Both the position numbers and the translations under genes were made by a program. Source: Fimbriimonadia bacterium (GTDB lineage: Bacteria; Armatimonadota; Fimbriimonadia; Fimbriimonadales; JABRVX01). Taken from it: a DNA stretch of 64,000 bases. Under the pieces are notes generated by a model that was not told the DNA's origin, did no database searches, and saw nothing but the letters and a program-made list of their open reading frames with translations. The DNA is taken from assembly GCA_039961735.1 (NCBI GenBank), contig JABRVX010000010.1, forward strand, positions 62,001-126,000, written 5' to 3'. Each line of letters begins with the position of its first letter. Positions within the stretch are counted from its first letter, which is position 1. Shown here in pieces: positions 1-64,000 of the stretch.

Positions 1-168
1 ATCCAAGCCCAAGGCGGCTTCACCCTGGCCGAGGCGGAAGAAAGCTGCGTGGTTTTCGGGATGCCGAAGTCGGCCATCGAGGCGGCATGTGTGGACTGTG
101 TCGTGCCGCTCGACAGCATCGTGCCGACCATTCTCCAGATGAATAGGAGCCTGCATCGCTGTGCTTGA
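1..168 (+). CDS. cheB: CheB methylesterase, C-terminal end (partial)
   Basis: An open frame enters from the left edge and stops with TGA at 166-168. The 55 residues visible match the end of the CheB catalytic domain, which typically has a VFGMP segment followed by a short VLPL stretch; here they read VVFGMPKSAIEAA and then VVPLDSI. CheB removes methyl or amide groups from chemoreceptor glutamates in the cytoplasm and opposes CheR, the next gene. The cheR frame opens with GTG at 161 inside this stop region, which suggests translational coupling. The receiver domain and the catalytic residues lie outside the window. Confidence 0.8.
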   Translation: MQAQGGFTLAEAEESCVVFGMPKSAIEAACVDCVVPLDSIVPTILQMNRSLHRCA

Positions 169-976
169 CAATGGGATGCGGTGGGAACGCTTCAAGCGAA
201 AGGTCTGGGAGCACGCTGGTGTGGACCTCACTCAGTACCGGGCGTCGCAGATGGACCGCAGGCTGGCTTCGATGGCCGAGCGTGTGGGGGTCGAAGGGCC
301 TGAGCAGTTCTGGCATTGGCTGACTGCCGAGGATGGCCGCATGCAAGCGTTCATTGACCGCCTATCGATCAACGTGTCCGAGCTGTTGCGGAACCCGGAG
401 AAGTGGGACGAGCTCCAGCGAGCGGTCCTGCCAATCTTGCTCAACGACCGCTCTTGCTTGAAGGCTTGGAGCGCGGGCTGCTCATACGGGGCAGAGGCCT
501 ACAGCCTAGCCATGCAGCTTCAGGAGAGCGCGCCGTTGGGTTGGCATACCATCTTGGGCACAGACATAGACCAGGAGGCTCTAGACCGTGCTCGCGACCC
601 GGAGTTCAGCGAGGCAGACATGCGGTTTGTCTCAGAGGCGCGGCGAGAGGCGTTTTTCGAGAAGCGGGGCGAAGGTTATGTCCCGAAACCCATCCTAAAA
701 CGCCGGGTCGAGTTCCGACGGCATGACCTTCTGCAGGACCCGTATGGAACCGACTACGACCTGATCCTGTGCCGGAACGTAGCGATCTACCTGAACGATG
801 CAGCAAAGCAGCGACTCTACCGAGGATTCGTAGAGGCACTGCGTCCCGGCGGCGTGTTGTTCCTAGGTTCGACGGAGCGCATCTCGCGATGCCGTGACTT
901 GGGGCTCGAGACCTATATGCCGTTCGTGTACCGAAAACCGAAGCGAGGCGAAGACAGATGGCTACGCGCATCCTGA
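161..976 (+). CDS. cheR: Chemotaxis protein methyltransferase CheR
   Basis: This is the SAM-dependent methyltransferase that methylates glutamates of chemoreceptors. The 271 residues match a plain CheR without TPR repeats. An N-terminal helical domain contains YRASQMDRRL. It is followed by the SAM-binding motif GCSYGAEAYSLAM near residue 107 and the family signature ILCRNVAIYL near 205. The start is either GTG at 161, overlapping the cheB stop, or ATG at 176; both leave the domain intact. The last 19 bases overlap cheY. The order cheB-cheR-cheY-cheX indicates one chemotaxis operon. Confidence 0.93.
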   Translation: MLDNGMRWERFKRKVWEHAGVDLTQYRASQMDRRLASMAERVGVEGPEQFWHWLTAEDGRMQAFIDRLSINVSELLRNPEKWDELQRAVLPILLNDRSCLKAWSAGCSYGAEAYSLAMQLQESAPLGWHTILGTDIDQEALDRARDPEFSEADMRFVSEARREAFFEKRGEGYVPKPILKRRVEFRRHDLLQDPYGTDYDLILCRNVAIYLNDAAKQRLYRGFVEALRPGGVLFLGSTERISRCRDLGLETYMPFVYRKPKRGEDRWLRAS

Positions 977-1323
977 TTACCGACGACGCGCTGTTCATGC
1001 GGGTTACTCTGAAGAACATCCTGACAAAGGCAGGCTACGAAGTCATCGGGGAGGCCGCGAACGGCGTCGAGGCCGTCGAGATGTACGGGAAGCTGCATCC
1101 GGATATCGTGACCATGGACATCACGATGCCGGAGATGGATGGCATCACCGCGCTCAAGGAGATCAAGGCCCGCTATCCAGACGCGAAGGTGGTGATGTGC
1201 ACGGCGATGGGGCAGCAGGCGATGGTAAAAGAGGCCATTACCTCGGGCGCCAAGGACTTCATCGTGAAGCCCTTCCAGCCGGAGCGCGTGGTCGAGGCGG
1301 TGCAGAAACTGGAGGCTGCATAG
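958..1323 (+). CDS. cheY: CheY-type response regulator
   Basis: A stand-alone receiver domain of 121 residues. The acidic pair D9-D10, the phosphoacceptor D54 (in TMDITMPEMDG), the switch residue T82 and K104 (in KPF) are all present, so it should accept phosphate from CheA. The first bases overlap the end of cheR. Position next to CheB, CheR and a CheX-like phosphatase supports a role as the chemotaxis output regulator that binds the flagellar switch, although control of type IV pili cannot be excluded. No DNA-binding domain is attached. Confidence 0.92.
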   Translation: MATRILITDDALFMRVTLKNILTKAGYEVIGEAANGVEAVEMYGKLHPDIVTMDITMPEMDGITALKEIKARYPDAKVVMCTAMGQQAMVKEAITSGAKDFIVKPFQPERVVEAVQKLEAA

Positions 1324-1336
1324 CGGCGATCTGCAG

Positions 1337-1807
1337 ATGAAGGTAGACCACATCAACCCGTTCATAGCCGCCGCGGTCTCGGTTCTCCGGACCGTGCTGC
1401 GCGTGGAGCCGGAGCGAGGTTCGGTTTCTGCACGCCCTTGCATGTTCACGACCAAGCAATGCAACGTGCTTACCGGTATAGCAGGTGCCGTCGAGGGCCA
1501 GGTGATCTACGGGATGTCCCTCATCACCGCGGACCGCATCGCCACTCAGATGCTTGGCCGACCAGTGGTGACCTTCGACCAAATGGCGGCGAGCGCGGTG
1601 GCCGAACTGGGCAACATGATCACGGGAAACGCCGCCACCCTGCTTGCGGAAGCAGGCGTCCGGACAACGATCACTCCGCCCACCATCCTGCGTGGCACCA
1701 ACGTGCGGGTGTCCACTCTGGATATCCCAGCCCTCGCCATCCCACTCACGCTGGGTGAGCTAGGCGAGTTCGAGTTGACGGTGAGCCTTCGGGAGTATGA
1801 GCCGTGA
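1337..1807 (+). CDS. cheX: CheX-like CheY-P phosphatase
   Basis: A 156-residue protein of the CheC/CheX/FliY phosphatase family, which dephosphorylates CheY-P. The family signature, an E and an N three residues apart within an amphipathic helix followed by G, is seen once in AVAELGNMITGNAATLL. One motif and the short length fit CheX rather than CheC, which normally carries two. The gene starts 13 bases after cheY and its stop overlaps the GTG of the next small ORF. Termination of the CheY signal is the most likely job, since no CheZ is visible. Confidence 0.85.
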   Translation: MKVDHINPFIAAAVSVLRTVLRVEPERGSVSARPCMFTTKQCNVLTGIAGAVEGQVIYGMSLITADRIATQMLGRPVVTFDQMAASAVAELGNMITGNAATLLAEAGVRTTITPPTILRGTNVRVSTLDIPALAIPLTLGELGEFELTVSLREYEP

Positions 1808-2022
1808 GGATCGAACCTACGACTCCTCCTCCGCAGCATCCCGGTGTGGAACCTGGGGTTCGAAAGTCTCCGCCGCGAGCGACAGAGGCATCCAAAATCT
1901 CGGCGATGCAAGTAGGTGCCTTTCGTAAGGCGCTGAAGGCACAGCAAGAACGGCTTCCTCAGCCGGCCCAAGAGCCGGAGCCCGACGGTGTACGGGGACG
2001 CCGATTGGACATCCGAGCCTAG
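1804..2022 (+). CDS. Small hypothetical protein after cheX
   Basis: A 72-residue ORF that starts with GTG overlapping the cheX stop by 4 bases (GTGA arrangement), which is the main reason to believe it is translated. The N-terminal third is rich in proline and the protein is hydrophilic, with a short predicted helix around AFRKALKAQQERL. I recognise no family. It could be a small partner of the chemotaxis operon or a chance ORF. It ends 44 bases before the next gene. Confidence 0.4.
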   Translation: MRIEPTTPPPQHPGVEPGVRKSPPRATEASKISAMQVGAFRKALKAQQERLPQPAQEPEPDGVRGRRLDIRA

Positions 2023-2053
2023 ACCGCGACCCCGCGACGGGTCCTCCTTCTGG

Positions 2054-2059
2054 TACCTT
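2054..2059 (+). promoter_or_regulatory. -10 element TACCTT of a likely leaderless gene
   Basis: TACCTT lies exactly 6 nt before the ATG at 2066. No Shine-Dalgarno sequence precedes that ATG. A transcript starting about 6-7 nt downstream of the -10 would begin at the start codon. Confidence 0.5.
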
Positions 2060-2065
2060 GCTCCC

Positions 2066-3028
2066 ATGCTCATGCTGCATGATGCCGACATCTCGTCCGG
2101 GCCGCTGGTCGGCAAGCGGGTAGCGGTTATCGGGTACGGTTCACAGGGACGGGCGCAGGCGCTGTGCCTACGCGACTCGGGGGTTGACGTGCGTATCGGT
2201 GTGCGCCGAGGCCCGAGCTGGGAGCGCGCGGAGAGCGATGGGCTGCCGGTTGCCGAGATCGCTGATGCAGCAGGCGAAGCGCACGTCGTCGCCCTGCTTG
2301 TGCCGGACAGCGCACACCGGGAGGTTTTCTCCGTGGTACGGCCGTCGCTCGGACTAGGCAAGGCGCTGGTGTTCGCGCACGGTTTCAGCCTGCTGTACGG
2401 CGTGGTGCAGCCGCCCAGCGACGCGGACGTGGTGCTGGTGGCGCCGATGGGGGCCGGCCCCACGATGCGCGCGCTTTACGAACAGGGCGCGGGCGTTGCC
2501 GGGTTGGTGGCGGTGCACCAGGACGCCACCGGCTCGGCTCGTCAGCTTGCCCTCGCCTATGCGAAAATGCTCGGCTGCGGGCGAGTCGGCGTGATGGAGA
2601 GTACGGTGCGGGAGGAGGCGGAGACCGACCTGTTCGGCGAGCAGGCGGTGCTGTGCGGGGGGCTGACGGCGCTGATGCTCGCGGGCTTCGACACACTCGT
2701 GGAGGCAGGCTACCCCGAGGAGATCGCGTACTTCGAGTGCATCCATCAGGTGAAACTGCTCGCCGACCTGGTGCACGAGCACGGCATTGCAGGCATGAGG
2801 GAGCGCATCTCGGACACTGCGCTGTACGGCGACCTGACACGCGGCCCTCGAGTGGTGGGCGATGCGAGCCGTGCGGCAATGCGGGAGCTGCTCGATGAGA
2901 TACGTAGCGGCGCCTTCGCGCGCGAGTGGCTGGCTGAGCAGGAGAGCGGCCAGACCAACCTGCAGAGATTGCGAGACCAGGCAGCTCAGCACCCCGCTGA
3001 AAAGGTCTCGCGCAGGCTTCGGCGTTAG
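2066..3028 (+). CDS. Ketol-acid reductoisomerase-like protein with altered active site
   Basis: The 320 residues align throughout with class I ketol-acid reductoisomerase (IlvC, the second step of valine and isoleucine synthesis). The Rossmann motif GYGSQGRAQAL is near residue 23, FAHGF keeps the active-site H105, and AETDLFGEQAVLCGG keeps the metal ligands D188 and E192. Two normally invariant residues differ: the lysine of APKGPGH is M128 (APMGAGP), and the second glutamate of the YFExxHE motif is Q228 (YFECIHQ). The protein may therefore be a paralogue with changed chemistry rather than the housekeeping IlvC. No ilvB, ilvN or leu genes are nearby. ATG at 2066 is chosen because a -10 element lies 6 nt upstream and the fold begins there. 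Confidence 0.8.
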   Translation: MLMLHDADISSGPLVGKRVAVIGYGSQGRAQALCLRDSGVDVRIGVRRGPSWERAESDGLPVAEIADAAGEAHVVALLVPDSAHREVFSVVRPSLGLGKALVFAHGFSLLYGVVQPPSDADVVLVAPMGAGPTMRALYEQGAGVAGLVAVHQDATGSARQLALAYAKMLGCGRVGVMESTVREEAETDLFGEQAVLCGGLTALMLAGFDTLVEAGYPEEIAYFECIHQVKLLADLVHEHGIAGMRERISDTALYGDLTRGPRVVGDASRAAMRELLDEIRSGAFAREWLAEQESGQTNLQRLRDQAAQHPAEKVSRRLRR

Positions 3029-3036
3029 CCGCCGAG

Positions 3037-3042
3037 TACAAT
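3037..3042 (+). promoter_or_regulatory. -10 element TACAAT upstream of the methyltransferase/MTHFR gene
   Basis: TACAAT lies 10 nt before the GTG at 3053, in the 24-base gap after the previous gene. The leader would be only a few bases, without room for a ribosome binding site. Confidence 0.45.
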
Positions 3043-3052
3043 TTCCCCCACC

Positions 3053-4870
3053 GTGCAACCTCTGCTAGAACGCCTGAAGGGCCCAGTGCTGCTCGCGGAC
3101 GGGGCAATGGGCACCGTGCTCCAAGATATGGGCCTGCACCCGCCCTTCGACATGGCCTGCCTCACGCACCCGGACTGGGTGGTGGAGGTGCACCGGAAGT
3201 ACCTGGAAGCCGGCGCGGAACTGATCGAGACCATCACCTACAGCTCCAACCGAGTGAAGCTGCAGCCCTTCGATCTCGAAGACCGCGTAGGTGAACTGAA
3301 CAGGCAAGCGGTGCGACTGGCTCGGGCAGCAGCTGGACGAGACGCGTACGTGCTGGCGGGGGTCGGCCCGGTCGGCAGACCGCTCGCTCCCGTCGGCTCG
3401 ATTCCGGATGACGTGGCCGAAGCAGCTTTTCGCGAGCAGATCGAGGCGCTGCTGGAAGAGGACCCCGACGGCCTGCTGCTCGAGACTTTCTATGACATGC
3501 ACGAGTTCCGGATCGCCGTGCGCGTCGCGCGCGAACTGACGGACAAGCCGCTTGTCGCCAGCAAGACGTTCATCGAGGATGGGGACACTCTGGCGGCCGG
3601 GCTGCCGGAGCGGGTCGCAGCACAGATCGCCTCGTGGGGCGTGGACGTGGTTGGTGCCAACTGTACGATCGGGCCGCAGCGAATGCTGGACGTCGTGCGG
3701 CAGATGGCTGGAGCCACGGACCTGCCCATCTGCGTGATGCCGACACCAGGCCTACCACAGCTCGTGCGTGGACGCATTATGTACGACACCACGCCCGAGT
3801 ACTTCGCCACATACTGCGCCCGCCTGGCAGAGGCGGGGGCGAGCATCGTGGGCGGGTGCTGCGGCGTGACTCCGGAACACATCCGCGCGGTCGGCGCGCT
3901 GGTGAAAGGGCGACTGCCGGGCCGCCGACCGGGTGTGGCTTTGGCGCGGGAACGCGAGGAAGCGAAGCCCCTGCCCAAGGCGGAGAGATCGCAGTTCGGA
4001 CGAGACCTGGGCAAACGGTTTTTGGTGGCGGTGGAGCTGGACCTGCCACGCGGCCTGGATATGAGCAAGGTGCTGCACGGCGCCCGCGCTCTGAAGGAAA
4101 AGGGCGCCGACGTGATTGATATCTCGGACGGCGCGCGGGCGCGGCTGCGCATGAACCCGGTTGCCGTGTCCCGCCTGATCCAGGAGCAATGCGGTATCGA
4201 GGTGATGATGCACTTCTCGTGCCGTGACAGAAACCTGCTCGCCATTCAGGCTGACCTTCTCGGCGCGCACGCGCTCGGCATTCGAAACATCCTGGCGGTA
4301 ACGGGGGACCCCGCGCAGATAGGCGATTACCCGACGGCTACAAGCGTATTCGATCTGGACGCCATCGGCCTGGTGCGCGTGTTGCGACGTATGAACGAAG
4401 GGGTGGACATGGCCGGCAACAGCATCGGCGTGCTGACCAACTTTACCATCGCTGTCGCCTTCGATCCCCTGGCGCGCGACATGGCTTTGGAGGAAGACCG
4501 GCTCCATCGCAAGGCGGATGCTGGGGCGCATGCGGCATACACGCAACCGCTCTTCGACGTCGTGGCGGCAGAGCGGGCAGTGGAAACGTGTACGAGGGCA
4601 GGTCTACCTGTGCTGATAGGTGTGTTACCACTACGAAGCTCGCGCCACGCCGAGTTCATGCATAACGAGGTGCCGGGCATCCACATTCCGGAGTGGATTC
4701 GGAAGCAGCTCGAAGATGCGGACGAGGCGGAAGCCGGCGAGATCGGCATTGCGCTCGCCCGAGACTTCGTGGCCCAGGTGCAGGGCATGGCGCAAGGGGT
4801 CTACCTGATGCCACCATTCGGCAACTACACCGTAGCGGCCGCCGTCATGGAAGCGCTGGGGCTGAGATGA
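3053..4870 (+). CDS. Homocysteine S-methyltransferase / methylenetetrahydrofolate reductase fusion
   Basis: A 605-residue bifunctional cytoplasmic enzyme of one-carbon and methionine metabolism. Residues 1 to about 295 form a homocysteine S-methyltransferase domain with the three zinc-binding cysteines C204 (GANCTIGP), C269 and C270 (GGCCGVTPEHI). From about residue 315 a MetF-type FAD-dependent 5,10-methylenetetrahydrofolate reductase domain follows, with NILAVTGDPAQIGDYP in the folate/FAD region. This domain order is known from other bacteria. The first domain transfers a methyl group to homocysteine and the second makes methyl-THF. Start is GTG at 3053 behind a TACAAT element. The stop overlaps the XdhC gene start (ATGA). 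Confidence 0.92.
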   Translation: MQPLLERLKGPVLLADGAMGTVLQDMGLHPPFDMACLTHPDWVVEVHRKYLEAGAELIETITYSSNRVKLQPFDLEDRVGELNRQAVRLARAAAGRDAYVLAGVGPVGRPLAPVGSIPDDVAEAAFREQIEALLEEDPDGLLLETFYDMHEFRIAVRVARELTDKPLVASKTFIEDGDTLAAGLPERVAAQIASWGVDVVGANCTIGPQRMLDVVRQMAGATDLPICVMPTPGLPQLVRGRIMYDTTPEYFATYCARLAEAGASIVGGCCGVTPEHIRAVGALVKGRLPGRRPGVALAREREEAKPLPKAERSQFGRDLGKRFLVAVELDLPRGLDMSKVLHGARALKEKGADVIDISDGARARLRMNPVAVSRLIQEQCGIEVMMHFSCRDRNLLAIQADLLGAHALGIRNILAVTGDPAQIGDYPTATSVFDLDAIGLVRVLRRMNEGVDMAGNSIGVLTNFTIAVAFDPLARDMALEEDRLHRKADAGAHAAYTQPLFDVVAAERAVETCTRAGLPVLIGVLPLRSSRHAEFMHNEVPGIHIPEWIRKQLEDADEAEAGEIGIALARDFVAQVQGMAQGVYLMPPFGNYTVAAAVMEALGLR

Positions 4871-5901
4871 CCACGCTGGAGTGGGCCGAGAAACTGCTCG
4901 CGGAGGGCCTGGAGTTCTGCCTAGGCGTGGTAGTGGCCAAATCCGGTTCGGCGCCGCAGCAGCCGGGGGCGAAGGGACTGTTCCTGGCCGACGGAAGGGT
5001 GATAGGTACGCTGGGCGGCGGGTGCTTGGAGGCCGAGTGTCGGCGACTGGCTCTCGACGCGATGCGGAGCGGGAAGCATGTGTACCGCGAGTTCTCTATG
5101 GACGACGACTTCGGCTGGGACGATGGGTTGATATGTGGTGGCAGGGTACAGGTTCTCTTGCTACCTCGACCTGAGACCTTCGCGAGTGCCCTGCGTGCTG
5201 CCAATCAGGCACGTGCCGAGGGCAAAGTCGGCGTGTTAGTCTACGAGCTGACAGGAACGCGAGGTGGTAGCGTGGAATGGGACCCTACGACTGCCAGTGA
5301 TTCGGGACGCCGTGCACTGCATGCTCGCAGAGAAGTGTTGGCGGACGAGGGAGGAAGGCGGGTGTTCGTGGAACCCGTCGTGCCTCCTGACCGGCTAATC
5401 GTCTTTGGCGCAGGACACATCGGAGCCATGATCTGTGAATGGGCGGCGAAGTGCGACTTTCAGGTTACCGTGGTGGATGATCGGCCCACGTTTGCCCATC
5501 GCGAGCGACTGCCTTCTGCGCACGATATTGTCGTGGAGCTTCCCGAAGTGGCTGCGAGCAGTCTGCCAATAGATGAACACACCTACCTGTGCATCGTCAC
5601 ACGTGGTCATAGGAACGATGCGTCCGTGCTACGCGCGGTGATACACTCTCCTGCGGCTTACATCGGCATGATAGGTAGCCGGCGCAAGGTTGCGGTGATG
5701 CGCCGGGAATTCGTTGCGCAAGGCGTGTGCAGCGAAGACATTTTCGACCGGGTTCGTTCGCCGATGGGATTGCCCATCGGGGCAGAGACGGTGACTGAGA
5801 TTGCGATCTCGATCCTGGCCGAGCTTCTTCAGACTCGCGCCTCGCTCCGCGGTCCGCTTCTGGCCCGCTGCGGGCCGAAGCCGCTGAGCACCGCCACCTA
5901 G
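4867..5901 (+). CDS. xdhC: XdhC/CoxI family molybdenum-cofactor chaperone
   Basis: A 344-residue member of the XdhC/CoxI family, whose members bind molybdenum cofactor and hand it to xanthine dehydrogenase or related enzymes. The N-terminal domain has the glycine-rich GTLGGGCLEAE near residue 53. The C-terminal Rossmann domain starts at VFGAGHIGAMICEWA near 180 and contains VVDDRP and IGSRRK. Start ATG at 4867 overlaps the previous stop by 4 bases; upstream in-frame codons lie inside that gene. No molybdenum hydroxylase subunits are found in the window, so its client is encoded elsewhere or the protein has another role. Confidence 0.88.
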   Translation: MTTLEWAEKLLAEGLEFCLGVVVAKSGSAPQQPGAKGLFLADGRVIGTLGGGCLEAECRRLALDAMRSGKHVYREFSMDDDFGWDDGLICGGRVQVLLLPRPETFASALRAANQARAEGKVGVLVYELTGTRGGSVEWDPTTASDSGRRALHARREVLADEGGRRVFVEPVVPPDRLIVFGAGHIGAMICEWAAKCDFQVTVVDDRPTFAHRERLPSAHDIVVELPEVAASSLPIDEHTYLCIVTRGHRNDASVLRAVIHSPAAYIGMIGSRRKVAVMRREFVAQGVCSEDIFDRVRSPMGLPIGAETVTEIAISILAELLQTRASLRGPLLARCGPKPLSTAT

Positions 5902-6003
5902 GACAACTGCCCCGCTGCCTACAACACTCGCAGAGGTATAGGGGCTCGCAGGCCGTGCTGCTGGTACGTAGGGATACCGCCACGCCGTCCGTGTCGAAGC
6001 AAC

Positions 6004-6110
6004 CGTCATGCTGAGCCTGTCGAAGCATGGCATCACCCATCACACCTTCCCGCACCCGGATACTACGCTCGCTGCATCCATCGTCATGCTTCGACAGGCT
6101 CAGCATGACG
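6004..6110 (+). repeat. Inverted pair of REP-like palindromes
   Basis: The 26-base element containing TCATGCTGAGCCTGTCGAAG is at 6004-6029, and its exact reverse complement is at 6085-6110, 55 bases apart. The right-hand copy is flanked by arms that extend its palindrome to 14 bases on each side (outer arms beginning ATCCATCGTCATGC). The same element recurs at 27180, 30385 and, in changed form, at 18934 and 39959. Inverted pairing of this kind is typical of REPIN-like mobile repeats. Confidence 0.85.
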
Positions 6111-6194
6111 ATGGATAGGGCGAAACCATAGCTTCATTCGTCGTTCCCGTGAACGCGCGACGCAAGACACGCGCTCAGCATCATGGTAGTTCCT

Positions 6195-6290
6195 CTCATG
6201 CCTCCATCCGCCCTCGGATGGAGGCTGCGCACGGCCCGACAGTCGGCGAGACTTCTCATGCCTTCGTCCGCCCTCGGATGGAGGCTGCGC
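6195..6290 (+). repeat. Two direct repeats with an internal hairpin, 60-base period
   Basis: A 36-base unit occurs at 6195-6230 and again at 6255-6290 with two mismatches. The first copy contains a perfect inverted repeat, CCTCCATCCG at 6201-6210 and CGGATGGAGG at 6215-6224, with a CCCT loop. In the second copy the left arm carries two changes (CCTTCGTCCG), so its hairpin is weaker. The 24 bases between the copies are unrelated. Confidence 0.8.
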
Positions 6291-6333
6291 TTCAAACGGC
6301 AGAGCAGTCGGTGGAGACTGGCTGCTGGAGCTG

Positions 6334-7092
6334 TTAGGGTGAGTGGTTGGGGTGCCCCCGTGTGGGTGGGAGGCGGGCATCCAACCAGGCGGCGACGGCA
6401 GCGGCCACCTCGGCCGCGCGTTTGCTCAGGAGCGGACCCACGTGGCTCATCCCAGCGTACTCGTGAACGTCCGCGCCCATCGCTTCGGCAACCCGACGAC
6501 TCACTTCCGGCGGTATCGTATCGTCCTCGCGACCGATCACCACTAACACGGGGCATGTGGGCTTTGCCACATCTACTCCATCTCGTAGCTCACGTATCAC
6601 CTTGCCAGATTCGTCGCGCCACAGTTTCCATGCCTTCTGAATGGTAGCCTCGTCGCTGTCGGGCATGGCGGCACGTGTGTCCTCGATGGGGCCGCCGGCC
6701 CAGCGTATGATATCGGGAACTCCTCGTGCAGGCTTCTCCCTGCCGGGTATGCCCTTCGGGGCCGAGCTGTTCACCAGCACCACGGCAGCGGGCAGTATCT
6801 TCTCGGCAGCTTTGAGTGCGATCATGCCGCCCATGCTCGCACCAACTAGCACCACACGCTCGTGCTTGCGGCACAGCTCGATCACCTGAGCCACGTAGTC
6901 ATCCAGCGTGGTCTCGGCAAGCCCCTTCTCGTTGGGTAGTAGGTCGGGCGCGGTTACGTTCCACCCGGCCTTTTCGAAGACCGGCTTCCAAAGGTCGTAC
7001 TCCCATCCCCCACCACCTGCACCGTGGATCATGACCACGGTAGGCTTGGGTAGGAGTGCCATCCCAGCAGCAATCATCAACCCCATCATCAT
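6334..7092 (-). CDS. Alpha/beta hydrolase, possibly exported
   Basis: A 252-residue alpha/beta hydrolase. The oxyanion segment is VVMIHGAGGGGWEYD, the nucleophile elbow is GASMGG near residue 96, an acid residue lies in IGREDDTIPP, and the histidine is in GMSHVGPL. The set is complete and suggests an active esterase or lipase-like enzyme with an unknown substrate. The N-terminus (MMMGLMIAAGMALLP) is hydrophobic but short, so export is uncertain. The ATG at 7092 has TAGCAT 6 nt upstream and no Shine-Dalgarno sequence. Downstream lies repeat DNA, so it is probably monocistronic. Confidence 0.85.
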   Translation of the reverse strand: MMMGLMIAAGMALLPKPTVVMIHGAGGGGWEYDLWKPVFEKAGWNVTAPDLLPNEKGLAETTLDDYVAQVIELCRKHERVVLVGASMGGMIALKAAEKILPAAVVLVNSSAPKGIPGREKPARGVPDIIRWAGGPIEDTRAAMPDSDEATIQKAWKLWRDESGKVIRELRDGVDVAKPTCPVLVVIGREDDTIPPEVSRRVAEAMGADVHEYAGMSHVGPLLSKRAAEVAAAVAAWLDARLPPTRGHPNHSP

Positions 7093-7098
7093 GTACCC

Positions 7099-7104
7099 AT
7101 GCTA
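7099..7104 (-). promoter_or_regulatory. -10 element TAGCAT of a likely leaderless gene
   Basis: Read on the minus strand, TAGCAT ends 6 nt before the ATG at 7092. No Shine-Dalgarno motif intervenes. Confidence 0.45.
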
Positions 7105-7172
7105 CCCTGTCGGAAAGCAGATTGCGGCTATCGCTCCGCTGTGGTCCGAAAGCGCGGGAAGCCGGCACCATG

Positions 7173-8492
7173 CTACAGCTTCGGCATCGTCCAAGGTCGG
7201 GTAGTCGGGCGGCGGAGGTGCTTGGCAGCATCTTTGTCTCCGACGATCTCTTCCTTCGCACCGTCCCAAACGATCTTGCGCTTCGTCCAGAGCGAGATGT
7301 TCGCCAGGTGGCACGCACTCGTTGACCGATGGCAGATCTCGACGTCACTACGAGGCTTGTTCCGCGACTTGATGCAGTCCAGAAAGTCGCGCACGTGGGG
7401 TTCGTTTTGCGGGGAGCCCCCGTACTGTGCGGCCTCGATTCGCTTGCCTTCGGGGATGATCGCCCATCCACCACGGTCTATAAAGATGGTCCCCTCGGTA
7501 CCGTGCAACTGCATGCCGTAGCCATGCCCATCGCGGCCGTAACCGTTAGCATCCTGCTGCGTCCATGTCAGCGTAAAGCCGGGGTAGTCAAAGACGGCTA
7601 CCATCGTGTCTGGGGTCTCGCGATTGTCCGTCAGCACATACTTGCCGCCACTCGCGCTAACTGCCAGTGGGTAGTCCGCCCCGGTCGCCCAGTGGATGAT
7701 GTCGATCAGGTGGGTGCCCCAGTCGGTCATCTTGCCGCCCGAGTAGTCCCAGAACCATCGGAAGTTGTAGATGCAGCGGTTCTTGTTGTATGGATGCCGC
7801 TTGGCTGGTCCCTGCCACATCTCCCAATCGAGATCCGCCGGAGCGGGCTCGTCGGGTGGGTTGCCGATGCCGTTGGGTGTTAGGTTGCCGACGATCCACA
7901 CCTGTGCGGAGCTCACCTTGCCGATGGCTCCCCGTTGCACGGCTAGCACCGCATTCTGGAAGTGCGTTCCGCTTCGCTGCTGTGTGCCGGTCTGCACCAC
8001 TCGTCTATACTTGCGGGCGGCCTTCACGAAATCCCGGCCTTGAGCGACATCAATCGAAAGGGGCTTCTCGCAATACACGTCTTTGCCAGCCATGCATGCC
8101 ATCACTCCGATCATGCAGTGCCAGTGATCGGGTGTCGCCACGATAACCGCGTCAATGTCCTTCCGATCCAGCACCCGGCGGAAGTCGCTGTAAGTGGGCA
8201 CGTCTGGCCCTGTCATCTTCACTGCTTCGGCTAGACTTGGCTTGTACACGTCGCACAACGCACCGATCTGCACGTCCGAGTTCTGCATGAAGAATCGCAT
8301 GTCCGCCCGGCCCATGCCCCCGGTGCCGATCACGCCTACTACCACCTTGTCGTTCGGCCCTACGCGCTTCGTCATCACCGAGGCTTCGGTCTCGGTTGCA
8401 CCGAGTCTAAGACCGGCCAGCCCCACCCCGGCGGCTAGGGCAGCTCGAGTGCTCTTCTCCAGAAACTCTCTTCGGTTCAGTTCATCGCTCAT
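7173..8492 (-). CDS. Tat-exported Gfo/Idh/MocA family oxidoreductase (downstream of pair)
   Basis: A 439-residue NAD(P)-dependent oxidoreductase of the Gfo/Idh/MocA family, which generally acts on sugars or cyclitols. A twin-arginine signal (NRREFLEKSTRAALAAGVGLAG) precedes the Rossmann motif VGVIGTGGMGRAD near residue 52. CEKPLS carries the catalytic lysine, and DWGTHLIDIIHW supplies the conserved histidine region. Start ATG at 8492 is chosen because the signal peptide follows directly, AAAGGA lies upstream, and it overlaps the stop of the preceding gene (ATGA). Tat export with bound cofactor is typical of this subfamily in Planctomycetes and Armatimonadota. The substrate cannot be read from the sequence. 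Confidence 0.9.
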   Translation of the reverse strand: MSDELNRREFLEKSTRAALAAGVGLAGLRLGATETEASVMTKRVGPNDKVVVGVIGTGGMGRADMRFFMQNSDVQIGALCDVYKPSLAEAVKMTGPDVPTYSDFRRVLDRKDIDAVIVATPDHWHCMIGVMACMAGKDVYCEKPLSIDVAQGRDFVKAARKYRRVVQTGTQQRSGTHFQNAVLAVQRGAIGKVSSAQVWIVGNLTPNGIGNPPDEPAPADLDWEMWQGPAKRHPYNKNRCIYNFRWFWDYSGGKMTDWGTHLIDIIHWATGADYPLAVSASGGKYVLTDNRETPDTMVAVFDYPGFTLTWTQQDANGYGRDGHGYGMQLHGTEGTIFIDRGGWAIIPEGKRIEAAQYGGSPQNEPHVRDFLDCIKSRNKPRSDVEICHRSTSACHLANISLWTKRKIVWDGAKEEIVGDKDAAKHLRRPTTRPWTMPKL

Positions 8493-9799
8493 CTTGGTGA
8501 CATCCTTTCCCTTGGACCGGCCGCGGCTACCTGCTGCGTGCCGGGTACATGTGCCAGTGTGTCGTACTGGAAGTCGGCGGGGCTGAAGTCCACTCGCTGC
8601 CGCTTCTCCATCGCTGTGTTTGCTCCCAGGATGGCAACGCAGGTACGCAACCCCTCGACGTGGTCGCAAAGGGGGCGCTCGTTTCGCAGAACGGTCTTCA
8701 GGAAGAAGTCATTTAGCTCGGACTGATAGTCGTCAACGGTGGACTTCTGAAGGCTGCTCTCACCGTGCTTCTCGCCCTCCACGCGCTTCTTGGTGGCCGA
8801 TGCGTCCAGCACGATGGCCTCCTTGCCTTCTACCTGTTCCTTTTGTGCGAGGCTCGCCCACGCGGGAGCCTCCGCTGCGGGCTCCTTGAACAGCAGCCCC
8901 TTGTCCACTGTGATTTCCAGGGTGCCCTTGTCACCCATGAAGTGCTCGCCGTATCCGTCGAACTGGTTCGTCGTGATGCTGGTGTACACTACTTTCAGGC
9001 CGTTCGGGTACTCGTACACCACAGAAACGTTGTCGAACACCTCGCGTCCGTCTTTCCAATAGTCTATGCCGCCGAAGCCTGTCACAGCAATCGGATTGCT
9101 ATCGGTAAACCAGTTGACCAGGTGGATCTGATGCGAACCGAGCTCCGCCATCAATCCGCCGGAGTACTCGTCATAGAGGCGCCAGTTGAGCAGCCGCTCG
9201 TACTCGGGTGGCACGTTGCGGCGCCAGCTACCGTTCCGATGCCATCTTGCGCGGATCTGCGTGACGGTGCCAAGCACCTTCTTCTTCGCCACCATGTCGT
9301 AGGCATGCTGATACAGCTCGCTTGCGCGGCGCTGGTGGCCGATCTGAAGCCACTTGCGCGTTCGGTCCACCGCTCTGGCCATGGCTTTGGCCTGTTCAGG
9401 TCGGCGTGCCATCGTCTTCTCGCAGAAAACGTGCTTGCCCGCTTCCAGTGCCGCAATGGCCATCGGGGCGTGAAGATACAGGGGTGTCGCGATGAGCACC
9501 GCCTGGATGGACTTGTCGTCCAGCATCTCGCGATAATCCTTGTAGCCTTTGGCTGTGCCACCGCACACCTGCAGCGCCTTGTTCAGGTGCGGCTCATAGA
9601 TGTCGCAGATGCCCGCAAACCGCACACCAGGCACGCGAAGACACTTTCCGAGCAGCATTTGGCCTTGCGCTCCCGTACCGATAAAGCCAGCGACAATGGG
9701 TTCGGGTTCCTTCTGCAACTTCAGGTGGGCGAAGCTCATGGTGCCCAGCGACGCTGCGGAGATCGCGAGGAATTCACGACGAGTGAATGAGCTGTTCAT
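8489..9799 (-). CDS. Tat-exported Gfo/Idh/MocA family oxidoreductase (upstream of pair)
   Basis: A 436-residue paralogue of the next gene, with its own twin-arginine signal (TRREFLAISAASLGTMSFA) and Rossmann motif GFIGTGAQGQML. The usual EKP catalytic motif reads CEKTM: the lysine is kept and the proline lost. ELGSHQIHLVNW matches the conserved histidine region. The stop overlaps the downstream paralogue by 4 bases, so both are made together and may act as a pair on one carbohydrate in the periplasm. No clear Shine-Dalgarno sequence precedes the ATG at 9799. Confidence 0.9.
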   Translation of the reverse strand: MNSSFTRREFLAISAASLGTMSFAHLKLQKEPEPIVAGFIGTGAQGQMLLGKCLRVPGVRFAGICDIYEPHLNKALQVCGGTAKGYKDYREMLDDKSIQAVLIATPLYLHAPMAIAALEAGKHVFCEKTMARRPEQAKAMARAVDRTRKWLQIGHQRRASELYQHAYDMVAKKKVLGTVTQIRARWHRNGSWRRNVPPEYERLLNWRLYDEYSGGLMAELGSHQIHLVNWFTDSNPIAVTGFGGIDYWKDGREVFDNVSVVYEYPNGLKVVYTSITTNQFDGYGEHFMGDKGTLEITVDKGLLFKEPAAEAPAWASLAQKEQVEGKEAIVLDASATKKRVEGEKHGESSLQKSTVDDYQSELNDFFLKTVLRNERPLCDHVEGLRTCVAILGANTAMEKRQRVDFSPADFQYDTLAHVPGTQQVAAAGPRERMSPR

Positions 9800-9863
9800 A
9801 GGATCACATCCAATCCGTCCGGCTGCACTGTCGGTCAGCGGCTACATTCGGGGGCCACGCAGC

Positions 9864-10832
9864 CTAAATCGGGAACTCTTTCTCCGTCCGGGCCAGGGCT
9901 CCCTGTCTGTCTGTGCTAAGTTGTACCAGGAGTGTGCGCCCAGGCTCCCGCCAAGCCAGAAAAACCTGCACGTCTTTGGCTCGCTCCAAGTAGCGGGGCA
10001 GCCAATCCGGCACACTTGCGGGGGCGACCGACACCGCGACCGCCGTGGACAGAGCCTCGGCTTCGAGGGCGGTCGGAGCGACTACGGTCGCCGTGATGGG
10101 CGAAGTACTCGGCTCCGCTGTTCTCGGGTCAATCAGGTGGGACCGCCTCACGCCGCCAACAACGATACTCTGTTGGGAAGGCCCGCTCGTTGAGAGACCT
10201 TCGTCCCGTAGATGAAGACGAGTGAGTTCCCGCCGTTCATCCTCCGGATCATTGAGCCTTACACCCCACCCCTCGGTCCGACCGTAGCCGTACGCACTGC
10301 TGCCCCCCGCCGAGGCGAAAGCGGATGGGATGAGGCGCGAACGCAGCAGCTCGGCCATGCGGTCGAGCGCGTAGCCCTTCCCCAGCGCGGCGAAGTTGAT
10401 CTCCACGCCGGACCGGTCAAAGCCCACCAGGCGCTGCTCGGCATCTATGCTGACCCGCTGAAACCCACTTGCCGCGCGCGCAGCCTCGATGGTCCCGGGT
10501 GGCGGCTCCCCCAGGTCGCCTGAGAAAAACCCCCATGCCTTCGACAGCGGCCCCACCGTGATGTCGAGTGCCCCGTCGGTCAGTATCCACATGTCGCGTG
10601 CGTACAAGATAAGGTCTAGCAACTCAGGGCTGACGAGGACGGGCATGTGCCCCGCCCGCGCGTTGAGGTCGCTCACCTCGCTCTTGGGCTTGTAGTGGCT
10701 GAGCATAGCGTCGAGCCGGTCGAGCATCTCCCACGCCTCCACCGAGGCGTCAATCATCGCCTGCTCCTCCGCCCCGCCGAGCACGAGGTGGAAATCACAG
10801 CCCATTTTGTTGCTGCGGAAGGAGAGATCCAT
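9864..10832 (-). CDS. apbE: ApbE-type FAD:protein FMN transferase
   Basis: A 322-residue ApbE-family enzyme. The family attaches FMN covalently to a threonine of target proteins such as NQR and RNF subunits. Motifs in order: DLNARAG near residue 58, TVGPLSKAWGFF near 97, INFAALGKGYALD near 152, the glycine-rich ASAGGSSAYG near 178, and SHLIDPRTAEP near 240. No signal peptide or lipobox is evident from ATG 10832, whereas many homologues are periplasmic. No NQR or RNF genes are in the window, so the substrate is unknown. The ATG has CATGAT 6 nt upstream; the upstream in-frame extension is composed of unlikely sequence. Confidence 0.88.
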   Translation of the reverse strand: MDLSFRSNKMGCDFHLVLGGAEEQAMIDASVEAWEMLDRLDAMLSHYKPKSEVSDLNARAGHMPVLVSPELLDLILYARDMWILTDGALDITVGPLSKAWGFFSGDLGEPPPGTIEAARAASGFQRVSIDAEQRLVGFDRSGVEINFAALGKGYALDRMAELLRSRLIPSAFASAGGSSAYGYGRTEGWGVRLNDPEDERRELTRLHLRDEGLSTSGPSQQSIVVGGVRRSHLIDPRTAEPSTSPITATVVAPTALEAEALSTAVAVSVAPASVPDWLPRYLERAKDVQVFLAWREPGRTLLVQLSTDRQGALARTEKEFPI

Positions 10833-10838
10833 AGGGCG

Positions 10839-10844
10839 ATCATG
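10839..10844 (-). promoter_or_regulatory. -10 element CATGAT upstream of apbE
   Basis: On the minus strand CATGAT ends 6 nt before the apbE ATG. It lies back to back with the promoter of the divergent peptidase gene. Confidence 0.4.
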
Positions 10845-10883
10845 GCACGGTAGGGCTGTCGGCAGGATTGGTCTGCCAACGCG

Positions 10884-10889
10884 TACAAC
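10884..10889 (+). promoter_or_regulatory. -10 element TACAAC upstream of the M28 peptidase
   Basis: TACAAC lies 8 nt before ATG 10898, leaving almost no leader. Divergent from the apbE promoter. Confidence 0.35.
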
Positions 10890-10897
10890 CCAAGAGC

Positions 10898-12226
10898 ATG
10901 GCATTTCGCGCAGGCAACGCGTTTCGTGACGTACAGGTGCTTACCAAAGAGATCGGTCCCCGGTTCGCAGGAACCGAAGGCGAGAAGCGTGGCGCCGAGT
11001 ATCTTGCCGAAGCCTTCCGTCGTGGGGGCTTGGAACCCGTGCTCGAGCCCTTCCCGATCCTCTCCCGTCGCATCATCCATCAGAAGCTGGAGGTGGACGG
11101 GCTCGGACAGTTCCCCTGCATCGGCAACCTCGGCTCGCCCGCAGGCCTAAACACCGGCGTGGGTGAACTGACCTTTGGCGAGACGGGCCAGGAGTGCGAC
11201 ATCGGCAAGGACCTGGCCGACAAAGTGCTGCTGATCTTCGGCGAGCTGGGCTTACAACAATATCGGGCGCAGATGTCGCGCAAGCCGGCGGCTATGGTGG
11301 TCGTCGAATCGCAACTTCATCTACACCCTAGGCGCCACTACGTCCGGCCCGAGGTCGTACAGCGGTACGGAAGCGTGCCGATGGTCCGTGTGGACTTCGA
11401 GACCGGCCGCCGCCTTATGGAGGCACGAGGCAGGCGAGCAAAGGTCACCGTGGAGGCGCAATCGGAGGAGGCGCAAGCGTATAACGTTCGTGCGGACATC
11501 GAAGGATCCGAGCGAGCCGATGAGATCATCGTCGTCTGCGGTCACTACGACAGCGTTCACGAAGGTCCGGGCACGCTGGACAACGCCGCAGGTGCGGCGA
11601 TGGTAGTCGAGGTCGCGCGGCACGTGAAGGAGAGCGGGACGGCTCGCTCGATGCGGTTCTATGCCTTCAGCGGTGAAGAGCAAGGGCTGTACGGCAGCAT
11701 CCACACGGTGCGCGAGCTGCGCAAGGCAGACAAAGAGGCTAAGAAGGACAAGGAGTTCGTGAACCGAGGCGGACAGACCGAGTGGGATATGCATCGTCTC
11801 TGCGTGAACCTGGACCTACAGGGATCACTGCTTGCCAACTCCGCCGCCTGGTACACCGGGCCTGCAGACCTCGGTGCATCCATTCGGCTGATGGCCGCGG
11901 AGACCGGGCCGTACCACGTAGTGCATGACGACGTGTACAGCTCGGACAACGCACCCTATTCGGACGGCGGGGTCCCGGCGTTGTCGTTCGCGCGGACGGG
12001 ACCGCTGCTGTATTACGGCCACACCGATGAGGATCGCTTCGAGCACTGCGAAGAAGAGGGCCTCCAGATCGCAGGAGACTTCATAAGCCGATGGCTCGAC
12101 AGGTATGTTACGCGGGCGCTGATGTTCCCGTTCGACCGGGAGATCTCGCCCGAGCATCGCGCGAAGTTGGACAAGTATTTCAAGGACCGCCTCCTTGCCC
12201 GCTTGGACGAAGGGCTGGAGGACTGA
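10898..12226 (+). CDS. M28 family zinc aminopeptidase
   Basis: A 442-residue M28-family metallopeptidase. Zinc-site segments in order are CGHYDSVHEGPGTLDNAAGAA (histidine and bridging aspartate, near residue 210), SGEEQGLYGS (catalytic and metal glutamates), VNLDLQG (aspartate) and a late YGHTDEDRFEH (histidine). They are spaced as in co-catalytic aminopeptidases. No signal peptide is seen from ATG 10898, so it may be cytoplasmic. An upstream GTG or ATG would add residues outside the fold; 10898 is preferred because a -10 element lies 8 nt upstream. The immunophilin gene follows after 17 bases and is probably co-transcribed. Confidence 0.88.
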   Translation: MAFRAGNAFRDVQVLTKEIGPRFAGTEGEKRGAEYLAEAFRRGGLEPVLEPFPILSRRIIHQKLEVDGLGQFPCIGNLGSPAGLNTGVGELTFGETGQECDIGKDLADKVLLIFGELGLQQYRAQMSRKPAAMVVVESQLHLHPRRHYVRPEVVQRYGSVPMVRVDFETGRRLMEARGRRAKVTVEAQSEEAQAYNVRADIEGSERADEIIVVCGHYDSVHEGPGTLDNAAGAAMVVEVARHVKESGTARSMRFYAFSGEEQGLYGSIHTVRELRKADKEAKKDKEFVNRGGQTEWDMHRLCVNLDLQGSLLANSAAWYTGPADLGASIRLMAAETGPYHVVHDDVYSSDNAPYSDGGVPALSFARTGPLLYYGHTDEDRFEHCEEEGLQIAGDFISRWLDRYVTRALMFPFDREISPEHRAKLDKYFKDRLLARLDEGLED

Positions 12227-12243
12227 AGTAGGAGAGTGCAGCC

Positions 12244-13305
12244 ATGAAGATAATCACCAAGGAAGCGGCGATTGCGCTGAGCTTGTCGCTGGTAGCGATC
12301 GCTGCCGCCCAACAGGAAGAACCCGTGCCACAGACGCCCACGAAGTGGGACCCCAGCCAGAAGACGTATTCGCCAAAGCCGAACGAAACCGTAATCAAGT
12401 GGTCGTTCGTCACCGAGCATGGCGTGATGGCGGAGAAGGGGACGGGAGACGTCTATATGCTCCTGCACTTCAACGAGGCTCCGAAAACCTGCGCGCACAT
12501 TCTGGACCTCGTGAAGCAGAAGTTCTACGACGGAATCAAGATTCACCGTATCGAGACGCGAGCGGACTTCGCGCTGGTGCAGTGGGGCAACGCGGAAACC
12601 AAGAAGCCGGATTGGGATGGGACCAAGGAGACCGGCAGCGGAACTACGGTCCCCCGGGAGCTGAGCGACCTCATCCACGACATCGGAGCGGTAGGGCTGG
12701 CACGCTCGCAAGACCCCAACAGCGGTGACTGCCAGATGTACGTGTGCTTGGTCAAGATCCCCCGTCTGGACAAGCAGTATGCGGTCTTCGGACAGGTGGT
12801 TGCCGGCCTGGACGTGATGAAGTACGTGAAGATCGGAACCAGAGTAGCATCGGCCACGGTGGTGCAGGAGGGCACCGATGCGAAGGCCGCCCTTCAGCGA
12901 ATTGCCGAAGAGACCAATCCGGGGGACGTGGCCCTTAAGCTCGCAGACCCGGAGGGAACGCTGTCGTGGCGCAACATCGGCAGTCTGCGCCTGGCCGATG
13001 TAAAGGAGGGCGACGGAGAGCCCATCAAGGAGGGCGAAGTTGCACTGGTGCACTACACTGGCTGGCTCGTCAACGGGACTGTCTTCGACTCGTCGCGTGA
13101 TAAACCAAACCCCTTCCGTTTCAAGCTGGCGACCGGCAGCGTGATCAAGGGCTGGGACCAAGGCGTGCTCGGCATGAAGGTCGGCGGCGTGCGCAAGTTG
13201 ATCATTCCGCCGGACCTCGGCTATGGCGCTGTATCGGTAGGGGCAATCCCACCCAACTCCACGCTCGTGTTCGAGGTGGAGCTGATGCAGATCGTACGGG
13301 AGTGA
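12244..13305 (+). CDS. Secreted cyclophilin-FKBP fusion (dual peptidyl-prolyl isomerase)
   Basis: A 353-residue protein with a signal peptide (about residues 1-22, ending AIAAAQ), a cyclophilin domain (about 45-200) and an FKBP domain (about 255-352). The cyclophilin part shows FYDGIKIHRI and GAVGLARSQDPNSGDCQMYV, the latter matching the usual GxxSMARxxDPNSxxSQF block, although the catalytic region is divergent. The FKBP part is canonical: VHYTGWLVNGTVFDSS, VIKGWDQGVLGMKVGG and LGYG. Both domains catalyse prolyl isomerisation, so this is probably a periplasmic folding catalyst. AGGAGA precedes the ATG by 10 bases. Fusions of both families exist but are uncommon in bacteria. Confidence 0.9.
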   Translation: MKIITKEAAIALSLSLVAIAAAQQEEPVPQTPTKWDPSQKTYSPKPNETVIKWSFVTEHGVMAEKGTGDVYMLLHFNEAPKTCAHILDLVKQKFYDGIKIHRIETRADFALVQWGNAETKKPDWDGTKETGSGTTVPRELSDLIHDIGAVGLARSQDPNSGDCQMYVCLVKIPRLDKQYAVFGQVVAGLDVMKYVKIGTRVASATVVQEGTDAKAALQRIAEETNPGDVALKLADPEGTLSWRNIGSLRLADVKEGDGEPIKEGEVALVHYTGWLVNGTVFDSSRDKPNPFRFKLATGSVIKGWDQGVLGMKVGGVRKLIIPPDLGYGAVSVGAIPPNSTLVFEVELMQIVRE

Positions 13306-13391
13306 GGTAGGAGCTCCCGCATACGCCGTCTGCATCACTGCCCTGTGGTTCCGCCGGCTTTAGCCACACGACGGATAGGGAGAGTCCTTTG

Positions 13392-14324
13392 GTGAGACGA
13401 CCGCTCGCCGAGGCAGTCTCCGTCATCATCGTCAACCACAACACGGTGGAGGATCTACGTCGGTGCCTGCAGAGCCTCCCGGAGGTCCCCACCGTCGTGG
13501 TGGACAATGCCTCCACCGACGGCAGCGGTGCGATGGTCCGGCAAGAGTTTCCTCGCGTCGCCCTCGTGCAATCCTTCGTCAATCGTGGTTTCGGCCGGGG
13601 CTGCAACGAGGTGTTGCCACACTGCACCACAGACTACGCCCTTATCCTCAACCCAGACATCGAGGTGTCACCGGGAGCGATCGAGCGCCTCGTCGAGGTG
13701 ATGGACGCTCATCCAACCGCTGTGGCCTGCGGTGGGAAGTTGGTCTATCCGGACGGCTCGCTCCAGCCTTCCTGCGCTAGGCGCCTGACACTCTGGCACG
13801 TGTTTCTCGAGCAGTCCGGGTTGTCCAAGCTGTTCCCGCGCTCTCGGTTCTTCGGCTCCTACTTCATGACGTGGTGGGACCATGCAACCACGCGACCGGT
13901 CGAGCAAGTGATGGGAGCATGTCTGATGCTGAGACGGGGACCGGACGGTGAGTTCCTGCTTTTCGACCCACGGTTCTTCCTCTACTGCGAGGACACGGAG
14001 CTATGTCACCGCCTACGAGAGCGAGGCGAGATCCTCTACGTGCACGACGCAGTGTTCCGTCATGCTCTGGGGGCAAGTGGGCGTGCCGCACGAGCCGAGA
14101 TGGTGTCTCTGTACAACCGGGGCAAGGAGCTGTACTTTCTCATACACCGCGGGAAGGCGGCGGCTCGCGCATGCAGGCTGCTCGCCATAACGGGCGCCCT
14201 CTTGCGGCTCCCGCTCGGATTAGTCCGACTGGAAAAGGGTAGGGTGTTCCTCAGAGTGCTGCGCGACTGCCTGACCCTTCCGCTGGGGTATCAGCCGGAC
14301 ACAGGGTTGCGACCTCCGCAATAA
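13392..14324 (+). CDS. GT2 family glycosyltransferase
   Basis: A 310-residue family 2 glycosyltransferase of the rhamnosyltransferase-like group. SVIIVNHNT opens the nucleotide-sugar domain, VVDNASTDGS and LNPDIEV give the DXD-like metal site, and FLYCEDTELCHRLRERG matches the ED acceptor-side motif near residue 200. A C-terminal basic, hydrophobic region may touch the membrane. A role in O-antigen or cell-surface polysaccharide synthesis is likely. GTG at 13392 is preferred because GGGAGA lies about 8 bases upstream; TTG at 13389 is possible. Its 3' end overlaps the convergent phosphatase gene by 74 bases. Confidence 0.88.
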   Translation: MRRPLAEAVSVIIVNHNTVEDLRRCLQSLPEVPTVVVDNASTDGSGAMVRQEFPRVALVQSFVNRGFGRGCNEVLPHCTTDYALILNPDIEVSPGAIERLVEVMDAHPTAVACGGKLVYPDGSLQPSCARRLTLWHVFLEQSGLSKLFPRSRFFGSYFMTWWDHATTRPVEQVMGACLMLRRGPDGEFLLFDPRFFLYCEDTELCHRLRERGEILYVHDAVFRHALGASGRAARAEMVSLYNRGKELYFLIHRGKAAARACRLLAITGALLRLPLGLVRLEKGRVFLRVLRDCLTLPLGYQPDTGLRPPQ

Positions 14325-15183
14325 GCACCGTGCAGTTGTCGCTTCCACCGCGCTCCAGGGCAAGAGCCACCAGCCTGCGACACGCCTCCGAGGGGCCGTG
14401 GGTGGTCATGTGCCCGCGTATCTCCTCGTCCGTCACGTGGTTCGTGAGGCCGTCGCTGCAGAGCAAGAACCGATCCCCAGGATGCACCTCCAGAGAGTAC
14501 AGGTCGGGTTCCGTTGTCCGATCGGTACCGATGGCGCGGGTGATCACATGCGCGAGCGGAGAGTGCTCCGCTTCGGCCGGCGACATCAGGCCCGACCGCA
14601 CGCTCTCTTCGACGAGCGTGTGGTCGGTCGTAACCCGCTCGAACACCTCGCCCGACAGCCGATAGCAGCGCGAGTCGCCCACATGGGCGACCAGGGCGCG
14701 GTCCTGGCACACTAGCAGTGCCGTCAGCGTGCTGCCCATACCCTGACGGCTCCGAACCGCCTCCGCCACGTCACATACGTAGCGGGCGGCTTCGCGCACG
14801 GCATAGGCGGCGGCGTCCGCAAAGTAAGGCGCTTTTGACCTGTAGTACGACTCGATGAAGGTTTTGCACGCCAGTTCGCTGGCGATCTGTCCCGCTGCGG
14901 CGCCCCCCATCCCGTCGCACACCACGAAGGCCGATCCGCGCGCAGCGATGACCGCCGGATCATCCGGCTGATAGAACTCGAACTTGTCCTCGTTGTTCTC
15001 GCGCACCTTGCCGAGGTCGGTCTTGGCGGCGACGCGGATGGTGGGAATGGTGTGCAAAGGTGGCGGCTCGGCTCCCCCGAGGTCGGGTAGGTCCAGTTCT
15101 TGGGTCGGCTCCTCGAGCTCCGCGCCGCAGTTGGCACAGAAGCGAGCTATCGGCTCGTTGTCCGCACCGCACGAGCACCTCAT
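14251..15183 (-). CDS. PP2C-type protein phosphatase with N-terminal zinc ribbon
   Basis: A 310-residue PPM-family Ser/Thr phosphatase. Residues 1-22 form a zinc ribbon (two CxxC-type pairs: CSCG and CANC). The PP2C domain then shows RENNEDKF, VCDGMGG, VGDSRCYRL, SDGLTNHV and GSDNCTV, which hold the metal-binding aspartates, so it should be active. It is the last gene of the FHA operon and its start overlaps the FHA stop by 4 bases. It probably removes phosphate from threonines that the neighbouring FHA domains read. No membrane segment is seen. Confidence 0.92.
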   Translation of the reverse strand: MRCSCGADNEPIARFCANCGAELEEPTQELDLPDLGGAEPPPLHTIPTIRVAAKTDLGKVRENNEDKFEFYQPDDPAVIAARGSAFVVCDGMGGAAAGQIASELACKTFIESYYRSKAPYFADAAAYAVREAARYVCDVAEAVRSRQGMGSTLTALLVCQDRALVAHVGDSRCYRLSGEVFERVTTDHTLVEESVRSGLMSPAEAEHSPLAHVITRAIGTDRTTEPDLYSLEVHPGDRFLLCSDGLTNHVTDEEIRGHMTTHGPSEACRRLVALALERGGSDNCTVLIAEVATLCPADTPAEGSGSRAAL

Positions 15184-16061
15184 TCGGCCGCCTCGAGAAT
15201 CCGCAGGGTGTACCGCTTCTGCCCGATGGTCATCACGTCCCCATCGTGGATCTCGACTTCCGCGTTCGGCTCTACACGCTCCTCATTGACTGCCGAACCG
15301 TTGGTGCTGCCCACGTCCATGAACGCGATTCGGTCCTTCGACACGCTAAGCCGAGCATGGGACCCTGAGACGTAAGGGTCGGGAATCACGATGGTGTTGG
15401 TCGCTCTCCGCCCTATGGTTACTTCTCCCTCGAACAGGTCGTGTGAGGATCCGTCTTCGCCTTGCAGCCTGGCGAGAACCGGACCCGTCTCGACCGGCTC
15501 CTCCGCGGCCTCTGAGGTGGGTGTCGGCATCGCCTCGGTGCGCATCGCTTCGCCCGGCAGCGTGATGGTCATCTCGAAGCCGCCGAAGAACAGTTTGGAG
15601 CCGTGGCGGACGGGGACGCGAACGCCGGGTTCTAATGTCTGCCCGTCTAGCTTGGTGCCGTTCGTGCTTCCAACGTCTTCAATCTCGGCTCCTTGCTCGG
15701 ACAGGATTAGCGTTGCGTGCCTGCGTGACACACGGGTGTCAGACAGCAGCACGTCGGTAGCCTCTCGCCCTATGCTGTTCTCACCTAGGCGGAGCGGATG
15801 CTCTCGCCCGGTGGCAACCTCCACCAAACAGGGCAGGGGCGCCGCGATGACGGCGACCGCTTCCTGCGGAAGTCCGTTCTCGAACAGCAGCCCGCACTCC
15901 ACGCAGAACTTCTCGCCAGGCGGGTTGTGTTGCTTGCAGACCGGACACTGCACCGGCTGGAGCGCTTGAGTCGCTCCGACGCTGGGTGACGGCGCCCCGA
16001 TCACGGTCTTCATCGGGTCGCTCGGCATCGCCTGTGTCGCTTGTGGGTCCAGATCTTCCAT
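15180..16061 (-). CDS. Zinc-ribbon protein with two FHA domains
   Basis: A 293-residue cytoplasmic adaptor. A short N-terminal tail contains KTVIG (T19), then comes a zinc ribbon (CPVCKQHNPPGEKFCVEC), FHA domain 1 (about 85-165; SIGRE, SRRHA, GSTNGTKLDG) and FHA domain 2 (about 200-285; TIGRR, SGSHARL, GSTNGSAVN). FHA domains bind phosphothreonine. The KTVIG tail resembles the repeated motif of the VWA neighbour and could be a phosphosite read in cis or in trans, similar in principle to GarA/OdhI switches. This last point is inference. Confidence 0.88.
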   Translation of the reverse strand: MEDLDPQATQAMPSDPMKTVIGAPSPSVGATQALQPVQCPVCKQHNPPGEKFCVECGLLFENGLPQEAVAVIAAPLPCLVEVATGREHPLRLGENSIGREATDVLLSDTRVSRRHATLILSEQGAEIEDVGSTNGTKLDGQTLEPGVRVPVRHGSKLFFGGFEMTITLPGEAMRTEAMPTPTSEAAEEPVETGPVLARLQGEDGSSHDLFEGEVTIGRRATNTIVIPDPYVSGSHARLSVSKDRIAFMDVGSTNGSAVNEERVEPNAEVEIHDGDVMTIGQKRYTLRILEAAE

Positions 16062-16079
16062 GCCGTCTGTCTCCTCCGC

Positions 16080-17468
16080 TTACTGGCCGGTCCTCTTGCC
16101 CTGGTCCAGGGTCATCACGGTTCCGATCAGGGTCTTCTCGACCGACCCCGTGTCGCCGCGCTGCAGTTCTCGGATAGCCTGCGCGACCTCCTGTGCTTCC
16201 TGAGTGCGCCCTTGGCTCGCCAGCATCGCCTGTGTCTTCTGCAGTTCCATCATTGCCGTCGCCGTGGAGAGCTGCTGCGTACGCATTCCCATGATGGTCT
16301 TCTCGACGGCGCGCGATGCAGCTGCGGTCTGGATCTCCCTCGCCACCCGCGGGTCCGCCTCCAGAGGCACCTTCGCTCGGTCTGTGGTGAACTCCAGCAA
16401 GAGGTCGCCCTCTAGTGTCTCGCGCTTGCCGGTTACGCCGTCATCGTACGTTACGGTCGCCCGAACGACCCGATAGGTTCCTGCCGGATGGTTGGGGAAG
16501 TCCAACTCCAAGACCGTGCCGAGGGTGGTCCCGCGCTCGATGTCGGCTAGGTCCACTGTCACCTCCCTAAGCGACAGGTTTACGTTGTGTCCATAAACCT
16601 GCCTCGGCTGTACCCATCGCGCGAATCGAAGCTGTAGGTCCACGTTGGTGGCCACGGTGGTCATCAGCCGGTGAAGCTCCGTCCGAAACACTTCCGGCAG
16701 CAAGTCGGGTCGCGAGATGTAGTAGTAGTTCCCTCCGGCCCTTCGAGCGATGCCGGCGACCAGTTCCTCGTTGTACTCCGGCCCGAATCCGAGTGCCGTA
16801 ACCGTAATTCCGCGGTTCTTCATCTCCCCCACGAGTCCGACGATGGATGCGAAGTCGCGAATGCCGGCGGTAGGGTCACCATCCGACAGGAGAAGCAGCC
16901 GCTGCAGCCGGCCAGGCTCCGTCACGCTAGCGAGCTGCTGGGCGCCCAGTTGCAGGCCATCGTACAGATTGGTGGTGTTCCCGGCGTAAATCTGCTGGAT
17001 GTTCTGCTTGATGAGGTCCTTGTTCAGCACTCTGCGCGGGGGCATGACCACCTCCACCGTCTCTTCGAAAGTGACGATGCTGAGGATGTCGTTGGTGTCC
17101 AACAGGTCCACCACGTAGCCGCAGGCGCGTTTCACGTACTCTAGCGGCTCGCCCTCCATCGAACCGCTGCGGTCAATCACCAAGCATAGGTTGAGTGGTT
17201 GCCGGCCCGACCCGAGGGCTTCCGATGCGGTGAGGTCTATTAAGAACGCCTCCCGCGATAGCGCGTTGGCCAGAGTGACCGGGCGGCCTGGGATGACGCT
17301 CAGCGACAGCGCCTTCCCAGCGGGCACGCCGACCATGCGCGTCCGGTTAGGGTCCATCTGCACCTGCTGCGTGCGATTGGGGTCCGGAACGCCGATCTGC
17401 GTGCGGTTCGGATCGGGGAAGCCTCCGATCTGCGTCTTGTTCGGATCATTGGGGCCGGGAATGGTCAT
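16080..17468 (-). CDS. VWA-domain protein with repeated threonine motif
   Basis: A 462-residue protein. The N-terminus has four copies of a DPN[KR]T motif, with threonines at 12, 23, 33 and 43. A von Willebrand A domain follows from about residue 92, with an intact MIDAS (DRSGSMEG, D99-S103), T in NTTNLYDG and D in SDGDPTAG. After it comes a beta-rich region and then a C-terminal helical tail holding KTIMG and KTLIG. No signal peptide is present. It sits between FHA genes, so the threonines are plausible phosphosites recognised by those FHA domains. VWA plus PP2C recalls TerY-phosphatase-kinase triads, but here no kinase is present. Confidence 0.88.
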   Translation of the reverse strand: MTIPGPNDPNKTQIGGFPDPNRTQIGVPDPNRTQQVQMDPNRTRMVGVPAGKALSLSVIPGRPVTLANALSREAFLIDLTASEALGSGRQPLNLCLVIDRSGSMEGEPLEYVKRACGYVVDLLDTNDILSIVTFEETVEVVMPPRRVLNKDLIKQNIQQIYAGNTTNLYDGLQLGAQQLASVTEPGRLQRLLLLSDGDPTAGIRDFASIVGLVGEMKNRGITVTALGFGPEYNEELVAGIARRAGGNYYYISRPDLLPEVFRTELHRLMTTVATNVDLQLRFARWVQPRQVYGHNVNLSLREVTVDLADIERGTTLGTVLELDFPNHPAGTYRVVRATVTYDDGVTGKRETLEGDLLLEFTTDRAKVPLEADPRVAREIQTAAASRAVEKTIMGMRTQQLSTATAMMELQKTQAMLASQGRTQEAQEVAQAIRELQRGDTGSVEKTLIGTVMTLDQGKRTGQ

Positions 17469-17488
17469 GCCAAGAACCTCCAGCGTAG

Positions 17489-18910
17489 CTACTCTACCCG
17501 GAAGGACGTTTGACCGACGGTCACGACATCGCCGGGTGAAAGAACTTGTTGCGTAATCCGCACGCCGTTCACGAACGTTCCATTGGTGCTGCCCTCATCG
17601 TATATGACGAGATTTCCCCCCTCGATCTGCGCACGAGCATGCCTGCGACTCACCTGAGCATCGCCCGTCAGCGCGATAGCGTTCGATGGGTCTCGGCCAA
17701 TGCCGACGGGCGCAGGCCCGACCACGAACCTCGAACCAGCCAGCGGGCCATCCCAGGCCACCAGAGTGTTCGCCTGGACGCCAGCAGCCGTGACGGGTGT
17801 GGCTGGTTGCACGCGCGGAACGGGCGTACAAGCGCAATTGCCCGCCGCATCCTTCGTCTGCCCACAGAACTGGCACACGTTCGGAGGCGTCATCGAGACA
17901 GCGGCTTGCGTCGGCTTCTTCACGTCCACGGGCGCGCGAACGCCCTGACCAGCCTTCAGGCGGAACTGCAGCACGAACCGCCCGATCTGCAGCGCGTCAC
18001 CGTCTCTCAGGGTCACCGACTGCACAGGCATCCCGTTCACTAAGGTGCCTGCCCCGCTGTCCACCAGTACGTAGTCTCGTCCTACCCGATCAATCGCCAC
18101 GTGCTGGGGCGCCACCGCTGGATCGCCGAACAGGGGGATATCGGCGGTCTCCGATCTTCCGATGACGGTCCGCCTGGCATCCACCAGGTACTCCTTGCCT
18201 TCGTTTCGGCCCTGAAGCACTCGGATCCACGCGGACCGCATCAGAAACTCGACCAGCCCGATGAACATACCGATACCCGCACCCACGCACACCAACCCTA
18301 CCGCGCGGCTGAACCGTCCCACCTCCATCCTGCCAGGCTCTAGCTGCTGAGAGATCGGCTGGAAGATTGGCGCTGTTATCTCGAAAAGCACTCCGCCGAT
18401 GGCCCCCCCGAGCAGGCCACCGATCGCGGCCTGTCGCACTCGAGGCCAAGAGCGTGTCGCGATGGCCTGTCCCGCACCCAGAAGACAGCCGAAGACGCCC
18501 CACCCGATGGCCCGCGCCGTCAGGGCAACCAGAGGCGCAACCATGTACGCGCGCGAGGCGGCATAGGGCCGCATCATGGTGTCGTATACTCCTGCCGCAA
18601 AGTGCACGGACACGCCACCTGCGAGCAAACCGGCAACCGCACCCCACAGCAACCCTCGGCGAAGGTGATGCAACGAACCGACCGCCCAGCCGGACGCACC
18701 TGCCACCAGCGCGCCGACGAACATTCCGGTAGCGCCACCAAGCAGATTCTGGTGAAATAGGGAGCGGCGATACAGATCGGCCCACTCCGGTGCGGTCGGG
18801 TCTACACCGTGCGGCAGAATCTCGGCGGGTGAGAAGGGCTCGCTCACCAGCCAACCGAGCAGGCCGCCCAGTCCGCCGGCAATAAGGAGATAGAGGAGAC
18901 GCGATATCAC
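17489..18910 (-). CDS. Membrane protein with two cytoplasmic FHA domains
   Basis: A 473-residue protein. The first 230 residues hold about six hydrophobic, glycine-rich segments (for example LLYLLIAGGLGGLLGWLV). An FHA-like domain follows (about 250-325; VIGRSETADI, APQHVAI, GAGTLVNG), then a zinc-ribbon-like CQFCGQTKDAAGNCAC, and a second, canonical FHA domain (about 395-470; GIGRDPSN, SRRHARAQ, GSTNGTFVNG). GTG at 18910 is chosen because GGGGAG lies 8 bases upstream and the membrane segment starts immediately. The upstream in-frame ATGs lie inside palindromic repeats. It probably anchors phosphothreonine-dependent complexes at the membrane. Confidence 0.85.
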   Translation of the reverse strand: MISRLLYLLIAGGLGGLLGWLVSEPFSPAEILPHGVDPTAPEWADLYRRSLFHQNLLGGATGMFVGALVAGASGWAVGSLHHLRRGLLWGAVAGLLAGGVSVHFAAGVYDTMMRPYAASRAYMVAPLVALTARAIGWGVFGCLLGAGQAIATRSWPRVRQAAIGGLLGGAIGGVLFEITAPIFQPISQQLEPGRMEVGRFSRAVGLVCVGAGIGMFIGLVEFLMRSAWIRVLQGRNEGKEYLVDARRTVIGRSETADIPLFGDPAVAPQHVAIDRVGRDYVLVDSGAGTLVNGMPVQSVTLRDGDALQIGRFVLQFRLKAGQGVRAPVDVKKPTQAAVSMTPPNVCQFCGQTKDAAGNCACTPVPRVQPATPVTAAGVQANTLVAWDGPLAGSRFVVGPAPVGIGRDPSNAIALTGDAQVSRRHARAQIEGGNLVIYDEGSTNGTFVNGVRITQQVLSPGDVVTVGQTSFRVE

Positions 18911-18933
18911 GTGGACACTCCCCGCATCCCTAC

Positions 18934-18995
18934 CGCCATGCCGGCTCTGTCGAAGCATGCTCCCTTCTCCGCCATGCCGGCTCTGTCGAAGCATG
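18934..18995 (+). repeat. Two tandem degenerate REP-like copies
   Basis: The 26-base unit containing CGCCATGCCGGCTCTGTCGA occurs at 18934-18959 and 18970-18995, in direct orientation with a 36-base period. It differs from the main family at several bases. The copies fill most of the 102-base gap between two FHA genes and end about 24 bases from the downstream gene's GTG. Confidence 0.75.
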
Positions 18996-19012
18996 ACCCG
19001 CTCAAGAGCCGC

Positions 19013-20266
19013 TCACCCCGCATACCTCATCCGACACTCACCGATCTGCAGCGTATCACCATGCGAGACCTTCGTTCGGCTATCGATCTTCACACCGTTC
19101 ACATACGTTCCGTTCGTGCTTCCGAGGTCCTCGATCCACAAATCGCTGCCCTCCAGGGTCAGCTTTGCATGGCGCCGACTTACGGACGAGTCTTCGGCGA
19201 GACTGATATCGCAAGCGGGGTCCCTCCCCACTACCAGCTCAGGCGCAGTAAGGGGGAACACCTTGGCAGCGCACGGACCCGTCATCACCAGCAGTTGCGG
19301 CTGTCCGCTAGGTCCCGCAGCCGCCGGTGTCGGACCCAATGCGCATCCACAGCTACCATCCTGGGCCTTCTGCTGGCCGCAAAAAGGACACGCGCCCTCC
19401 GGCACCAGCGGTGCCTTTGGTGGCGGCTCGGAGCGAAAGCCGCTGGTATGCGGTGCACCAACGTTTTGTGCGTCGCCCACGTCGGACGGCGGCTGCACCC
19501 CGAGCCTCTGCATCATCTCGCGCATGCGCTTCTCGCGGGCCTGCACGAACCGGAACAGCCCATAGAGCGCTCCCACGCCTACCCCCAACGCGAGGGCGTA
19601 GGTCACGATTGCACCAATCGGAAAGCCTCCCGTGGGCTTGGCTGCAGTGCCCGTCGCGGCACCCGGCTCGCTACGCTCCTCTCCCACGATCGAGACCTCG
19701 TCGGGAATGCTGAAGGCGAGAACGGGCACAGGGTCCGAGCGGTCTGCGGTCAGGTCCAGTGTTAGCTTGCCCGACTTGCGTTCTTCTCCCTTCACCCGAT
19801 ACTCGACCTGAGCGCTCACCTCGCCCAGCCGCACCCTGTGGAACACCACTACTCCCTTCATATCGGGCGAGAGAAGCTCGCGCTTCTCACCTGCGGCATC
19901 CTTTAGGATCACCACTGCGCTCGCGACCGCCTTTCCTCGGTGTTCGACGGTCACCTTCACTTCCGCCGCGTACTTGAAGTCCTCGAGCTTGACAATGGCG
20001 GGCTTGCCGGAGAACGGTATCAGCGCAAGGTTGTTGCGCTCGACGTCACGTGCTACGAGAGTCTTGGGCGAGCCGGCAGGGATGGGGACGTCTGCGCGGC
20101 TTTGTCCCTTGATCAGATGCTTCGTGCCGAGCGGTCTTCCCTGGGCATCGTCGAACCATATCTCGAACTGCCCCTTGTGCGGGAGTTCAACCTGCACAGC
20201 AGAGACCCAGACCGGCCACGCAACTGCCACTAGGCAGAGGCACGAAGCCAGCGACCGACGGATCAC
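19013..20266 (-). CDS. Secreted/membrane protein with C-terminal FHA domain
   Basis: A 417-residue protein: a signal peptide (RRSLASCLCLVAVAWPVWVSA), about 220 residues of beta-rich extracytoplasmic sequence, one transmembrane helix near 245-265 (IGAIVTYALALGVGVGALYGLF), a basic cytoplasmic linker, a zinc-ribbon-like CPFCGQQKAQDGSCGC and a canonical FHA domain (VVGRDPACDI, SRRHAKL, GSTNGTYVNG). It could couple an outside signal to phosphothreonine binding inside. GTG at 20266 follows a strong AGGAGGTGA and lies 5 bases after the NnrE-NnrD stop. Longer in-frame starts run back through that gene and are rejected. Confidence 0.85.
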   Translation of the reverse strand: MIRRSLASCLCLVAVAWPVWVSAVQVELPHKGQFEIWFDDAQGRPLGTKHLIKGQSRADVPIPAGSPKTLVARDVERNNLALIPFSGKPAIVKLEDFKYAAEVKVTVEHRGKAVASAVVILKDAAGEKRELLSPDMKGVVVFHRVRLGEVSAQVEYRVKGEERKSGKLTLDLTADRSDPVPVLAFSIPDEVSIVGEERSEPGAATGTAAKPTGGFPIGAIVTYALALGVGVGALYGLFRFVQAREKRMREMMQRLGVQPPSDVGDAQNVGAPHTSGFRSEPPPKAPLVPEGACPFCGQQKAQDGSCGCALGPTPAAAGPSGQPQLLVMTGPCAAKVFPLTAPELVVGRDPACDISLAEDSSVSRRHAKLTLEGSDLWIEDLGSTNGTYVNGVKIDSRTKVSHGDTLQIGECRMRYAG

Positions 20267-20270
20267 AGAG

Positions 20271-21794
20271 TCACCTCCTGAGAAGCTCACCGACTGCGAG
20301 CGGCAGGGTTCGAGCGATGTCTCGTGCCGTGAACCCGACCTGCGCACCCAAACGGGCAAAGCACTGCTCTCCTGCCAAGCCATGCAAATAGGCTCCGAGC
20401 AGGGCCCCCTTCTGAGGGCTTCCGGCGAGATGCGTGAGCGCGGCAATCGCGCCCGTCAGCACGTCGCCGCTTCCCGCGGTGCCGAGGCCGGGACATCCCG
20501 CTGCGTTCACAAAACACTTGCCGCTCGACTCGCACACGATGGTGTATGCACCCTTGAGTAGGATTGTAGCGCGATACTTGGCTTCAGCGTCCCTGGCACA
20601 CTCGAAGCGTCGTTCCACCACATCGGCCGACGTGGTTCCGAGCAGCCGAGCCATCTCTCCGGCGTGCGGCGTAAGCACGAGCGGCGCGGAACGATTCACC
20701 GGTCCGATCTCTGCCAGGCAGTTCAGGCCGTCGGCATCCAGCACGACGGGCTTGTCGGCTCGCGTGAGCAGTGTCTGAACTGCCTCTCGCGCAGGCGGCT
20801 GCGTTGTCAGGCCCGGTCCGAGTGCCAGCACGTCGAAGCGGTCGAGCATTGCGAGTACGGTGTCCGCTCCTTCGGGTGTAAGGCAGCCCATTCCCGCGTC
20901 GGGCAGCGGCACGGTCATCAGCTCCGGGAAATACCCTGCGACGATGGGATGAACGCTCTCGGGAACGGCGCAGGTGGCGAGGCCCGCACCAGCGCACAGC
21001 GCTCCCAATCCTGTGAGCGCCACCGACCCAGGCATCGTCGTCGAGCCGCCGATGCAGAGTACGCTCCCCCGAGTTCGCTTGTGTGCCGCGGGCGAAAGAC
21101 GCGGCAGCATCCCGCGGTACCACTCGGCCGGCGCCATCTCGGGCGCGCCCTCTGCGGCCTTCTCGGGTAGCTCGATCCCGATGTCCACGACGGCGAGCCG
21201 GCCAATCACATCGGGCCCGCTCCCCTGAAACATCCCTAGCTTCGGATGCTGCACTGTGATTGTCTCGTCCGCCGTGACGAAGGCGGGGCCAATCCTCCCG
21301 GTGGTTGCGTCCAGTCCAGACGGAACATCGAGGGCGAAGATAGTGGACTGGTCACGTGCAGAAGAGATCGTGTGGATCGCCCGGTCCGCCGCGGGGTCCA
21401 TGGAGGCGCGCTTCGGGTCATAGCCGGTTCCGTACACTGCATCTACGATTGCATCGAACCCTTGGAGCCCCGCGCCCGGTTCCTCCACCCGCACCAGCGA
21501 CTCAGCTTGGTGCCACATCGCCTGACAATCCGGCGAGCACTCGTGCCGCTCGGCGACCGGGAATACGGTTACGTCCCTCCCCATCTCGGCAAGGCGCCGC
21601 GCCACCACCCAGCCATCCCCACCGTTATTGCCTCGCCCGCTCACCACGGCCACACGCCGACGCGAGTCATCCTTCGCCACCAGTTCGGCCATGTGCGTGC
21701 CCGCGCGCTCCATCAGCTCCAAGGAGGGCACGCCGAGGTCCTCGATGGTGTGCCGGTCCGCGGCTCGCATCTGCTCGGCGGTCAGTACTTTCAT
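20271..21794 (-). CDS. nnr: Bifunctional NAD(P)H-hydrate repair enzyme (epimerase + dehydratase)
   Basis: A 507-residue fusion that repairs damaged NAD(P)H. Residues 1 to about 215 are the NnrE (YjeF_N) epimerase, with VVSGRGNNGGDGWVVARRL and DAVYGTG. Residues 225-507 are the NnrD dehydratase, with HKRTRGSVLCIGGS, LGPGLTTQ, LDADGLNCL, LTPHAGEMARLLG and GTAGSGDVLTGAIAAL. All are family signatures. ATG 21794 is the natural start of the YjeF_N domain (MKVLTAEQMRAAD); the longer frame is rejected. It is the first gene of the FHA operon and is separated from the next gene by only 4 bases, an unexpected pairing of a metabolic housekeeping enzyme with signalling genes. Confidence 0.93.
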   Translation of the reverse strand: MKVLTAEQMRAADRHTIEDLGVPSLELMERAGTHMAELVAKDDSRRRVAVVSGRGNNGGDGWVVARRLAEMGRDVTVFPVAERHECSPDCQAMWHQAESLVRVEEPGAGLQGFDAIVDAVYGTGYDPKRASMDPAADRAIHTISSARDQSTIFALDVPSGLDATTGRIGPAFVTADETITVQHPKLGMFQGSGPDVIGRLAVVDIGIELPEKAAEGAPEMAPAEWYRGMLPRLSPAAHKRTRGSVLCIGGSTTMPGSVALTGLGALCAGAGLATCAVPESVHPIVAGYFPELMTVPLPDAGMGCLTPEGADTVLAMLDRFDVLALGPGLTTQPPAREAVQTLLTRADKPVVLDADGLNCLAEIGPVNRSAPLVLTPHAGEMARLLGTTSADVVERRFECARDAEAKYRATILLKGAYTIVCESSGKCFVNAAGCPGLGTAGSGDVLTGAIAALTHLAGSPQKGALLGAYLHGLAGEQCFARLGAQVGFTARDIARTLPLAVGELLRR

Positions 21795-21982
21795 CAGGTA
21801 AGGGGTTCGCACCAACACAGCTATGCTCCTGTGAGTATGAGCCCGCCGCCCTAGGTTCCATTGACCCCTCCCGGGCCGCTGAGGTAGTCTTCGGCTGGAG
21901 GAGCCAGGGGGTGGGTCAAGCCGGTCCAGGCTCCTTTTTCGTATGCACCGGGGCAAGAAAGAATGTCGAGGAGGACATGCAA

Positions 21983-23134
21983 ATGAATAACGTTTACGCG
22001 ATTTTGGGCTCGGGTATGCAGGGTACGGCTGCGGCCTACGATATCGCCCTGTTCGGCGACGCCGCAACGATCTGGATGGCAGACGTAGACCTACAGCAAG
22101 CGGAGCGCAACGCGTCGAGGGTCAACAGGCTGGTCGGACGCGAAGTGTGCCGCCCGAAGCGTGTGGACGCGCTGAACGTTCCCGAACTGCGCGAGTTTTT
22201 GAAGGATGTGGACGTCCTCGTCAGCAGCGTCCCGTATTGGATGCATCCCAAGATTTCGCCCGTGGCGGTGGAGACCCGCACGAACATGGTGGACATGGGC
22301 GGTAGCACCGAGATCGCACTGAAGACATTGGAAGGGGCAAAGGGCGCGGCGGAGGCAGGCGTGGCGGTCGTCCCCGACACAGGACTTGCGCCCGGCATGG
22401 TAAACGACATTGGCAGCTATCTGATCGAGCAGATGGACGAGCCCGAAGATATTCGCCTCTACTGCGGAGGGCTACCCCAAAACCCTAAGCCGCCGTTTAA
22501 CTACAAGCTAGTGTTCAACATCGAAGGCCTGGTGGTGGAGTACAGTGGGCAAGCGGATGTGCTACGAGACGGCAAACTCGTCAAGGTGGATACTTTGACC
22601 GAGCTGGAGGAAATCGATCACCCTCGGCTCGGCAAGCTCGAGGCCTTCGTGACGAGCGGAGGAGCCAGCACCGCCCCCTTCACCTTGCATGGCAAGGTGG
22701 CCAACTACCAGTACAAGACATTCCGATATCCGGGGCACTGCGCGTTGATGAAGGTGTTCAAGGATTTCGGTTTCTGGGGGCAAGAACCCATCGAGACGCG
22801 AGCGGGGAAGGCAGTCCCTCGCGAGGTGTTCCATGCGCTGATGGGACCCGGCCTATCTCAGGATGGAAAGGACCTCATCGTTGTCCGGGGTGTAGGAAAG
22901 GGCAAGAAAAACGGACTGCCATTCGAGAAGACCGTGGACATCGTGGACTACCACGACGACGAGACCGGCTTTTCGGCGATGGAGCGAATGACCGGCTTTA
23001 GTACTTCTATCTATGCCATCGCGATTGCTCGAGGGGTCATCCCTCCAGGCGCACACCGGTACGAAACGGCTATGTCCGGAGCGCACTACATGAACGAGCT
23101 GCGCAAGCGCCCCTTCTCGATCGAGGAGTCTTAG
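21983..23134 (+). CDS. Saccharopine dehydrogenase-family oxidoreductase
   Basis: A 383-residue NAD(P)-binding protein. The N-terminal motif is VYAILGSGMQGTAAAYDIA, followed by DVLVSSVPYWMHP, DMGGST and PDTGLAPGMVNDIG, typical of the saccharopine dehydrogenase / lysine-6-dehydrogenase family. The exact substrate is not certain; lysine or a related amino acid is the best guess. AGGAGG at 21969-21974 is 8 bases from ATG 21983 and only 2 from ATG 21977, so 21983 is chosen. The next gene, a TIM-barrel isomerase, begins 117 bases downstream. Confidence 0.8.
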   Translation: MNNVYAILGSGMQGTAAAYDIALFGDAATIWMADVDLQQAERNASRVNRLVGREVCRPKRVDALNVPELREFLKDVDVLVSSVPYWMHPKISPVAVETRTNMVDMGGSTEIALKTLEGAKGAAEAGVAVVPDTGLAPGMVNDIGSYLIEQMDEPEDIRLYCGGLPQNPKPPFNYKLVFNIEGLVVEYSGQADVLRDGKLVKVDTLTELEEIDHPRLGKLEAFVTSGGASTAPFTLHGKVANYQYKTFRYPGHCALMKVFKDFGFWGQEPIETRAGKAVPREVFHALMGPGLSQDGKDLIVVRGVGKGKKNGLPFEKTVDIVDYHDDETGFSAMERMTGFSTSIYAIAIARGVIPPGAHRYETAMSGAHYMNELRKRPFSIEES

Positions 23135-23251
23135 AAAGAGGTCGGACCAGTCGGACGATTTTGAGCCGTCCGACAAGTCCGCTCACCCTGCAGGGACAGC
23201 GCACCCCGCGGCGAACGGAATCGCGCCATCACATAGGAGGACCCGAACCCG

Positions 23252-24235
23252 ATGAAGATTGGTCTTTTCACCGCGCTTTTCTTCGACAAATCCCTGGAAG
23301 AGGCGCTCGACATCGTAGCCGATTGCGGGATCGAGGCGGTCGAGTTCGGCGTTGGCGCATACCCCGGCGCCGCGCACCTGAATGTCAAGAAGCTGATCGG
23401 CGACAAGGCTGAGCGCAAGAAGCTGATGACTGCCGTGGAGTCGCGCGGCCTGATGATATCGGCCCTATCGTGCCACGGCAACCCCTTGCATCCCGTCGCC
23501 AAGATTGCGAAGGAACACCATCAGGCATTTCTGGACGGCGTGGAGCTCGCCTCGCTGCTCGGCGTGAGCTGCCTAAACGGCTTCTCCGGCTGTCCGGGCG
23601 ATGGCCCGCGAGCCGTCAACCCCAACTGGGTGACCTGTGCCTGGCCCGACGAGTACCGCGATATTCTGGTATGGCAGTGGAAGGAAAAGGTTGTCCCCTA
23701 CTGGACAGAGCAGGCTGCGCTGCTCAAGCGCAAGAAGGTGAAGTTCTGCATCGAGATGCACCCAGGCTTCGTGGTCTACAACCCGGAGAGCCTGTTGCGC
23801 CTGCGCCACGAAGTCGGAAAAAACGGCGATGCGATAGGTGCTAACTTCGACCCGTCTCACCTTTGGTGGCAGGGGATCGACCCCATAGCTGCCGTGCGAT
23901 TCCTGGGTGATGCGGGAGCCGTATACCACGTTCATGCCAAGGACACGCGCATAGACCCATTCAACTGCGCTATCAACGGCAATCTCGATACGAAGTCCTA
24001 TGCCGACATCCTTAACCGATCGTGGGTGTTTCGATCCGTAGGCTACGGCCACGACGAGAGCTGGTGGAAAGGTTTCATCAGTATGTTGCGCACCGTCGGC
24101 TACGACTATGTGCTAAGCATCGAGCACGAGGACGGCCTCATGTCCTCGATGGAAGGACTCACCAAAGCGGTGGACATGCTGAGCCGCTGTGTGATCAGCG
24201 AGCCGGTGGGCAAGATGTTCTGGGCAAAGGAGTAG
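23252..24235 (+). CDS. Sugar phosphate isomerase/epimerase (xylose isomerase-like TIM barrel)
   Basis: A 327-residue TIM-barrel protein of the AP endonuclease 2 / xylose isomerase-like superfamily. CIEMHPGFVVYNPES near residue 165, NFDPSHLWWQGIDP near 205, VYHVHAKDTR near 230 and LSIEHEDG near 290 supply the metal-binding E, D/H, H and E residues. The family isomerises or epimerises sugars, sugar phosphates and inositols. AGGAGG precedes the ATG by 11 bases. SurE follows after 2 bases, so the two are co-translated. Confidence 0.85.
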   Translation: MKIGLFTALFFDKSLEEALDIVADCGIEAVEFGVGAYPGAAHLNVKKLIGDKAERKKLMTAVESRGLMISALSCHGNPLHPVAKIAKEHHQAFLDGVELASLLGVSCLNGFSGCPGDGPRAVNPNWVTCAWPDEYRDILVWQWKEKVVPYWTEQAALLKRKKVKFCIEMHPGFVVYNPESLLRLRHEVGKNGDAIGANFDPSHLWWQGIDPIAAVRFLGDAGAVYHVHAKDTRIDPFNCAINGNLDTKSYADILNRSWVFRSVGYGHDESWWKGFISMLRTVGYDYVLSIEHEDGLMSSMEGLTKAVDMLSRCVISEPVGKMFWAKE

Positions 24236-24237
24236 GA

Positions 24238-25008
24238 GTGCGAATCATCGTGACTAACGATGACGGGGTGCAAGCGCTTGGGTATGCTCTGAGCATCCAA
24301 GCGCTCGCACCCTTCGGGCAGCTCTTCGCTGTAGCCCCGGAGATTCAGCGTAGTGCTTGCGGTCATGGAATCACACTCAGCACGCCGCTGCGGAAGTGGC
24401 GAGTCGACACCGGCCTGCCGGCAGACGTGTGGGCATGTAACGGTCTACCGGCTGATTGCGTTCAGCTTGCTTACTCGGTGCTGGCGGAGGAAAACGCCGA
24501 CCTCGTGGTGTCGGGTATTAACGCCGGAGCGAATCTCGGTTGGGACCTGACGTACTCCGGGACCGTTGCGGCGGCAATGGAAGGTGCGGTACTCGGCGTG
24601 CCATCGGTAGCGATCTCCGTCGCCGCGTACGAGAACGGCGAGCCAATCAACTACGATGGAGCCGTGAAGTTCCTGAAAGAGCTACTGCCCCTGTTCGCCT
24701 CGCACCGCATACCTAAGCATTGCTTGCTGAACGTCAACTGCCCCAACACTCCGATTGGCGAGATCAAAGGCGTGCGTGTGGTGCGACAAGGTACTAGGCA
24801 GTATAAGGACCGACTCGATGCGCGTCAAGATCCGTGGGGCAACACGTACTACTGGCTGGGAGGTTCACTGGTTGCCGATACTACGGACGAGGGGACCGAT
24901 GTGGCGGCAGTGGAGGCGGGGTACATCGCAGTAACCCCCGTTCACCTCGACCTAACGCACTACGAGTCGCTCGACGCTGTCAGCGAGTGGTTGCGCCCCC
25001 TCCAGTGA
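24238..25008 (+). CDS. surE: 5'/3'-nucleotidase SurE
   Basis: A 256-residue SurE phosphatase that hydrolyses nucleoside monophosphates. The metal site is near the N-terminus (IIVTNDDGVQA, D8-D9), and the second signature is VVSGINAGANLGWDLTYSGTVAAAMEG. GTG 24238 is chosen: it is 2 bases after the previous stop, AAGGAG lies upstream, and homologues start at this point (VRIIVTNDDG). The 3' end overlaps the convergent peptidase gene by 57 bases. Confidence 0.95.
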   Translation: MRIIVTNDDGVQALGYALSIQALAPFGQLFAVAPEIQRSACGHGITLSTPLRKWRVDTGLPADVWACNGLPADCVQLAYSVLAEENADLVVSGINAGANLGWDLTYSGTVAAAMEGAVLGVPSVAISVAAYENGEPINYDGAVKFLKELLPLFASHRIPKHCLLNVNCPNTPIGEIKGVRVVRQGTRQYKDRLDARQDPWGNTYYWLGGSLVADTTDEGTDVAAVEAGYIAVTPVHLDLTHYESLDAVSEWLRPLQ

Positions 25009-26802
25009 TAGCTTCTCCCCGGCATCTGCTAGTGTGATCCCGTTCGTCCGCAATCGCACCTCGGTGGGTGGCTGGCTGCCGCGATAGCGTACTCGAAACG
25101 TCTGCTCAGTCTTGTCCATGACCACCCGTCCGGCGGAGCGCTCGCTTTCGTTGGCTACCACGATCTCGAACTTCAGGCGGTACGCCGGGTCCTGATCCTG
25201 GTGCACGGTGACCAGCCACTCGCCGTTCTCGCCCGGTTTAGCGGAGCTGATGGTTAGCTTGGGCTTGACACCCGAGTACACCCACTGGCGGAAGAACCAG
25301 CCCATGTCCTTACCCGTCTCGGCCTTCACGGCTGCTTCGAGGTGCTGCCAATCCGACGCCTTGCCTCGCCGGTCGGTGCAGAATCGCCTAAGAGACGCCA
25401 GGACCTCCTTTTCACCCATCTCCTCGGCCAGCATGTTCATCACGTAGGCACCGCGCATGTAGCCCTCGTGAGTGGATCGGTGATGCACGCCGCCGATGGA
25501 AGAGAGGGCGTCGCCGAAACGATTGGTGGTACCTTGCTGGAGGGTCCCGTCTCGATTCTCCTTGAACAACACGGAGTCGATGTACTGTGTCAGTCCCTCG
25601 TTCCATATAGAACGTATGTAAGTGTTGGGAACGATGCCACCGAAGTAGGTGTGCCCGATCTCATGCGTGGGTGCCCACGAGGTTATGGATGGTGAGAGAA
25701 TCGTGAACGAGTACGCCTCCAAGCCGTAGTATCCAGGGCTGTCCACTACATAGTAGTGGTCGTATGGAAACTTTACCAATCGGTCCTCGAAGAAGGCCAC
25801 GGCGTTCGCACAGTCCTCGACGATCGATTCCCCGCGTTTCGTGTCCACCTTGTCTCGCATCATGTACGAGCGGAAGGTGCGACCGCGGTCCATCTTCTCG
25901 GCCGCGATCTCGAACGGCCCCGCACACACCGTGAAGAAGCATACCGCGAGATCGTTGCGCCATGTCACCGTATACTCACGGCTGGTCCGTCGCTCACGTA
26001 CCATTTCACCCTGCCCAATCGCCGTCCAGTCCGGTGGTACCGTCATGGTAATCTCATGGGTGGCAGGCTGACGACCGATATGTGGCCACCAGTATGCCGT
26101 GAGGAAGCAAGCGTCCGGCCCGGCCCTCTCGGAGTTGCCACTGATCGTACCGGCATACTCCAGTGTCACCTTCGACCCGTCGCGCACTCCACGAATCCAG
26201 AACACACTGCCAGCTCGAACTAGGATGGGTCCCGGCTCGAGAATCGGAGGTTCCAGCGTCGTCTGCGAGTCGAACTGGGGAACCTTCTCATCGCCGATGC
26301 GCGCCTCGCGAATACCGTACTTCGGCGATAATCGCATAAGCAGCGATTGGCCACTGCCTTTCACTTCGAACTCGGCCCTCACTCGCACTAGCTGCGTTTT
26401 CGGCTCGATGCGCATATCGAAGGTGAGGTGCTCCACGCGGAAGGGCGAGGGCACGTCTTCGGGCATCGGCTCGTCAAGCGCCCACGCTGCTCCGTGCTTT
26501 ACGATAGGGATAATCTTATCGCCGTCCGCTTCCGGGCCGTGATCCTTGGTGAGCACGAGCCACAGTGGGGAATCGCCGAAACCCGGGGCAGGCGGCATGA
26601 GGTACATCTTCCAACTGCGCAGTGCACCAGTTCGGGCCCAAGACGGCGCCTTGCCCGGCAGAAAGCGCGAGGCGAAGGTTTCGAAGTCTTCTTCTCGGTG
26701 AGCAACGATCACCTCGCGCGCAAACACGCCGAGGTCGGTGGGTACCTGCGCCGCGACCTGCAGCGCAAGCAAGGTGAGCATAAGGCTGGCTACAACGGTC
26801 AT
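24952..26802 (-). CDS. M1-like (gluzincin) metallopeptidase, secreted
   Basis: A 616-residue protein with an N-terminal signal peptide (LMLTLLALQVAAQ). The zinc motif HEIGH (H380, E381, H384) is followed by NEGLTQY with the third ligand E402, the spacing of M1 peptidases. The usual GAMEN substrate motif is replaced by YGLEAYSFTIL, keeping one glutamate, so specificity probably differs from aminopeptidase N. A beta-rich N-terminal domain and a C-terminal beta domain flank the catalytic part. The ATG has TAAACT 6 nt upstream and no Shine-Dalgarno sequence. The 3' end overlaps surE. Confidence 0.88.
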   Translation of the reverse strand: MTVVASLMLTLLALQVAAQVPTDLGVFAREVIVAHREEDFETFASRFLPGKAPSWARTGALRSWKMYLMPPAPGFGDSPLWLVLTKDHGPEADGDKIIPIVKHGAAWALDEPMPEDVPSPFRVEHLTFDMRIEPKTQLVRVRAEFEVKGSGQSLLMRLSPKYGIREARIGDEKVPQFDSQTTLEPPILEPGPILVRAGSVFWIRGVRDGSKVTLEYAGTISGNSERAGPDACFLTAYWWPHIGRQPATHEITMTVPPDWTAIGQGEMVRERRTSREYTVTWRNDLAVCFFTVCAGPFEIAAEKMDRGRTFRSYMMRDKVDTKRGESIVEDCANAVAFFEDRLVKFPYDHYYVVDSPGYYGLEAYSFTILSPSITSWAPTHEIGHTYFGGIVPNTYIRSIWNEGLTQYIDSVLFKENRDGTLQQGTTNRFGDALSSIGGVHHRSTHEGYMRGAYVMNMLAEEMGEKEVLASLRRFCTDRRGKASDWQHLEAAVKAETGKDMGWFFRQWVYSGVKPKLTISSAKPGENGEWLVTVHQDQDPAYRLKFEIVVANESERSAGRVVMDKTEQTFRVRYRGSQPPTEVRLRTNGITLADAGEKLSLEGAQPLADSVERLVVR

Positions 26803-26808
26803 GCCGCA

Positions 26809-26814
26809 AGTTTA
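26809..26814 (-). promoter_or_regulatory. -10 element TAAACT of a likely leaderless gene
   Basis: On the minus strand TAAACT ends exactly 6 nt before the peptidase ATG at 26802, without a Shine-Dalgarno sequence between. Confidence 0.5.
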
Positions 26815-27045
26815 GCGCAATGGGGCGGGGCTATGGCTGCGAAGAGGCCGAGATGGCTTTGCGGACCCCTGTCGCAGTGAGGCGGGTGCGGCAAATCGTG
26901 AGAATGCCCTGCTATGCCGCAACGCTTGCCATGTCTCAGATTCTGCCTTCGATGGTCCCGAAGAGACTTTGCATGTCCCTCAGCACTCCTAGGTGTCCAT
27001 TACCCCATTCCATTATGCCGAGCCTGTCTTCCCTGCTGTGGGGTC

Positions 27046-27175
27046 TTCCGCCGTTGGGCGTTCACTACCACATTCCGTCATGGGTGTGCACTACCAAATG
27101 CCGTCACGGGCGTGCAATGCCACATGCAGTGATGGGTGTGCATTGCCAAATGCCGTCATGGGTGTGCAACGCCAA
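27046..27175 (+). repeat. 26-base tandem repeat array, five units
   Basis: Units start at 27046 (degenerate), 27072, 27098, 27124 and 27150, each exactly 26 bases long. A typical unit begins ATGCCGTCATGGGTGTGCA. The would-be sixth unit at 27176 starts ATTCCGTCATG and then changes without a break into the REP-like palindrome. There are no spacers, so this is not CRISPR. Confidence 0.9.
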
Positions 27176-27179
27176 ATTC

Positions 27180-27272
27180 CGTCATGCTGAGCCTGTCGAA
27201 GCATGACCGCGGATACCGCTAGCTGACACCATGCAGCGCCCATGCGCATGCTTCGACAGGCTCAGCATGACG
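27180..27272 (+). repeat. Inverted pair of REP-like palindromes
   Basis: The same element as at 6004: forward copy at 27180-27207 (containing TCATGCTGAGCCTGTCGAAG) and reverse complement at 27247-27272. The left copy is fused to the end of the 26-base tandem array. Confidence 0.85.
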
Positions 27273-27400
27273 AATCGGTGCTCCAAGCGGTCCGATGATG
27301 CCGGGTCGGGAGGCTCGGAGGTCTCATTGCCTTACCCTCCTTAGCCATGTAGCACCACTCAGCGCAGGGCAATTACTGCGCCACGCACACAATCACCGCT

Positions 27401-28531
27401 CTAGTTCGGCTTGATCGGCTTGCCGCCCTGCCTAATCTCGAAATGCAGGTGCGGGCCAGTGGCCAGCCCCGTCGCCCCGACGCGGGCAATCACGTGCCCT
27501 TGCTCCACATCCTGCCCGACACTAACGAGAATCGCCGAGCAGTGTGCGTATAACGTGGTCATGCCACCGCCGTGGTCTAGGATCACGCAGTTGCCGTAGC
27601 CGCTGTAGTAGTCGGCTCGGATCACACGCCCCGCGGCAGCAGCCTTGATCGGTGTACCGTACGGCGCACCGATGTCAATTCCCGTGTGCATGCGACGTTC
27701 GCCGAGAATCGGGTGCATGCGCATGCCGTAGCCGCTAGTGATGGGCCCCTCCACCGGCTTACGATACACGCCGGTCCATGGGGTGACTGGGTTCGCCGTG
27801 CCAGTCGTAGCATGGTAACGCGCAAGCTCTGCTTGTATCTGTTCGGTGGCTGCATTCTCGGCTGCATACAGCGTCTCGTGATAAGCGACCTGCTTCATCG
27901 CTTCTCGGTATGCTTCAGCCTTGTCCTCCAGCGCTTGCTGCAGTGCATTCTCCTCGCGAGTTTGTGCCAGCATCGCGGCTCGAATCCGTGCTACCAGCCG
28001 TGCCTGTGCCGCTCGACGCTCGGCCAGCTGCTGCTGCGCACGCAGGAAGCTGTCGGCGATCTCTCGGTCCTTCTTCGCAATGCGCCGAAGAATATAGCTG
28101 CGGCTCGCGAGGTCCCCGACAGATTCGGTTCCAGCTAGCACGCTGATGAACCGCGACTCCCCCTGCTTGTAGATTGTGCGAAGCCTCGCGCATAGCTGGT
28201 CTCTTCGCAGAGCAACCTCGAGAGCAGCACGCGACTGGGCGACGATGGCATCATCGAGCTCTGCAACCGACCGCTCGAGTCTCTCTGCGGTGCGGTCCAT
28301 CTCTCGCTGGATCGTATTCAGGCGGCGGTCCACCTCTGCCATGTCTAGCTTCGCCTTCCGTGCGCCTGCGCGGGACGTACGCAGTCCGCTGCGAATCTTC
28401 GCAAGCTTCTGCTTGTGAAGTGCCAGTTCGCGCTCCAGCTGCTGCTTGCTCTTCGACCCGGACTCTGCGCCGGCCCAACTCAGGGCAACGAGCACTAGTA
28501 GCAGAAGGGGCAGCTTACACCACGGTCTCAT
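27401..28531 (-). CDS. M23 murein endopeptidase with coiled coil (EnvC-like)
   Basis: A 376-residue exported protein: signal peptide (LPLLLLVLVALSWAGA), a long coiled coil (about 25-230) and a C-terminal M23/LytM domain with RRMHTGIDIGAPYG (H and D zinc ligands) and GPHLHFEIR (HxH), plus LYAH. All catalytic ligands are kept, so it may cut peptidoglycan itself, unlike E. coli EnvC, which only activates amidases. It follows ftsE and ftsX with a 17-base overlap, which strongly suggests that the FtsEX complex controls it from the inner membrane during division. ATG 28531 is chosen because the signal peptide begins there. Confidence 0.92.
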   Translation of the reverse strand: MRPWCKLPLLLLVLVALSWAGAESGSKSKQQLERELALHKQKLAKIRSGLRTSRAGARKAKLDMAEVDRRLNTIQREMDRTAERLERSVAELDDAIVAQSRAALEVALRRDQLCARLRTIYKQGESRFISVLAGTESVGDLASRSYILRRIAKKDREIADSFLRAQQQLAERRAAQARLVARIRAAMLAQTREENALQQALEDKAEAYREAMKQVAYHETLYAAENAATEQIQAELARYHATTGTANPVTPWTGVYRKPVEGPITSGYGMRMHPILGERRMHTGIDIGAPYGTPIKAAAAGRVIRADYYSGYGNCVILDHGGGMTTLYAHCSAILVSVGQDVEQGHVIARVGATGLATGPHLHFEIRQGGKPIKPN

Positions 28532-29372
28532 GGCGCAGGAACCTCCTTGTCGCGAACGCCCCGCATACCAGTCCGAAGAATGCACCTGCAGCGGCGAGCC
28601 AAGAGATCAGCATCCAGAAGGGCAGCACTTGCTCCGGTTCGCGCACGAAACCGGGGAGGAAACCCGAAATCGCGTCGGCTCCGATCCATAGCAAGCAAGC
28701 GGCGAGCAGTCCGCCGACCATCCCTTGTGTGCCCGCCTCGAGCAGAAAGGGAGTTCGTATCGTTCCAGGAGCTGCACCTACCAGCCGCATAATGCGGATC
28801 TCCCGACGGCGTGCTAACACGGTCAGCCGAATCGAGTTGAAGATAATAGTCGCGGCGCTGAACGTCAGCATGGCAGTCACGACGAGGCCGACGGCTCGCA
28901 CGAAGCGCATGAAAGCCATCACTTGACGCTGCTCCTCCTGCAAATACACGACGCCGTCGTGGTCAACCTCGGGCATCATGCGCACTTTTCTGGCTGCCGA
29001 GTCGCCTTGATCCAGGCGACGTAGCTTTACGATGAAGCTGTCGGGTAGGGGATTGGGCAAGTCCTCCGTGACCTGCTTGTTCGTGGCGCGAAACTTCTGC
29101 CACCCCTCCTCGCGCGATACGAACCGTACCGAGGAGAACTCGGGCATCGCGTTCAGCCTCTCACGAATTGCCGCAGTCTCTTCGGCAGTCACGTCGTCCC
29201 GCAGGAACACGCGCATCTCGAAGCGATCGGGCAGGGAAGACAGTTGGCGCTCCACCTCGTACCATCCGATCAGAAAACCCGCGAGGAGCAGAACGGATAT
29301 CCCCGCGGTGGTAATCGCCGCGAGGGTCATCGGCTTGTTGCGCGTCAGCGATTCCCACGTCTCGCTGATCAT
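28515..29372 (-). CDS. ftsX: Cell-division ABC transporter permease FtsX
   Basis: A 285-residue FtsX protein. It has an N-terminal membrane helix (about 20-40), a periplasmic loop of about 110 residues with the FtsX extracellular domain (EMRVFLRDDVTAEE), and three further helices at about 160-180, 210-230 and 255-275. LRLVGA-type coupling is seen in RRREIRIMRLVGAAPG. FtsX transmits ATP-driven conformational change from FtsE to a periplasmic hydrolase, here presumably the downstream M23 peptidase. It begins 4 bases after ftsE. Confidence 0.94.
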   Translation of the reverse strand: MISETWESLTRNKPMTLAAITTAGISVLLLAGFLIGWYEVERQLSSLPDRFEMRVFLRDDVTAEETAAIRERLNAMPEFSSVRFVSREEGWQKFRATNKQVTEDLPNPLPDSFIVKLRRLDQGDSAARKVRMMPEVDHDGVVYLQEEQRQVMAFMRFVRAVGLVVTAMLTFSAATIIFNSIRLTVLARRREIRIMRLVGAAPGTIRTPFLLEAGTQGMVGGLLAACLLWIGADAISGFLPGFVREPEQVLPFWMLISWLAAAGAFFGLVCGAFATRRFLRHETVV

Positions 29373-29376
29373 GAAC

Positions 29377-30105
29377 TCAAGTCGATCGAACAGCGTTCGC
29401 CTCCTTCACTTGCTCAATCATCACGACCGCCCTGTCGGGACACGGGTCGCTGTCCGATACCACCTCTCCGCGCTCTAGCCGCACCACACGCCGCCCCAGC
29501 CGCTGAATCACCGCTTCGTCGTGACTCGCCACGATGACGGTGGCGCCTCGGGCATTGATCTGATCGAGAAGCTGAATGATGCCCCAGCTCGTCTCGCTGT
29601 CTAGGTTCCCGGTCGGCTCATCGGCCAGAAGCAGCGATGGGTCGTGTGCCAGCGCCCGTGCAATTGCAGCCCGCTGCGCCTCCCCTCCTGAGAGCTGTGC
29701 AGGGAAGCTGTCCAACCGGTGCCCGATACCGACGCGCTCCAGAATCTCGGGGACCCGCTGCCTGATCTCTCGCTTGCTCATGCCCACCACCCGCAGCGCA
29801 TAGGCGATGTTCTCCCACATGCGCTTGTTGGGCAAGAGCCCGAAGTCTTGCGGCACGACGCCCATAGAGCGGCGTAGGGCAGGGATGTCCCGTTCCCGAA
29901 GTTCGTTCACCACGCGATCGCCGACCAGCACGCGGCCGGCGGCGGGAAGAACCTCCGCGTAGATCAGCTTCAGCAGCGTGGACTTGCCGGCACCCGTGGT
30001 TCCCGTAAGGAACACGAACTCACCGGGCCGAATCGTGAGCGTCACTTCGCTCAGACCGACCACACCGTTCGCAAAGACCACGCTGACGCGCTCGAAACGA
30101 ACCAT
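29377..30105 (-). CDS. ftsE: Cell-division ATP-binding protein FtsE
   Basis: A 242-residue ABC ATPase. Walker A is [10 protein letters not shown]-loop [11 protein letters not shown], signature LSGGEAQR, Walker [13 protein letters not shown] and H-loop IVASHD; all are intact. The Q-loop sequence and the linkage to ftsX identify it as FtsE. A TATCTT element lies 8 nt before the ATG without a clear Shine-Dalgarno sequence, so this is probably the operon promoter. Confidence 0.95.
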
Positions 30106-30113
30106 TCGCTAAC

Positions 30114-30119
30114 AAGATA
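30114..30119 (-). promoter_or_regulatory. -10 element TATCTT upstream of ftsE
   Basis: On the minus strand TATCTT ends 8 nt before the ftsE ATG at 30105. No convincing -35 was found at the expected distance. Confidence 0.35.
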
Positions 30120-30384
30120 CCCCGGTTGGAAGTGCCGGGTGCCTTCTGGGGCAGCCGAGAGTGGCGAGCGAAACATCAATAGTAGAGGAACACCCACCAG
30201 TTCTTCATGGGCTTGCCCTCGTCGTCCAGGGCTCTGCTCCTCGCCGAAGCCATCCACCGCGTCCATCTCGACATGTCCGTCAGTAGCCTGTTCGATCGGT
30301 GGGGGTAGGACAGGCTAAGGTTGCACCCTCTATCCCTCGCCACTGCGAGGGGATGGGTCAATGACAGCCGCCGCCGCGCTCGCT

Positions 30385-30487
30385 CGTCATGCTGAGCCTG
30401 TCGAAGCATGCGTCCGGGAGCCGCGTGGTCTGTGAAGGTGACAAGGCGCGGCATGCGGCTGCATGCTTCGACAGGCTCAGCATGACG
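30385..30487 (+). repeat. Inverted pair of REP-like palindromes
   Basis: Forward copy at 30385-30410 and reverse complement at 30462-30487, identical in the core to the pairs at 6004 and 27180. The 51 bases between the copies are not shared with the other pairs. Confidence 0.85.
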
Positions 30488-30557
30488 GATACCACTGACC
30501 CACCCTCTGCGAGTGGTGAGGGATAGTGGAGGTCCTCCAACCCTTGGCTCCGTGACT

Positions 30558-30678
30558 GTCGTTCCGAGCGAAGCGAGGAATCCCTTACCGTGTTTCTCCG
30601 CCTTCCAGTAGGCCACCCGCATGGGTGTACACGTTCGAGAAAGCGATTCCTCGCTCGCTGGCGCTCCCTCGGAATGAC
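30558..30678 (+). repeat. Second palindromic repeat family, inverted pair
   Basis: GTCGTTCCGAGCGAAGCGAG with a GAATCCC extension lies at 30558-30584. An inverted, partly matching copy (GATTCCTCGCT ... CGGAATGAC) is at 30645-30678, with a short insertion in the middle. The sequence is unrelated to the first family but sits next to it. Confidence 0.7.
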
Positions 30679-30756
30679 ATCGGGGAGCAACCGGCAGGTG
30701 AGAGGCTCGCCCTAGCGACTGCAGCTCGACGGGCACACCTCGCGCTTTGGCACCGA

Positions 30757-33700
30757 TCATAGCCCGTACAGCTTCGCGACGCGGTCGTCGATCTCCGCCT
30801 CCCACTCTTCGCAGCCGACGCCGCGGGCGTCGAGACAGCGTTGGGCAAGTCGAGCGATTGCATCTCGCGCCGGTGCAGGAGATCGGGCGATGGGCAGGTG
30901 CGATACGAACTGCTCGAAGAAGCGCAGGCGGCCTGCCTTCGCCTCGTCACCGATAACCGTGAGCCGGCGAGAGCAGTATTCCCACATGGGAGAGGAGTTG
31001 AGGACCCCAAGCAAATAGAGATCATCCCCGCCGACGAAGTAAGCGGTATTCGTGATATGGACGCCCTCAGCGTCGTAGGTGAATCGGGGCACCTTGGCAA
31101 TGTCTGGGAACACGATCTTGGGCTGTTCGAAGGCGGGGTAGTAGTCCACGGTATCCTGAATCTCGTACCACTCGTAGCTGCCGGGCTTTCTGCCCGGCCA
31201 ATGGCCTTGCTTGGCTTCGTCCCAGTCTCGCGGGCGCGGCTCGAGCTCCTTCCTGAACTGCGCCAGGTGGTCCATGATAGCTGGGTACCGACGCGGGTCG
31301 GTGCCGTGTCGCATGAAGATCAGCCAGCGGTCTTTGCGTTCGATGCGCCAGCGGCGGATGTCGTCGCCGACGGCGAGCGGCTTGATGATCTCCTCGCTCT
31401 TCGGGTCCGCCGCGATCAGCTCCGCCCGCTTGGCTCCGTCAATCACGAACGCCGCATTGCAGCCGGTCAGGATACCGCGGTAGATGCGCCCCTGTACGTA
31501 CTCGCCGAGCGGAATGCCCGCGCTCTCCATCTTGTCTAGCATGGCGAGCGTGGCCGAATCGGTCAAGCGCCAGTCCTCGCCCCGGATAGCGTCCGGTGGC
31601 AATACGTGCCCGTCCCGGCGGATGATCTGAAGCACATCGGGATAGGGCTCTTCGAGCGATTTCACCTGCGTGAAGCGAGGTGTCGTGGTTTCGCCGTCTC
31701 GGCGATGCTCTGCCGGGGTGCCGTCCGGCGAGACGCCGGAACCACCTTTTTGCGCGATGAAGATCATGGGGAAGGTAGACGATGTCTCGAAGACCGGAAG
31801 CTCCCCGAAGTCCGTGATGCTGAGGATGCGTGCGTTCTCTGCCATGTACTTGCGCAGGTTGGCGCCGTACTTTGCCCGGAACCACTTGTTGGATGAGATG
31901 AACGCCAGCATGCCGCCCGGACGCAGAATCTCCATCGAGCGCAGGTAGAAGTAGCAGTAGAGGTCTGCGGTGCCGCAGTAGGTTTCGGGGTACACCTTCT
32001 GCAGCGCGGGCTTCAGGTGCTTGATCAGCTCCTGCCGAACGTACGGTGGATTGGCCACCACGATATCGAAGCCACCGCCGTCTGCTAGGAACACCTCGGC
32101 GAAGTCAACGAGCCAGTCGAAGCCGTCCTGCCCAGTGGTAGGGCGCACCCAGGTCGCTATCTCTGTCCGCGCATCACCAATGCGCTGTTTGAGCTCCTGC
32201 CGTGTCACCTCGTCCGTCGGGTGCGCGTACTCCGCCTTGAGTGCCGCGAAGCGCTGAATCTGCTCTTGACGGAACATGTCCTTGTTCACGACTCTCTCTT
32301 CCGGCACTGGCTGCGGCCCGAGCACCGAGTCTCCGACTTCGATCTTATAGTCCAAGTTCGGCAGGGGTTCGGGCTTGTCGTCCTCGAAGTCCACGGCCAG
32401 GGAGAGCCAGAGGCGGAGTCGCGCGATGCTGACCGCGAAGGGGTCTATGTCCACCCCGTACAGGTTCTCTTGGATGATCTCCAGCTTGCGCCGGTAGTCG
32501 CTCACGGGGTCCACGTTCTTTGCTGCGAACAGGCATCTCCGAAGGGCTATCAGCTCCTGCAACATGCCGAGCAGGTATGCGCCGGAGCCGCAGGCCGGGT
32601 CGCACGCCTTCACGGTTCGCAGTTTCTCCAGCACCGCTTCCGGGTCGGCGAGAAGGGTCGCATCGTGTTCATCCACGAACTTCTCAATGGCCTCGCCCCC
32701 GCCCAGGTACCCCTTCAGCGCCTCGCGGCACATGAAGGAGACGACGGGGCGCGGCGTGTAGTAGCTTCCGCTCTCGTGCCTTCCGGTTACCAGCTCTTCG
32801 AAGATCTTGCCGAGCATCTCCGGGTCCACGGCTACGTCCACGTCCAGCGGCGTGTTTTCCATGACCGTGAAATTGAAGGAGCGGAACAGCCCACCATGGT
32901 CCGCTAGGATGTTTTGGAACACTGTGTCGGGGACGACGATGCCGGCTACGTCTAGCACTGCGTCCCGCTCGAACAAGCCGCCGTTAAGGTAGGGGACCTT
33001 GCCGAGGATGGGTTCGAGTTTGTGGCCGCCGCCGATGCCGTTGGGGCAGTTCAGGCCGCTGAAGAAGAGATACTCTAGGACGCTGTAGAAGGTTGGGGTG
33101 TGTCGGTGGGGTTTCTGCAGGTACCTCTGGTAGAGGGTGTGGAGGTAGTCGTTGCTTCCGTTCAGCTCCAGCCACCCCATCTTCTCGATGAACGCGACGA
33201 ACATGAGGCGGTTGAAGAGGGACTGGACGAAGAGGTGCTTCTGCTCGTCCGAGCCGGGGTGTACGACCATCGCCTTGGTCGCTTCGAACACCTCGCGGTA
33301 GCGGGAGTAGAATTCCTTCGTCAGCTTCTCGACGTCCCAGGCCTCGTGCCAGCGGTCCTGGTTGCTCCAGGCGAGATGGGGGAGATTGCGCGTGAGGAGC
33401 GTCCGAGCGGAGTGGGGATCGGACCATCCGAAGGTGCGAAGCTTGGCGTTGGCCGGTTTGTCGCCGGCGAAGTGACCGAGGGTGAATGTTGCCTGCTCGC
33501 TGCGGCACACGAACAGGATGTTGTCGTGCGGCCAGGTGACGTGTCCGTGCGTCTGCCTGGCTTTCTCCGCAACCTTCGTTAGGATCCTGCGAAGGTCGCT
33601 ACGGCGCAGTCTGTTGGTCCCGAAGTCCACGAGAAAGATGCCCCAGCGCTGGTTGGAGTCGAGCTTCTGCACTGCGGCGAGGGACTGCACGCCTGGGATG

Positions 33701-33843
33701 TCCGTGATGCCGTAGAGCGGAGCAACCCCGGTGAAGGTGCTCCACTCGGGGGTCGGCCAGTCGAGTTCGGGGGCATCGTGAAATAGGCGAGCGAGGCCAT
33801 CGAAGCCCGCGACGGAAGCGAGTTGCTGTGGAGTGATTGCCAT
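30757..33843 (-). CDS. N6-adenine DNA methyltransferase with recognition domain (type IIG/ISP-like)
   Basis: A 1028-residue protein of the Eco57I/PglX-like class. Motif I is DPACGSGAYLLGML (D415), the acidic loop is GVDIDP (about 463) and motif IV is NPPY (598-601), typical of N6-adenine methyltransferases. Residues 1 to about 340 form a helical and beta N-terminal region without an obvious PD-(D/E)XK nuclease, though RWGIFLVDFG near 67 is notable. The last 290 residues, ending in GVLNSSPMWEYCSR and VSHLPI, look like a TaqI/HsdS-type target-recognition domain. It lies 10 bases after the PLD-helicase gene on the same strand. The pair resembles a type ISP restriction enzyme split in two. Confidence 0.85.
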   Translation of the reverse strand: MAITPQQLASVAGFDGLARLFHDAPELDWPTPEWSTFTGVAPLYGITDIPGVQSLAAVQKLDSNQRWGIFLVDFGTNRLRRSDLRRILTKVAEKARQTHGHVTWPHDNILFVCRSEQATFTLGHFAGDKPANAKLRTFGWSDPHSARTLLTRNLPHLAWSNQDRWHEAWDVEKLTKEFYSRYREVFEATKAMVVHPGSDEQKHLFVQSLFNRLMFVAFIEKMGWLELNGSNDYLHTLYQRYLQKPHRHTPTFYSVLEYLFFSGLNCPNGIGGGHKLEPILGKVPYLNGGLFERDAVLDVAGIVVPDTVFQNILADHGGLFRSFNFTVMENTPLDVDVAVDPEMLGKIFEELVTGRHESGSYYTPRPVVSFMCREALKGYLGGGEAIEKFVDEHDATLLADPEAVLEKLRTVKACDPACGSGAYLLGMLQELIALRRCLFAAKNVDPVSDYRRKLEIIQENLYGVDIDPFAVSIARLRLWLSLAVDFEDDKPEPLPNLDYKIEVGDSVLGPQPVPEERVVNKDMFRQEQIQRFAALKAEYAHPTDEVTRQELKQRIGDARTEIATWVRPTTGQDGFDWLVDFAEVFLADGGGFDIVVANPPYVRQELIKHLKPALQKVYPETYCGTADLYCYFYLRSMEILRPGGMLAFISSNKWFRAKYGANLRKYMAENARILSITDFGELPVFETSSTFPMIFIAQKGGSGVSPDGTPAEHRRDGETTTPRFTQVKSLEEPYPDVLQIIRRDGHVLPPDAIRGEDWRLTDSATLAMLDKMESAGIPLGEYVQGRIYRGILTGCNAAFVIDGAKRAELIAADPKSEEIIKPLAVGDDIRRWRIERKDRWLIFMRHGTDPRRYPAIMDHLAQFRKELEPRPRDWDEAKQGHWPGRKPGSYEWYEIQDTVDYYPAFEQPKIVFPDIAKVPRFTYDAEGVHITNTAYFVGGDDLYLLGVLNSSPMWEYCSRRLTVIGDEAKAGRLRFFEQFVSHLPIARSPAPARDAIARLAQRCLDARGVGCEEWEAEIDDRVAKLYGL

Positions 33844-33853
33844 GCTCCTTGGC

Positions 33854-36800
33854 CTATACCTCCATCCAACAGATCAGCTCGTCTTTCAGCGTCTGCGGTG
33901 TTTGGGCTTCGAACCGGAGTCGGGCAAGCACTTCGGATTCGACGAGCTTGCGCAGACGGTCTCGTTCAGCCCCCGGCATCTTGACCTCCCGCGGCGTGCC
34001 TTGGGCGCATGCGATGGCCTGGTGGATTGCCTCGATGTCCTCCTCGACCTGACCGGTTTCCCGGTCAACCAGGAACCATCGCACATCGAAGACCGGTGAC
34101 TCTCCGTCGGGGCCTGGCTCCGTACCCGTCGGGATGCGGTAGGCGAGGAAGAGCTTGGAGCCTCCTCTGGGCTTTCCCGAGTAGATGCGGTTCGGATAGG
34201 ACACACTTTGGTTCCAGACCTCGGGGTACTTCTGCTCTAGCTGGTGCGCCACGAGGCGTAGCTGCTCCTCTTTGGACATCGTGAAGTCGCCGAGGTTCTG
34301 GTAGAAGTCCATCGCCTTGAAGTCGTCTTCAGCAGTGAGAACGGGGGCTTCGATGCCGAGAGTGCGGTTGATGGCAATCAGCTTGCCGGTGACCCTTTCG
34401 TAGAGGTGCAGCAACCGTCTGAGCTCGTCTGGCGGCAGGAAGTTGTACACGTACACCTTGTCGTAGTCCACCGGCTTGGACGGGTCCATGCGCCTGTCCA
34501 CGCGACCGATGCGCTGCATGAGCCGCACCGGGTTCCAGTGCAGGTCGTAGTTGACGATGATGTTGCAGTCCTGTAGGTTCAAGCCCTCGCTGAGCACGTC
34601 CGTGGAGATGAGCACTCTGATCGGGTCGGCCAGCGCGGCCTCGAGGTCTTTTTCGTTATCGCAGTTGTAGTAGGGGGCGAAGCGTGCGATGATGCCTTCG
34701 CGATTGGCCACGTTGCGACCACTGTCCACTTCGACGATGCTGTCGTTGGGGAATGCGTTCCTGAGGTGTGTTTCCAGGTAGCGCGCCGTATCCTTGAACT
34801 CGGTGAAGATGACCACCTTGTCCTTGTGCAGCCGCGGAGTTGCGCGGATTTTCTTGACGAGGGCCGCGAGCTTATCGTCGTTCTCCACCCGGACGGTGGC
34901 GTATAGACCGCCGAGGATGTCTGTCAGCACTTCCGCGTCGCTGATGAGTTGCTCGTACCAGCGGGCTTCGTTGGCTCCGAACTCCTGAACGTCTTTCAGC
35001 AATCCCTGCAGCTTCTTTTCCTCATAGGAAGTCAGGGGTAAGTCGTCTTCCTCTTCGTCATCTTCTGTTCGGATGTCCATTCGCTCGGCGCGGTGCCTCT
35101 CGAGTGTCTGGGCAATTTGCATATGGCGTTCACGCCACTCCTGGTATGCATCGGGCAGCAGTTCCTTCAGGACAACGACATGCTTGAGCAGCAGGTCCTC
35201 GACGCTGGCCTCGAAGGCTTTCTGGCTCGATTCGAGTCGCTTGAGGAGCATGGTCCGGATCAGTCCAGTGACATTCGATTGGTCCTGAAGCAGGGACGGG
35301 TCCTGGTCCTGTTCCTTGAAGCGTTCCGTTTCGTAGATCACGAGCTTCAGCGTGCCGTGATCGCGGTCGAACGCGTTGTCGATCTCCGGCAGCAGCTTGC
35401 CGTAGACCTTGGAGAGCGAGTACTCGATTACCTCAGGCTTCTCGCGCTGGGGGAACTTAACGCTTGCGTCTTCCTGGGTCTCAAGGCTCTTCACGTACTT
35501 CCGCGAACGCTGCACCAGGACATGTTTCAGAAACTCGAGACCTTCGCCGCGCTCCACTAGGTCGAACGGGAATTCGTCGTCGGCAAGACGCTCTTCCACG
35601 TCTTTGAAACGATTACGGAGATGAGGAACACCGTAGGATTGGAAGTACCTTTGGTTGTCCTGCGCATAGTAGTTCAGCATCTGATAGAGGTCCATCACGG
35701 AGTTGTTAATGGGGGTCGCGGTCAGCAGGAATAGCCGCTTGCCTTTGACCAGCCGCTTCAGTTTGAGACTACGGTTCCGGTACGGAGTTCGGAAGTGGTG
35801 AGCCTCGTCCACGATGACGGTGTCATAGCGTTGCCTAAGCTTCTCGACATCCGCGTCTGTAACACCTCCCGGCCGCCCGAGGTCAGTGTGGGCGATCACT
35901 CGGATATCGTCCGTGAACTTGCCAAAGTCATCCGGGAAGTACTTGTCTAGCCACCTAGCCCACACCGATGGGATTGCGGCTTTCGGCGCGACGATCAGCA
36001 CCTTGTGCTTTTCCATGCGCGCCCGCTCGATGAGCATCAGGGCAACGAACGTCTTGCCCAAGCCGACGCCGTCGCACAGGAGCCCCCCGCCGTGGGCGGC
36101 GGCCATATGCATCAGGTCGTGGTAGGCATCGCGCTGGTACTTGGCGAGCACCGTGGTGTACAACTTGCTCTCGTTGACCTCCCAACCGGACTGGTCGGTC
36201 TCGTGGGCGAGGAAGTACTCCCGCATGGACTGAACGTAGAGCTCGAAGGGCAGGTACTCACGGACGTGGGGCTCGATGGCCGCAAGCATCTCTTCAGTGA
36301 TGTCCTCGGCCTCATTCCACGCTTGCTGATACCACTCCCCGAGTTCACGAAGCTGTGCGGTGTCGCTCGTGAACAGGTTGAGCTCAAGGTTCTGGGTCAG
36401 GCCGGGGCGGGTGAGGTTGGAGGACCCGATCAGGCCGTGGTCCACCACTCCTCCCGTGACGAATCGGTACGCCTTTGCATGGAACTTCGCTCGTGTGTAG
36501 ATCCTGGCCCGGATGTGGCCCGAGGCAAGCGCCGCCCGGATGGCCGCGAGGCCGTCCAGCGCCTTCCAATCGTCCATTTCCTGTCTCGCCTCGATGCCAT
36601 TCAGCCTGCGGTCGCGTAAGGCCCGAGCCATCTCTGCCCGTGTCTGGCGGGAGATGTCGCCCCCTGCAAGGAGACGCAAACCCTCTAGCGGCTGCCAAGC
36701 CCCGTCCAAGTCCAGCAACGCCCCTATCTCGAAGAAGCCGGTGGCGATGTCCACCCTCTTGGCCGTCGCCATCAGGCGGCGGACGGCGTCAAGGACGAGA

Positions 36801-36865
36801 TTGTCGGTCCGGTTGTCGATCAGGGTCTTCAGTACGCCATTTGGTTTCTGTTCATCGGCGCGCAT
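33854..36865 (-). CDS. PLD-nuclease / SNF2-type helicase fusion (defence ATPase)
   Basis: A 1003-residue protein. Residues 1-190 form a phospholipase-D-type nuclease domain with one HxK motif (H129, K131) and GSSN (147-150), as in NgoFVII/BfiI-like restriction nucleases. From about 240 a SNF2-like SF2 helicase follows: Walker A DGVGLGKT (265-272), DEAH (353-356), LTATP (381-385), and the C-terminal motifs STDVLSEGLNLQ and QRIGRVDR. A long insert separates the two helicase halves. ATG 36865 is chosen; a GTG at 36928 would add 21 unremarkable residues. Together with the methyltransferase gene it forms a restriction-like module. DrmD/DISARM helicases are related, but the other DISARM genes are missing. 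Confidence 0.85.
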   Translation of the reverse strand: MRADEQKPNGVLKTLIDNRTDNLVLDAVRRLMATAKRVDIATGFFEIGALLDLDGAWQPLEGLRLLAGGDISRQTRAEMARALRDRRLNGIEARQEMDDWKALDGLAAIRAALASGHIRARIYTRAKFHAKAYRFVTGGVVDHGLIGSSNLTRPGLTQNLELNLFTSDTAQLRELGEWYQQAWNEAEDITEEMLAAIEPHVREYLPFELYVQSMREYFLAHETDQSGWEVNESKLYTTVLAKYQRDAYHDLMHMAAAHGGGLLCDGVGLGKTFVALMLIERARMEKHKVLIVAPKAAIPSVWARWLDKYFPDDFGKFTDDIRVIAHTDLGRPGGVTDADVEKLRQRYDTVIVDEAHHFRTPYRNRSLKLKRLVKGKRLFLLTATPINNSVMDLYQMLNYYAQDNQRYFQSYGVPHLRNRFKDVEERLADDEFPFDLVERGEGLEFLKHVLVQRSRKYVKSLETQEDASVKFPQREKPEVIEYSLSKVYGKLLPEIDNAFDRDHGTLKLVIYETERFKEQDQDPSLLQDQSNVTGLIRTMLLKRLESSQKAFEASVEDLLLKHVVVLKELLPDAYQEWRERHMQIAQTLERHRAERMDIRTEDDEEEDDLPLTSYEEKKLQGLLKDVQEFGANEARWYEQLISDAEVLTDILGGLYATVRVENDDKLAALVKKIRATPRLHKDKVVIFTEFKDTARYLETHLRNAFPNDSIVEVDSGRNVANREGIIARFAPYYNCDNEKDLEAALADPIRVLISTDVLSEGLNLQDCNIIVNYDLHWNPVRLMQRIGRVDRRMDPSKPVDYDKVYVYNFLPPDELRRLLHLYERVTGKLIAINRTLGIEAPVLTAEDDFKAMDFYQNLGDFTMSKEEQLRLVAHQLEQKYPEVWNQSVSYPNRIYSGKPRGGSKLFLAYRIPTGTEPGPDGESPVFDVRWFLVDRETGQVEEDIEAIHQAIACAQGTPREVKMPGAERDRLRKLVESEVLARLRFEAQTPQTLKDELICWMEV

Positions 36866-36929
36866 ACAAGCCTCTGCCTGCCCCGTTTGGTGTGCACCTT
36901 TGCGGATTCGGGCTCTGCTGCTCCACACC

Positions 36930-36958
36930 TGCCTGAGGCTCTCAGCGTAGGGTAGGCT
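36930..36958 (+). promoter_or_regulatory. Promoter with -10 TAGGCT before the aldolase gene
   Basis: TAGGCT at 36953-36958 ends 6 nt before ATG 36965. A weak -35 (TGCCTG at 36930-36935) is 17 nt upstream. No Shine-Dalgarno sequence is present, so the transcript is probably leaderless. Confidence 0.5.
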
Positions 36959-36964
36959 GGGGGT

Positions 36965-37849
36965 ATGGGAGAGAGGTTGTTCGGGGTGTTTCCGGCGGTG
37001 ATCACACCGTTCGATGAGGTGGGGCGGACTGACGCTGCGGCGTTCGTGAGGCTACTCGCCTGGCACGAGTCGGTGGGCTGCGACGGTGTGGTGGTGAGCG
37101 GAACCAACGGCGAAGCCGCCTCGATGACCGTGCGCGAGCGGATGGACCTTTTTACTCTGGCAACCACGCATCGTGGGAAGTTGCGCATCATCGCCGGGAC
37201 GGGCTCGGCGAACCTAGAGGATACCAACCTGCTGAACAAGCATGCCGCGGCAGAAGGCTGCGATGCCGCGCTAGTGATGCCGCCGTACTACTTCAAGAAC
37301 CCGCCGCAGGCCGGTGTGCGCGAGTACTACCGAAGAGTGCTGGACGCTGCCAGGCTGCCGCTGCTGCTCTACAACATTCCGCAGATCACCGACACGCCAA
37401 TACACATCGAGACGTTGGCGGCGCTCGCCGACCACCCGAACCTGCTGGGGATGAAGGACAGCTCCGGTTCGCCGGACTACTTTCGCGCGGCCCTGGAGAC
37501 GCTGCCCGGCAAGTGCGTGATGGTGGGGCAGGAGAACCTGCTGCTGGAGTGCCTGCGGCTCGGCGGTTCCGGCACGGTCAGTGGTGCCTCGAACGCATAC
37601 CCGGAGCTTGCCGTGGGGGTGGTGCGAGCCTTTCAGTCCGGGGGTGATGTGGAGAGCGCGCAGGAACGTCTGACGGCGATGAACGAGGTGCTGCGCGAAT
37701 ACGGTCTGCCCGCCGCCGGAAAGGCCGTCGTCCGGGCGCGCGGGCTACCCGGGGGGAGGATGCGGTTGCCCCTGATGGACCTCACCGAAGAACAGACTCT
37801 CGAGATGATGGCTCGGTTCGAGAGGCTCGGCCTTCCGAAGACGGCCTAG
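36965..37849 (+). CDS. DapA-superfamily lyase/aldolase (not canonical DapA)
   Basis: A 294-residue TIM barrel of the DHDPS/N-acetylneuraminate lyase superfamily. The Schiff-base lysine is K164 (LGMKDSSG) and the catalytic tyrosine Y136 (LLYNIP). The DapA GTTGE motif reads GTNGE (46-50), and the arginine that binds aspartate semialdehyde in DapA (YNxPxR) is missing (YNIPQITD). A sugar-acid or keto-acid aldolase is therefore more likely than lysine synthesis. It precedes a sugar-type ABC permease and binding protein on the same strand, which fits catabolism of the imported compound. Confidence 0.82.
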   Translation: MGERLFGVFPAVITPFDEVGRTDAAAFVRLLAWHESVGCDGVVVSGTNGEAASMTVRERMDLFTLATTHRGKLRIIAGTGSANLEDTNLLNKHAAAEGCDAALVMPPYYFKNPPQAGVREYYRRVLDAARLPLLLYNIPQITDTPIHIETLAALADHPNLLGMKDSSGSPDYFRAALETLPGKCVMVGQENLLLECLRLGGSGTVSGASNAYPELAVGVVRAFQSGGDVESAQERLTAMNEVLREYGLPAAGKAVVRARGLPGGRMRLPLMDLTEEQTLEMMARFERLGLPKTA

Positions 37850-37896
37850 CCCACCGGCAGGAATCCCCGTACCGAGGCGGAACGGGAAAGCGAACC

Positions 37897-38937
37897 GTGA
37901 ACCCCCAGCTTGGACAGGAAGAGCCGACCCGCGGCCGCGTGCGTGCCGTTCTCGATCTCCTCGATGGCGCTCGCGGCGTCATCGCGTTTCTGTTCGTGTT
38001 CATGCTCGGCGTGGCGTTCAGCCCTGTATCGCTGAAGACGGGCCACTCCATCTTCCTTCAGCCCACGACGCAGCTCGATATCCTGTACGAGTACGCCGAG
38101 TACGGCCTTTTGGCCTGCGGGATGACGCTGGTAATCCTGACGGCGGGCATAGACCTGGCGGTGGGCTCGCTACTAGGCTTTGCTGCGACCTTCTTCTCGT
38201 TGCTGACGGTCGCGCATGGGTGGGCAGCGATTCCTGCGATGGCAGCGACGGTTGGAGCCGGGGCGGTGGCTGGGCTGATCAGCGGCACGCTGGTGACGAA
38301 GCTGCGAATGCAACCGTTCGTTGCCACGCTGGCAATGATGGTGGCTGCGCGAGGTCTGGCAAAGGTGATCTCGGGTGGGATTAAGATTCAGCCGGGCGCC
38401 CAGCCGTGGTACGTGTATCAGGCGGGGAGGCCCCCTGTGTTCGATTGGCTCACTTCCCCACTTCCCGGCTTGGGCCTGCAGCCAATCACCCTAGCTTTCC
38501 TGCTGACGGTCCTGGTCTTGTACTTCGTCGTGCGCTACACGACGTATGGTCGTACGCTTTATGCGGTCGGCGGAAACGAGCAGGCGGCTAGGCTCTCGGG
38601 CATCAATGTCTCGCTGACGAAGACGCTGGCCTACGTCATCTGCGGAATCACCGCGGGCATGGCGGGCATCTCGAATGCGGCACGACTCGGCCTGGGCGAT
38701 CCGTCGGAGGCCGGCTTTACCTACGAGCTGGACGCGATCGCCGCAGTGGTGATCGGGGGTACCAGCCTGATGGGTGGGCGTGGCGGGATGGTGTTCACGT
38801 TCATCGGCGTGCTCATCATCGCCTATATCAACAAGATTCTCAGCATCAACAACGTCCAGGAGGCGTACCGCCTGCTGGCGAAAGGTGGGATCATCGTAGC
38901 GGCGGTGATGATCCAGCAATCCCGCTCCCGCCGCTAA
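37897..38937 (+). CDS. Ribose-type ABC transporter permease
   Basis: A 346-residue membrane protein of the RbsC/XylH family (BPD_transp_2) with eight to ten hydrophobic segments. Family landmarks are TAGIDLAVGS near residue 85, FVATLAMM, YGRTLYAVGGNEQAARLSGI near 208 and IGGTSLMGGRGG near 285, the loop that contacts the ATPase. It starts with GTG, weakly preceded by GGGAAAG, and ends 10 bases before the binding-protein gene. The ATP-binding subunit normally encoded beside it is absent. Confidence 0.9.
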   Translation: MNPQLGQEEPTRGRVRAVLDLLDGARGVIAFLFVFMLGVAFSPVSLKTGHSIFLQPTTQLDILYEYAEYGLLACGMTLVILTAGIDLAVGSLLGFAATFFSLLTVAHGWAAIPAMAATVGAGAVAGLISGTLVTKLRMQPFVATLAMMVAARGLAKVISGGIKIQPGAQPWYVYQAGRPPVFDWLTSPLPGLGLQPITLAFLLTVLVLYFVVRYTTYGRTLYAVGGNEQAARLSGINVSLTKTLAYVICGITAGMAGISNAARLGLGDPSEAGFTYELDAIAAVVIGGTSLMGGRGGMVFTFIGVLIIAYINKILSINNVQEAYRLLAKGGIIVAAVMIQQSRSRR

Positions 38938-38947
38938 GGAGGATGTT

Positions 38948-39907
38948 ATGCGAAGGATGACACTCGCCCCGCTCTTCGGGTTCGCTCTGCTACTCGCAGG
39001 CTGCGGCGGGCCTGCCAAGGATAGTCAGGGGGCATCGGGCGACGGTGCCAAGGAGCAGTTCGTTGTCGGCATGTCCCAGTGCAACCTCGGCGAGCCGTGG
39101 CGTCAGCAGATGAACAAGGATGTGGAGGAGGCTGCGAAGGCGTACCCCGAGCTCCGCGTGATCTTCAAAGATGCGCAGAACAAGAGCGAGGTGCAGCAAC
39201 AGCACGTGAAGGAGTTCATGCAGCAGGGTGTAGACGCCATCATCATCAGCCCCAAGGAGACCGAGCCGCTCACTGTGCCGGTCGCCGAGGCCTACAAGTC
39301 GGGCATTCCGGTTATAGTATTGGACCGCGCAGTGAACGGGGATGACTTCACCATGTTCATCGGCGCGGACAACGTGAAGATCGGCCGCGCTGCAGGCGAG
39401 TATCTGGTGAAAGTGTTAGGTGGCAAGGGCACGGTGGTGGAGCTGAAAGGCTTGATGACCTCTGAGCCAGGCAAAGACCGCCACAACGGGTTCATGGAAG
39501 GCATCAAGGGCTCGCAGATCAAAGTGGTGTTCGACCCGGATTGCGGATGGCAGGAGACCCGCGCGATGGCGGAGATGAACTCCGCGCTGGCGCGGTTCGA
39601 CAAAATCGATGCCGTGTACGGGCACAACGATCCGAGCGCTCATGGCGCCTACATGGCAGCTCGCCAGAAGGGTCGTGAGAAGGAGATGAAGTTCATCGGC
39701 ATCGATGCGCTTCCGCACGAGGGAATCAACTATGTGAAGCAGGGTGTGCTCAGTGCCACATTCTTGTATCCGACCGGCGGCAAGGAGGCTGTGGACTGGG
39801 TGGTTCGCATCCTGCGCGACAAGGAGACGCCGCCGAAGAAGGTTGTGCTGCCGACTAGGATCTTCACCAAGGAGAACGTAGAGTCGGGTGGGGAGGAGAT
39901 CCCTTAG
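38948..39907 (+). CDS. Sugar-binding lipoprotein of an ABC transporter (RbsB-like)
   Basis: A 319-residue periplasmic binding protein type I of the ribose/galactose family. A lipobox (LLLAGCGG, cysteine near residue 18) anchors it. GVDAIIISPKETEPL, GIPVIVLDRAVNG and FIGADNVKIGRAAGEYLV are typical of RbsB-like proteins, and YGHNDPSAHGAYMAA matches the second lobe. AAGGAGG precedes the ATG. It captures the substrate for the permease upstream. The ligand cannot be assigned from the sequence. Confidence 0.92.
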   Translation: MRRMTLAPLFGFALLLAGCGGPAKDSQGASGDGAKEQFVVGMSQCNLGEPWRQQMNKDVEEAAKAYPELRVIFKDAQNKSEVQQQHVKEFMQQGVDAIIISPKETEPLTVPVAEAYKSGIPVIVLDRAVNGDDFTMFIGADNVKIGRAAGEYLVKVLGGKGTVVELKGLMTSEPGKDRHNGFMEGIKGSQIKVVFDPDCGWQETRAMAEMNSALARFDKIDAVYGHNDPSAHGAYMAARQKGREKEMKFIGIDALPHEGINYVKQGVLSATFLYPTGGKEAVDWVVRILRDKETPPKKVVLPTRIFTKENVESGGEEIP

Positions 39908-39958
39908 GGTGGCAACTGTCTGCCGCCTGTAATGTGTTGCTGGATATAGTTAGGGACT

Positions 39959-39986
39959 CGTCATGCTGAGTCTGTCGAAGCACGAC
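39959..39986 (+). repeat. Single diverged REP-like copy
   Basis: TCATGCTGAGTCTGTCGAAG and flanks, one base different from the main family in the core, followed by CACGAC instead of CATGAC. A partial arm (CCGGCATGAC) lies near 40054. It sits between the ends of the ABC and nuo operons. Confidence 0.7.
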
Positions 39987-40089
39987 TCGGTAGTTTGCAT
40001 GTTCTCGGTTTCAGATGCTACCACCGCGGCACCTGGTCGCAAGCTTCTACAAGCCCGGCATGACAGGTTGGGAGAGCCTCGCTCCTCCG

Positions 40090-41397
40090 CTACAGCGAAG
40101 GTACCATGACCGCGAGCCGCTCGGGGGCGACCGGCGAGCGCTTCTCGGTGATCCAGTGCTCATACTCATGACGGTAGTGCTTTATGGACGCAGCGATCGG
40201 CCAAGCAGCGGCGTCACCTAGCGCACAGAAGGAGCGCCCGTCTATCTGCTTGCAGATGTCGGACAAGGTCTCGATGTCTTCCATGCGCCCGCCGCCACGG
40301 AGGATGCGTTCTAGCACCTTCACCATCCAGCTAGTACCCTCGCGACAGGGAGTGCACTTGCCACAACTCTCCCGCGCGTAGAAGAGTGCCGTCCGCCACA
40401 TATAGGTGACAATACATACGTCCTCGTTCAGCACCATGAAACCGCCTGAGCCTAGCTGCGTACCACGCTCCCAAAGTTCCTCATAGCCGAGGATCGCCCC
40501 ATCGCACTTATCGGCGGGAAGGATGGGTACCGACGAGCCCCCTGGAATGACGGCCTTCAACTTGCCTTCCACACCACCGGCCAGTTCGATGAGTTCCATG
40601 AGAGGGGTACCCAGCTCGACCTCGTAGTTGCCAGGCTTGTTGATGTTGCCCGAAACGCTGAATATCTTGGTGCCCCTGCTGCGCTGCGTGTTAGCACCGA
40701 GACTACCATACCACTCTCCGCCGCGCGAGACGATATGTGGTACCGAGGCGAGTGTCTCCACGTTGTTGATGAGCGTGGGACAATCCCACAGGCCCGCGAT
40801 CACGGGCAGCGGCGCGTGTGGGAACTTGAGCCGCGGCATGCCCCTCTCGCCCATGAGGCTGGACATCATCGCCGACTCCTCGCCACACTCGTACGATCCG
40901 GCTCCCATGTGGATGTGGACATCGATTCGTACATCCGTGCCGCAGGCGTTCTTACCTATCAGCCCTGCTTCCAGCGCCTCGTCAATGGCACGGCGCATGG
41001 CCTTGGCGGCGTCTACATACTCACCACGGATGTAGATGTAGGCGACATCCGACATCGTCGCGTAGGCGGCAATCGCCATACCCTCCACTACCATGTGGGG
41101 GCACTGTTCCATCAACTGTTTGTCCTTGAAGGTTCCAGGTTCACCCTCGTCCGCATTGCATAAAACGTAGTGCGGCTGTTGCCGATCCTTCGGGATTCCA
41201 TTCCACTTGATCCAAGCAGGGAAGCCTGCACCGCCGCGGCCACGTAGGCCGGAAGCCTTCACCTCGTCAATCACTGTCTGGCGGTCGGTCGAGAGCGCCT
41301 TCTTCAGAGCTTCGTATCCTCCACGCGCGGTGTAGCCCTTTAGGGTGGCGTAGTCCGGCTCATGAGCGTGTTCGAGCAGCAACCGGTACTCGCCCAT
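40090..41397 (-). CDS. nuoF: NADH-quinone oxidoreductase subunit F
   Basis: A 435-residue NADH-binding subunit of complex I. GLRGRGGAGFPAWIKW binds NADH, CNADEGEPGTFKDK is the FMN region, and ESCGKCTPCREGT plus a later FCALGD supply the cysteines of the N3 4Fe-4S cluster. Its ATG follows the nuoE stop directly (TAGATG). It is the last gene of the local nuo operon; downstream come a repeat and a convergent operon, so nuoG to nuoN must lie elsewhere. Confidence 0.97.
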   Translation of the reverse strand: MGEYRLLLEHAHEPDYATLKGYTARGGYEALKKALSTDRQTVIDEVKASGLRGRGGAGFPAWIKWNGIPKDRQQPHYVLCNADEGEPGTFKDKQLMEQCPHMVVEGMAIAAYATMSDVAYIYIRGEYVDAAKAMRRAIDEALEAGLIGKNACGTDVRIDVHIHMGAGSYECGEESAMMSSLMGERGMPRLKFPHAPLPVIAGLWDCPTLINNVETLASVPHIVSRGGEWYGSLGANTQRSRGTKIFSVSGNINKPGNYEVELGTPLMELIELAGGVEGKLKAVIPGGSSVPILPADKCDGAILGYEELWERGTQLGSGGFMVLNEDVCIVTYMWRTALFYARESCGKCTPCREGTSWMVKVLERILRGGGRMEDIETLSDICKQIDGRSFCALGDAAAWPIAASIKHYRHEYEHWITEKRSPVAPERLAVMVPSL

Positions 41398-42024
41398 CTA
41401 GCCTACCTCGCCCACTTCCCTGCGCTCCGAGACTGTTAGGTGACACTGCACGATGTCGTTGGCCAGCTGCACGACCGAGCTGTCCTCTTTCTTTCGTAAG
41501 TCAGTCAATAGCGCGTCGATCTTAGCCTCATCCACCGGCCCGTAGTATGAAGAACCGACCTGAAGGAGCGGTGCCCGGTCGCACGCGTTCAGACACTCCA
41601 CCTCCTTCAGTGAGAACATGCCATCTTCGGTGGTACCACCTAGATCGATCCCGAGCTTCTGCTTCAGGTAATCGAGAATGCGATACGCACCCTTCTGGTG
41701 ACATGTGAGGCAGGTGCACACTTCGATGAGGTGCTTACCTACCGGATGAAACTCATACATTGAGTAGAAGGTAGCAACTCCTTCGATCTCCGCGAAGGGA
41801 CGGTTCAGTCGAACAGCCACCTCTGCCAGTGCACCAGGTGTCAGATGACCCCCATACTCGCGCTGGGCAATCCACAAGGTGGGTAAGATGGCGGACTTTT
41901 TGTCGGGGTAATGGGTCAGCAGTCGGTCCAGCTCGGCCACCGCTCGGGCCGAAAAGCGCAACTCCACTTCATCCGGCTTGGGTGGCAGCGGCCGCCTACC
42001 AGTTAGCTGCAGCAGATCACTCAT
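41398..42024 (-). CDS. nuoE: NADH-quinone oxidoreductase subunit E
   Basis: A 208-residue thioredoxin-like subunit with the N1a 2Fe-2S cluster. The cysteine pattern C-x4-C (VCTCLTCH) and C-x3-C (ECLNACDRAP) is intact. Together with NuoF and NuoG it forms the electron-input module. The N-terminal 25 residues are a basic extension. The start overlaps the nuoD stop by 4 bases (ATGA). Confidence 0.95.
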   Translation of the reverse strand: MSDLLQLTGRRPLPPKPDEVELRFSARAVAELDRLLTHYPDKKSAILPTLWIAQREYGGHLTPGALAEVAVRLNRPFAEIEGVATFYSMYEFHPVGKHLIEVCTCLTCHQKGAYRILDYLKQKLGIDLGGTTEDGMFSLKEVECLNACDRAPLLQVGSSYYGPVDEAKIDALLTDLRKKEDSSVVQLANDIVQCHLTVSERREVGEVG

Positions 42025-43232
42025 CGATCTATCTCTCCGAGAACGATGTCAATCGAACCTATGGTAGCGACCACGTCCGCTACCATTCGCCCTACGCACA
42101 TGGGCTCCAGCGCCTGCAGGTTCATGAAGCAGGACGGCCTTTCGTGGAAGCGATAGGGGTAAGGTGTGCCATCACTCACGATGTAGAACCCCAATTCGCC
42201 CTTCGGCCCCTCGATAGGCACGTACGCTTCGCCCACGGGCGGACTGATCCCCTCGGTGTATATCTTGAAGTGGTGGATGAGAGACTCCATCGAGGTGTCT
42301 AGTTCCTCTCGTGGTGGCGGCACGACCTTACGATCCGAGGAGTTCCATGGCCCTTCCGGAAGTCCATCTATCGCCTGCCGTAGTATGTGCGCCGACTGCC
42401 TCATCTCCTCGATTCGCACAAGGAATCGGTCATATACGTCGCCGTGTTTTGCAGTCGGAATGCTGAACGTGAACTCCTCATACCCGCTGTAGGGGTTGCT
42501 CTTCCGTATATCCCACGCTACCCCGCAAGCACGTATGATCGGACCGCTAACGCCCAGTGCCATGCACTGCTCTGCCGTGATCAATCCCACGCCCTTCGTG
42601 CGCTGCATCCAGATGGGGTTCTTCGTCAGCAGGCCCTCCATCTCGCCTAACTCGCTCACGAAATCTGCCAGGAACGCCCGCAGTTTGCGCTCGAAGCCGT
42701 CAGGCATGTCGCCCCGCAGGCCGCCAGGCACGATCCAACTGGGCATCATACGCACGCCGGAGAACATCTCGAACATATCGAGTATCTTCTCCCGCTCGGT
42801 CCATGCGTAGAAGTACGCCGTCATCGCACCGAGGTCCAGCGCGTGTGTGCCCAACCACACTAGATGACTCGCGATGCGCGAAAGCTCGGCCAGAATTACT
42901 CGCAAATACTGCCCACGCCGAGGAATCTCGATATCGAGCAACTTCTCGACCGAGAGTGTCATCGCGAGGTTGTTGGAATTGGCCGCAAGGTAATCCATGC
43001 GGTCCGTCATGGTGACACACTTGCGGTAGTCGAGGAACTCGCCCTCTTTCTCCATGCCTGTGTGCAGGTATCCGATTTCGGGCTTCAGCGCGACGATGGT
43101 CTCGCCTTCCAGCTCCAGCAACACACGAAGCACACCGTGGGTCGCAGGGTGCTGCGGACCCATGTTGATGACCATCGTGTTCTCGCCGGTCTTCTCCATG
43201 TCCAGCGAGGTGGACGGCATGTACTCGCTCAT
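42021..43232 (-). CDS. nuoD: NADH-quinone oxidoreductase subunit D
   Basis: A 403-residue 49-kDa-type subunit lining the quinone pocket. INMGPQHPATHGVLRVLLELEGE is the family signature, followed by IGYLHTGMEK and the tyrosine/histidine quinone-site region. The C-terminus ends VLGEIDR, as is normal. It is a separate protein, not fused to NuoC. Overlaps of 4 bases with nuoC and nuoE indicate tight coupling. Confidence 0.96.
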   Translation of the reverse strand: MSEYMPSTSLDMEKTGENTMVINMGPQHPATHGVLRVLLELEGETIVALKPEIGYLHTGMEKEGEFLDYRKCVTMTDRMDYLAANSNNLAMTLSVEKLLDIEIPRRGQYLRVILAELSRIASHLVWLGTHALDLGAMTAYFYAWTEREKILDMFEMFSGVRMMPSWIVPGGLRGDMPDGFERKLRAFLADFVSELGEMEGLLTKNPIWMQRTKGVGLITAEQCMALGVSGPIIRACGVAWDIRKSNPYSGYEEFTFSIPTAKHGDVYDRFLVRIEEMRQSAHILRQAIDGLPEGPWNSSDRKVVPPPREELDTSMESLIHHFKIYTEGISPPVGEAYVPIEGPKGELGFYIVSDGTPYPYRFHERPSCFMNLQALEPMCVGRMVADVVATIGSIDIVLGEIDR

Positions 43233-43831
43233 CGTCCCCCCACGTCCTCGCTACCGGTCTTGCCCTCGAAAGCCTGACCAGCGAAAGGAATCTGCTTCTC
43301 ACCTACTGCGGGCCCTTGGGTCCCGTCGGGGAACACCACTCCTTCGCCACCCAATGGGTACTCCTTCCGCAGCGGGTGCCCCACCCAATCGGGAGGTGTG
43401 AGGATACGCCGAAGGTCGGGGTGCCCGGAGAACCGAATGCCGAACAGGTCGAACACTTCGCGTTCCGGGAAGTTGGCTCCAGGCCACACACCGCACAGGC
43501 TGGGTGTCTCCTGCCCATCATTCACCAACACCTTCACGAAGATGCGTGTGAAGTGCTTCAGCGAGTACAGGTTGTACACCACCTCGAAACGCTGTGCGAA
43601 CGCCCGCGGGTGCTTCCACGCCGAGTAGTCCACCGCCACGCACTCACTGAAGAAGCGATACTGCAACTCGGGGTGATCACGCAGCCAGGTAGCGATCTCT
43701 ACGACGTGAGCAGGTAATACGGAGACCCGAACGTCTCCACGAAACACCTGCACATCCAGGATCTTATCCCCAAATGTCTGTCGCAGCAGATGAACGTCTT
43801 GGCGCTCGCCCGCCACTTCCGGCAGTGGCAT
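43229..43831 (-). CDS. nuoC: NADH-quinone oxidoreductase subunit C
   Basis: A 200-residue 30-kDa-type subunit. FPEREVFDLFGIRFSGHPDLRRIL followed by HPLRKEYPL is the family signature. The length is that of NuoC alone, so NuoB is not fused to it. It starts 1 base after the nuoA stop, exactly where nuoB is expected in most operons. Confidence 0.94.
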   Translation of the reverse strand: MPLPEVAGERQDVHLLRQTFGDKILDVQVFRGDVRVSVLPAHVVEIATWLRDHPELQYRFFSECVAVDYSAWKHPRAFAQRFEVVYNLYSLKHFTRIFVKVLVNDGQETPSLCGVWPGANFPEREVFDLFGIRFSGHPDLRRILTPPDWVGHPLRKEYPLGGEGVVFPDGTQGPAVGEKQIPFAGQAFEGKTGSEDVGGR

Positions 43832-44266
43832 CTAGGCGACCTCGTCCCTTCGCACGGGAGCGACTTCCGCATCGGGCAAGTTCTCCATGACCGACCCCTC
43901 GTCGAAGTCAATTGCGTTTCGTCGGATTACGTATAGATAGCCCACCACCAATAGCGCGAAGAAAACACCGACCTCGACGAGGGTGAACACCTGAAAGGCC
44001 TTGTCTGCGCCCTTCAGCGTCACGTACCATGGGTACAGGAAGATGCTCTCGATATCGAAGATGATGAACAGAATCGCTACCAGGAAGAACTTTATGGGGA
44101 AGCGCTCGCGCGCATCGCCGACCGGCTCCACGCCGCACTCGTACGGCGTCTCCTTGAACGGTGTTTTCTTCTTCGGCCCGAAGAGCCAGCTCGCCCCCAC
44201 CATCACGATGGCGAGCAGGGTACCGATTGCGAAAAGCAGGAGTATGGGCAGGTAATCCGTTGCCAT
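43832..44266 (-). CDS. nuoA: NADH-quinone oxidoreductase subunit A
   Basis: A 144-residue membrane subunit with three helices. ETPYECGVEPVGDARERFPIKF is the family signature, followed by FIIFDIESIFLYPW. It is the first gene of the operon. Upstream is the divergent kdsA gene, and the 99-base gap presumably contains both promoters. The C-terminal tail (EVAPVRRDEVA) is longer than usual. Confidence 0.95.
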   Translation of the reverse strand: MATDYLPILLLFAIGTLLAIVMVGASWLFGPKKKTPFKETPYECGVEPVGDARERFPIKFFLVAILFIIFDIESIFLYPWYVTLKGADKAFQVFTLVEVGVFFALLVVGYLYVIRRNAIDFDEGSVMENLPDAEVAPVRRDEVA

Positions 44267-44353
44267 GCGGCCGTTTCTCGCTTCCTCAGTCCGCCTTCCA
44301 AACGCGGCGGGTCAAGGTGGATTCTACCCGACGGTCCGCCTCGTGCCCTGTGT

Positions 44354-44359
44354 CACAAT
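44354..44359 (+). promoter_or_regulatory. -10 element CACAAT of a likely leaderless gene
   Basis: CACAAT ends 6 nt before ATG 44366, without a Shine-Dalgarno sequence. Confidence 0.4.
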
Positions 44360-44365
44360 GGGACA

Positions 44366-45205
44366 ATGGATGCGGTGGTGGACGTCTCGGGTGTGCCGCT
44401 CGGTGGGCCTCGTCTCACCCTGATCGCGGGGCCTTGCGTCGCAGAGAGCCTGGAGCTGTGCCGGCGCGTGTGCGGCGAACTGCGCAGCGTGACCGAACGG
44501 CTCGGATTGCCTTACATCTTCAAGACCAGCTTCGACAAGGCGAACCGATCTTCGGGAAGTTCCTCTCGGGGCCCGGGCATGGAGGCCGGGCTGGAGATTC
44601 TCGAAGCCGTGCGTACAGAGTTCGGGGTGCCCGTTACGACCGATGTCCACGAGACGTGGCAGTGCGCGCCGGTAGCTCGCGTCGCCGACCTGCTGCAGAT
44701 CCCCGCCTTCCTCTGCCGGCAGACCGACCTTCTCTTGGCGGCTGCCGCTACCGGGCGACCGGTAAATGTGAAGAAGGGCCAGTTCCTCGCTCCGTGGGAC
44801 TGCCGCAATATCGTCGAGAAGCTGCGCACCGCGGGAGCAATCGGCGTCGCGCTGACAGAGCGCGGGACGAGTTTCGGCTACAATACGCTAATTGTGGACA
44901 TGGCCGGATTGGCCGTGATGCGTTCGTTCGGCGTCCCAGTCGTCTTTGATGCCACGCACTCGGCACAGCGGCCAGGAGCGGCCGGGACGGCTTCGGGTGG
45001 CAACCGCGAGGCCATCCCTTACCTCGCGCGGGCCGCCGTGGCGGCAGGAGTGGACGGGGTATTCCTAGAGGTACACCCAGACCCGGAGCGCGCGTGGTCC
45101 GACGCGGCAACTCAGTGGCCACTCGCCGAGGCCGAGAACCTAGTGGAACAGCTGGCGCGTCTCCACGGTCTGATGCAAGAAGAAGCGATGCGGGAAACCG
45201 GATAG
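44366..45205 (+). CDS. kdsA: 3-deoxy-8-phosphooctulonate synthase, metal-dependent type
   Basis: A 279-residue KDO-8-phosphate synthase that condenses PEP with arabinose 5-phosphate, the first step towards the KDO sugar of LPS. Signatures are LIAGPCVAES, FKTSFDKANRSS, TDVHE, QIPAFLCRQTDLL and NVKKGQFLAPWD. C24 in AGPCVAES occupies the position that is asparagine in metal-independent E. coli KdsA and cysteine in metal-dependent enzymes, so this one probably needs a divalent metal. With the heptose kinase gene near 60000 it supports an LPS-bearing outer membrane. Confidence 0.95.
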   Translation: MDAVVDVSGVPLGGPRLTLIAGPCVAESLELCRRVCGELRSVTERLGLPYIFKTSFDKANRSSGSSSRGPGMEAGLEILEAVRTEFGVPVTTDVHETWQCAPVARVADLLQIPAFLCRQTDLLLAAAATGRPVNVKKGQFLAPWDCRNIVEKLRTAGAIGVALTERGTSFGYNTLIVDMAGLAVMRSFGVPVVFDATHSAQRPGAAGTASGGNREAIPYLARAAVAAGVDGVFLEVHPDPERAWSDAATQWPLAEAENLVEQLARLHGLMQEEAMRETG

Positions 45206-45229
45206 TCAGCCATCTGCGGCAACCTCGTA

Positions 45230-45243
45230 CGGCATATATGCCG
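45230..45243 (+). promoter_or_regulatory. Perfect 14-base palindrome upstream of the PEP-CTERM gene
   Basis: CGGCATATATGCCG lies about 120 bases before the ATG at 45363 and about 25 bases after the kdsA stop. It could be an operator or a short hairpin. A TATACAAT stretch near 45293 may be the -10 of the gene. Confidence 0.35.
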
Positions 45244-45362
45244 GAAGTCGTGGTGTCAACTCGCGATCCGGCCGGAAAACTGCAGAACCCGCATATACAA
45301 TATGATCGCTGATCGGCGTTGGCCGGTCGCGCATGTTGCGTTGATTGAAGGATGGTATCAAC

Positions 45363-46130
45363 ATGAGGGCGTATGTCCCTTTGCTTGTAGTAGTCTGGAT
45401 GGTGTCGGCCGGCTCGGCGCTGGCTATCGAAAGAAACGCCTTTCTGAATCACCCGGCCACCTCGACCAAGCAACTCGTAGAGCAGGTCAAGAACGACCCG
45501 GTCGTTGCGGACCGCTACATGCGGCACTACGCAATGACCAAAAATGAGCTTGTCCGCTACCTCTCCGGCCTCCGTGTTTCCGTGCTGCGCATGGGCGGCG
45601 AGTACCGAGTCTACTCCTGCCTTCCTTCGGGCGTGATTCGCTCCCGCGTGCTCGCACTCAAGCCGGGAACGCGCGTGTGGGAAGACAGCAAGGGCATCCC
45701 CATCCTCAAGATGTCGTGCGGGAACCCGATGTCTTGGAACGTATCGGCGTTCAAGGAGCCGACCACCGTGCCATCCATTCTAGAGCCGCTCATCCTGCTG
45801 GATAGCGCCCTGCGCGAGGCCACGCTGTTCGAGACCACGGCCGAGCCGGCCGAGCCCGTTGCCGAGGACCCCGAAGAAGTGGCGCTGCTGATCCCGTCAA
45901 TCCCCGAAATGAGCTTCGGCGAGTGGCCGGAAGTGGCCACCGCCCAGGTCACCCCGGCGGTCCCGCTTCTACCCGGCAGCGGGTTCAACCTGGGGTTCCT
46001 GGGCTCCCTGCTCGTGGTACCGTTCCTGGACCTCGGAGGCGGCGAACCCATTCCCGAGCCCAGCATGCTGGTCGGCACGGGGGGAGCGCTGTTTCTGCTC
46101 GGCCTCGGTATGCGCAGGCGACGCATGTAG
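45363..46130 (+). CDS. PEP-CTERM sorted surface protein
   Basis: A 255-residue exported protein. An N-terminal signal peptide (LLVVVWMVSAGSALA) is followed by about 200 residues of unknown fold. The C-terminus is a textbook PEP-CTERM signal: PEPSMLVG, a hydrophobic stretch (GGALFLLGLG) and a basic tail (MRRRRM). Such proteins are processed by exosortase and linked to exopolysaccharide-rich surfaces. ATG 45363 is preferred because AAGGAT lies upstream and the signal peptide begins there; a TTG at 45345 is in frame. No exosortase gene is in the window. The middle part has no recognised domain. Confidence 0.8.
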   Translation: MRAYVPLLVVVWMVSAGSALAIERNAFLNHPATSTKQLVEQVKNDPVVADRYMRHYAMTKNELVRYLSGLRVSVLRMGGEYRVYSCLPSGVIRSRVLALKPGTRVWEDSKGIPILKMSCGNPMSWNVSAFKEPTTVPSILEPLILLDSALREATLFETTAEPAEPVAEDPEEVALLIPSIPEMSFGEWPEVATAQVTPAVPLLPGSGFNLGFLGSLLVVPFLDLGGGEPIPEPSMLVGTGGALFLLGLGMRRRRM

Positions 46131-46197
46131 TCGGTCGACTGCTGTTCGGCACCCGTAGGGCTGCTGGGGTAGATTCACGCAACAGTGCCGTGTCGCG

Positions 46198-46222
46198 GGG
46201 TGCGCCAGGACTAGGCGCACCC
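46198..46222 (+). terminator. Strong hairpin between two secreted-protein genes
   Basis: GGGTGCGCC at 46198-46206 pairs perfectly with GGCGCACCC at 46214-46222 over a 7-base loop. It lies 67 bases after the PEP-CTERM stop and 50 before the next start. No T-tract follows, so it may be a terminator of the U-less type or a 5'-UTR element. Confidence 0.45.
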
Positions 46223-46271
46223 GAGAGCGAGCAGCCGCGGCGCTGACTCTTTACGGAAAAAGGGTGCGTTC

Positions 46272-46859
46272 ATGAAGCGATTAGGATGTTGCTTGTCCCT
46301 GCTCGCAGCCGGCCTCGTCGGCCCGACGGTAGTTGCATCCCAAGACATCGGCCCAAATCCCTGGCAGATCGAGATCGGCGCTTTCTTCCCCCAAGAAGAG
46401 ATCGAGGAGCTGGTGGGTGAGACTGCCTTCCTTGCCACCCTGTCGCGCGACGTGAACCGGAGCGCCGGAGGAGCGGTTACTTCAGTCGGCATCAGCTACA
46501 CCCAACGCTCGGATGCGGGCAGCGAGATCGCCGTCGCGGGCGCGTTTCTCCGCCAGACCTGGTTCGGCAAAAAGGCCTCCGGCGGCTACGGAGGGCCATT
46601 TGGCGGCTTCGAGGTCGGCCTGTTCGACACACGTGTTCAGGCTGCGGAGGAAGGCGATGGCGGGGGTGGCAACGGAGAGGCTCCGGGCCGTGCGATCACG
46701 CCGGGGACCAAAGAGGACCAGATTGGTGTCGGAGCCAGCATCTTCGCGGGCTACATGTTCGGGGACAGACTCTCCTTGCGTGGCGGCTATTCGGCCTATC
46801 CGGCGGCGGGTGGGGCCTCGGTGACGGGGTTCTTCGCAACGCTCGGTTTCCGCTTTTAG
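46272..46859 (+). CDS. Probable outer-membrane beta-barrel protein
   Basis: A 195-residue exported protein with a signal peptide (LSLLAAGLVGPTVVASQ). Alternating polar and apolar strands, glycine-rich turns (SGGYGGPFGGFEVGLFD) and a C-terminal phenylalanine (TLGFRF) fit a small beta barrel. I recognise no family. AAGGG lies 7 bases before the ATG. A glycine- and glutamate-rich loop is present near residues 125-140. Confidence 0.6.
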   Translation: MKRLGCCLSLLAAGLVGPTVVASQDIGPNPWQIEIGAFFPQEEIEELVGETAFLATLSRDVNRSAGGAVTSVGISYTQRSDAGSEIAVAGAFLRQTWFGKKASGGYGGPFGGFEVGLFDTRVQAAEEGDGGGGNGEAPGRAITPGTKEDQIGVGASIFAGYMFGDRLSLRGGYSAYPAAGGASVTGFFATLGFRF

Positions 46860-46911
46860 GGCCACTCACTTACTGATGCGCGGAGAGGGCACGCGAGCGC
46901 GATAGCACGCC

Positions 46912-46917
46912 GATAAT
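46912..46917 (+). promoter_or_regulatory. -10 element GATAAT of a likely leaderless gene
   Basis: GATAAT ends 6 nt before the GTG at 46924, in a 64-base gap. No Shine-Dalgarno sequence lies in between. Confidence 0.5.
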
Positions 46918-46923
46918 TGAGGT

Positions 46924-48288
46924 GTGATCACCCGGCAGCCCGCCTCCCTTCCGCAGGAGGAAGTTGACGCGTCCAAGCTCGGCGATATCCTGATCGCCTC
47001 GGGCGCGCTCACGCCAGCGGAGCTACGCCAAGCCGAACGCCGAAGCCGCACGAGCGGAGAGCGCCTGTCGCGTGCCATCTTGGAGACCGGAGCGGCCAGC
47101 CCGAGCCAGATCATACAGGCCCTCGGGCTGCTGTATGGACTTGAGATCGCACGCTTCGACCAATGCCCGCTAGATGCGGCGGCCACGGCCTGTGTGCCCG
47201 AGGACCTGGCCCGCCAACTCGAGGTCATTCCGCTCCGAAGACTCGGCTCGACGCTCTCCTGTGCGATATTCGACCCCGGCGACACCGAAGCGCTCGAAGC
47301 GCTCGAGAACGTCTCCGATTGTGCCATCGCACTCCAAGTCGCGACGCCCGCGGAGATCGCTGCTGAACTGGACCGCCGCTATGGAATCGGCGGAAGCGGT
47401 CCGCAACAGGTACTGCCCGTGCGGCCGGGCGACATGTTCCTCCATTACAGGCTCAGCTCCGTGCGCTGGGAGGAACCTGGCGTTGTGTGGTTTGAGGCCG
47501 ATGACACCCGGCTTCTGCGCAGAGTTACCGTAGCTGTACTGTGCCCTGACCTGGATGACACTCTGGCCCGACGCGCTGGGAGGGTATTGGAGCACTCGCT
47601 CTGGCTGGCTCGCTTCCCGCACCGCAACGTGCTGACCATTCACGACGTCGGCGAAGCCGATGGGCTGAAGTTTATCGTGAGTGAGGCGGTCCACGGCGAG
47701 ACGCTTCGTGAGCGCCTGCAGCGGGAGCGGAAATTTTCTCTGGCCGCCACCTGCGAGATAGGCCTTCAGTTGTGCGACGGGCTTCGCCACCTACACCGCC
47801 ACCAGCTTGTTTACAAGGCCCTAAGCCCCTCGAACTGCGCGTTGCTGAGCGGAGACGAGGTCAAGCTGACACATCTCGGCCTCGGCTTCGAGCCACACGA
47901 GGTGGGCGACGAGGTCCGTCTCCTCGAAGCCGACGACTTCCGCTACCGCGCCCCGGAATACATAGCGGGCGAGCCGCTCGACCCGCGGGCCGACATCTTC
48001 TCGCTGGGCACGCTGCTCTACGAGATGGCGGCAGGGCGCCCCGCCTTTCCAGGTGCGGGCGTGGCGGCAGTGACGCGCCTGATCCTGGAGGGCGGACTGG
48101 CCGCATGTGAGGAGCTTCCGCCTGCACTCAACCGAATCATCTTAAGGGCCTGTGCCGCAGAGCGACACGGGCGTTATCGAGACGCCCTCTCGCTGGCCGA
48201 GGACCTTCTGGCCCAACACTGGCCGGAGGTCGCGGCCGGCGCCGGGGTCTCCCGCTACCTGGCCGCAGTCGAGCGGGAGACCAAGTAG
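46924..48288 (+). CDS. MshEN (GspE N-terminal) domain fused to a pseudokinase
   Basis: A 454-residue protein. Residues about 18-155 match the N-terminal region of GspE/PilB/MshE ATPases: KLGDILIASGALT and LSRAILETGAASPSQIIQAL resemble the paired c-di-GMP-binding MshEN motifs, followed by the usual LEVIPLRRLGSTLSCAIFDPGD segment. Residues about 175-440 have a Ser/Thr kinase fold: HRNVLTIHDVGEADG, RAPEYIAG (APE at 343-345) and DIFSLGTLLYEMAAGRPAF. The catalytic residues are lost: the VAIK lysine is L206, HRD is YKA (297-299) and DFG is HLG (317-319). It is probably a signal-sensing scaffold rather than a kinase. GTG 46924 follows GATAAT by 6 nt. A MinD-like gene follows after 18 bases. Confidence 0.85.
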   Translation: MITRQPASLPQEEVDASKLGDILIASGALTPAELRQAERRSRTSGERLSRAILETGAASPSQIIQALGLLYGLEIARFDQCPLDAAATACVPEDLARQLEVIPLRRLGSTLSCAIFDPGDTEALEALENVSDCAIALQVATPAEIAAELDRRYGIGGSGPQQVLPVRPGDMFLHYRLSSVRWEEPGVVWFEADDTRLLRRVTVAVLCPDLDDTLARRAGRVLEHSLWLARFPHRNVLTIHDVGEADGLKFIVSEAVHGETLRERLQRERKFSLAATCEIGLQLCDGLRHLHRHQLVYKALSPSNCALLSGDEVKLTHLGLGFEPHEVGDEVRLLEADDFRYRAPEYIAGEPLDPRADIFSLGTLLYEMAAGRPAFPGAGVAAVTRLILEGGLAACEELPPALNRIILRACAAERHGRYRDALSLAEDLLAQHWPEVAAGAGVSRYLAAVERETK

Positions 48289-48306
48289 AGCCGTGAGGTG
48301 AGAGCG

Positions 48307-49122
48307 ATGACAAGAGCCTATACCATCGTCGTTACGGGCGGCCGCACCGGGCTCGGCAGAACCCAAGTGGCCGCCAACCTGGCCATCGCGTTGCAGCAAC
48401 AAGACCGCTCGACCGTGCTCGTGGACCTGGACATCGGGCAGGACAACCTCCGGAGCGTTCTTGGCATCAGCTCCCCCCGCTCCCTTGCGGAGGCTTTGGG
48501 CGGACGAGCCAGGCTCCAGGACCTTCTTGCCGAAGGTCCTGGAGGCATTGCCGTCCTGCGTGGCGGGGCCGAACTCGAACAGGTACCGGCCCTCACGTCG
48601 GCACAGACACGTAACCTCCTCAGCGAGCTCGTTCGCATGGAGAGTCTGTTCAACTTCATCGTCCTCGACGCCGGCATCGGTTCGTCTCTAAGCGCCCTTA
48701 CGTTCGTCCGAAGTGCCCATGAAGCACTGACGCTCACCGCACCCGATTCGGACGACATGGCCGCAGCGTACTCGGTGCTGAAAATGGTAAGCCGCAGGAG
48801 CCCAGGGACTTCCATCTCCCTGTGCGTCAACTTCGCTGCGAGCGAGAACGATGCTATTGCGGCGGAGCGGCTCGTCGGTGTAGCGCGCTCGTTTCTCCGC
48901 GCAGAACTGAGAGTGGCAGGCGTTCTTCGTGAGGATGCCGCTGTGGCTCTGGCAGAACGTGCCGAGCGCCCCGTGCTGCTCACCTATCCGACCTGCATGT
49001 TCGCAAGAGACATCGTGAAGCTGTCCTCGTTCTGGACAAGGCAGCGCGCCGCCGAGCCGGCACTCGGACTGGCAGAACGGCTCGCCGTCGAGCTGTCGCC
49101 TTCTCTTAGTGCGGTTAGCTGA
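48307..49122 (+). CDS. MinD/FlhG-like ParA-family protein with altered Walker A
   Basis: A 271-residue ParA/MinD-type protein. The deviant Walker A, normally GKGGVGKT, reads GRTGLGRT (12-19): both lysines are arginines (R13, R18). VDLDIGQDNLRSVLGI and FIVLDAGIGSSLSAL match the switch and Walker B regions, so the fold is kept. ATP binding or hydrolysis is probably changed or lost. ATG 48307 is preferred because GAGGTGA lies 7 bases upstream; GTG 48298 adds three residues. It directly follows the pseudokinase gene and probably acts with it, perhaps in polar placement of pili, flagella or secretion machinery (inference). Confidence 0.8.
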   Translation: MTRAYTIVVTGGRTGLGRTQVAANLAIALQQQDRSTVLVDLDIGQDNLRSVLGISSPRSLAEALGGRARLQDLLAEGPGGIAVLRGGAELEQVPALTSAQTRNLLSELVRMESLFNFIVLDAGIGSSLSALTFVRSAHEALTLTAPDSDDMAAAYSVLKMVSRRSPGTSISLCVNFAASENDAIAAERLVGVARSFLRAELRVAGVLREDAAVALAERAERPVLLTYPTCMFARDIVKLSSFWTRQRAAEPALGLAERLAVELSPSLSAVS

Positions 49123-49355
49123 GACGCTACAGGCCACGGGCTGAGGCATGGAATCTCTCGACGGGAAGTCTGAGACAGCAGCCTTAGCGAGGGGTGGTAC
49201 ACTTCGGATGCCGCCCTGCTGCTCTCGAGCAGTGCGACCATCTTCTCCGACCACAGCGACATGCACACGCCGCCTTCGCTCACGATAGCCGAGCAGTCAG
49301 AAGTTGCCGGACGTATGACCAGACGAAGCGACCGCATTCAGAGGCGACCACTCTG

Positions 49356-50261
49356 GTGACACCTCCGGTCAGCATCGTCATCACCTGCTTCAACTACGAG
49401 CGCTTCCTGGCCGATGCCATTCTCACCGCCCGGTACCAGACCCTGAACGGAGCCGAGATCGTTGTGGTGGACGACGGAAGCACCGACGACTCCGCAGCGG
49501 CGGCGAAGGCGTTGGGTGTGCGAGTCGTGCAGCAGGAGAACCGTGGTCTCGCCGCCGCTCGAAACCGAGGCATCGCCGAAACCTCCGCCGACTGGATTGC
49601 CTTTCTAGACGCCGACGATCTGTGGGAGACGCATAAGCTCGAACGTCAGTATGCGGCCGTCTGCGACGAGCAAGGCATCGTACTGTGCCACACGGACTGC
49701 GTCTTCCTGCACGGCGACGGCACCGAAGATCGCAGGCCGCGCAAGCTCGAACCGCCCGAGCGAGGATGCCCATTCGCGCATCTGCTGCCCACGAACCGCA
49801 TCTTTTCGAGCTCGGCGATGGTACGTCGCGATGCCGTCCTGCGGGCCGGCGGCTTCGACGAAAACCTCGACGCGTACGAGGACGTGGACCTCTGGTTCCG
49901 GATGGCTGCCCACGGTGACTTCCTGTTCCTGCCCGACCGGCTCATCAAGTACCGCCTTCACGGGGCGAACACCAGCTCGCTGGGACGGGAGTTCTGGGAG
50001 GGCTCGTTCACGGTTCTGCAGGATCGCGTGCTCGCCAACTGGGATGTACTCTCGGCACGGTTTGAGCCGAGAGAGAAACGACGATACCGTCGCTTGCTGC
50101 GTCGCCTTATAGCGCTCTGCTATTCGGGCCAGGGCAAGAGCTTGGCACGCGAGGGGCGCTGGGCTGGTGCCTTGAGTTCACACTGGCGGGCGCTAGGTAG
50201 TTATCCGTGGCTCCCACGGCTCTATGGCAGGTTCTTGCGCACGCTTCTCCTTTGTCGCTAG
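49356..50261 (+). CDS. GT2 family glycosyltransferase
   Basis: A 301-residue family 2 glycosyltransferase. VSIVITCFNYERFLADAI, VVVDDGSTDDS and FLDADDLWETHKLERQ form the nucleotide-sugar domain with its DXD-like motif, and DAYEDVDLWFRMA supplies the ED motif near residue 175. A basic C-terminal tail may touch the membrane. GTG 49356 is chosen; AGAGGCGA lies upstream. The stop of a 32-codon ORF (49261-49359) overlaps the GTG, which could couple translation. It probably builds a surface polysaccharide. Confidence 0.87.
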   Translation: MTPPVSIVITCFNYERFLADAILTARYQTLNGAEIVVVDDGSTDDSAAAAKALGVRVVQQENRGLAAARNRGIAETSADWIAFLDADDLWETHKLERQYAAVCDEQGIVLCHTDCVFLHGDGTEDRRPRKLEPPERGCPFAHLLPTNRIFSSSAMVRRDAVLRAGGFDENLDAYEDVDLWFRMAAHGDFLFLPDRLIKYRLHGANTSSLGREFWEGSFTVLQDRVLANWDVLSARFEPREKRRYRRLLRRLIALCYSGQGKSLAREGRWAGALSSHWRALGSYPWLPRLYGRFLRTLLLCR

Positions 50262-50286
50262 CCCGCAGCATTCTCGCTGCTGCGGG
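50262..50286 (+). terminator. Hairpin directly after the glycosyltransferase stop
   Basis: CCCGCAGCA at 50262-50270 pairs perfectly with TGCTGCGGG at 50278-50286 across a 7-base loop. It begins 1 base after the stop codon, as expected of a terminator, but only a G/T-rich tail follows. Confidence 0.5.
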
Positions 50287-50337
50287 GAGTTGGTTGGGAT
50301 GCGGGGTTCGCCACGCGCTCCTCCGGCGCCCCTCTGC

Positions 50338-50359
50338 ACACGCTGAACGCACAGCGTGT
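50338..50359 (+). repeat. Perfect 8-base inverted repeat in the leader of the propeller gene
   Basis: ACACGCTG at 50338-50345 and CAGCGTGT at 50352-50359, with a 6-base loop. It lies 103 bases before the start at 50463. Function unknown. Confidence 0.4.
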
Positions 50360-50462
50360 TCCTATGGACAGCGTCGGGCCATCCGTCTCCCTCGCTGGAC
50401 CACCGGCGATACTCATGCACCCCAGACAGGACTCGACACGGCCGACTACGAACCAGGACCCC

Positions 50463-51710
50463 ATGAAAGCCCTTGCCTGCATCCTCTTATCGCTGACCGT
50501 TCCGCTGGCTCTCGGCCAGGTGTGGCCGCAGCCGGACGAGTGGCCGATGCTCACCGGCGACGCATCCGGCTCATGCTACACCCGCGTGCCGCCGATTGGC
50601 GTAACCAGCCAAGTGTGGCGGACCAACCTCAGCTCCATCCGTACCGAGATGATCACCTGGCGGCAAGCCGTCGCAGCGCACGGCAGGCTGTACCTGAAGT
50701 CAAAGGACACCGTGGCGGCTTTGGACGCGACGAGTGGGATGATTCTCTGGAGCCGGCCGCTCGCCGCGAACGAGATCGCCGCGGCAGGCAAAGGCGTAGT
50801 TATGGCGCTGTCCGACTCCGGGCTGATAGCGTTGGACGGTCGCACTGGCGAGAGGCTATGGGACGTCACGGTGCCCGAGACCACCCCAACCCCTCGCCTG
50901 ATCCCTGGCTACGATTTCGCCCTCGTCGTCGGCAGTGGCGACGGCGGACACGTCGCGCGGTTCTTCGACACGAAGAACGGTGAGACGCTTTCTTGGAACT
51001 CGGCGTTGCGGATCCGGGCCACGGGGCAGTGGTCGCTGTTCAACCACCCCTCAGCTATCCCAGCCTCCGGCTCTTCGGTAGTCTGCTTCAGCAACCGAGA
51101 ACCCCAGGTGGTGTTCCTCCCGACCAGCACCTCGAAGCAGCCGGGAGCACTCGCCTGCAGCAAGAACCTGGTGGTCGCCGGTTGGGCCGATACCTCGACC
51201 ACCATGGTCCCGATGGGTGACGAGCTCGCCACCCAAACTTGGAGCGTGGAGGAGGACGGCAGCCTCGTTTCTCGCTGGGTGAAGACAGGCAAGGCTCCCA
51301 CTGAGTGGGGCAGGGCGGACAAACTGTGTATTGCCAGCCCGTCGTTCGCGGTGGGCTATTCTGCGGATACAGGACAGATGTTCGCGTTCAACCCGACGAC
51401 GGGTGCCGAGCACTGGAAGGGCAAGAAGGGCTGGCCGCTCCTTGCGATGGTGGCGGGAGGGCAGCGGGTGTACGCCGCGTTTCAGATCCCTTCCAAGACA
51501 GGGGGTGGCCCCATGGGTACTCAACTCCAAGTCTTGGACCTGGCCACGGGGGAGACACTACTACGACACGACCTACCGGCTCTCAGCGTCAACGCGCTGG
51601 TTCCGGCTTACCGGAAGCTGTACGTGTTGGGGCACCACAATCCTGCCGCTCTCAAGCCCGATGTGCCGCCGGCTGCCATACCGGTAGTCGTCTGTCTCGG
51701 CAATCCGTAG
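50463..51710 (+). CDS. Secreted PQQ-like beta-propeller protein
   Basis: A 415-residue protein with a signal peptide (ALACILLSLTVPLALGQ). Repeats of the type VAALDATSGMILWSRPL, LIALDGRTGERLWDVTV and FNPTTGAEHWKGK are PQQ-like (YWTD-related) propeller blades. Such proteins act as binding or assembly scaffolds outside the cytoplasm; PQQ itself is not needed. ATG 50463 is chosen because it is followed directly by the signal peptide. The upstream in-frame ATGs give a poor N-terminus. Confidence 0.75.
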   Translation: MKALACILLSLTVPLALGQVWPQPDEWPMLTGDASGSCYTRVPPIGVTSQVWRTNLSSIRTEMITWRQAVAAHGRLYLKSKDTVAALDATSGMILWSRPLAANEIAAAGKGVVMALSDSGLIALDGRTGERLWDVTVPETTPTPRLIPGYDFALVVGSGDGGHVARFFDTKNGETLSWNSALRIRATGQWSLFNHPSAIPASGSSVVCFSNREPQVVFLPTSTSKQPGALACSKNLVVAGWADTSTTMVPMGDELATQTWSVEEDGSLVSRWVKTGKAPTEWGRADKLCIASPSFAVGYSADTGQMFAFNPTTGAEHWKGKKGWPLLAMVAGGQRVYAAFQIPSKTGGGPMGTQLQVLDLATGETLLRHDLPALSVNALVPAYRKLYVLGHHNPAALKPDVPPAAIPVVVCLGNP

Positions 51711-51776
51711 TCCCAGGGACCACGGACGCTCGCAGGTAAGATACTGCGAATCGCACTAACGGTTCGGAGGTTTCCG

Positions 51777-53801
51777 ATGCTCGGCTCGTGCCGTGAGCCG
51801 GCCTCACCCCCGCCACGCAGCATGGTGGCCGGTCCCTGCATGATGGTAGTCCTCTTGCTGTGTGCTGCGCCCATAGCTTGGGGCTCCGCACTCCCACAGG
51901 ATGCCACTCGCAATCGCACGGTGCCCGCTGTCCGCGTCGAAGTCCCACCCGTGATCGACGGTATCCTCGACGACCCCTGTTGGGCCACACTCCCCGAGGT
52001 CTCAGGGTTCACTGACGAATCGCTCGGGACCCCGGTGGCGGACGACACCAGCGTACGCATCGGTTACGACGACAGGGCCATCTACGTGGCGTTTCGATGT
52101 GTGGACAGCCGCCCGGACCAGATCGTCGCACGTGAACGCAAACGGGGCGTTCGATTCCGGGGCGAAGACCGGGTTCGTATCTACATCAACCCGTTCAACA
52201 ACAAGCGTTGGGAAGACGAGAGCATGCTGGACGTCAACCCCCTTGGCACTCAGTTCGCGCGCTTCGCGGGAGGGCGGGCCGGCAAGCTGGAGTGGGAAGG
52301 CGTTTGGCAGAGCGCAGCCAAGATTGACGAGAGCGGATGGACCGTAGAGGTAGCTGTGCCCTGGGTCAACTTCGCACGCCCCCCAGCCGACGGAAAGCCC
52401 CGCAACCTGGGCATCAACTTCGAGCGCTATCAGGCGCGCACCCAGACCCGGTCGTATTGGAGTAACCTCGGCCCGCAGTCCAAGGTCGAGTACTCGGGAG
52501 AGTGGGTAGGGGTCGTACTACCCCCGGAGAACGGGGCCCAGCGTCTCTCGCTGCTTGCATACGCTTTCGGCGGTGTTTCGGAGGGCGACGTCGTCAGACA
52601 AGCGGGTGTGGATGCGCGCTTCCGGTTCACCCCCCAGCAAACCGGGGTGGTCTCCCTCAATCCCGACTTTTCCGATGTGGAGGCTGCGGTCACCAGCGTG
52701 GACTTCTCCTATTCCGAAGTGATCGCCGATGAAAGCCGACCGTTCTTTCTCGAGGGGGCCGCCTACTACCGCACCGCCGACTACCGGACCAACTCCTTCT
52801 ATCCGATCCGCGTTCCGGCATTCGACTTCGGTGCCAAGTTCTACGGCAAGACCAACGGAGCAGACATCGGTCTCCTGGCCACGCACAGCGTCGGCGGCAG
52901 GACCGATGCCGTTGTCAACCTCGTGAGCCGGGCCAGCCCGTTCGACTCTTATGGCTTGCAGGTCGTAGGGCTCGAAGGTGACGGCCAACGCAATCTCGTG
53001 GTTCAGAGCACCGCAAGGATCCGGCGAGGAGATTGGAGTTTCAGTGGCGCCTATGCCGTCTCGGAGGACCTCACCGGGTCCGGTGAGAATGCGCGAGTCG
53101 GTGTCTTCTGGGTGCCCGAGCGCTGGTTCCTGGGCGCCAGTTATGCGTTGACCAGCCCTGGGTACTTGCCGCGGAACGGCTACGTGCCCTTCACGGACGA
53201 GCGAGGTGTTAGTTTCAGCGTGGGCTACAACGGGGACTGGCGGAGCGGTCCCATCCGCTCGATCGAGTGGTCGCTCGATGCCAATCGCTTCGAGCGGTAC
53301 GATGGTAGCTTGTTCCGGCAGGGTGTCACTTCGTCGGTCGAGTTGCGGACGAACAGCCTCTCGCTCTACTCCTCGCTGCTCGCAAGCCGGTTCCAGGAGA
53401 ACGATGATCTCGTCGCGTCGGTCGGCTTCGGCTATCCCGCGCTGGATCGGTTTCGAAACGTCGGTCTCGGCATCCGAACGGGGCGCCTCGCGGGGCTAGA
53501 CTACTTTGCCATTACACCCTCCGCTAGGTGGCAGTTCGGAGGAAGGCTGAACGTCAGTCTGTCCAGTGAGTGGGTGCGAATCGGTGGCACCAGACGGCAA
53601 GATGTGCTAGGTATCGCCTACGACTTTGCACCCGACCGAGCGATTGGTGGCCGGTTAGTTCGCCGCGACAGCGCGGTGAACTGGTACCTCAGCTACCGCA
53701 AGTCGGGCTATGGCGGCCTAGAAATGTTCGTGATCTTGGGCGACCCCAACGCAAAGCAGTTCACGGAGCGTCTGGTCTTAAAAGTGGTGCAGGAGTTCTG
53801 A
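51777..53801 (+). CDS. DUF5916-type outer-membrane protein with CBM9-like domain
   Basis: A 674-residue exported protein. After a signal peptide (MVVLLLCAAPIAWGSA) a CBM9-like domain (about 50-225) shows PPVIDGILDDPCWATLP, IGYDDRAIYVAFRC and WTVEVAVPW. The next 430 residues match DUF5916: PQQTGVVSLNPDFSDVEAA, ESRPFFLEGAAYY and a long series of amphipathic strands ending in VVQEF, which fits a large outer-membrane barrel. The role of the family is unknown; carbohydrate binding or uptake at the surface is a guess. GGAGG lies 6-7 bases before the ATG. Confidence 0.85.
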   Translation: MLGSCREPASPPPRSMVAGPCMMVVLLLCAAPIAWGSALPQDATRNRTVPAVRVEVPPVIDGILDDPCWATLPEVSGFTDESLGTPVADDTSVRIGYDDRAIYVAFRCVDSRPDQIVARERKRGVRFRGEDRVRIYINPFNNKRWEDESMLDVNPLGTQFARFAGGRAGKLEWEGVWQSAAKIDESGWTVEVAVPWVNFARPPADGKPRNLGINFERYQARTQTRSYWSNLGPQSKVEYSGEWVGVVLPPENGAQRLSLLAYAFGGVSEGDVVRQAGVDARFRFTPQQTGVVSLNPDFSDVEAAVTSVDFSYSEVIADESRPFFLEGAAYYRTADYRTNSFYPIRVPAFDFGAKFYGKTNGADIGLLATHSVGGRTDAVVNLVSRASPFDSYGLQVVGLEGDGQRNLVVQSTARIRRGDWSFSGAYAVSEDLTGSGENARVGVFWVPERWFLGASYALTSPGYLPRNGYVPFTDERGVSFSVGYNGDWRSGPIRSIEWSLDANRFERYDGSLFRQGVTSSVELRTNSLSLYSSLLASRFQENDDLVASVGFGYPALDRFRNVGLGIRTGRLAGLDYFAITPSARWQFGGRLNVSLSSEWVRIGGTRRQDVLGIAYDFAPDRAIGGRLVRRDSAVNWYLSYRKSGYGGLEMFVILGDPNAKQFTERLVLKVVQEF

Positions 53802-53807
53802 GCTTTG

Positions 53808-56216
53808 TTACGGACTCGGTAGAGCCCAGTTGCCACCAAAGTAGCCTGAGGTTAACACAGCGTCGTCACCCTTCTGCAGCAGGTCCGGTCCTACGAGTGC
53901 GAAGTCCGGAAGTGACACTCCGCTCGTAAAGTACCTCGGCTCGAACGTACGCCGCATCGCGAGGGCGGAGGTCGCCCCAATCACCACCACCGAGTCCGCG
54001 TCGGTGCCCGCAATCGGATAGACGAACCACGCTGCGAGGTCTCCATCGAACCGCTGCCCTCCAACCAGCGCCGATCCACGACGCAGGGCGATTGGGCAGT
54101 CAGTCAGCACTCTCGGAAACGCCGTATTCATGTCCGCGTGGCCGTATAGAACGACGTTCCGCCCTCGGTACTTCGCCGGCGTGAACGCGGTATCAGGTAT
54201 CACCTCGACATTCCCGTTGGCGCGATACCACCACATCTGTTGGTCGAAGCGGACCTTGGCCAAGCACGCAGCGTTCTCTTCGGGAGTGCCGTGCGTGCCA
54301 TACACCCACACCATGCGGCGGGTGAGGCCGTACTTGAAAGGGCCGCTCCGCAGGGGGTGCTTCAAGGCTGGATCGTGTTCCTCGACGACCCGCCAACGCC
54401 CGCCCGCCCGCTCCAGCAGAATCGGCCGCGAGGCATCCGTCACGGCGAGGCGCGTTGCATCAACCACCACCGATAGACCGCCGGATATGGCAAAGCAGCG
54501 CGAGAGGTCGAGCGTAATCGCCGCAGCGTTCTCCGTTTCCACGCGAACCTGCTCGAGATCCGCGCGAAGCTCTGCGTGCACCGAGGTGAGCTTGCCGCTC
54601 TCCTGTTGCCGCACGACACTTAACCAGAAGTGGTCTGACGATAGGGCAGGGTTCTGCGTGCGGAACCTCAAGCTGGTCGGCGCCGCCGGGCGCACGCGCC
54701 GCTGGAACCACTCGTTGCGTGGCGGATAGTCGAGACACTCTGCCCCGGGGTGATCCGGTGAGTCGTACCAGTGGCCAGCATCCGGCTCTTCGTGAACGCG
54801 CAGGTCCTTGTGGAACTCGCCTAGTCGCGAGACCATCTCACGCATTTCCGTAATAGGCACGTTATCGTCTGCCGTACCGTGTACCGCGAATACGGGCAAA
54901 TCCTCGAGGTTGCGGATGAGCGAAAGCGTGTCACTCTCCAGTTTCGCAGTCTCGAGGGCGGCCCTGGGACCCGATTCCGACTTCGGTGCGGTACCCCCGC
55001 CGTAGGAGAAGAAGCTGATCCACCCAGCCGACGGCCCGATAGCAGCCCAGAGCGACGGCAGCACTGCGCCGAGATACCACGTTCCGTGGCCCCCCATCGA
55101 GTGTCCGACAAGGTAGACGCGGTTCGGGTCTATGTCATGCGATGTCCGAAAGTGGCTCAGGCTCTCCAACGCATCCATCAGTCCCCACTCCTGCCAGTCG
55201 TGGCCGAACGGCCGCCGGTTGGTAGGTGCTACGGTGTAGGCCGCCTCCTTGGGGTAGTGTGCTCCGGCTTGTCCAATCGCCTCGACCCCGGCTCCATGGA
55301 GTGACAGATACAGTGCAGCCTTCTCACCGGTCTTTAGGGCAGTGGGCTCGCGGACGGCGTAATATTGTACGGAGCCATCAATCGCCGACTCACGCGTGAT
55401 CTTGTACGCCTGTCCCGACTTCCGCAGCCCCAACTCGAGGCGTTCGGCTATCTCGGCCTTCCCATGCTTCAGCGTGATGGCTAGCTCGAGAGGCTCCTCG
55501 GCTACCCGGGTGCGGAGAGCCGTACGGAACGGCAGTTTGATAAGGCCGAGCGGCACGATCTCGGGGATGTGCACTCTCCGTTTCTCGAAAACCTTCCCGT
55601 CGCCGACTTCCAGCACCGCGCCACGTAGCGGTTCTTCGAGGTGATTGAGAATCACCACGGCGCACAGCGCCTCTTCGCCTGCCCGACCCACCAAGTCCGG
55701 CACCAGCGAGTCACGAAGGTTGAGAGAACACGGTCCTCGCGCATCGGAGAGAGCAACAGAAAACCCGCCCCGAGCGCAACGCAACAGCAAGCGGTTCTCC
55801 CCCTTCCGTAGCGCTACCGGCACGCGCAGGTAGCCGTGCGAGTAAGGGTCACCTGCAAACGGCACGCCGTTGATGAAACCGTAGCTGAAGCCGATACCGG
55901 TTAGAATCGCGACGCCATCCGACTGAGCCGGGACCGTCGCGCCAGCCCACCCGTTGCGAGTGAACGCGTGCTCGACTCGGCCGCTGTTGTCTGCCGCGAC
56001 CTCAGTCTCCCAGTCGGGGGCAAACGAAGGGACTACCGCCACCTGCTCCAGCACTGGATCGGCGACGAACGGCACGCGGCCTCCTGCCAGCGTGTGTTGC
56101 TTGAGCTTCCATGTAAGCCCTGCCGTGCTGAAACCGTCTTTCAGCACCTGCCCCCACGAGAGGACCGCCGGCAAACCCACGGCCAGTGCCAACGCAAACC
56201 TGAATCGTGCACTCAT
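53808..56216 (-). CDS. Large secreted alpha/beta hydrolase (PHB depolymerase/esterase-like)
   Basis: An 802-residue exported enzyme. A signal peptide (FALALAVGLPAVLSWGQ) and about 260 residues of beta-rich sequence precede an alpha/beta hydrolase domain (about 285-510). The nucleophile elbow is VGHSMGGHGTWYLG near residue 368, the acid is in VHGTADDNVP and the histidine in PDAGHWY, so the triad is complete. A further beta-rich domain of about 290 residues follows. The architecture resembles prolyl oligopeptidase/feruloyl esterase-like enzymes of biomass degraders. It is convergent with the DUF5916 gene, 6 bases apart. Confidence 0.82.
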   Translation of the reverse strand: MSARFRFALALAVGLPAVLSWGQVLKDGFSTAGLTWKLKQHTLAGGRVPFVADPVLEQVAVVPSFAPDWETEVAADNSGRVEHAFTRNGWAGATVPAQSDGVAILTGIGFSYGFINGVPFAGDPYSHGYLRVPVALRKGENRLLLRCARGGFSVALSDARGPCSLNLRDSLVPDLVGRAGEEALCAVVILNHLEEPLRGAVLEVGDGKVFEKRRVHIPEIVPLGLIKLPFRTALRTRVAEEPLELAITLKHGKAEIAERLELGLRKSGQAYKITRESAIDGSVQYYAVREPTALKTGEKAALYLSLHGAGVEAIGQAGAHYPKEAAYTVAPTNRRPFGHDWQEWGLMDALESLSHFRTSHDIDPNRVYLVGHSMGGHGTWYLGAVLPSLWAAIGPSAGWISFFSYGGGTAPKSESGPRAALETAKLESDTLSLIRNLEDLPVFAVHGTADDNVPITEMREMVSRLGEFHKDLRVHEEPDAGHWYDSPDHPGAECLDYPPRNEWFQRRVRPAAPTSLRFRTQNPALSSDHFWLSVVRQQESGKLTSVHAELRADLEQVRVETENAAAITLDLSRCFAISGGLSVVVDATRLAVTDASRPILLERAGGRWRVVEEHDPALKHPLRSGPFKYGLTRRMVWVYGTHGTPEENAACLAKVRFDQQMWWYRANGNVEVIPDTAFTPAKYRGRNVVLYGHADMNTAFPRVLTDCPIALRRGSALVGGQRFDGDLAAWFVYPIAGTDADSVVVIGATSALAMRRTFEPRYFTSGVSLPDFALVGPDLLQKGDDAVLTSGYFGGNWALPSP

Positions 56217-56312
56217 GTCTACAGAAGTTCGCGGCCAATCTCATGCATCTTGCCGGGAGACCGAAACCGCTGTAGAAATAGAATAAGACCAGCACTCGAC
56301 GGACCGCAAGGA

Positions 56313-58019
56313 ATGCATTGCCACCCGGACACCTCATGGAAGAGCCGACGCCCTATCGTCAACGCGATCGTCGCTTGGCTCCTGCTCTACACAGCGCCCG
56401 CATCCGCGGACGATTGGTGCGTTGGTATCGGCAAAACCCCTTCCAGAAACGGTGCCTCGTCCGTCGTCGGACCGATGAAGAGTGATCTGTTATGGGCCGG
56501 TGGTCGCGACAGCATCCTCGGCGACCAGCCCGTGTGTGCCGGCGGACTCCTCGTCAGCACCCGGGTGGTGGGTTGGGATGCAATTTGGGACTCCGTCATC
56601 GTCGCGCAAGACCTGATGACGGGTGCGGAGCGGTGGAACACGGTCCTGCCCGTCCAGTCCGCAGATCCGGGCCGCAGCCGGGTCACCGGCTTTCGAGACG
56701 GGCGAGTGTACGCAACTCGTGCGGCAGGTCCGAGCAAGCCGGACTACCTATTCGCCCTGGACCCGGCCGATGGGTCGGTGCTTTGGCGCTCCCAGGACGT
56801 GATTGCCGAGACTTGGGGCGAAAGCGTCGGCTTCACCGAGGACGGCGACGTTCTGGTTCGCTCGCCTGTGGGTCTCATGCGAATCGACGGGGCCACCGGA
56901 ATCACAGTATGGAGCACGGCGATCAGCATCCAAGAGGGCTCGTGTGGTGCGGCTGCGTTCGGCCAGCGCGTGTACGCGTGGGAGCGCCTCTCGGGTGGCC
57001 CAAGATTGTGTGCTCTGGATCTCGCGACCGGTGCCAAGCTCTATGCCGGGCCGGTTCTGAGCGGCGGCACGATCCAGCAGGTCGCGCCGTTCGTCGGGCC
57101 GGACGGCACCGTGTACGCGCCGCGTTCGCAAGGGGATGTCGCCTCCGACTACTTGGTAGCCTATGAGGACACCGGCGCGGCACTCGTCGAGAAGTGGCGC
57201 GGTCCGTTAGGCTTCGTCCCCTTCGCCTCGTTCGCAGTCGGCGCAGACGGGGGTGTGTACAGCTATTCGACGACCCGGTCCGGCTCTACTGCGACGCTGC
57301 GGGTACTGAAGTTGGATGCCGACAGTGGTTCTGTCCTTGCCCAGTCCCCCGCGCTTGCCTCCGATTATCCGGTCCAACCCAAGCTCGCCCTAGATGCACA
57401 AGGCAAGGTTTTCGTCACGAACGGCAGTTATGAGCGGGGCAAGCTGTTCGCCCTTGCCCCCGACCTGTCGCTACTGTGGTCCGTCGCCCTTCCAGACATC
57501 GGCAGGGGTGGTCCGATCTTGGCGGATGACGGCGTTCTGGTCGTGACGGGTTCGGGCAGCGACGTACGTGCCTATCGCTCAGCGAACCCCGCAATTGTCG
57601 GCGGCACGGTCCTTCTCCAGCAGCGCACGGCAGTCGCCGGCATGCAGTCGGTGCTGGAGTTTCGCGAACCTGGCTCGCTCGACGTCCTTCACAGCTGTCC
57701 AATCACCCTCGATGCACAAGGCTCGTACGCGGGTTGCGAGGTGCCTGTCGGCACTTATGACGTGGCCCTCCGGTTCCCCCACTTCCTTCGGAGCGTGCAG
57801 CAGTCGGTCTCGCTCGCGCCAGGTACCAACACCGTCAGCTTCTGCCTATCGAACGGCGACGTGGACGACAACAACGCCATCGGGCTCGGTGACCTCAACA
57901 TCGTTCTTCTCCGGTTCTCGTCCACCGACCCGGCAGGCGACCGCGACGGCGACGGAATCGTCGGCCTATCGGACATGAACCTCGTGCTGCTGAACTTCGG
58001 ACTCGTCGGCGCCCCCTAG
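56313..58019 (+). CDS. Secreted beta-propeller with dockerin-like C-terminus
   Basis: A 568-residue exported protein. A signal peptide (IVNAIVAWLLLYTAPASA) precedes PQQ-like blades such as LFALDPADGSVLWRSQD and LCALDLATGAKLYAGPV, then a small beta domain (VPVGTYDVALRFPHF), and finally two EF-hand-like loops: GDVDDNNAIGLGDLNIVLL and GDRDGDGIVGLSDMNLVLL. These are dockerin-like calcium loops, often found as C-terminal surface-sorting or adhesion modules in Armatimonadota and Planctomycetes. ATG 56313 is chosen because the basic region and signal follow; AAGGA abuts it. Confidence 0.78.
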   Translation: MHCHPDTSWKSRRPIVNAIVAWLLLYTAPASADDWCVGIGKTPSRNGASSVVGPMKSDLLWAGGRDSILGDQPVCAGGLLVSTRVVGWDAIWDSVIVAQDLMTGAERWNTVLPVQSADPGRSRVTGFRDGRVYATRAAGPSKPDYLFALDPADGSVLWRSQDVIAETWGESVGFTEDGDVLVRSPVGLMRIDGATGITVWSTAISIQEGSCGAAAFGQRVYAWERLSGGPRLCALDLATGAKLYAGPVLSGGTIQQVAPFVGPDGTVYAPRSQGDVASDYLVAYEDTGAALVEKWRGPLGFVPFASFAVGADGGVYSYSTTRSGSTATLRVLKLDADSGSVLAQSPALASDYPVQPKLALDAQGKVFVTNGSYERGKLFALAPDLSLLWSVALPDIGRGGPILADDGVLVVTGSGSDVRAYRSANPAIVGGTVLLQQRTAVAGMQSVLEFREPGSLDVLHSCPITLDAQGSYAGCEVPVGTYDVALRFPHFLRSVQQSVSLAPGTNTVSFCLSNGDVDDNNAIGLGDLNIVLLRFSSTDPAGDRDGDGIVGLSDMNLVLLNFGLVGAP

Positions 58020-58079
58020 GCCGATTCGCAACGGCCGCGGTATCCTGTCGGTACTATCTGCAGCCACGAGGAGGCAGCG

Positions 58080-59570
58080 ATGTTGGCACACTTTACGGAG
58101 TTCTGTTGGCTCGTAGTTCTCGGTTTGTTTCCTCTGCTCGCATGTGGGTGCGCCGGTGCGAAGCAGGACCCCGTCATCGGCTACTGGGAGGGATCTCTCG
58201 TAGTACCGGGCGGAACGAAGTTGCGTTTGGGCCTACACGTGGCCAAGCTGGAAGGCGGAGGCTACTCGGCAAAGCTGGATAGCCCAGATCAAGGTGCGTT
58301 CGGTCTAGGTGTGGACCAGTTCACGTTCGAGTCGGGCAAGGTGGCGTTCGAGATGAAGACCTTAGGTGCCCGGTTCGAAGGCACTATGGCGGAAGACCAG
58401 CAGTCCATCGTCGGCAAGTTCCGGCAGTCCGGTCTCACGATGGACCTGACATTGAAGAAGATGGAAAAGCCTACGACCTCGCAACGTCCTCAAGAGCCGA
58501 AGCCGCCTTACCCATACATCGTCGAGGACGTGCAGTTCCGAAACGAGAGAGCGGACATCTTGCTCGCGGGCACGGTGACTGTCCCGAGGGGCACCGGACC
58601 CTTCCCGGGCATCGTGCTGGTATCCGGCTCTGGACCCCAGGACCGCGACGAATCGCTTCTCGGGCACAAGCCTTTTCTGGTACTAGCAGACCACCTGACT
58701 CGTCGGGGCATCGCGGTCCTCCGCTTCGATGACCGCGGTGTCGGTAAGTCCGAGGGCAACTTCGCCACCGCCACCTCGGAGGACTTCGTAACCGACGCGA
58801 TTGCCGGCGTCGAGTTCCTACGAACGCGCCCGGGTGTGAACCCCGATCTCGTAGGTATCGCCGGGCACAGCGAGGGAGGATTGGTAGCCCCCATCGCTGC
58901 GGTGCGATCCCCCAACGTCGCATTCATCGTGCTGCTCGCCGGAACGGGCATCGTGGGTGAGGAAATCCTGTATCGTCAGGCCGAGTTGATCTCGCGCGCC
59001 GAGGGAGCAACCGATGAGGAAATCGCCAACGGACGTCGCGCGCAAGAGCGCATCTTCGAGATCGTGAAGATGGATGTCACCCCCAAAGAGAGGGAACGCC
59101 GGCTCCAGGCTCTGGCCTCCGACTTGGTGACTTCGCTCTCCGAGCGACAGAGAGAGGCGCTCGGCGGCAACGAAGAGGCTTACGTCCAGGGCCAGATTCG
59201 TATGGTCGGCTCGCCGTGGTTTCGCTACTTCCTAACCTACGACCCGGCGCCCACGCTTCGCAAGGTGCGTGTCCCGGTGCTCGCCATCAACGGTGAGTTG
59301 GACCTGCAGGTGCCGGCCAAAGTCAACCTCCAGGCCATTGAGCGGGCGCTGAAGGAAGGCGGCAATCGAAACTACGAGGTGCACGAGCTGAAGGGGCTGA
59401 ACCATCTCTTCCAGACAGCCAAGACGGGGTCGCCGACCGAGTACGCGACCATTCAGGAGACGATGTCGCCTACCGCCATGGATCTGATCGCGGATTGGGT
59501 GCTGAAGCTCAAACCCGCTGCGACGGCCTCACCCCAGGGCACGTTCCGGCAGAAGCCCGGCGGTCGCTGA
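58080..59570 (+). CDS. Lipoprotein alpha/beta hydrolase
   Basis: A 496-residue esterase-type enzyme. A lipobox (LLACGC, cysteine near residue 22) suggests attachment to a membrane. Residues about 30-130 form a beta-rich domain seen in related hydrolases. The catalytic domain then shows VLVSGSGPQDRDES, IAVLRFDDRGVGKSEG, the nucleophile elbow GHSEGG near 262, the acid in INGELDLQVP and the histidine in GLNHLFQ. The overall architecture matches dienelactone-hydrolase-like family proteins of the cell envelope. GAGGAGG precedes the ATG by 7 bases. Confidence 0.86.
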   Translation: MLAHFTEFCWLVVLGLFPLLACGCAGAKQDPVIGYWEGSLVVPGGTKLRLGLHVAKLEGGGYSAKLDSPDQGAFGLGVDQFTFESGKVAFEMKTLGARFEGTMAEDQQSIVGKFRQSGLTMDLTLKKMEKPTTSQRPQEPKPPYPYIVEDVQFRNERADILLAGTVTVPRGTGPFPGIVLVSGSGPQDRDESLLGHKPFLVLADHLTRRGIAVLRFDDRGVGKSEGNFATATSEDFVTDAIAGVEFLRTRPGVNPDLVGIAGHSEGGLVAPIAAVRSPNVAFIVLLAGTGIVGEEILYRQAELISRAEGATDEEIANGRRAQERIFEIVKMDVTPKERERRLQALASDLVTSLSERQREALGGNEEAYVQGQIRMVGSPWFRYFLTYDPAPTLRKVRVPVLAINGELDLQVPAKVNLQAIERALKEGGNRNYEVHELKGLNHLFQTAKTGSPTEYATIQETMSPTAMDLIADWVLKLKPAATASPQGTFRQKPGGR

Positions 59571-59793
59571 CAAGGAAACCTTGGCAGCCGGTAGTGCCGA
59601 CTTCCCGGCGAGGACGCCGGAGTGGCGCTACGGAGACCGGACTGCCTTGCCACGTCACCGTGAGAGCGAAAGCAGGTTCCGCTGCCCGGCGTTGGCTCCT
59701 GGGTGGCGTCGATCGGGAGCACGATCGTAGGACCGACCGCAGCGCACTTTCCGGCCCAGTGGTGCGGTTGATCAGGCGGTGACGCGGGAAGGG

Positions 59794-59916
59794 CTAGGCG
59801 TTCTTCCTGCGTGAGGTGGTGGGCTTCGGCGCGCGAACATCGGCCTTCGCCTTTACGCGTGCAGCCTTCTCCAGCCTGTGGCGTCGGCGTCGAAGCTCTT
59901 TGTTGCGGATCCGCAT
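59794..59916 (-). CDS. Small very basic protein (40 residues)
   Basis: A 40-codon ORF, MRIRNKELRRRRHRLEKAAR followed by a lysine-, arginine- and proline-rich tail ending RRKNA. It is almost half basic and starts with a helix-like block, which suits RNA or ribosome binding. AGGGAG lies about 12 bases upstream. It begins 33 bases after the hldE stop on the same strand, so it may be the last gene of that operon. I recall similar short RNRxxELRRRRHR-type proteins but cannot name a family. Confidence 0.6.
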   Translation of the reverse strand: MRIRNKELRRRRHRLEKAARVKAKADVRAPKPTTSRRKNA

Positions 59917-59949
59917 GTGTCAAGACACTCCCTGAGTGATCTCAGCGCA

Positions 59950-60927
59950 TTATACCGACAGGTCGGCAGAGCGTGCGAGAGACACTACCTCGTCCGGGGT
60001 CGGCACGACGACGCCTACGTGCCGAACCACACAACCGGCGGCTACGCTCGCGATCCTCGCCGCTGTCAGCACATCCAGCCCGGCCGCCAAGCCTAGGCCG
60101 ATGGTGGCGATCACCGTGTCCCCCGCACCAGCCGTGTCGTACACCTCTACCCGCAGCGCAGGCACGTGAGCCCGCACCGTGCCGCACAAGTGCATGCCCT
60201 CCTCACCCAAGGTGATCAGGCCCTGACCGATCCCGTGCTCAGCGAGTCTGGATTCGGTGAGCGAGATCAGCTCGCTCAGTTCGAGATCGTTTGCCCCCAC
60301 GAACTCGCTGGCTTCCACACGGTTCACGGACACCAGACTCGTACCGCTCATCCAGGGAAGGGCAGCCGGCTTGGGGTTGGCTACGCAGGGGATGGCCGTG
60401 TCCCGTGAAGCGGCCACGAACGCTTGCACCCTCTGCTGATTGAGGCATCCCTTGCGGTAGTCCGATAACACCACGGCATCGGACCGCTCAATGGCAGCCG
60501 TTGCCCTCTCGACAAGTGCCTCTGCGGTCAGCGTGGTCAGATCGTTCCGCTCCTCCCAGTCCACGCGGATGACCTGCTGGTGCTGTGCGATGATGCGGGT
60601 CTTTCGGGTCGTCAGGCGATCCGTTGCCGTCACCACGTACGAGGTGTCCACCCCGATGTCTCGCAGGCTGCCGAGAAGCGCTTCACCCGGCTCGTCCGCC
60701 CCCGCGACCCCCACCAGTAGTGCCCGTCCGCCGAGTGCCTGCACGTTGTGTGCGACGTTGGCGGCTCCGCCCGGCACGCGCCCGTTTCGCTGGGCCTCTA
60801 ACACCATCACGGGAGCTTCCGGGCTGATGCGAGCGGCGCGTCCCCATACGTACTCGTCCAGCATCAGGTCACCGATGACGCAGACGGTCTTGCCCTTAAA
60901 GGACTCTAACTCTCGCTCGAGACTCAC
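59950..60927 (-). CDS. hldE: D-glycero-beta-D-manno-heptose-7-phosphate kinase (RfaE1 type)
   Basis: A 325-residue ribokinase-family enzyme (PfkB). VIGDLMLDEYVWGRAARISPEAPV and VPGGAANVAHNVQALGG are diagnostic of the heptose kinase of ADP-heptose synthesis (LPS core). DTAGAGDTVIATIG carries the catalytic aspartate. The nucleotidyltransferase half of bifunctional HldE is absent, so this is the stand-alone kinase form. GTG 60927 is chosen, with GGAG overlapping the acylphosphatase stop just upstream (the same GGAGTAGGAGTG arrangement as surE); TTG 60948 is the alternative. Confidence 0.88.
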   Translation of the reverse strand: MSLERELESFKGKTVCVIGDLMLDEYVWGRAARISPEAPVMVLEAQRNGRVPGGAANVAHNVQALGGRALLVGVAGADEPGEALLGSLRDIGVDTSYVVTATDRLTTRKTRIIAQHQQVIRVDWEERNDLTTLTAEALVERATAAIERSDAVVLSDYRKGCLNQQRVQAFVAASRDTAIPCVANPKPAALPWMSGTSLVSVNRVEASEFVGANDLELSELISLTESRLAEHGIGQGLITLGEEGMHLCGTVRAHVPALRVEVYDTAGAGDTVIATIGLGLAAGLDVLTAARIASVAAGCVVRHVGVVVPTPDEVVSLARSADLSV

Positions 60928-60929
60928 TC

Positions 60930-61202
60930 CTACTCCACGCTGAACCAACCGAACTCCGGCTCACCTTCCTCTATAGTCCACTCCACCCTCTCCACGCTTG
61001 CGAAGGAGGGGCCTTGTTGCAACAATGCGACCAGTTCTCGGAGCCGGTCTTCCGGCCCCTCGGCGACTACCGCCACCGACCCATCCTCGAGGTTCTTGGC
61101 GAACCCCGTAAGCCTCAGGCGGTCGGCAGCGCGGGCGACGAACGCACGGTACCCCACGCCCTGCACTCTGCCGAATGCCACTGCCTTTAGCCGACCGGTC
61201 AA
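60930..61202 (-). CDS. acyP: Acylphosphatase
   Basis: A 90-residue protein of normal acylphosphatase length. GRVQGVGYRAFV carries the catalytic arginine and FAKNLEDGSVAVVAEG the catalytic asparagine. It hydrolyses acyl phosphates such as 1,3-bisphosphoglycerate in the cytoplasm. TTG 61202 overlaps the stop of the class II aldolase gene (TTGA), and GGGAGG lies 11 bases upstream. The longer in-frame ORF runs through the upstream gene and is rejected. Confidence 0.87.
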   Translation of the reverse strand: MTGRLKAVAFGRVQGVGYRAFVARAADRLRLTGFAKNLEDGSVAVVAEGPEDRLRELVALLQQGPSFASVERVEWTIEEGEPEFGWFSVE

Positions 61203-61825
61203 CGTGGCTCGTCGCCTCCCGTTGATTTCGGGCCGTATGGGATCGTCTGCACCCGACCAAGCATGCGCGCAGCGAGGATCATTCGGGCGCAGCGCTCCAG
61301 CACTTCCATTCGATTGTACGCCTCTTTGATGCTGCCGCCCAAGGTCAGCGCACCGTGGTGGGACATCAGAAACACGTTGTGTGAAAGCAGGTAGGGTTTT
61401 ACGCTCTCTGCCAAGTGGGTGGTACCGGGCGGGGCATAGGGGACCAGCGCCACCTCGCCTAGCACTAGGTCGGCTTCGGTAATCACGCCGTTCGGTAGCG
61501 TCTCGCCTGCAACGCTGAACCCGGTGGCGGTAGGTGGGTGTGCGTGCACCGCGGCCATCACATCGTCGCGCGCTTCGTACACTGCGAGATGCAGAGGCAG
61601 TTCCGAGGTGGGCGAGCCACCCGAAACCCACCGATTCCGGACGTCGACGATCACCAGGGCTTCCGGCGTGATATCCACTTTGTGTACGTTCGCCGGGGAC
61701 ACGAGCACGCGGTTGGCATCTACCCTGGCCGAAAGGTTGCCCTCGAACGCGCCGACGAGGCCGCAGTTCCACAGCATGCGTCCGCACTCGCTCAACTGCT
61801 CTCGTAGCTCGCGTTCTGTAGGCAC
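61199..61825 (-). CDS. Class II aldolase/adducin-family protein (L-fuculose-phosphate aldolase-like)
   Basis: A 208-residue zinc-dependent aldolase. LVGAFEGNLSARV, SPTSELPLHLAVYEARDD (catalytic glutamate region), AAVHAHPPTATGF (two histidine ligands) and MSHHGALTLGG (third histidine) are the family signatures. Possible substrates are fuculose-, rhamnulose- or ribulose-phosphate, or 5-methylthioribulose-phosphate. It starts with GTG 6 bases after the prs stop and its stop overlaps the acylphosphatase start. Confidence 0.87.
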   Translation of the reverse strand: MPTERELREQLSECGRMLWNCGLVGAFEGNLSARVDANRVLVSPANVHKVDITPEALVIVDVRNRWVSGGSPTSELPLHLAVYEARDDVMAAVHAHPPTATGFSVAGETLPNGVITEADLVLGEVALVPYAPPGTTHLAESVKPYLLSHNVFLMSHHGALTLGGSIKEAYNRMEVLERCARMILAARMLGRVQTIPYGPKSTGGDEPR

Positions 61826-61831
61826 TTGCTT

Positions 61832-62785
61832 CTATCCTATCTCGAACAACGCGGAAACCGACTCGTCCTCGTGCGCCCTGCGGACGGCGTTCGCAAATAG
61901 TTCGGCAACGGAGAGAACCGTCAGGCGGGAGAAGCGCTTCTCCGGTCCGATCGGAACCGAGTCCGTCACGACAACTTCCGCAATCTCGGGGCGATCGAGG
62001 CGCTCGATCGCAGGGCCCACCAGCACCCCGTGGGCAGCGGCGATATACACCTCCGGAACGCACCCGTTGGCCAGCAGCGCATCCACGCAGTGAGCGACGC
62101 TGCCCGCAGTCGTGATCATGTCCTCTACGATGATCGGAACCTTGCCCTCGACGTCGCCGGCAAGCTGGGTTAGCTCGCTCTCGTCGGGCCCGTAACGGTG
62201 CTTGTAGCCCACGACGATCGGCGCTTTGAGCAGCGATGCGACCTTGCGTACCTTCTTCACGCCGCCTTCGTCCGCCGACACGACGGCGATGTCACGGCCT
62301 TTCAACTTCTCGAAGTACTTCCCGAACATCTTGACGGTGTTCAGGTGGTCCACCGGAAAGTTGAAGAAGCCTTGGATCGCCGCGGCATGCAGGTCCATGG
62401 TCATGACCCGCTGGGCGCCGGCACAGACGATCATGTCCGCGACCAGCTTCGCCGTGATCGGCTCGCGAGGGAACTCCTTTTTCTCCTGCCTGGCATATCC
62501 GAAGTAGGGGATGACCGCGGTGATGCGGGCGACGCTCGTGCGGCGCATCGCATCCATCATGATCAGCAGCTCCATCAGGTTGCTGTCCACCGGCGGGCCA
62601 ACGGACTGCACCACGTAGCAATCGGCGCCCCGCAGCGACTCGCGGTAGGCGACGTAGCACTCGCCGTCTTGGAACCGCAGAATGTCCACGTCGCCCAGCG
62701 TGACGCCGATCTCTCGCGCAATCGCTTGCGCGAGTTCCGGGTTCGCGGTCCCGCTGAACAGCTTCAGAGGAGCGTCTTTGGACAT
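61832..62785 (-). CDS. prs: Ribose-phosphate pyrophosphokinase
   Basis: A 317-residue PRPP synthetase, first gene of a five-gene minus-strand run (prs, aldolase, acylphosphatase, hldE, small protein). KLFSGTANPELAQAIA opens the N-terminal domain, VIPYFGYARQEKKEFPREPITAK is the flexible loop and ATP region, MDLHAAAIQGFF binds the metal, and IIVEDMITTAGS is the PRPP loop (usually DDMIDTAGT). It makes PRPP for nucleotide, histidine and NAD synthesis. TACAGA lies 5 nt before the ATG, a possible -10. Confidence 0.96.
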   Translation of the reverse strand: MSKDAPLKLFSGTANPELAQAIAREIGVTLGDVDILRFQDGECYVAYRESLRGADCYVVQSVGPPVDSNLMELLIMMDAMRRTSVARITAVIPYFGYARQEKKEFPREPITAKLVADMIVCAGAQRVMTMDLHAAAIQGFFNFPVDHLNTVKMFGKYFEKLKGRDIAVVSADEGGVKKVRKVASLLKAPIVVGYKHRYGPDESELTQLAGDVEGKVPIIVEDMITTAGSVAHCVDALLANGCVPEVYIAAAHGVLVGPAIERLDRPEIAEVVVTDSVPIGPEKRFSRLTVLSVAELFANAVRRAHEDESVSALFEIG

Positions 62786-62811
62786 ACCCGTCTGTACGAA
62801 CTGGATGGCAT

Positions 62812-63333
62812 TCAGAACCTCACGCCTATACAGAAAGTCACGGCATCAACCTTGGACGATTGGAACATGGCCGCTTCGACGAACGTGTTTTTGCCAAACT
62901 CCAGCCCGCCAAACAGCTTGGCCGACAGTACGGTGCGGTCCTCCTCATACCGCTTGTCCTCGAACAGGAAGCCGACCCCGAAACCTGCATACGGCACCAT
63001 CTCCATGCTCGGCCCGGTCCAGACCTGAGAGAGGCCTATTCGGAACAATGAGCTAGTACCGGGGCCATAGGCGAGGTCCAGGTCAGCCCGCGGCTTCCCC
63101 CCCAGCAGCGACCCGACGGGCACCTCGACGTCGGCGCCGACGGCCCAGTAGGTCTGGATGTCCGAGTGGGTACCCGCAACGTTGAACGTGTCGGCAAATA
63201 GGAATCCTGTCTTCAGGCCGATCGTCGGGCGATCACGGAACTGTGCAGTCACGGTGGCGGCCACAAGGACCAGCAGCCCAAGGGCCAGCGACCGCGCGGC
63301 TCTAGAAGCGATACCCAACGTAGAACGCAACAC
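62812..63333 (-). CDS. Small outer-membrane barrel-like protein (second of pair)
   Basis: A 173-residue exported protein with a hydrophobic signal segment (ALGLLVLVAATVTAQ). Glycine-rich turns alternate with amphipathic strands, and the C-terminus is CIGVRF, ending in phenylalanine as in outer-membrane barrels. It resembles the upstream neighbour in size and in this ending. The ATG at 63333 lies 32 bases inside the end of that gene; a downstream TTG in frame (63321) is an alternative. No family recognised. Confidence 0.6.
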   Translation of the reverse strand: MLRSTLGIASRAARSLALGLLVLVAATVTAQFRDRPTIGLKTGFLFADTFNVAGTHSDIQTYWAVGADVEVPVGSLLGGKPRADLDLAYGPGTSSLFRIGLSQVWTGPSMEMVPYAGFGVGFLFEDKRYEEDRTVLSAKLFGGLEFGKNTFVEAAMFQSSKVDAVTFCIGVRF

Positions 63334-63814
63334 CGTTGACGCGTCCGTCCGTTGCTTCGTCGAACTCGTCGCTCCAGAAGTAGCTGGCTTCCACGAACCA
63401 CTCTCGCTCCAGCTCGATGCCGACCGTTCCCTTCAGTCCGAACACGGTCTTCGATGGGCCGTCGACGTCGGCAACGGTTGCCCCGGCGCCGATGCCCCAG
63501 TAGAAGCGGTTCAGGCTCACCGGGGAGTAGAAGAACTGGTTGATGGTAAGCGGGAAGACGCTGCCCTTCGAGCCACCGAAGGCGTGCGACAGATAGTCGG
63601 CCGAGAGCACCGTATCGGAATCCCGCAAGAAGTTCGACGCTACGTGAACGTCGAACCCGATGCCCAGCCACTGGCTGGCCTTGTCCTTCAGAATTCCTTC
63701 CGTGGGGAGGAACAGACCGCCACGGAGCGCCATGGTGTACTGGGCCTGTGCCGTAAGGGGAAGTAATAGGGCAACGAGTGCCGTCGCTGCGAACGCAAAG
63801 CTAAATCGCCTCAT
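63302..63814 (-). CDS. Small outer-membrane barrel-like protein (first of pair)
   Basis: A 170-residue exported protein with a clear signal peptide (FAFAATALVALLLPLTAQAQ). It has alternating strands such as YTMALRGGLFLPTEG and TVGIELEREWFVEASYFW, and the terminal phenylalanine VGYRF. GAAGGAGG lies upstream of the ATG. It is followed by the overlapping second barrel gene; the two are probably paralogues arising from duplication. Confidence 0.65.
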   Translation of the reverse strand: MRRFSFAFAATALVALLLPLTAQAQYTMALRGGLFLPTEGILKDKASQWLGIGFDVHVASNFLRDSDTVLSADYLSHAFGGSKGSVFPLTINQFFYSPVSLNRFYWGIGAGATVADVDGPSKTVFGLKGTVGIELEREWFVEASYFWSDEFDEATDGRVNGVAFYVGYRF

Positions 63815-63940
63815 CCGTTGGCCTCCTTCGGTTCCGTCCTTGGACCGGCAGTATGCCGGAAGACACTGGCCTAGAATAGCCGTTTGCCGAGACCGATGTC
63901 AATCAGAGGAGGATGCCGAGAGCGCTTGCTAGGTTCAAAG

Positions 63941-63970
63941 TTGACGAGGATTCTCGGCTACGGCTATAAT
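63941..63970 (+). promoter_or_regulatory. Near-consensus sigma-70-type promoter before the last gene
   Basis: TTGACG at 63941-63946, an 18-base spacer and TATAAT at 63965-63970. ATG 63977 is 6 nt after the -10, so the transcript should be leaderless. It is the clearest promoter in the window. Confidence 0.8.
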
Positions 63971-63976
63971 CCCCCG

Positions 63977-64000
63977 ATGATCCCCAAGGTTTCGACGGCG
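63977..64000 (+). CDS. Start of an unidentified gene (partial)
   Basis: Only eight codons are visible (MIPKVSTA). The strong promoter 6 nt upstream and the absence of a Shine-Dalgarno sequence suggest a leaderless, well expressed gene. The product cannot be named from eight residues. Confidence 0.5.

Follow-up and report, generated by a model that had tools for sequence, protein, structure and literature searches.

The gene at positions 46924..48288 (+) of the window, by which the whole stretch of 64,000 nucleotides analysed here is meant, encodes a 454-aa protein that joins an MshEN domain to a kinase-like domain, and it is followed directly by a gene for an FlhG/FleN/MinD-type ATPase. With somewhat better than even confidence, this pair is read as a second, diverged copy of a two-gene module conserved in one order, in the canonical form of which an FlhG-type ATPase would be controlled by an adaptor that combines a c-di-GMP receptor with a pseudokinase. 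Motility and surface attachment are steered by c-di-GMP, and a conserved gene pair of receptor, pseudokinase and ATPase offers a testable physical link from c-di-GMP to how the cell is organised in space.

The reading frame has a GTG start with an in-frame stop just upstream, its 454 codons are open, and full-length relatives of the product exist in the order. An earlier note had read a GspE/MshE-like N-terminus and a C-terminal kinase fold from the letters, and both are borne out by Pfam and by a search of solved structures. In the profile searches proposed in that note both domains exceed the Pfam cut-off: MshEN (PF05157) matches residues 71-157 (47134..47394, +), the C-terminal subdomain, with 54.8 bits against a cut-off of 23.1 (E 1e-14), and Pkinase (PF00069) matches residues 227-382 with 78.9 bits against 31.7 (E 5e-22). 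Among solved structures, MshE, PilB and PilF were best over residues 11-156 and Stk1 and PknB over 191-435. The structure prediction that the note had also proposed displays the kinase fold. The AlphaFold2 model, built from the protein and 14 kinase relatives, is for that reason poor in the MshEN_C part; its kinase part has pLDDT values mostly of 85-98, and it displays four N-terminal helices like those of MshEN_N. With this model, Foldseek placed Stk1, PknB and PknA at the top (E 1e-18 to 1e-20).

The pseudokinase domain covers approximately residues 170-432 (47431..48219, +), as placed by the AlphaFold model and Foldseek. In an alignment with active kinases, the beta-3 lysine is replaced by A204, HRD by Y297-K298-A299 and DFG by H317-L318-G319, so that A204, A299 and H317 occupy the three positions (beta-3 Lys, HRD Asp, DFG Asp) by which an active Ser/Thr kinase is judged. 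Furthermore, a lysine is changed to S301, the alpha-C glutamate column holds H224, and the glycine-rich loop is missing. The loss of the VAIK lysine, HRD (YKA) and DFG (HLG) claimed earlier is thereby upheld for the whole triad, with one correction: the lysine column is A204 (RRVTVA versus RRVAIK), two residues away from the L206 that had been named. It is hardly credible that the protein is an active kinase using unorthodox catalytic residues. The fold is kept, as are P302, N304, G319, PE344-345 of APE, D357 and R417, of which APE, D357 and R417, along with the fold, could be cited in favour of activity. However, all three catalytic residues and the glycine-rich loop are gone, and in pseudokinases without all three motifs ATP binding is nearly always missing (PMC12599244). 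The sequences of this protein and of 15 out of 15 other pseudokinase-form relatives compared support their assignment as pseudokinases.

The c-di-GMP motif, as given in Wang et al. 2016 (PMC5013675), is RLGxx(LVI)(LVI)xxG(LVI)(LVI)xxxxLxxxLxxQ, present two times. Both motifs are degenerate in the protein encoded in the window when aligned by column with 15 relatives. Motif I at residues 18-41 (46975..47046, +) reads KLGDILIASGALTPAELRQAERRS, with L changed to E38 and Q to S41, while motif II at residues 47-70 (47062..47133, +) reads RLSRAILETGAASPSQIIQALGLL, with G changed to S49 and Q to L70. The NCBIfam model c-di-GMP_motif (NF053729), for which a 53-residue double motif above the curated cut-off with both Gln and the motif Gly/Leu retained was taken as the standard, gives 35.7 bits, below the cut-off of 38. 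The four replacements correspond to the contact residues L29, Q32, G40 and Q61 of VcMshE. In XpsE, the loss of binding is ascribed to changes including L29, G40 and Q61 (PMC5013675), and these three positions are also hit here. Given the lost contacts, the score below the cut-off and the shared XpsE positions, c-di-GMP control of this protein is unlikely as judged from its residues, and the copy is probably a diverged, c-di-GMP-blind version. The reading of the earlier note, which makes this very protein a pseudokinase scaffold under c-di-GMP control, is improbable: the MshEN fold is plainly present and relatives carry an intact motif, but the protein has other residues in place of both ribose/phosphate-binding Gln, a guanine-stacking Leu and a motif Gly. 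The control by c-di-GMP that it proposed is therefore transferred to the relatives, for which their sequences speak; contact residues missing from all homologues, named there as grounds for refutation, were not found, since the relatives keep the motif.

One of these relatives is encoded in the same genome (G000, contig C62, 22011-23318), a second MshEN-kinase protein with an intact c-di-GMP motif (65.8 bits) and an intact adjoining MinD-type ATPase. Besides this paralogue, full-length relatives were found in 13 more genomes of the order and in G208, which belongs to another family of the phylum. Each of the 15 pseudokinase-form relatives compared has both motif Gln retained and the K/HRD/DFG triad broken, with the beta-3 Lys still present in G208, and the NCBIfam motif scores of canonical relatives (n=5) are 62.8-70.4 bits. 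The kinase of canonical relatives is even more degraded than that in the window, and the activation segment is shortened in most of the canonical clade. Since a search with the canonical-family profile reaches PknE/PknB, together with MshE/PilB, this C-terminal part is by its profile still a kinase relative. MshEN-only relatives of about 190-240 aa, with the kinase part absent, occur in no fewer than 17 further genomes of the order; at the 16 such loci examined (L081-L096), the second motif Gln is kept in 15 of the 15 read and the first is often Lys, Ser or Ala, a pattern that suggests altered ligand binding. When a set of genome contigs and a plasmid collection were searched with the protein from the window, only kinase-domain relatives were matched, and the contig scan yielded no MshEN fusion.

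The paralogous module at G000:C62:22008-24179 (L065:6000-8183) has the full c-di-GMP motif, a more degraded pseudokinase and a convergent DivIVA-family gene behind it. The G208 protein (L097 / L133:7022-9166) is a 714-aa MshEN-pseudokinase in which HRD and DFG are lost and the beta-3 Lys is present; its kinase part is followed by a putative transmembrane segment and by additional C-terminal sequence, and a MinD-type ATPase gene lies directly upstream.

The partner gene in the window (48298..49122, +; 274 aa) begins 9 bp downstream and was assigned from its best solved relatives, FlhG 4rz2 (E 2.6e-31) and FleN, and from MinD models. It belongs to the MinD/FlhG sequence family, yet scores below the strict MinD equivalog cut-offs. 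An FlhG/MinD-type ATPase gene comes immediately after the MshEN gene in 30 of the 30 relatives of the order examined, at gaps of -4 to 36 bp, and in G208 it stands directly before the MshEN gene, in reversed order. As a control, the four other MshEN genes of the genome itself (ORFs of 567-627 aa) have no ATPase neighbour within the 3.2 kb fetched. The Walker A segment of the partner (48334..48363, +) is degenerate, TGGRTGLGRT versus TSGKGGVGK(T/S) in 26 of 30 canonical partners when the four top classes are counted. Where the deviant Walker A pattern KGGxGK(T/S) is expected, GGRTGLGRT is found, the Walker A lysines are lost, and from this sequence the enzyme would be weak or inactive. Moreover, both C-terminal tails are missing from the pair, which in canonical proteins are FWxRLFGR-like in the adaptor and LxxRLRSxFG-like in the ATPase of pseudokinase-form pairs. 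The canonical tails are short and resemble the membrane-targeting tail of MinD; as their hydrophobic moments are only moderate, it is this resemblance that points to a possible membrane role.

Beyond the pair, shared ORFs at module loci are mostly antisense shadows. The only recurring neighbour is a convergent DivIVA-family gene, at 5 of 22 loci (called by Pfam at the canonical locus of G000 and by similarity at the others), which is absent at the copy in the window. The family-2 glycosyltransferase gene downstream (49194..50261, +), the location of which is not conserved, probably lies outside the module. Two genes upstream of the MshEN-pseudokinase gene, a PEP-CTERM-like protein with a DUF6777-like stretch is encoded (45345-46130, +). 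Elsewhere in the window, a gene for an Eco57I-type methylase (1028 aa) adjoins one for an SNF2/ResIII helicase with a PLD nuclease domain (1024 aa) at 30757-36928 (-), an arrangement suggestive of a restriction or defence system. At 16080-20446 (-), genes for two FHA-domain proteins, of which one has two FHA stretches, together with a VWA protein form a possible phospho-threonine signalling cluster.

Regarding the origin and fate of the diverged copy, it is rather unlikely that the pair is simply decaying, as a duplicate or old copy heading for loss without a function of its own. Four separate functional elements of two genes are lost, the branch of the ATPase is very long, and the copy occurs in one genome only, with no close full-length orthologue among 291 genomes of the phylum. 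On the other hand, frames of 454 and 274 codons are both open with gene-like GC3, the kinase core, the APE helix, the invariant W433 and the 9-bp spacing are preserved, and the Pkinase score of 78.9 bits is higher than those of the canonical copies scored. It is possible, if doubtful, that the pair did not arise by duplication of the canonical module and is an older or transferred G208-type copy, an origin that would be compatible with the adaptor mechanism. G208 provides the best full-length match outside the genome (E 4.9e-46), and the kinase tree places the copy between the canonical pseudokinases and a group of G208 with active kinases. However, long branches meet at this point and the placement is insecure, and the adaptor-first gene order is that of the module of the order, whereas G208 is ATPase-first. 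The ATPase tree likewise has long branches without secure placement.

The genome context fits a role of the module in placing either a surface machine or the site of division. Module-bearing genomes carry 5-11 GGDEF genes each, and the flagellar protein FliP is present in 9 of 9 genomes. A classical MinCD system was rejected because MinC, searched in 9 genomes, is absent. At E 1e-10, the only MinD/FlhG-type ATPase is that of the module in G000 (two copies), G002, G006, G065 and G070. No flhF above the cut-off was found in the genomes of the order searched; in G000, flhA is followed by an flhF-like gene without flhG there, where the FlhF match is below the cut-off and the call was made from translations. 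G208 possesses an flhF gene with an adjacent MinD-type gene, an flhF-flhG pair, and has its module at a separate locus. Strict identity of the module ATPase with flagellar FlhG was not taken as proven, given that both occur in G208 and that flhF did not exceed the cut-off in the order. The flhF-like gene of G000 (C20; L144:1174-2193) encodes a divergent FlhF-like GTPase, directly after an flhA-like gene and before a secretin-like gene; among 8 genomes of the order tested, a third SRP-type GTPase (E 1e-10) was observed in G000 only.

In the favoured reading of an adaptor with its ATPase, the MshEN receptor of the canonical module, fused to a dead kinase, would serve as an adaptor for the adjoining FlhG/MinD-type ATPase. 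Binding of c-di-GMP to MshEN may alter how the adaptor, via its kinase-like fold, holds the ATPase or carries it to the membrane, and this could in turn determine the location or the frequency at which a surface machine (flagellum, pilus) or the division site is established. The scaffold proposed in the earlier note is plausible and is sharpened by the invariant ATPase gene beside it. The diverged pair retains both folds but no longer has the c-di-GMP contacts, the catalytic triad, the lysines of Walker A or either tail. If working at all, it might partner or compete with the canonical pair of its genome, independently of c-di-GMP and with poor hydrolysis. A bolder form of this proposal, in which a lineage-specific module runs from c-di-GMP through the pseudokinase adaptor to a positioning ATPase and its c-di-GMP-blind, hydrolysis-deficient second copy is a built-in antagonist that forms heteromers, is unlikely. 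Several observations stand against the adaptor reading. MshEN-only relatives also adjoin the ATPase in at least 16 genomes, so that the pseudokinase is dispensable for pairing, and the first motif Gln often differs there; the canonical flhF-flhG pair that G208 has in addition to its module implies that the module ATPase cannot be equated with FlhG in every genome; the hydrophobic moments of the tails are moderate; and the diverged copy has no orthologue that could show selection. The natural series of dead kinase, more degraded kinase and absent kinase allows the contribution of the dead domain to be asked.

Compared with known systems, the domain fold is that of MshEN receptors (VcMshE, PilB, NfrB; NF053729; PF05157), and canonical relatives retain the two 24-residue motifs, although the contact residues are lost in the copy in the window. 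The output of those receptors is a secretion or pilus ATPase, whereas here it is a dead kinase adjoining an FlhG/MinD-type ATPase. The same two domains in one protein were already listed as fusions of MshEN with Ser/Thr protein kinases by Wang et al. 2016 (PMC5013675), the available portion of which names only such kinases and mentions neither catalytic loss nor ATPase pairing. The view of the earlier note that the architecture is undescribed thus fails for the fusion and seems to hold for the dead-kinase form: in open-licence papers searched for MshEN with pseudokinase or FlhG, neither that form nor the ATPase pairing was found, and the text of a review of bacterial pseudokinases (PMC12599244) leaves MshE, GMP and FlhG unmentioned. 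The families ActPs1-3, GLW, CP1, DLHK and DYD of that review, compared by description only, likewise have a Ser/Thr-kinase-like fold with catalytic residues lost. To the bacterial pseudokinases the module contributes a conserved one for which a candidate partner is evident. This partner is clearly related in sequence to FlhG/FleN/MinD ATPases (4rz2, 5j1j, 1hyq); its gene accompanies an MshEN adaptor instead of flhF or minC, and in the window its Walker A is degenerate. Direct c-di-GMP receptors for FlhG/MinD-type ATPases are few, FleQ-FleN and BcsE-BcsQ being those met in the literature search. BcsE, which senses c-di-GMP and consists of degenerate enzyme domains (REC-GGDEF), recruits the MinD-like protein BcsQ to the membrane by binding it (PMC7439463). 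Although its sensor domains are unrelated, the system serves cellulose secretion and a kinase fold is absent, BcsE-BcsQ, a sensor built partly of dead enzyme domains together with a MinD-like ATPase, is the nearest worked-out parallel to the module.
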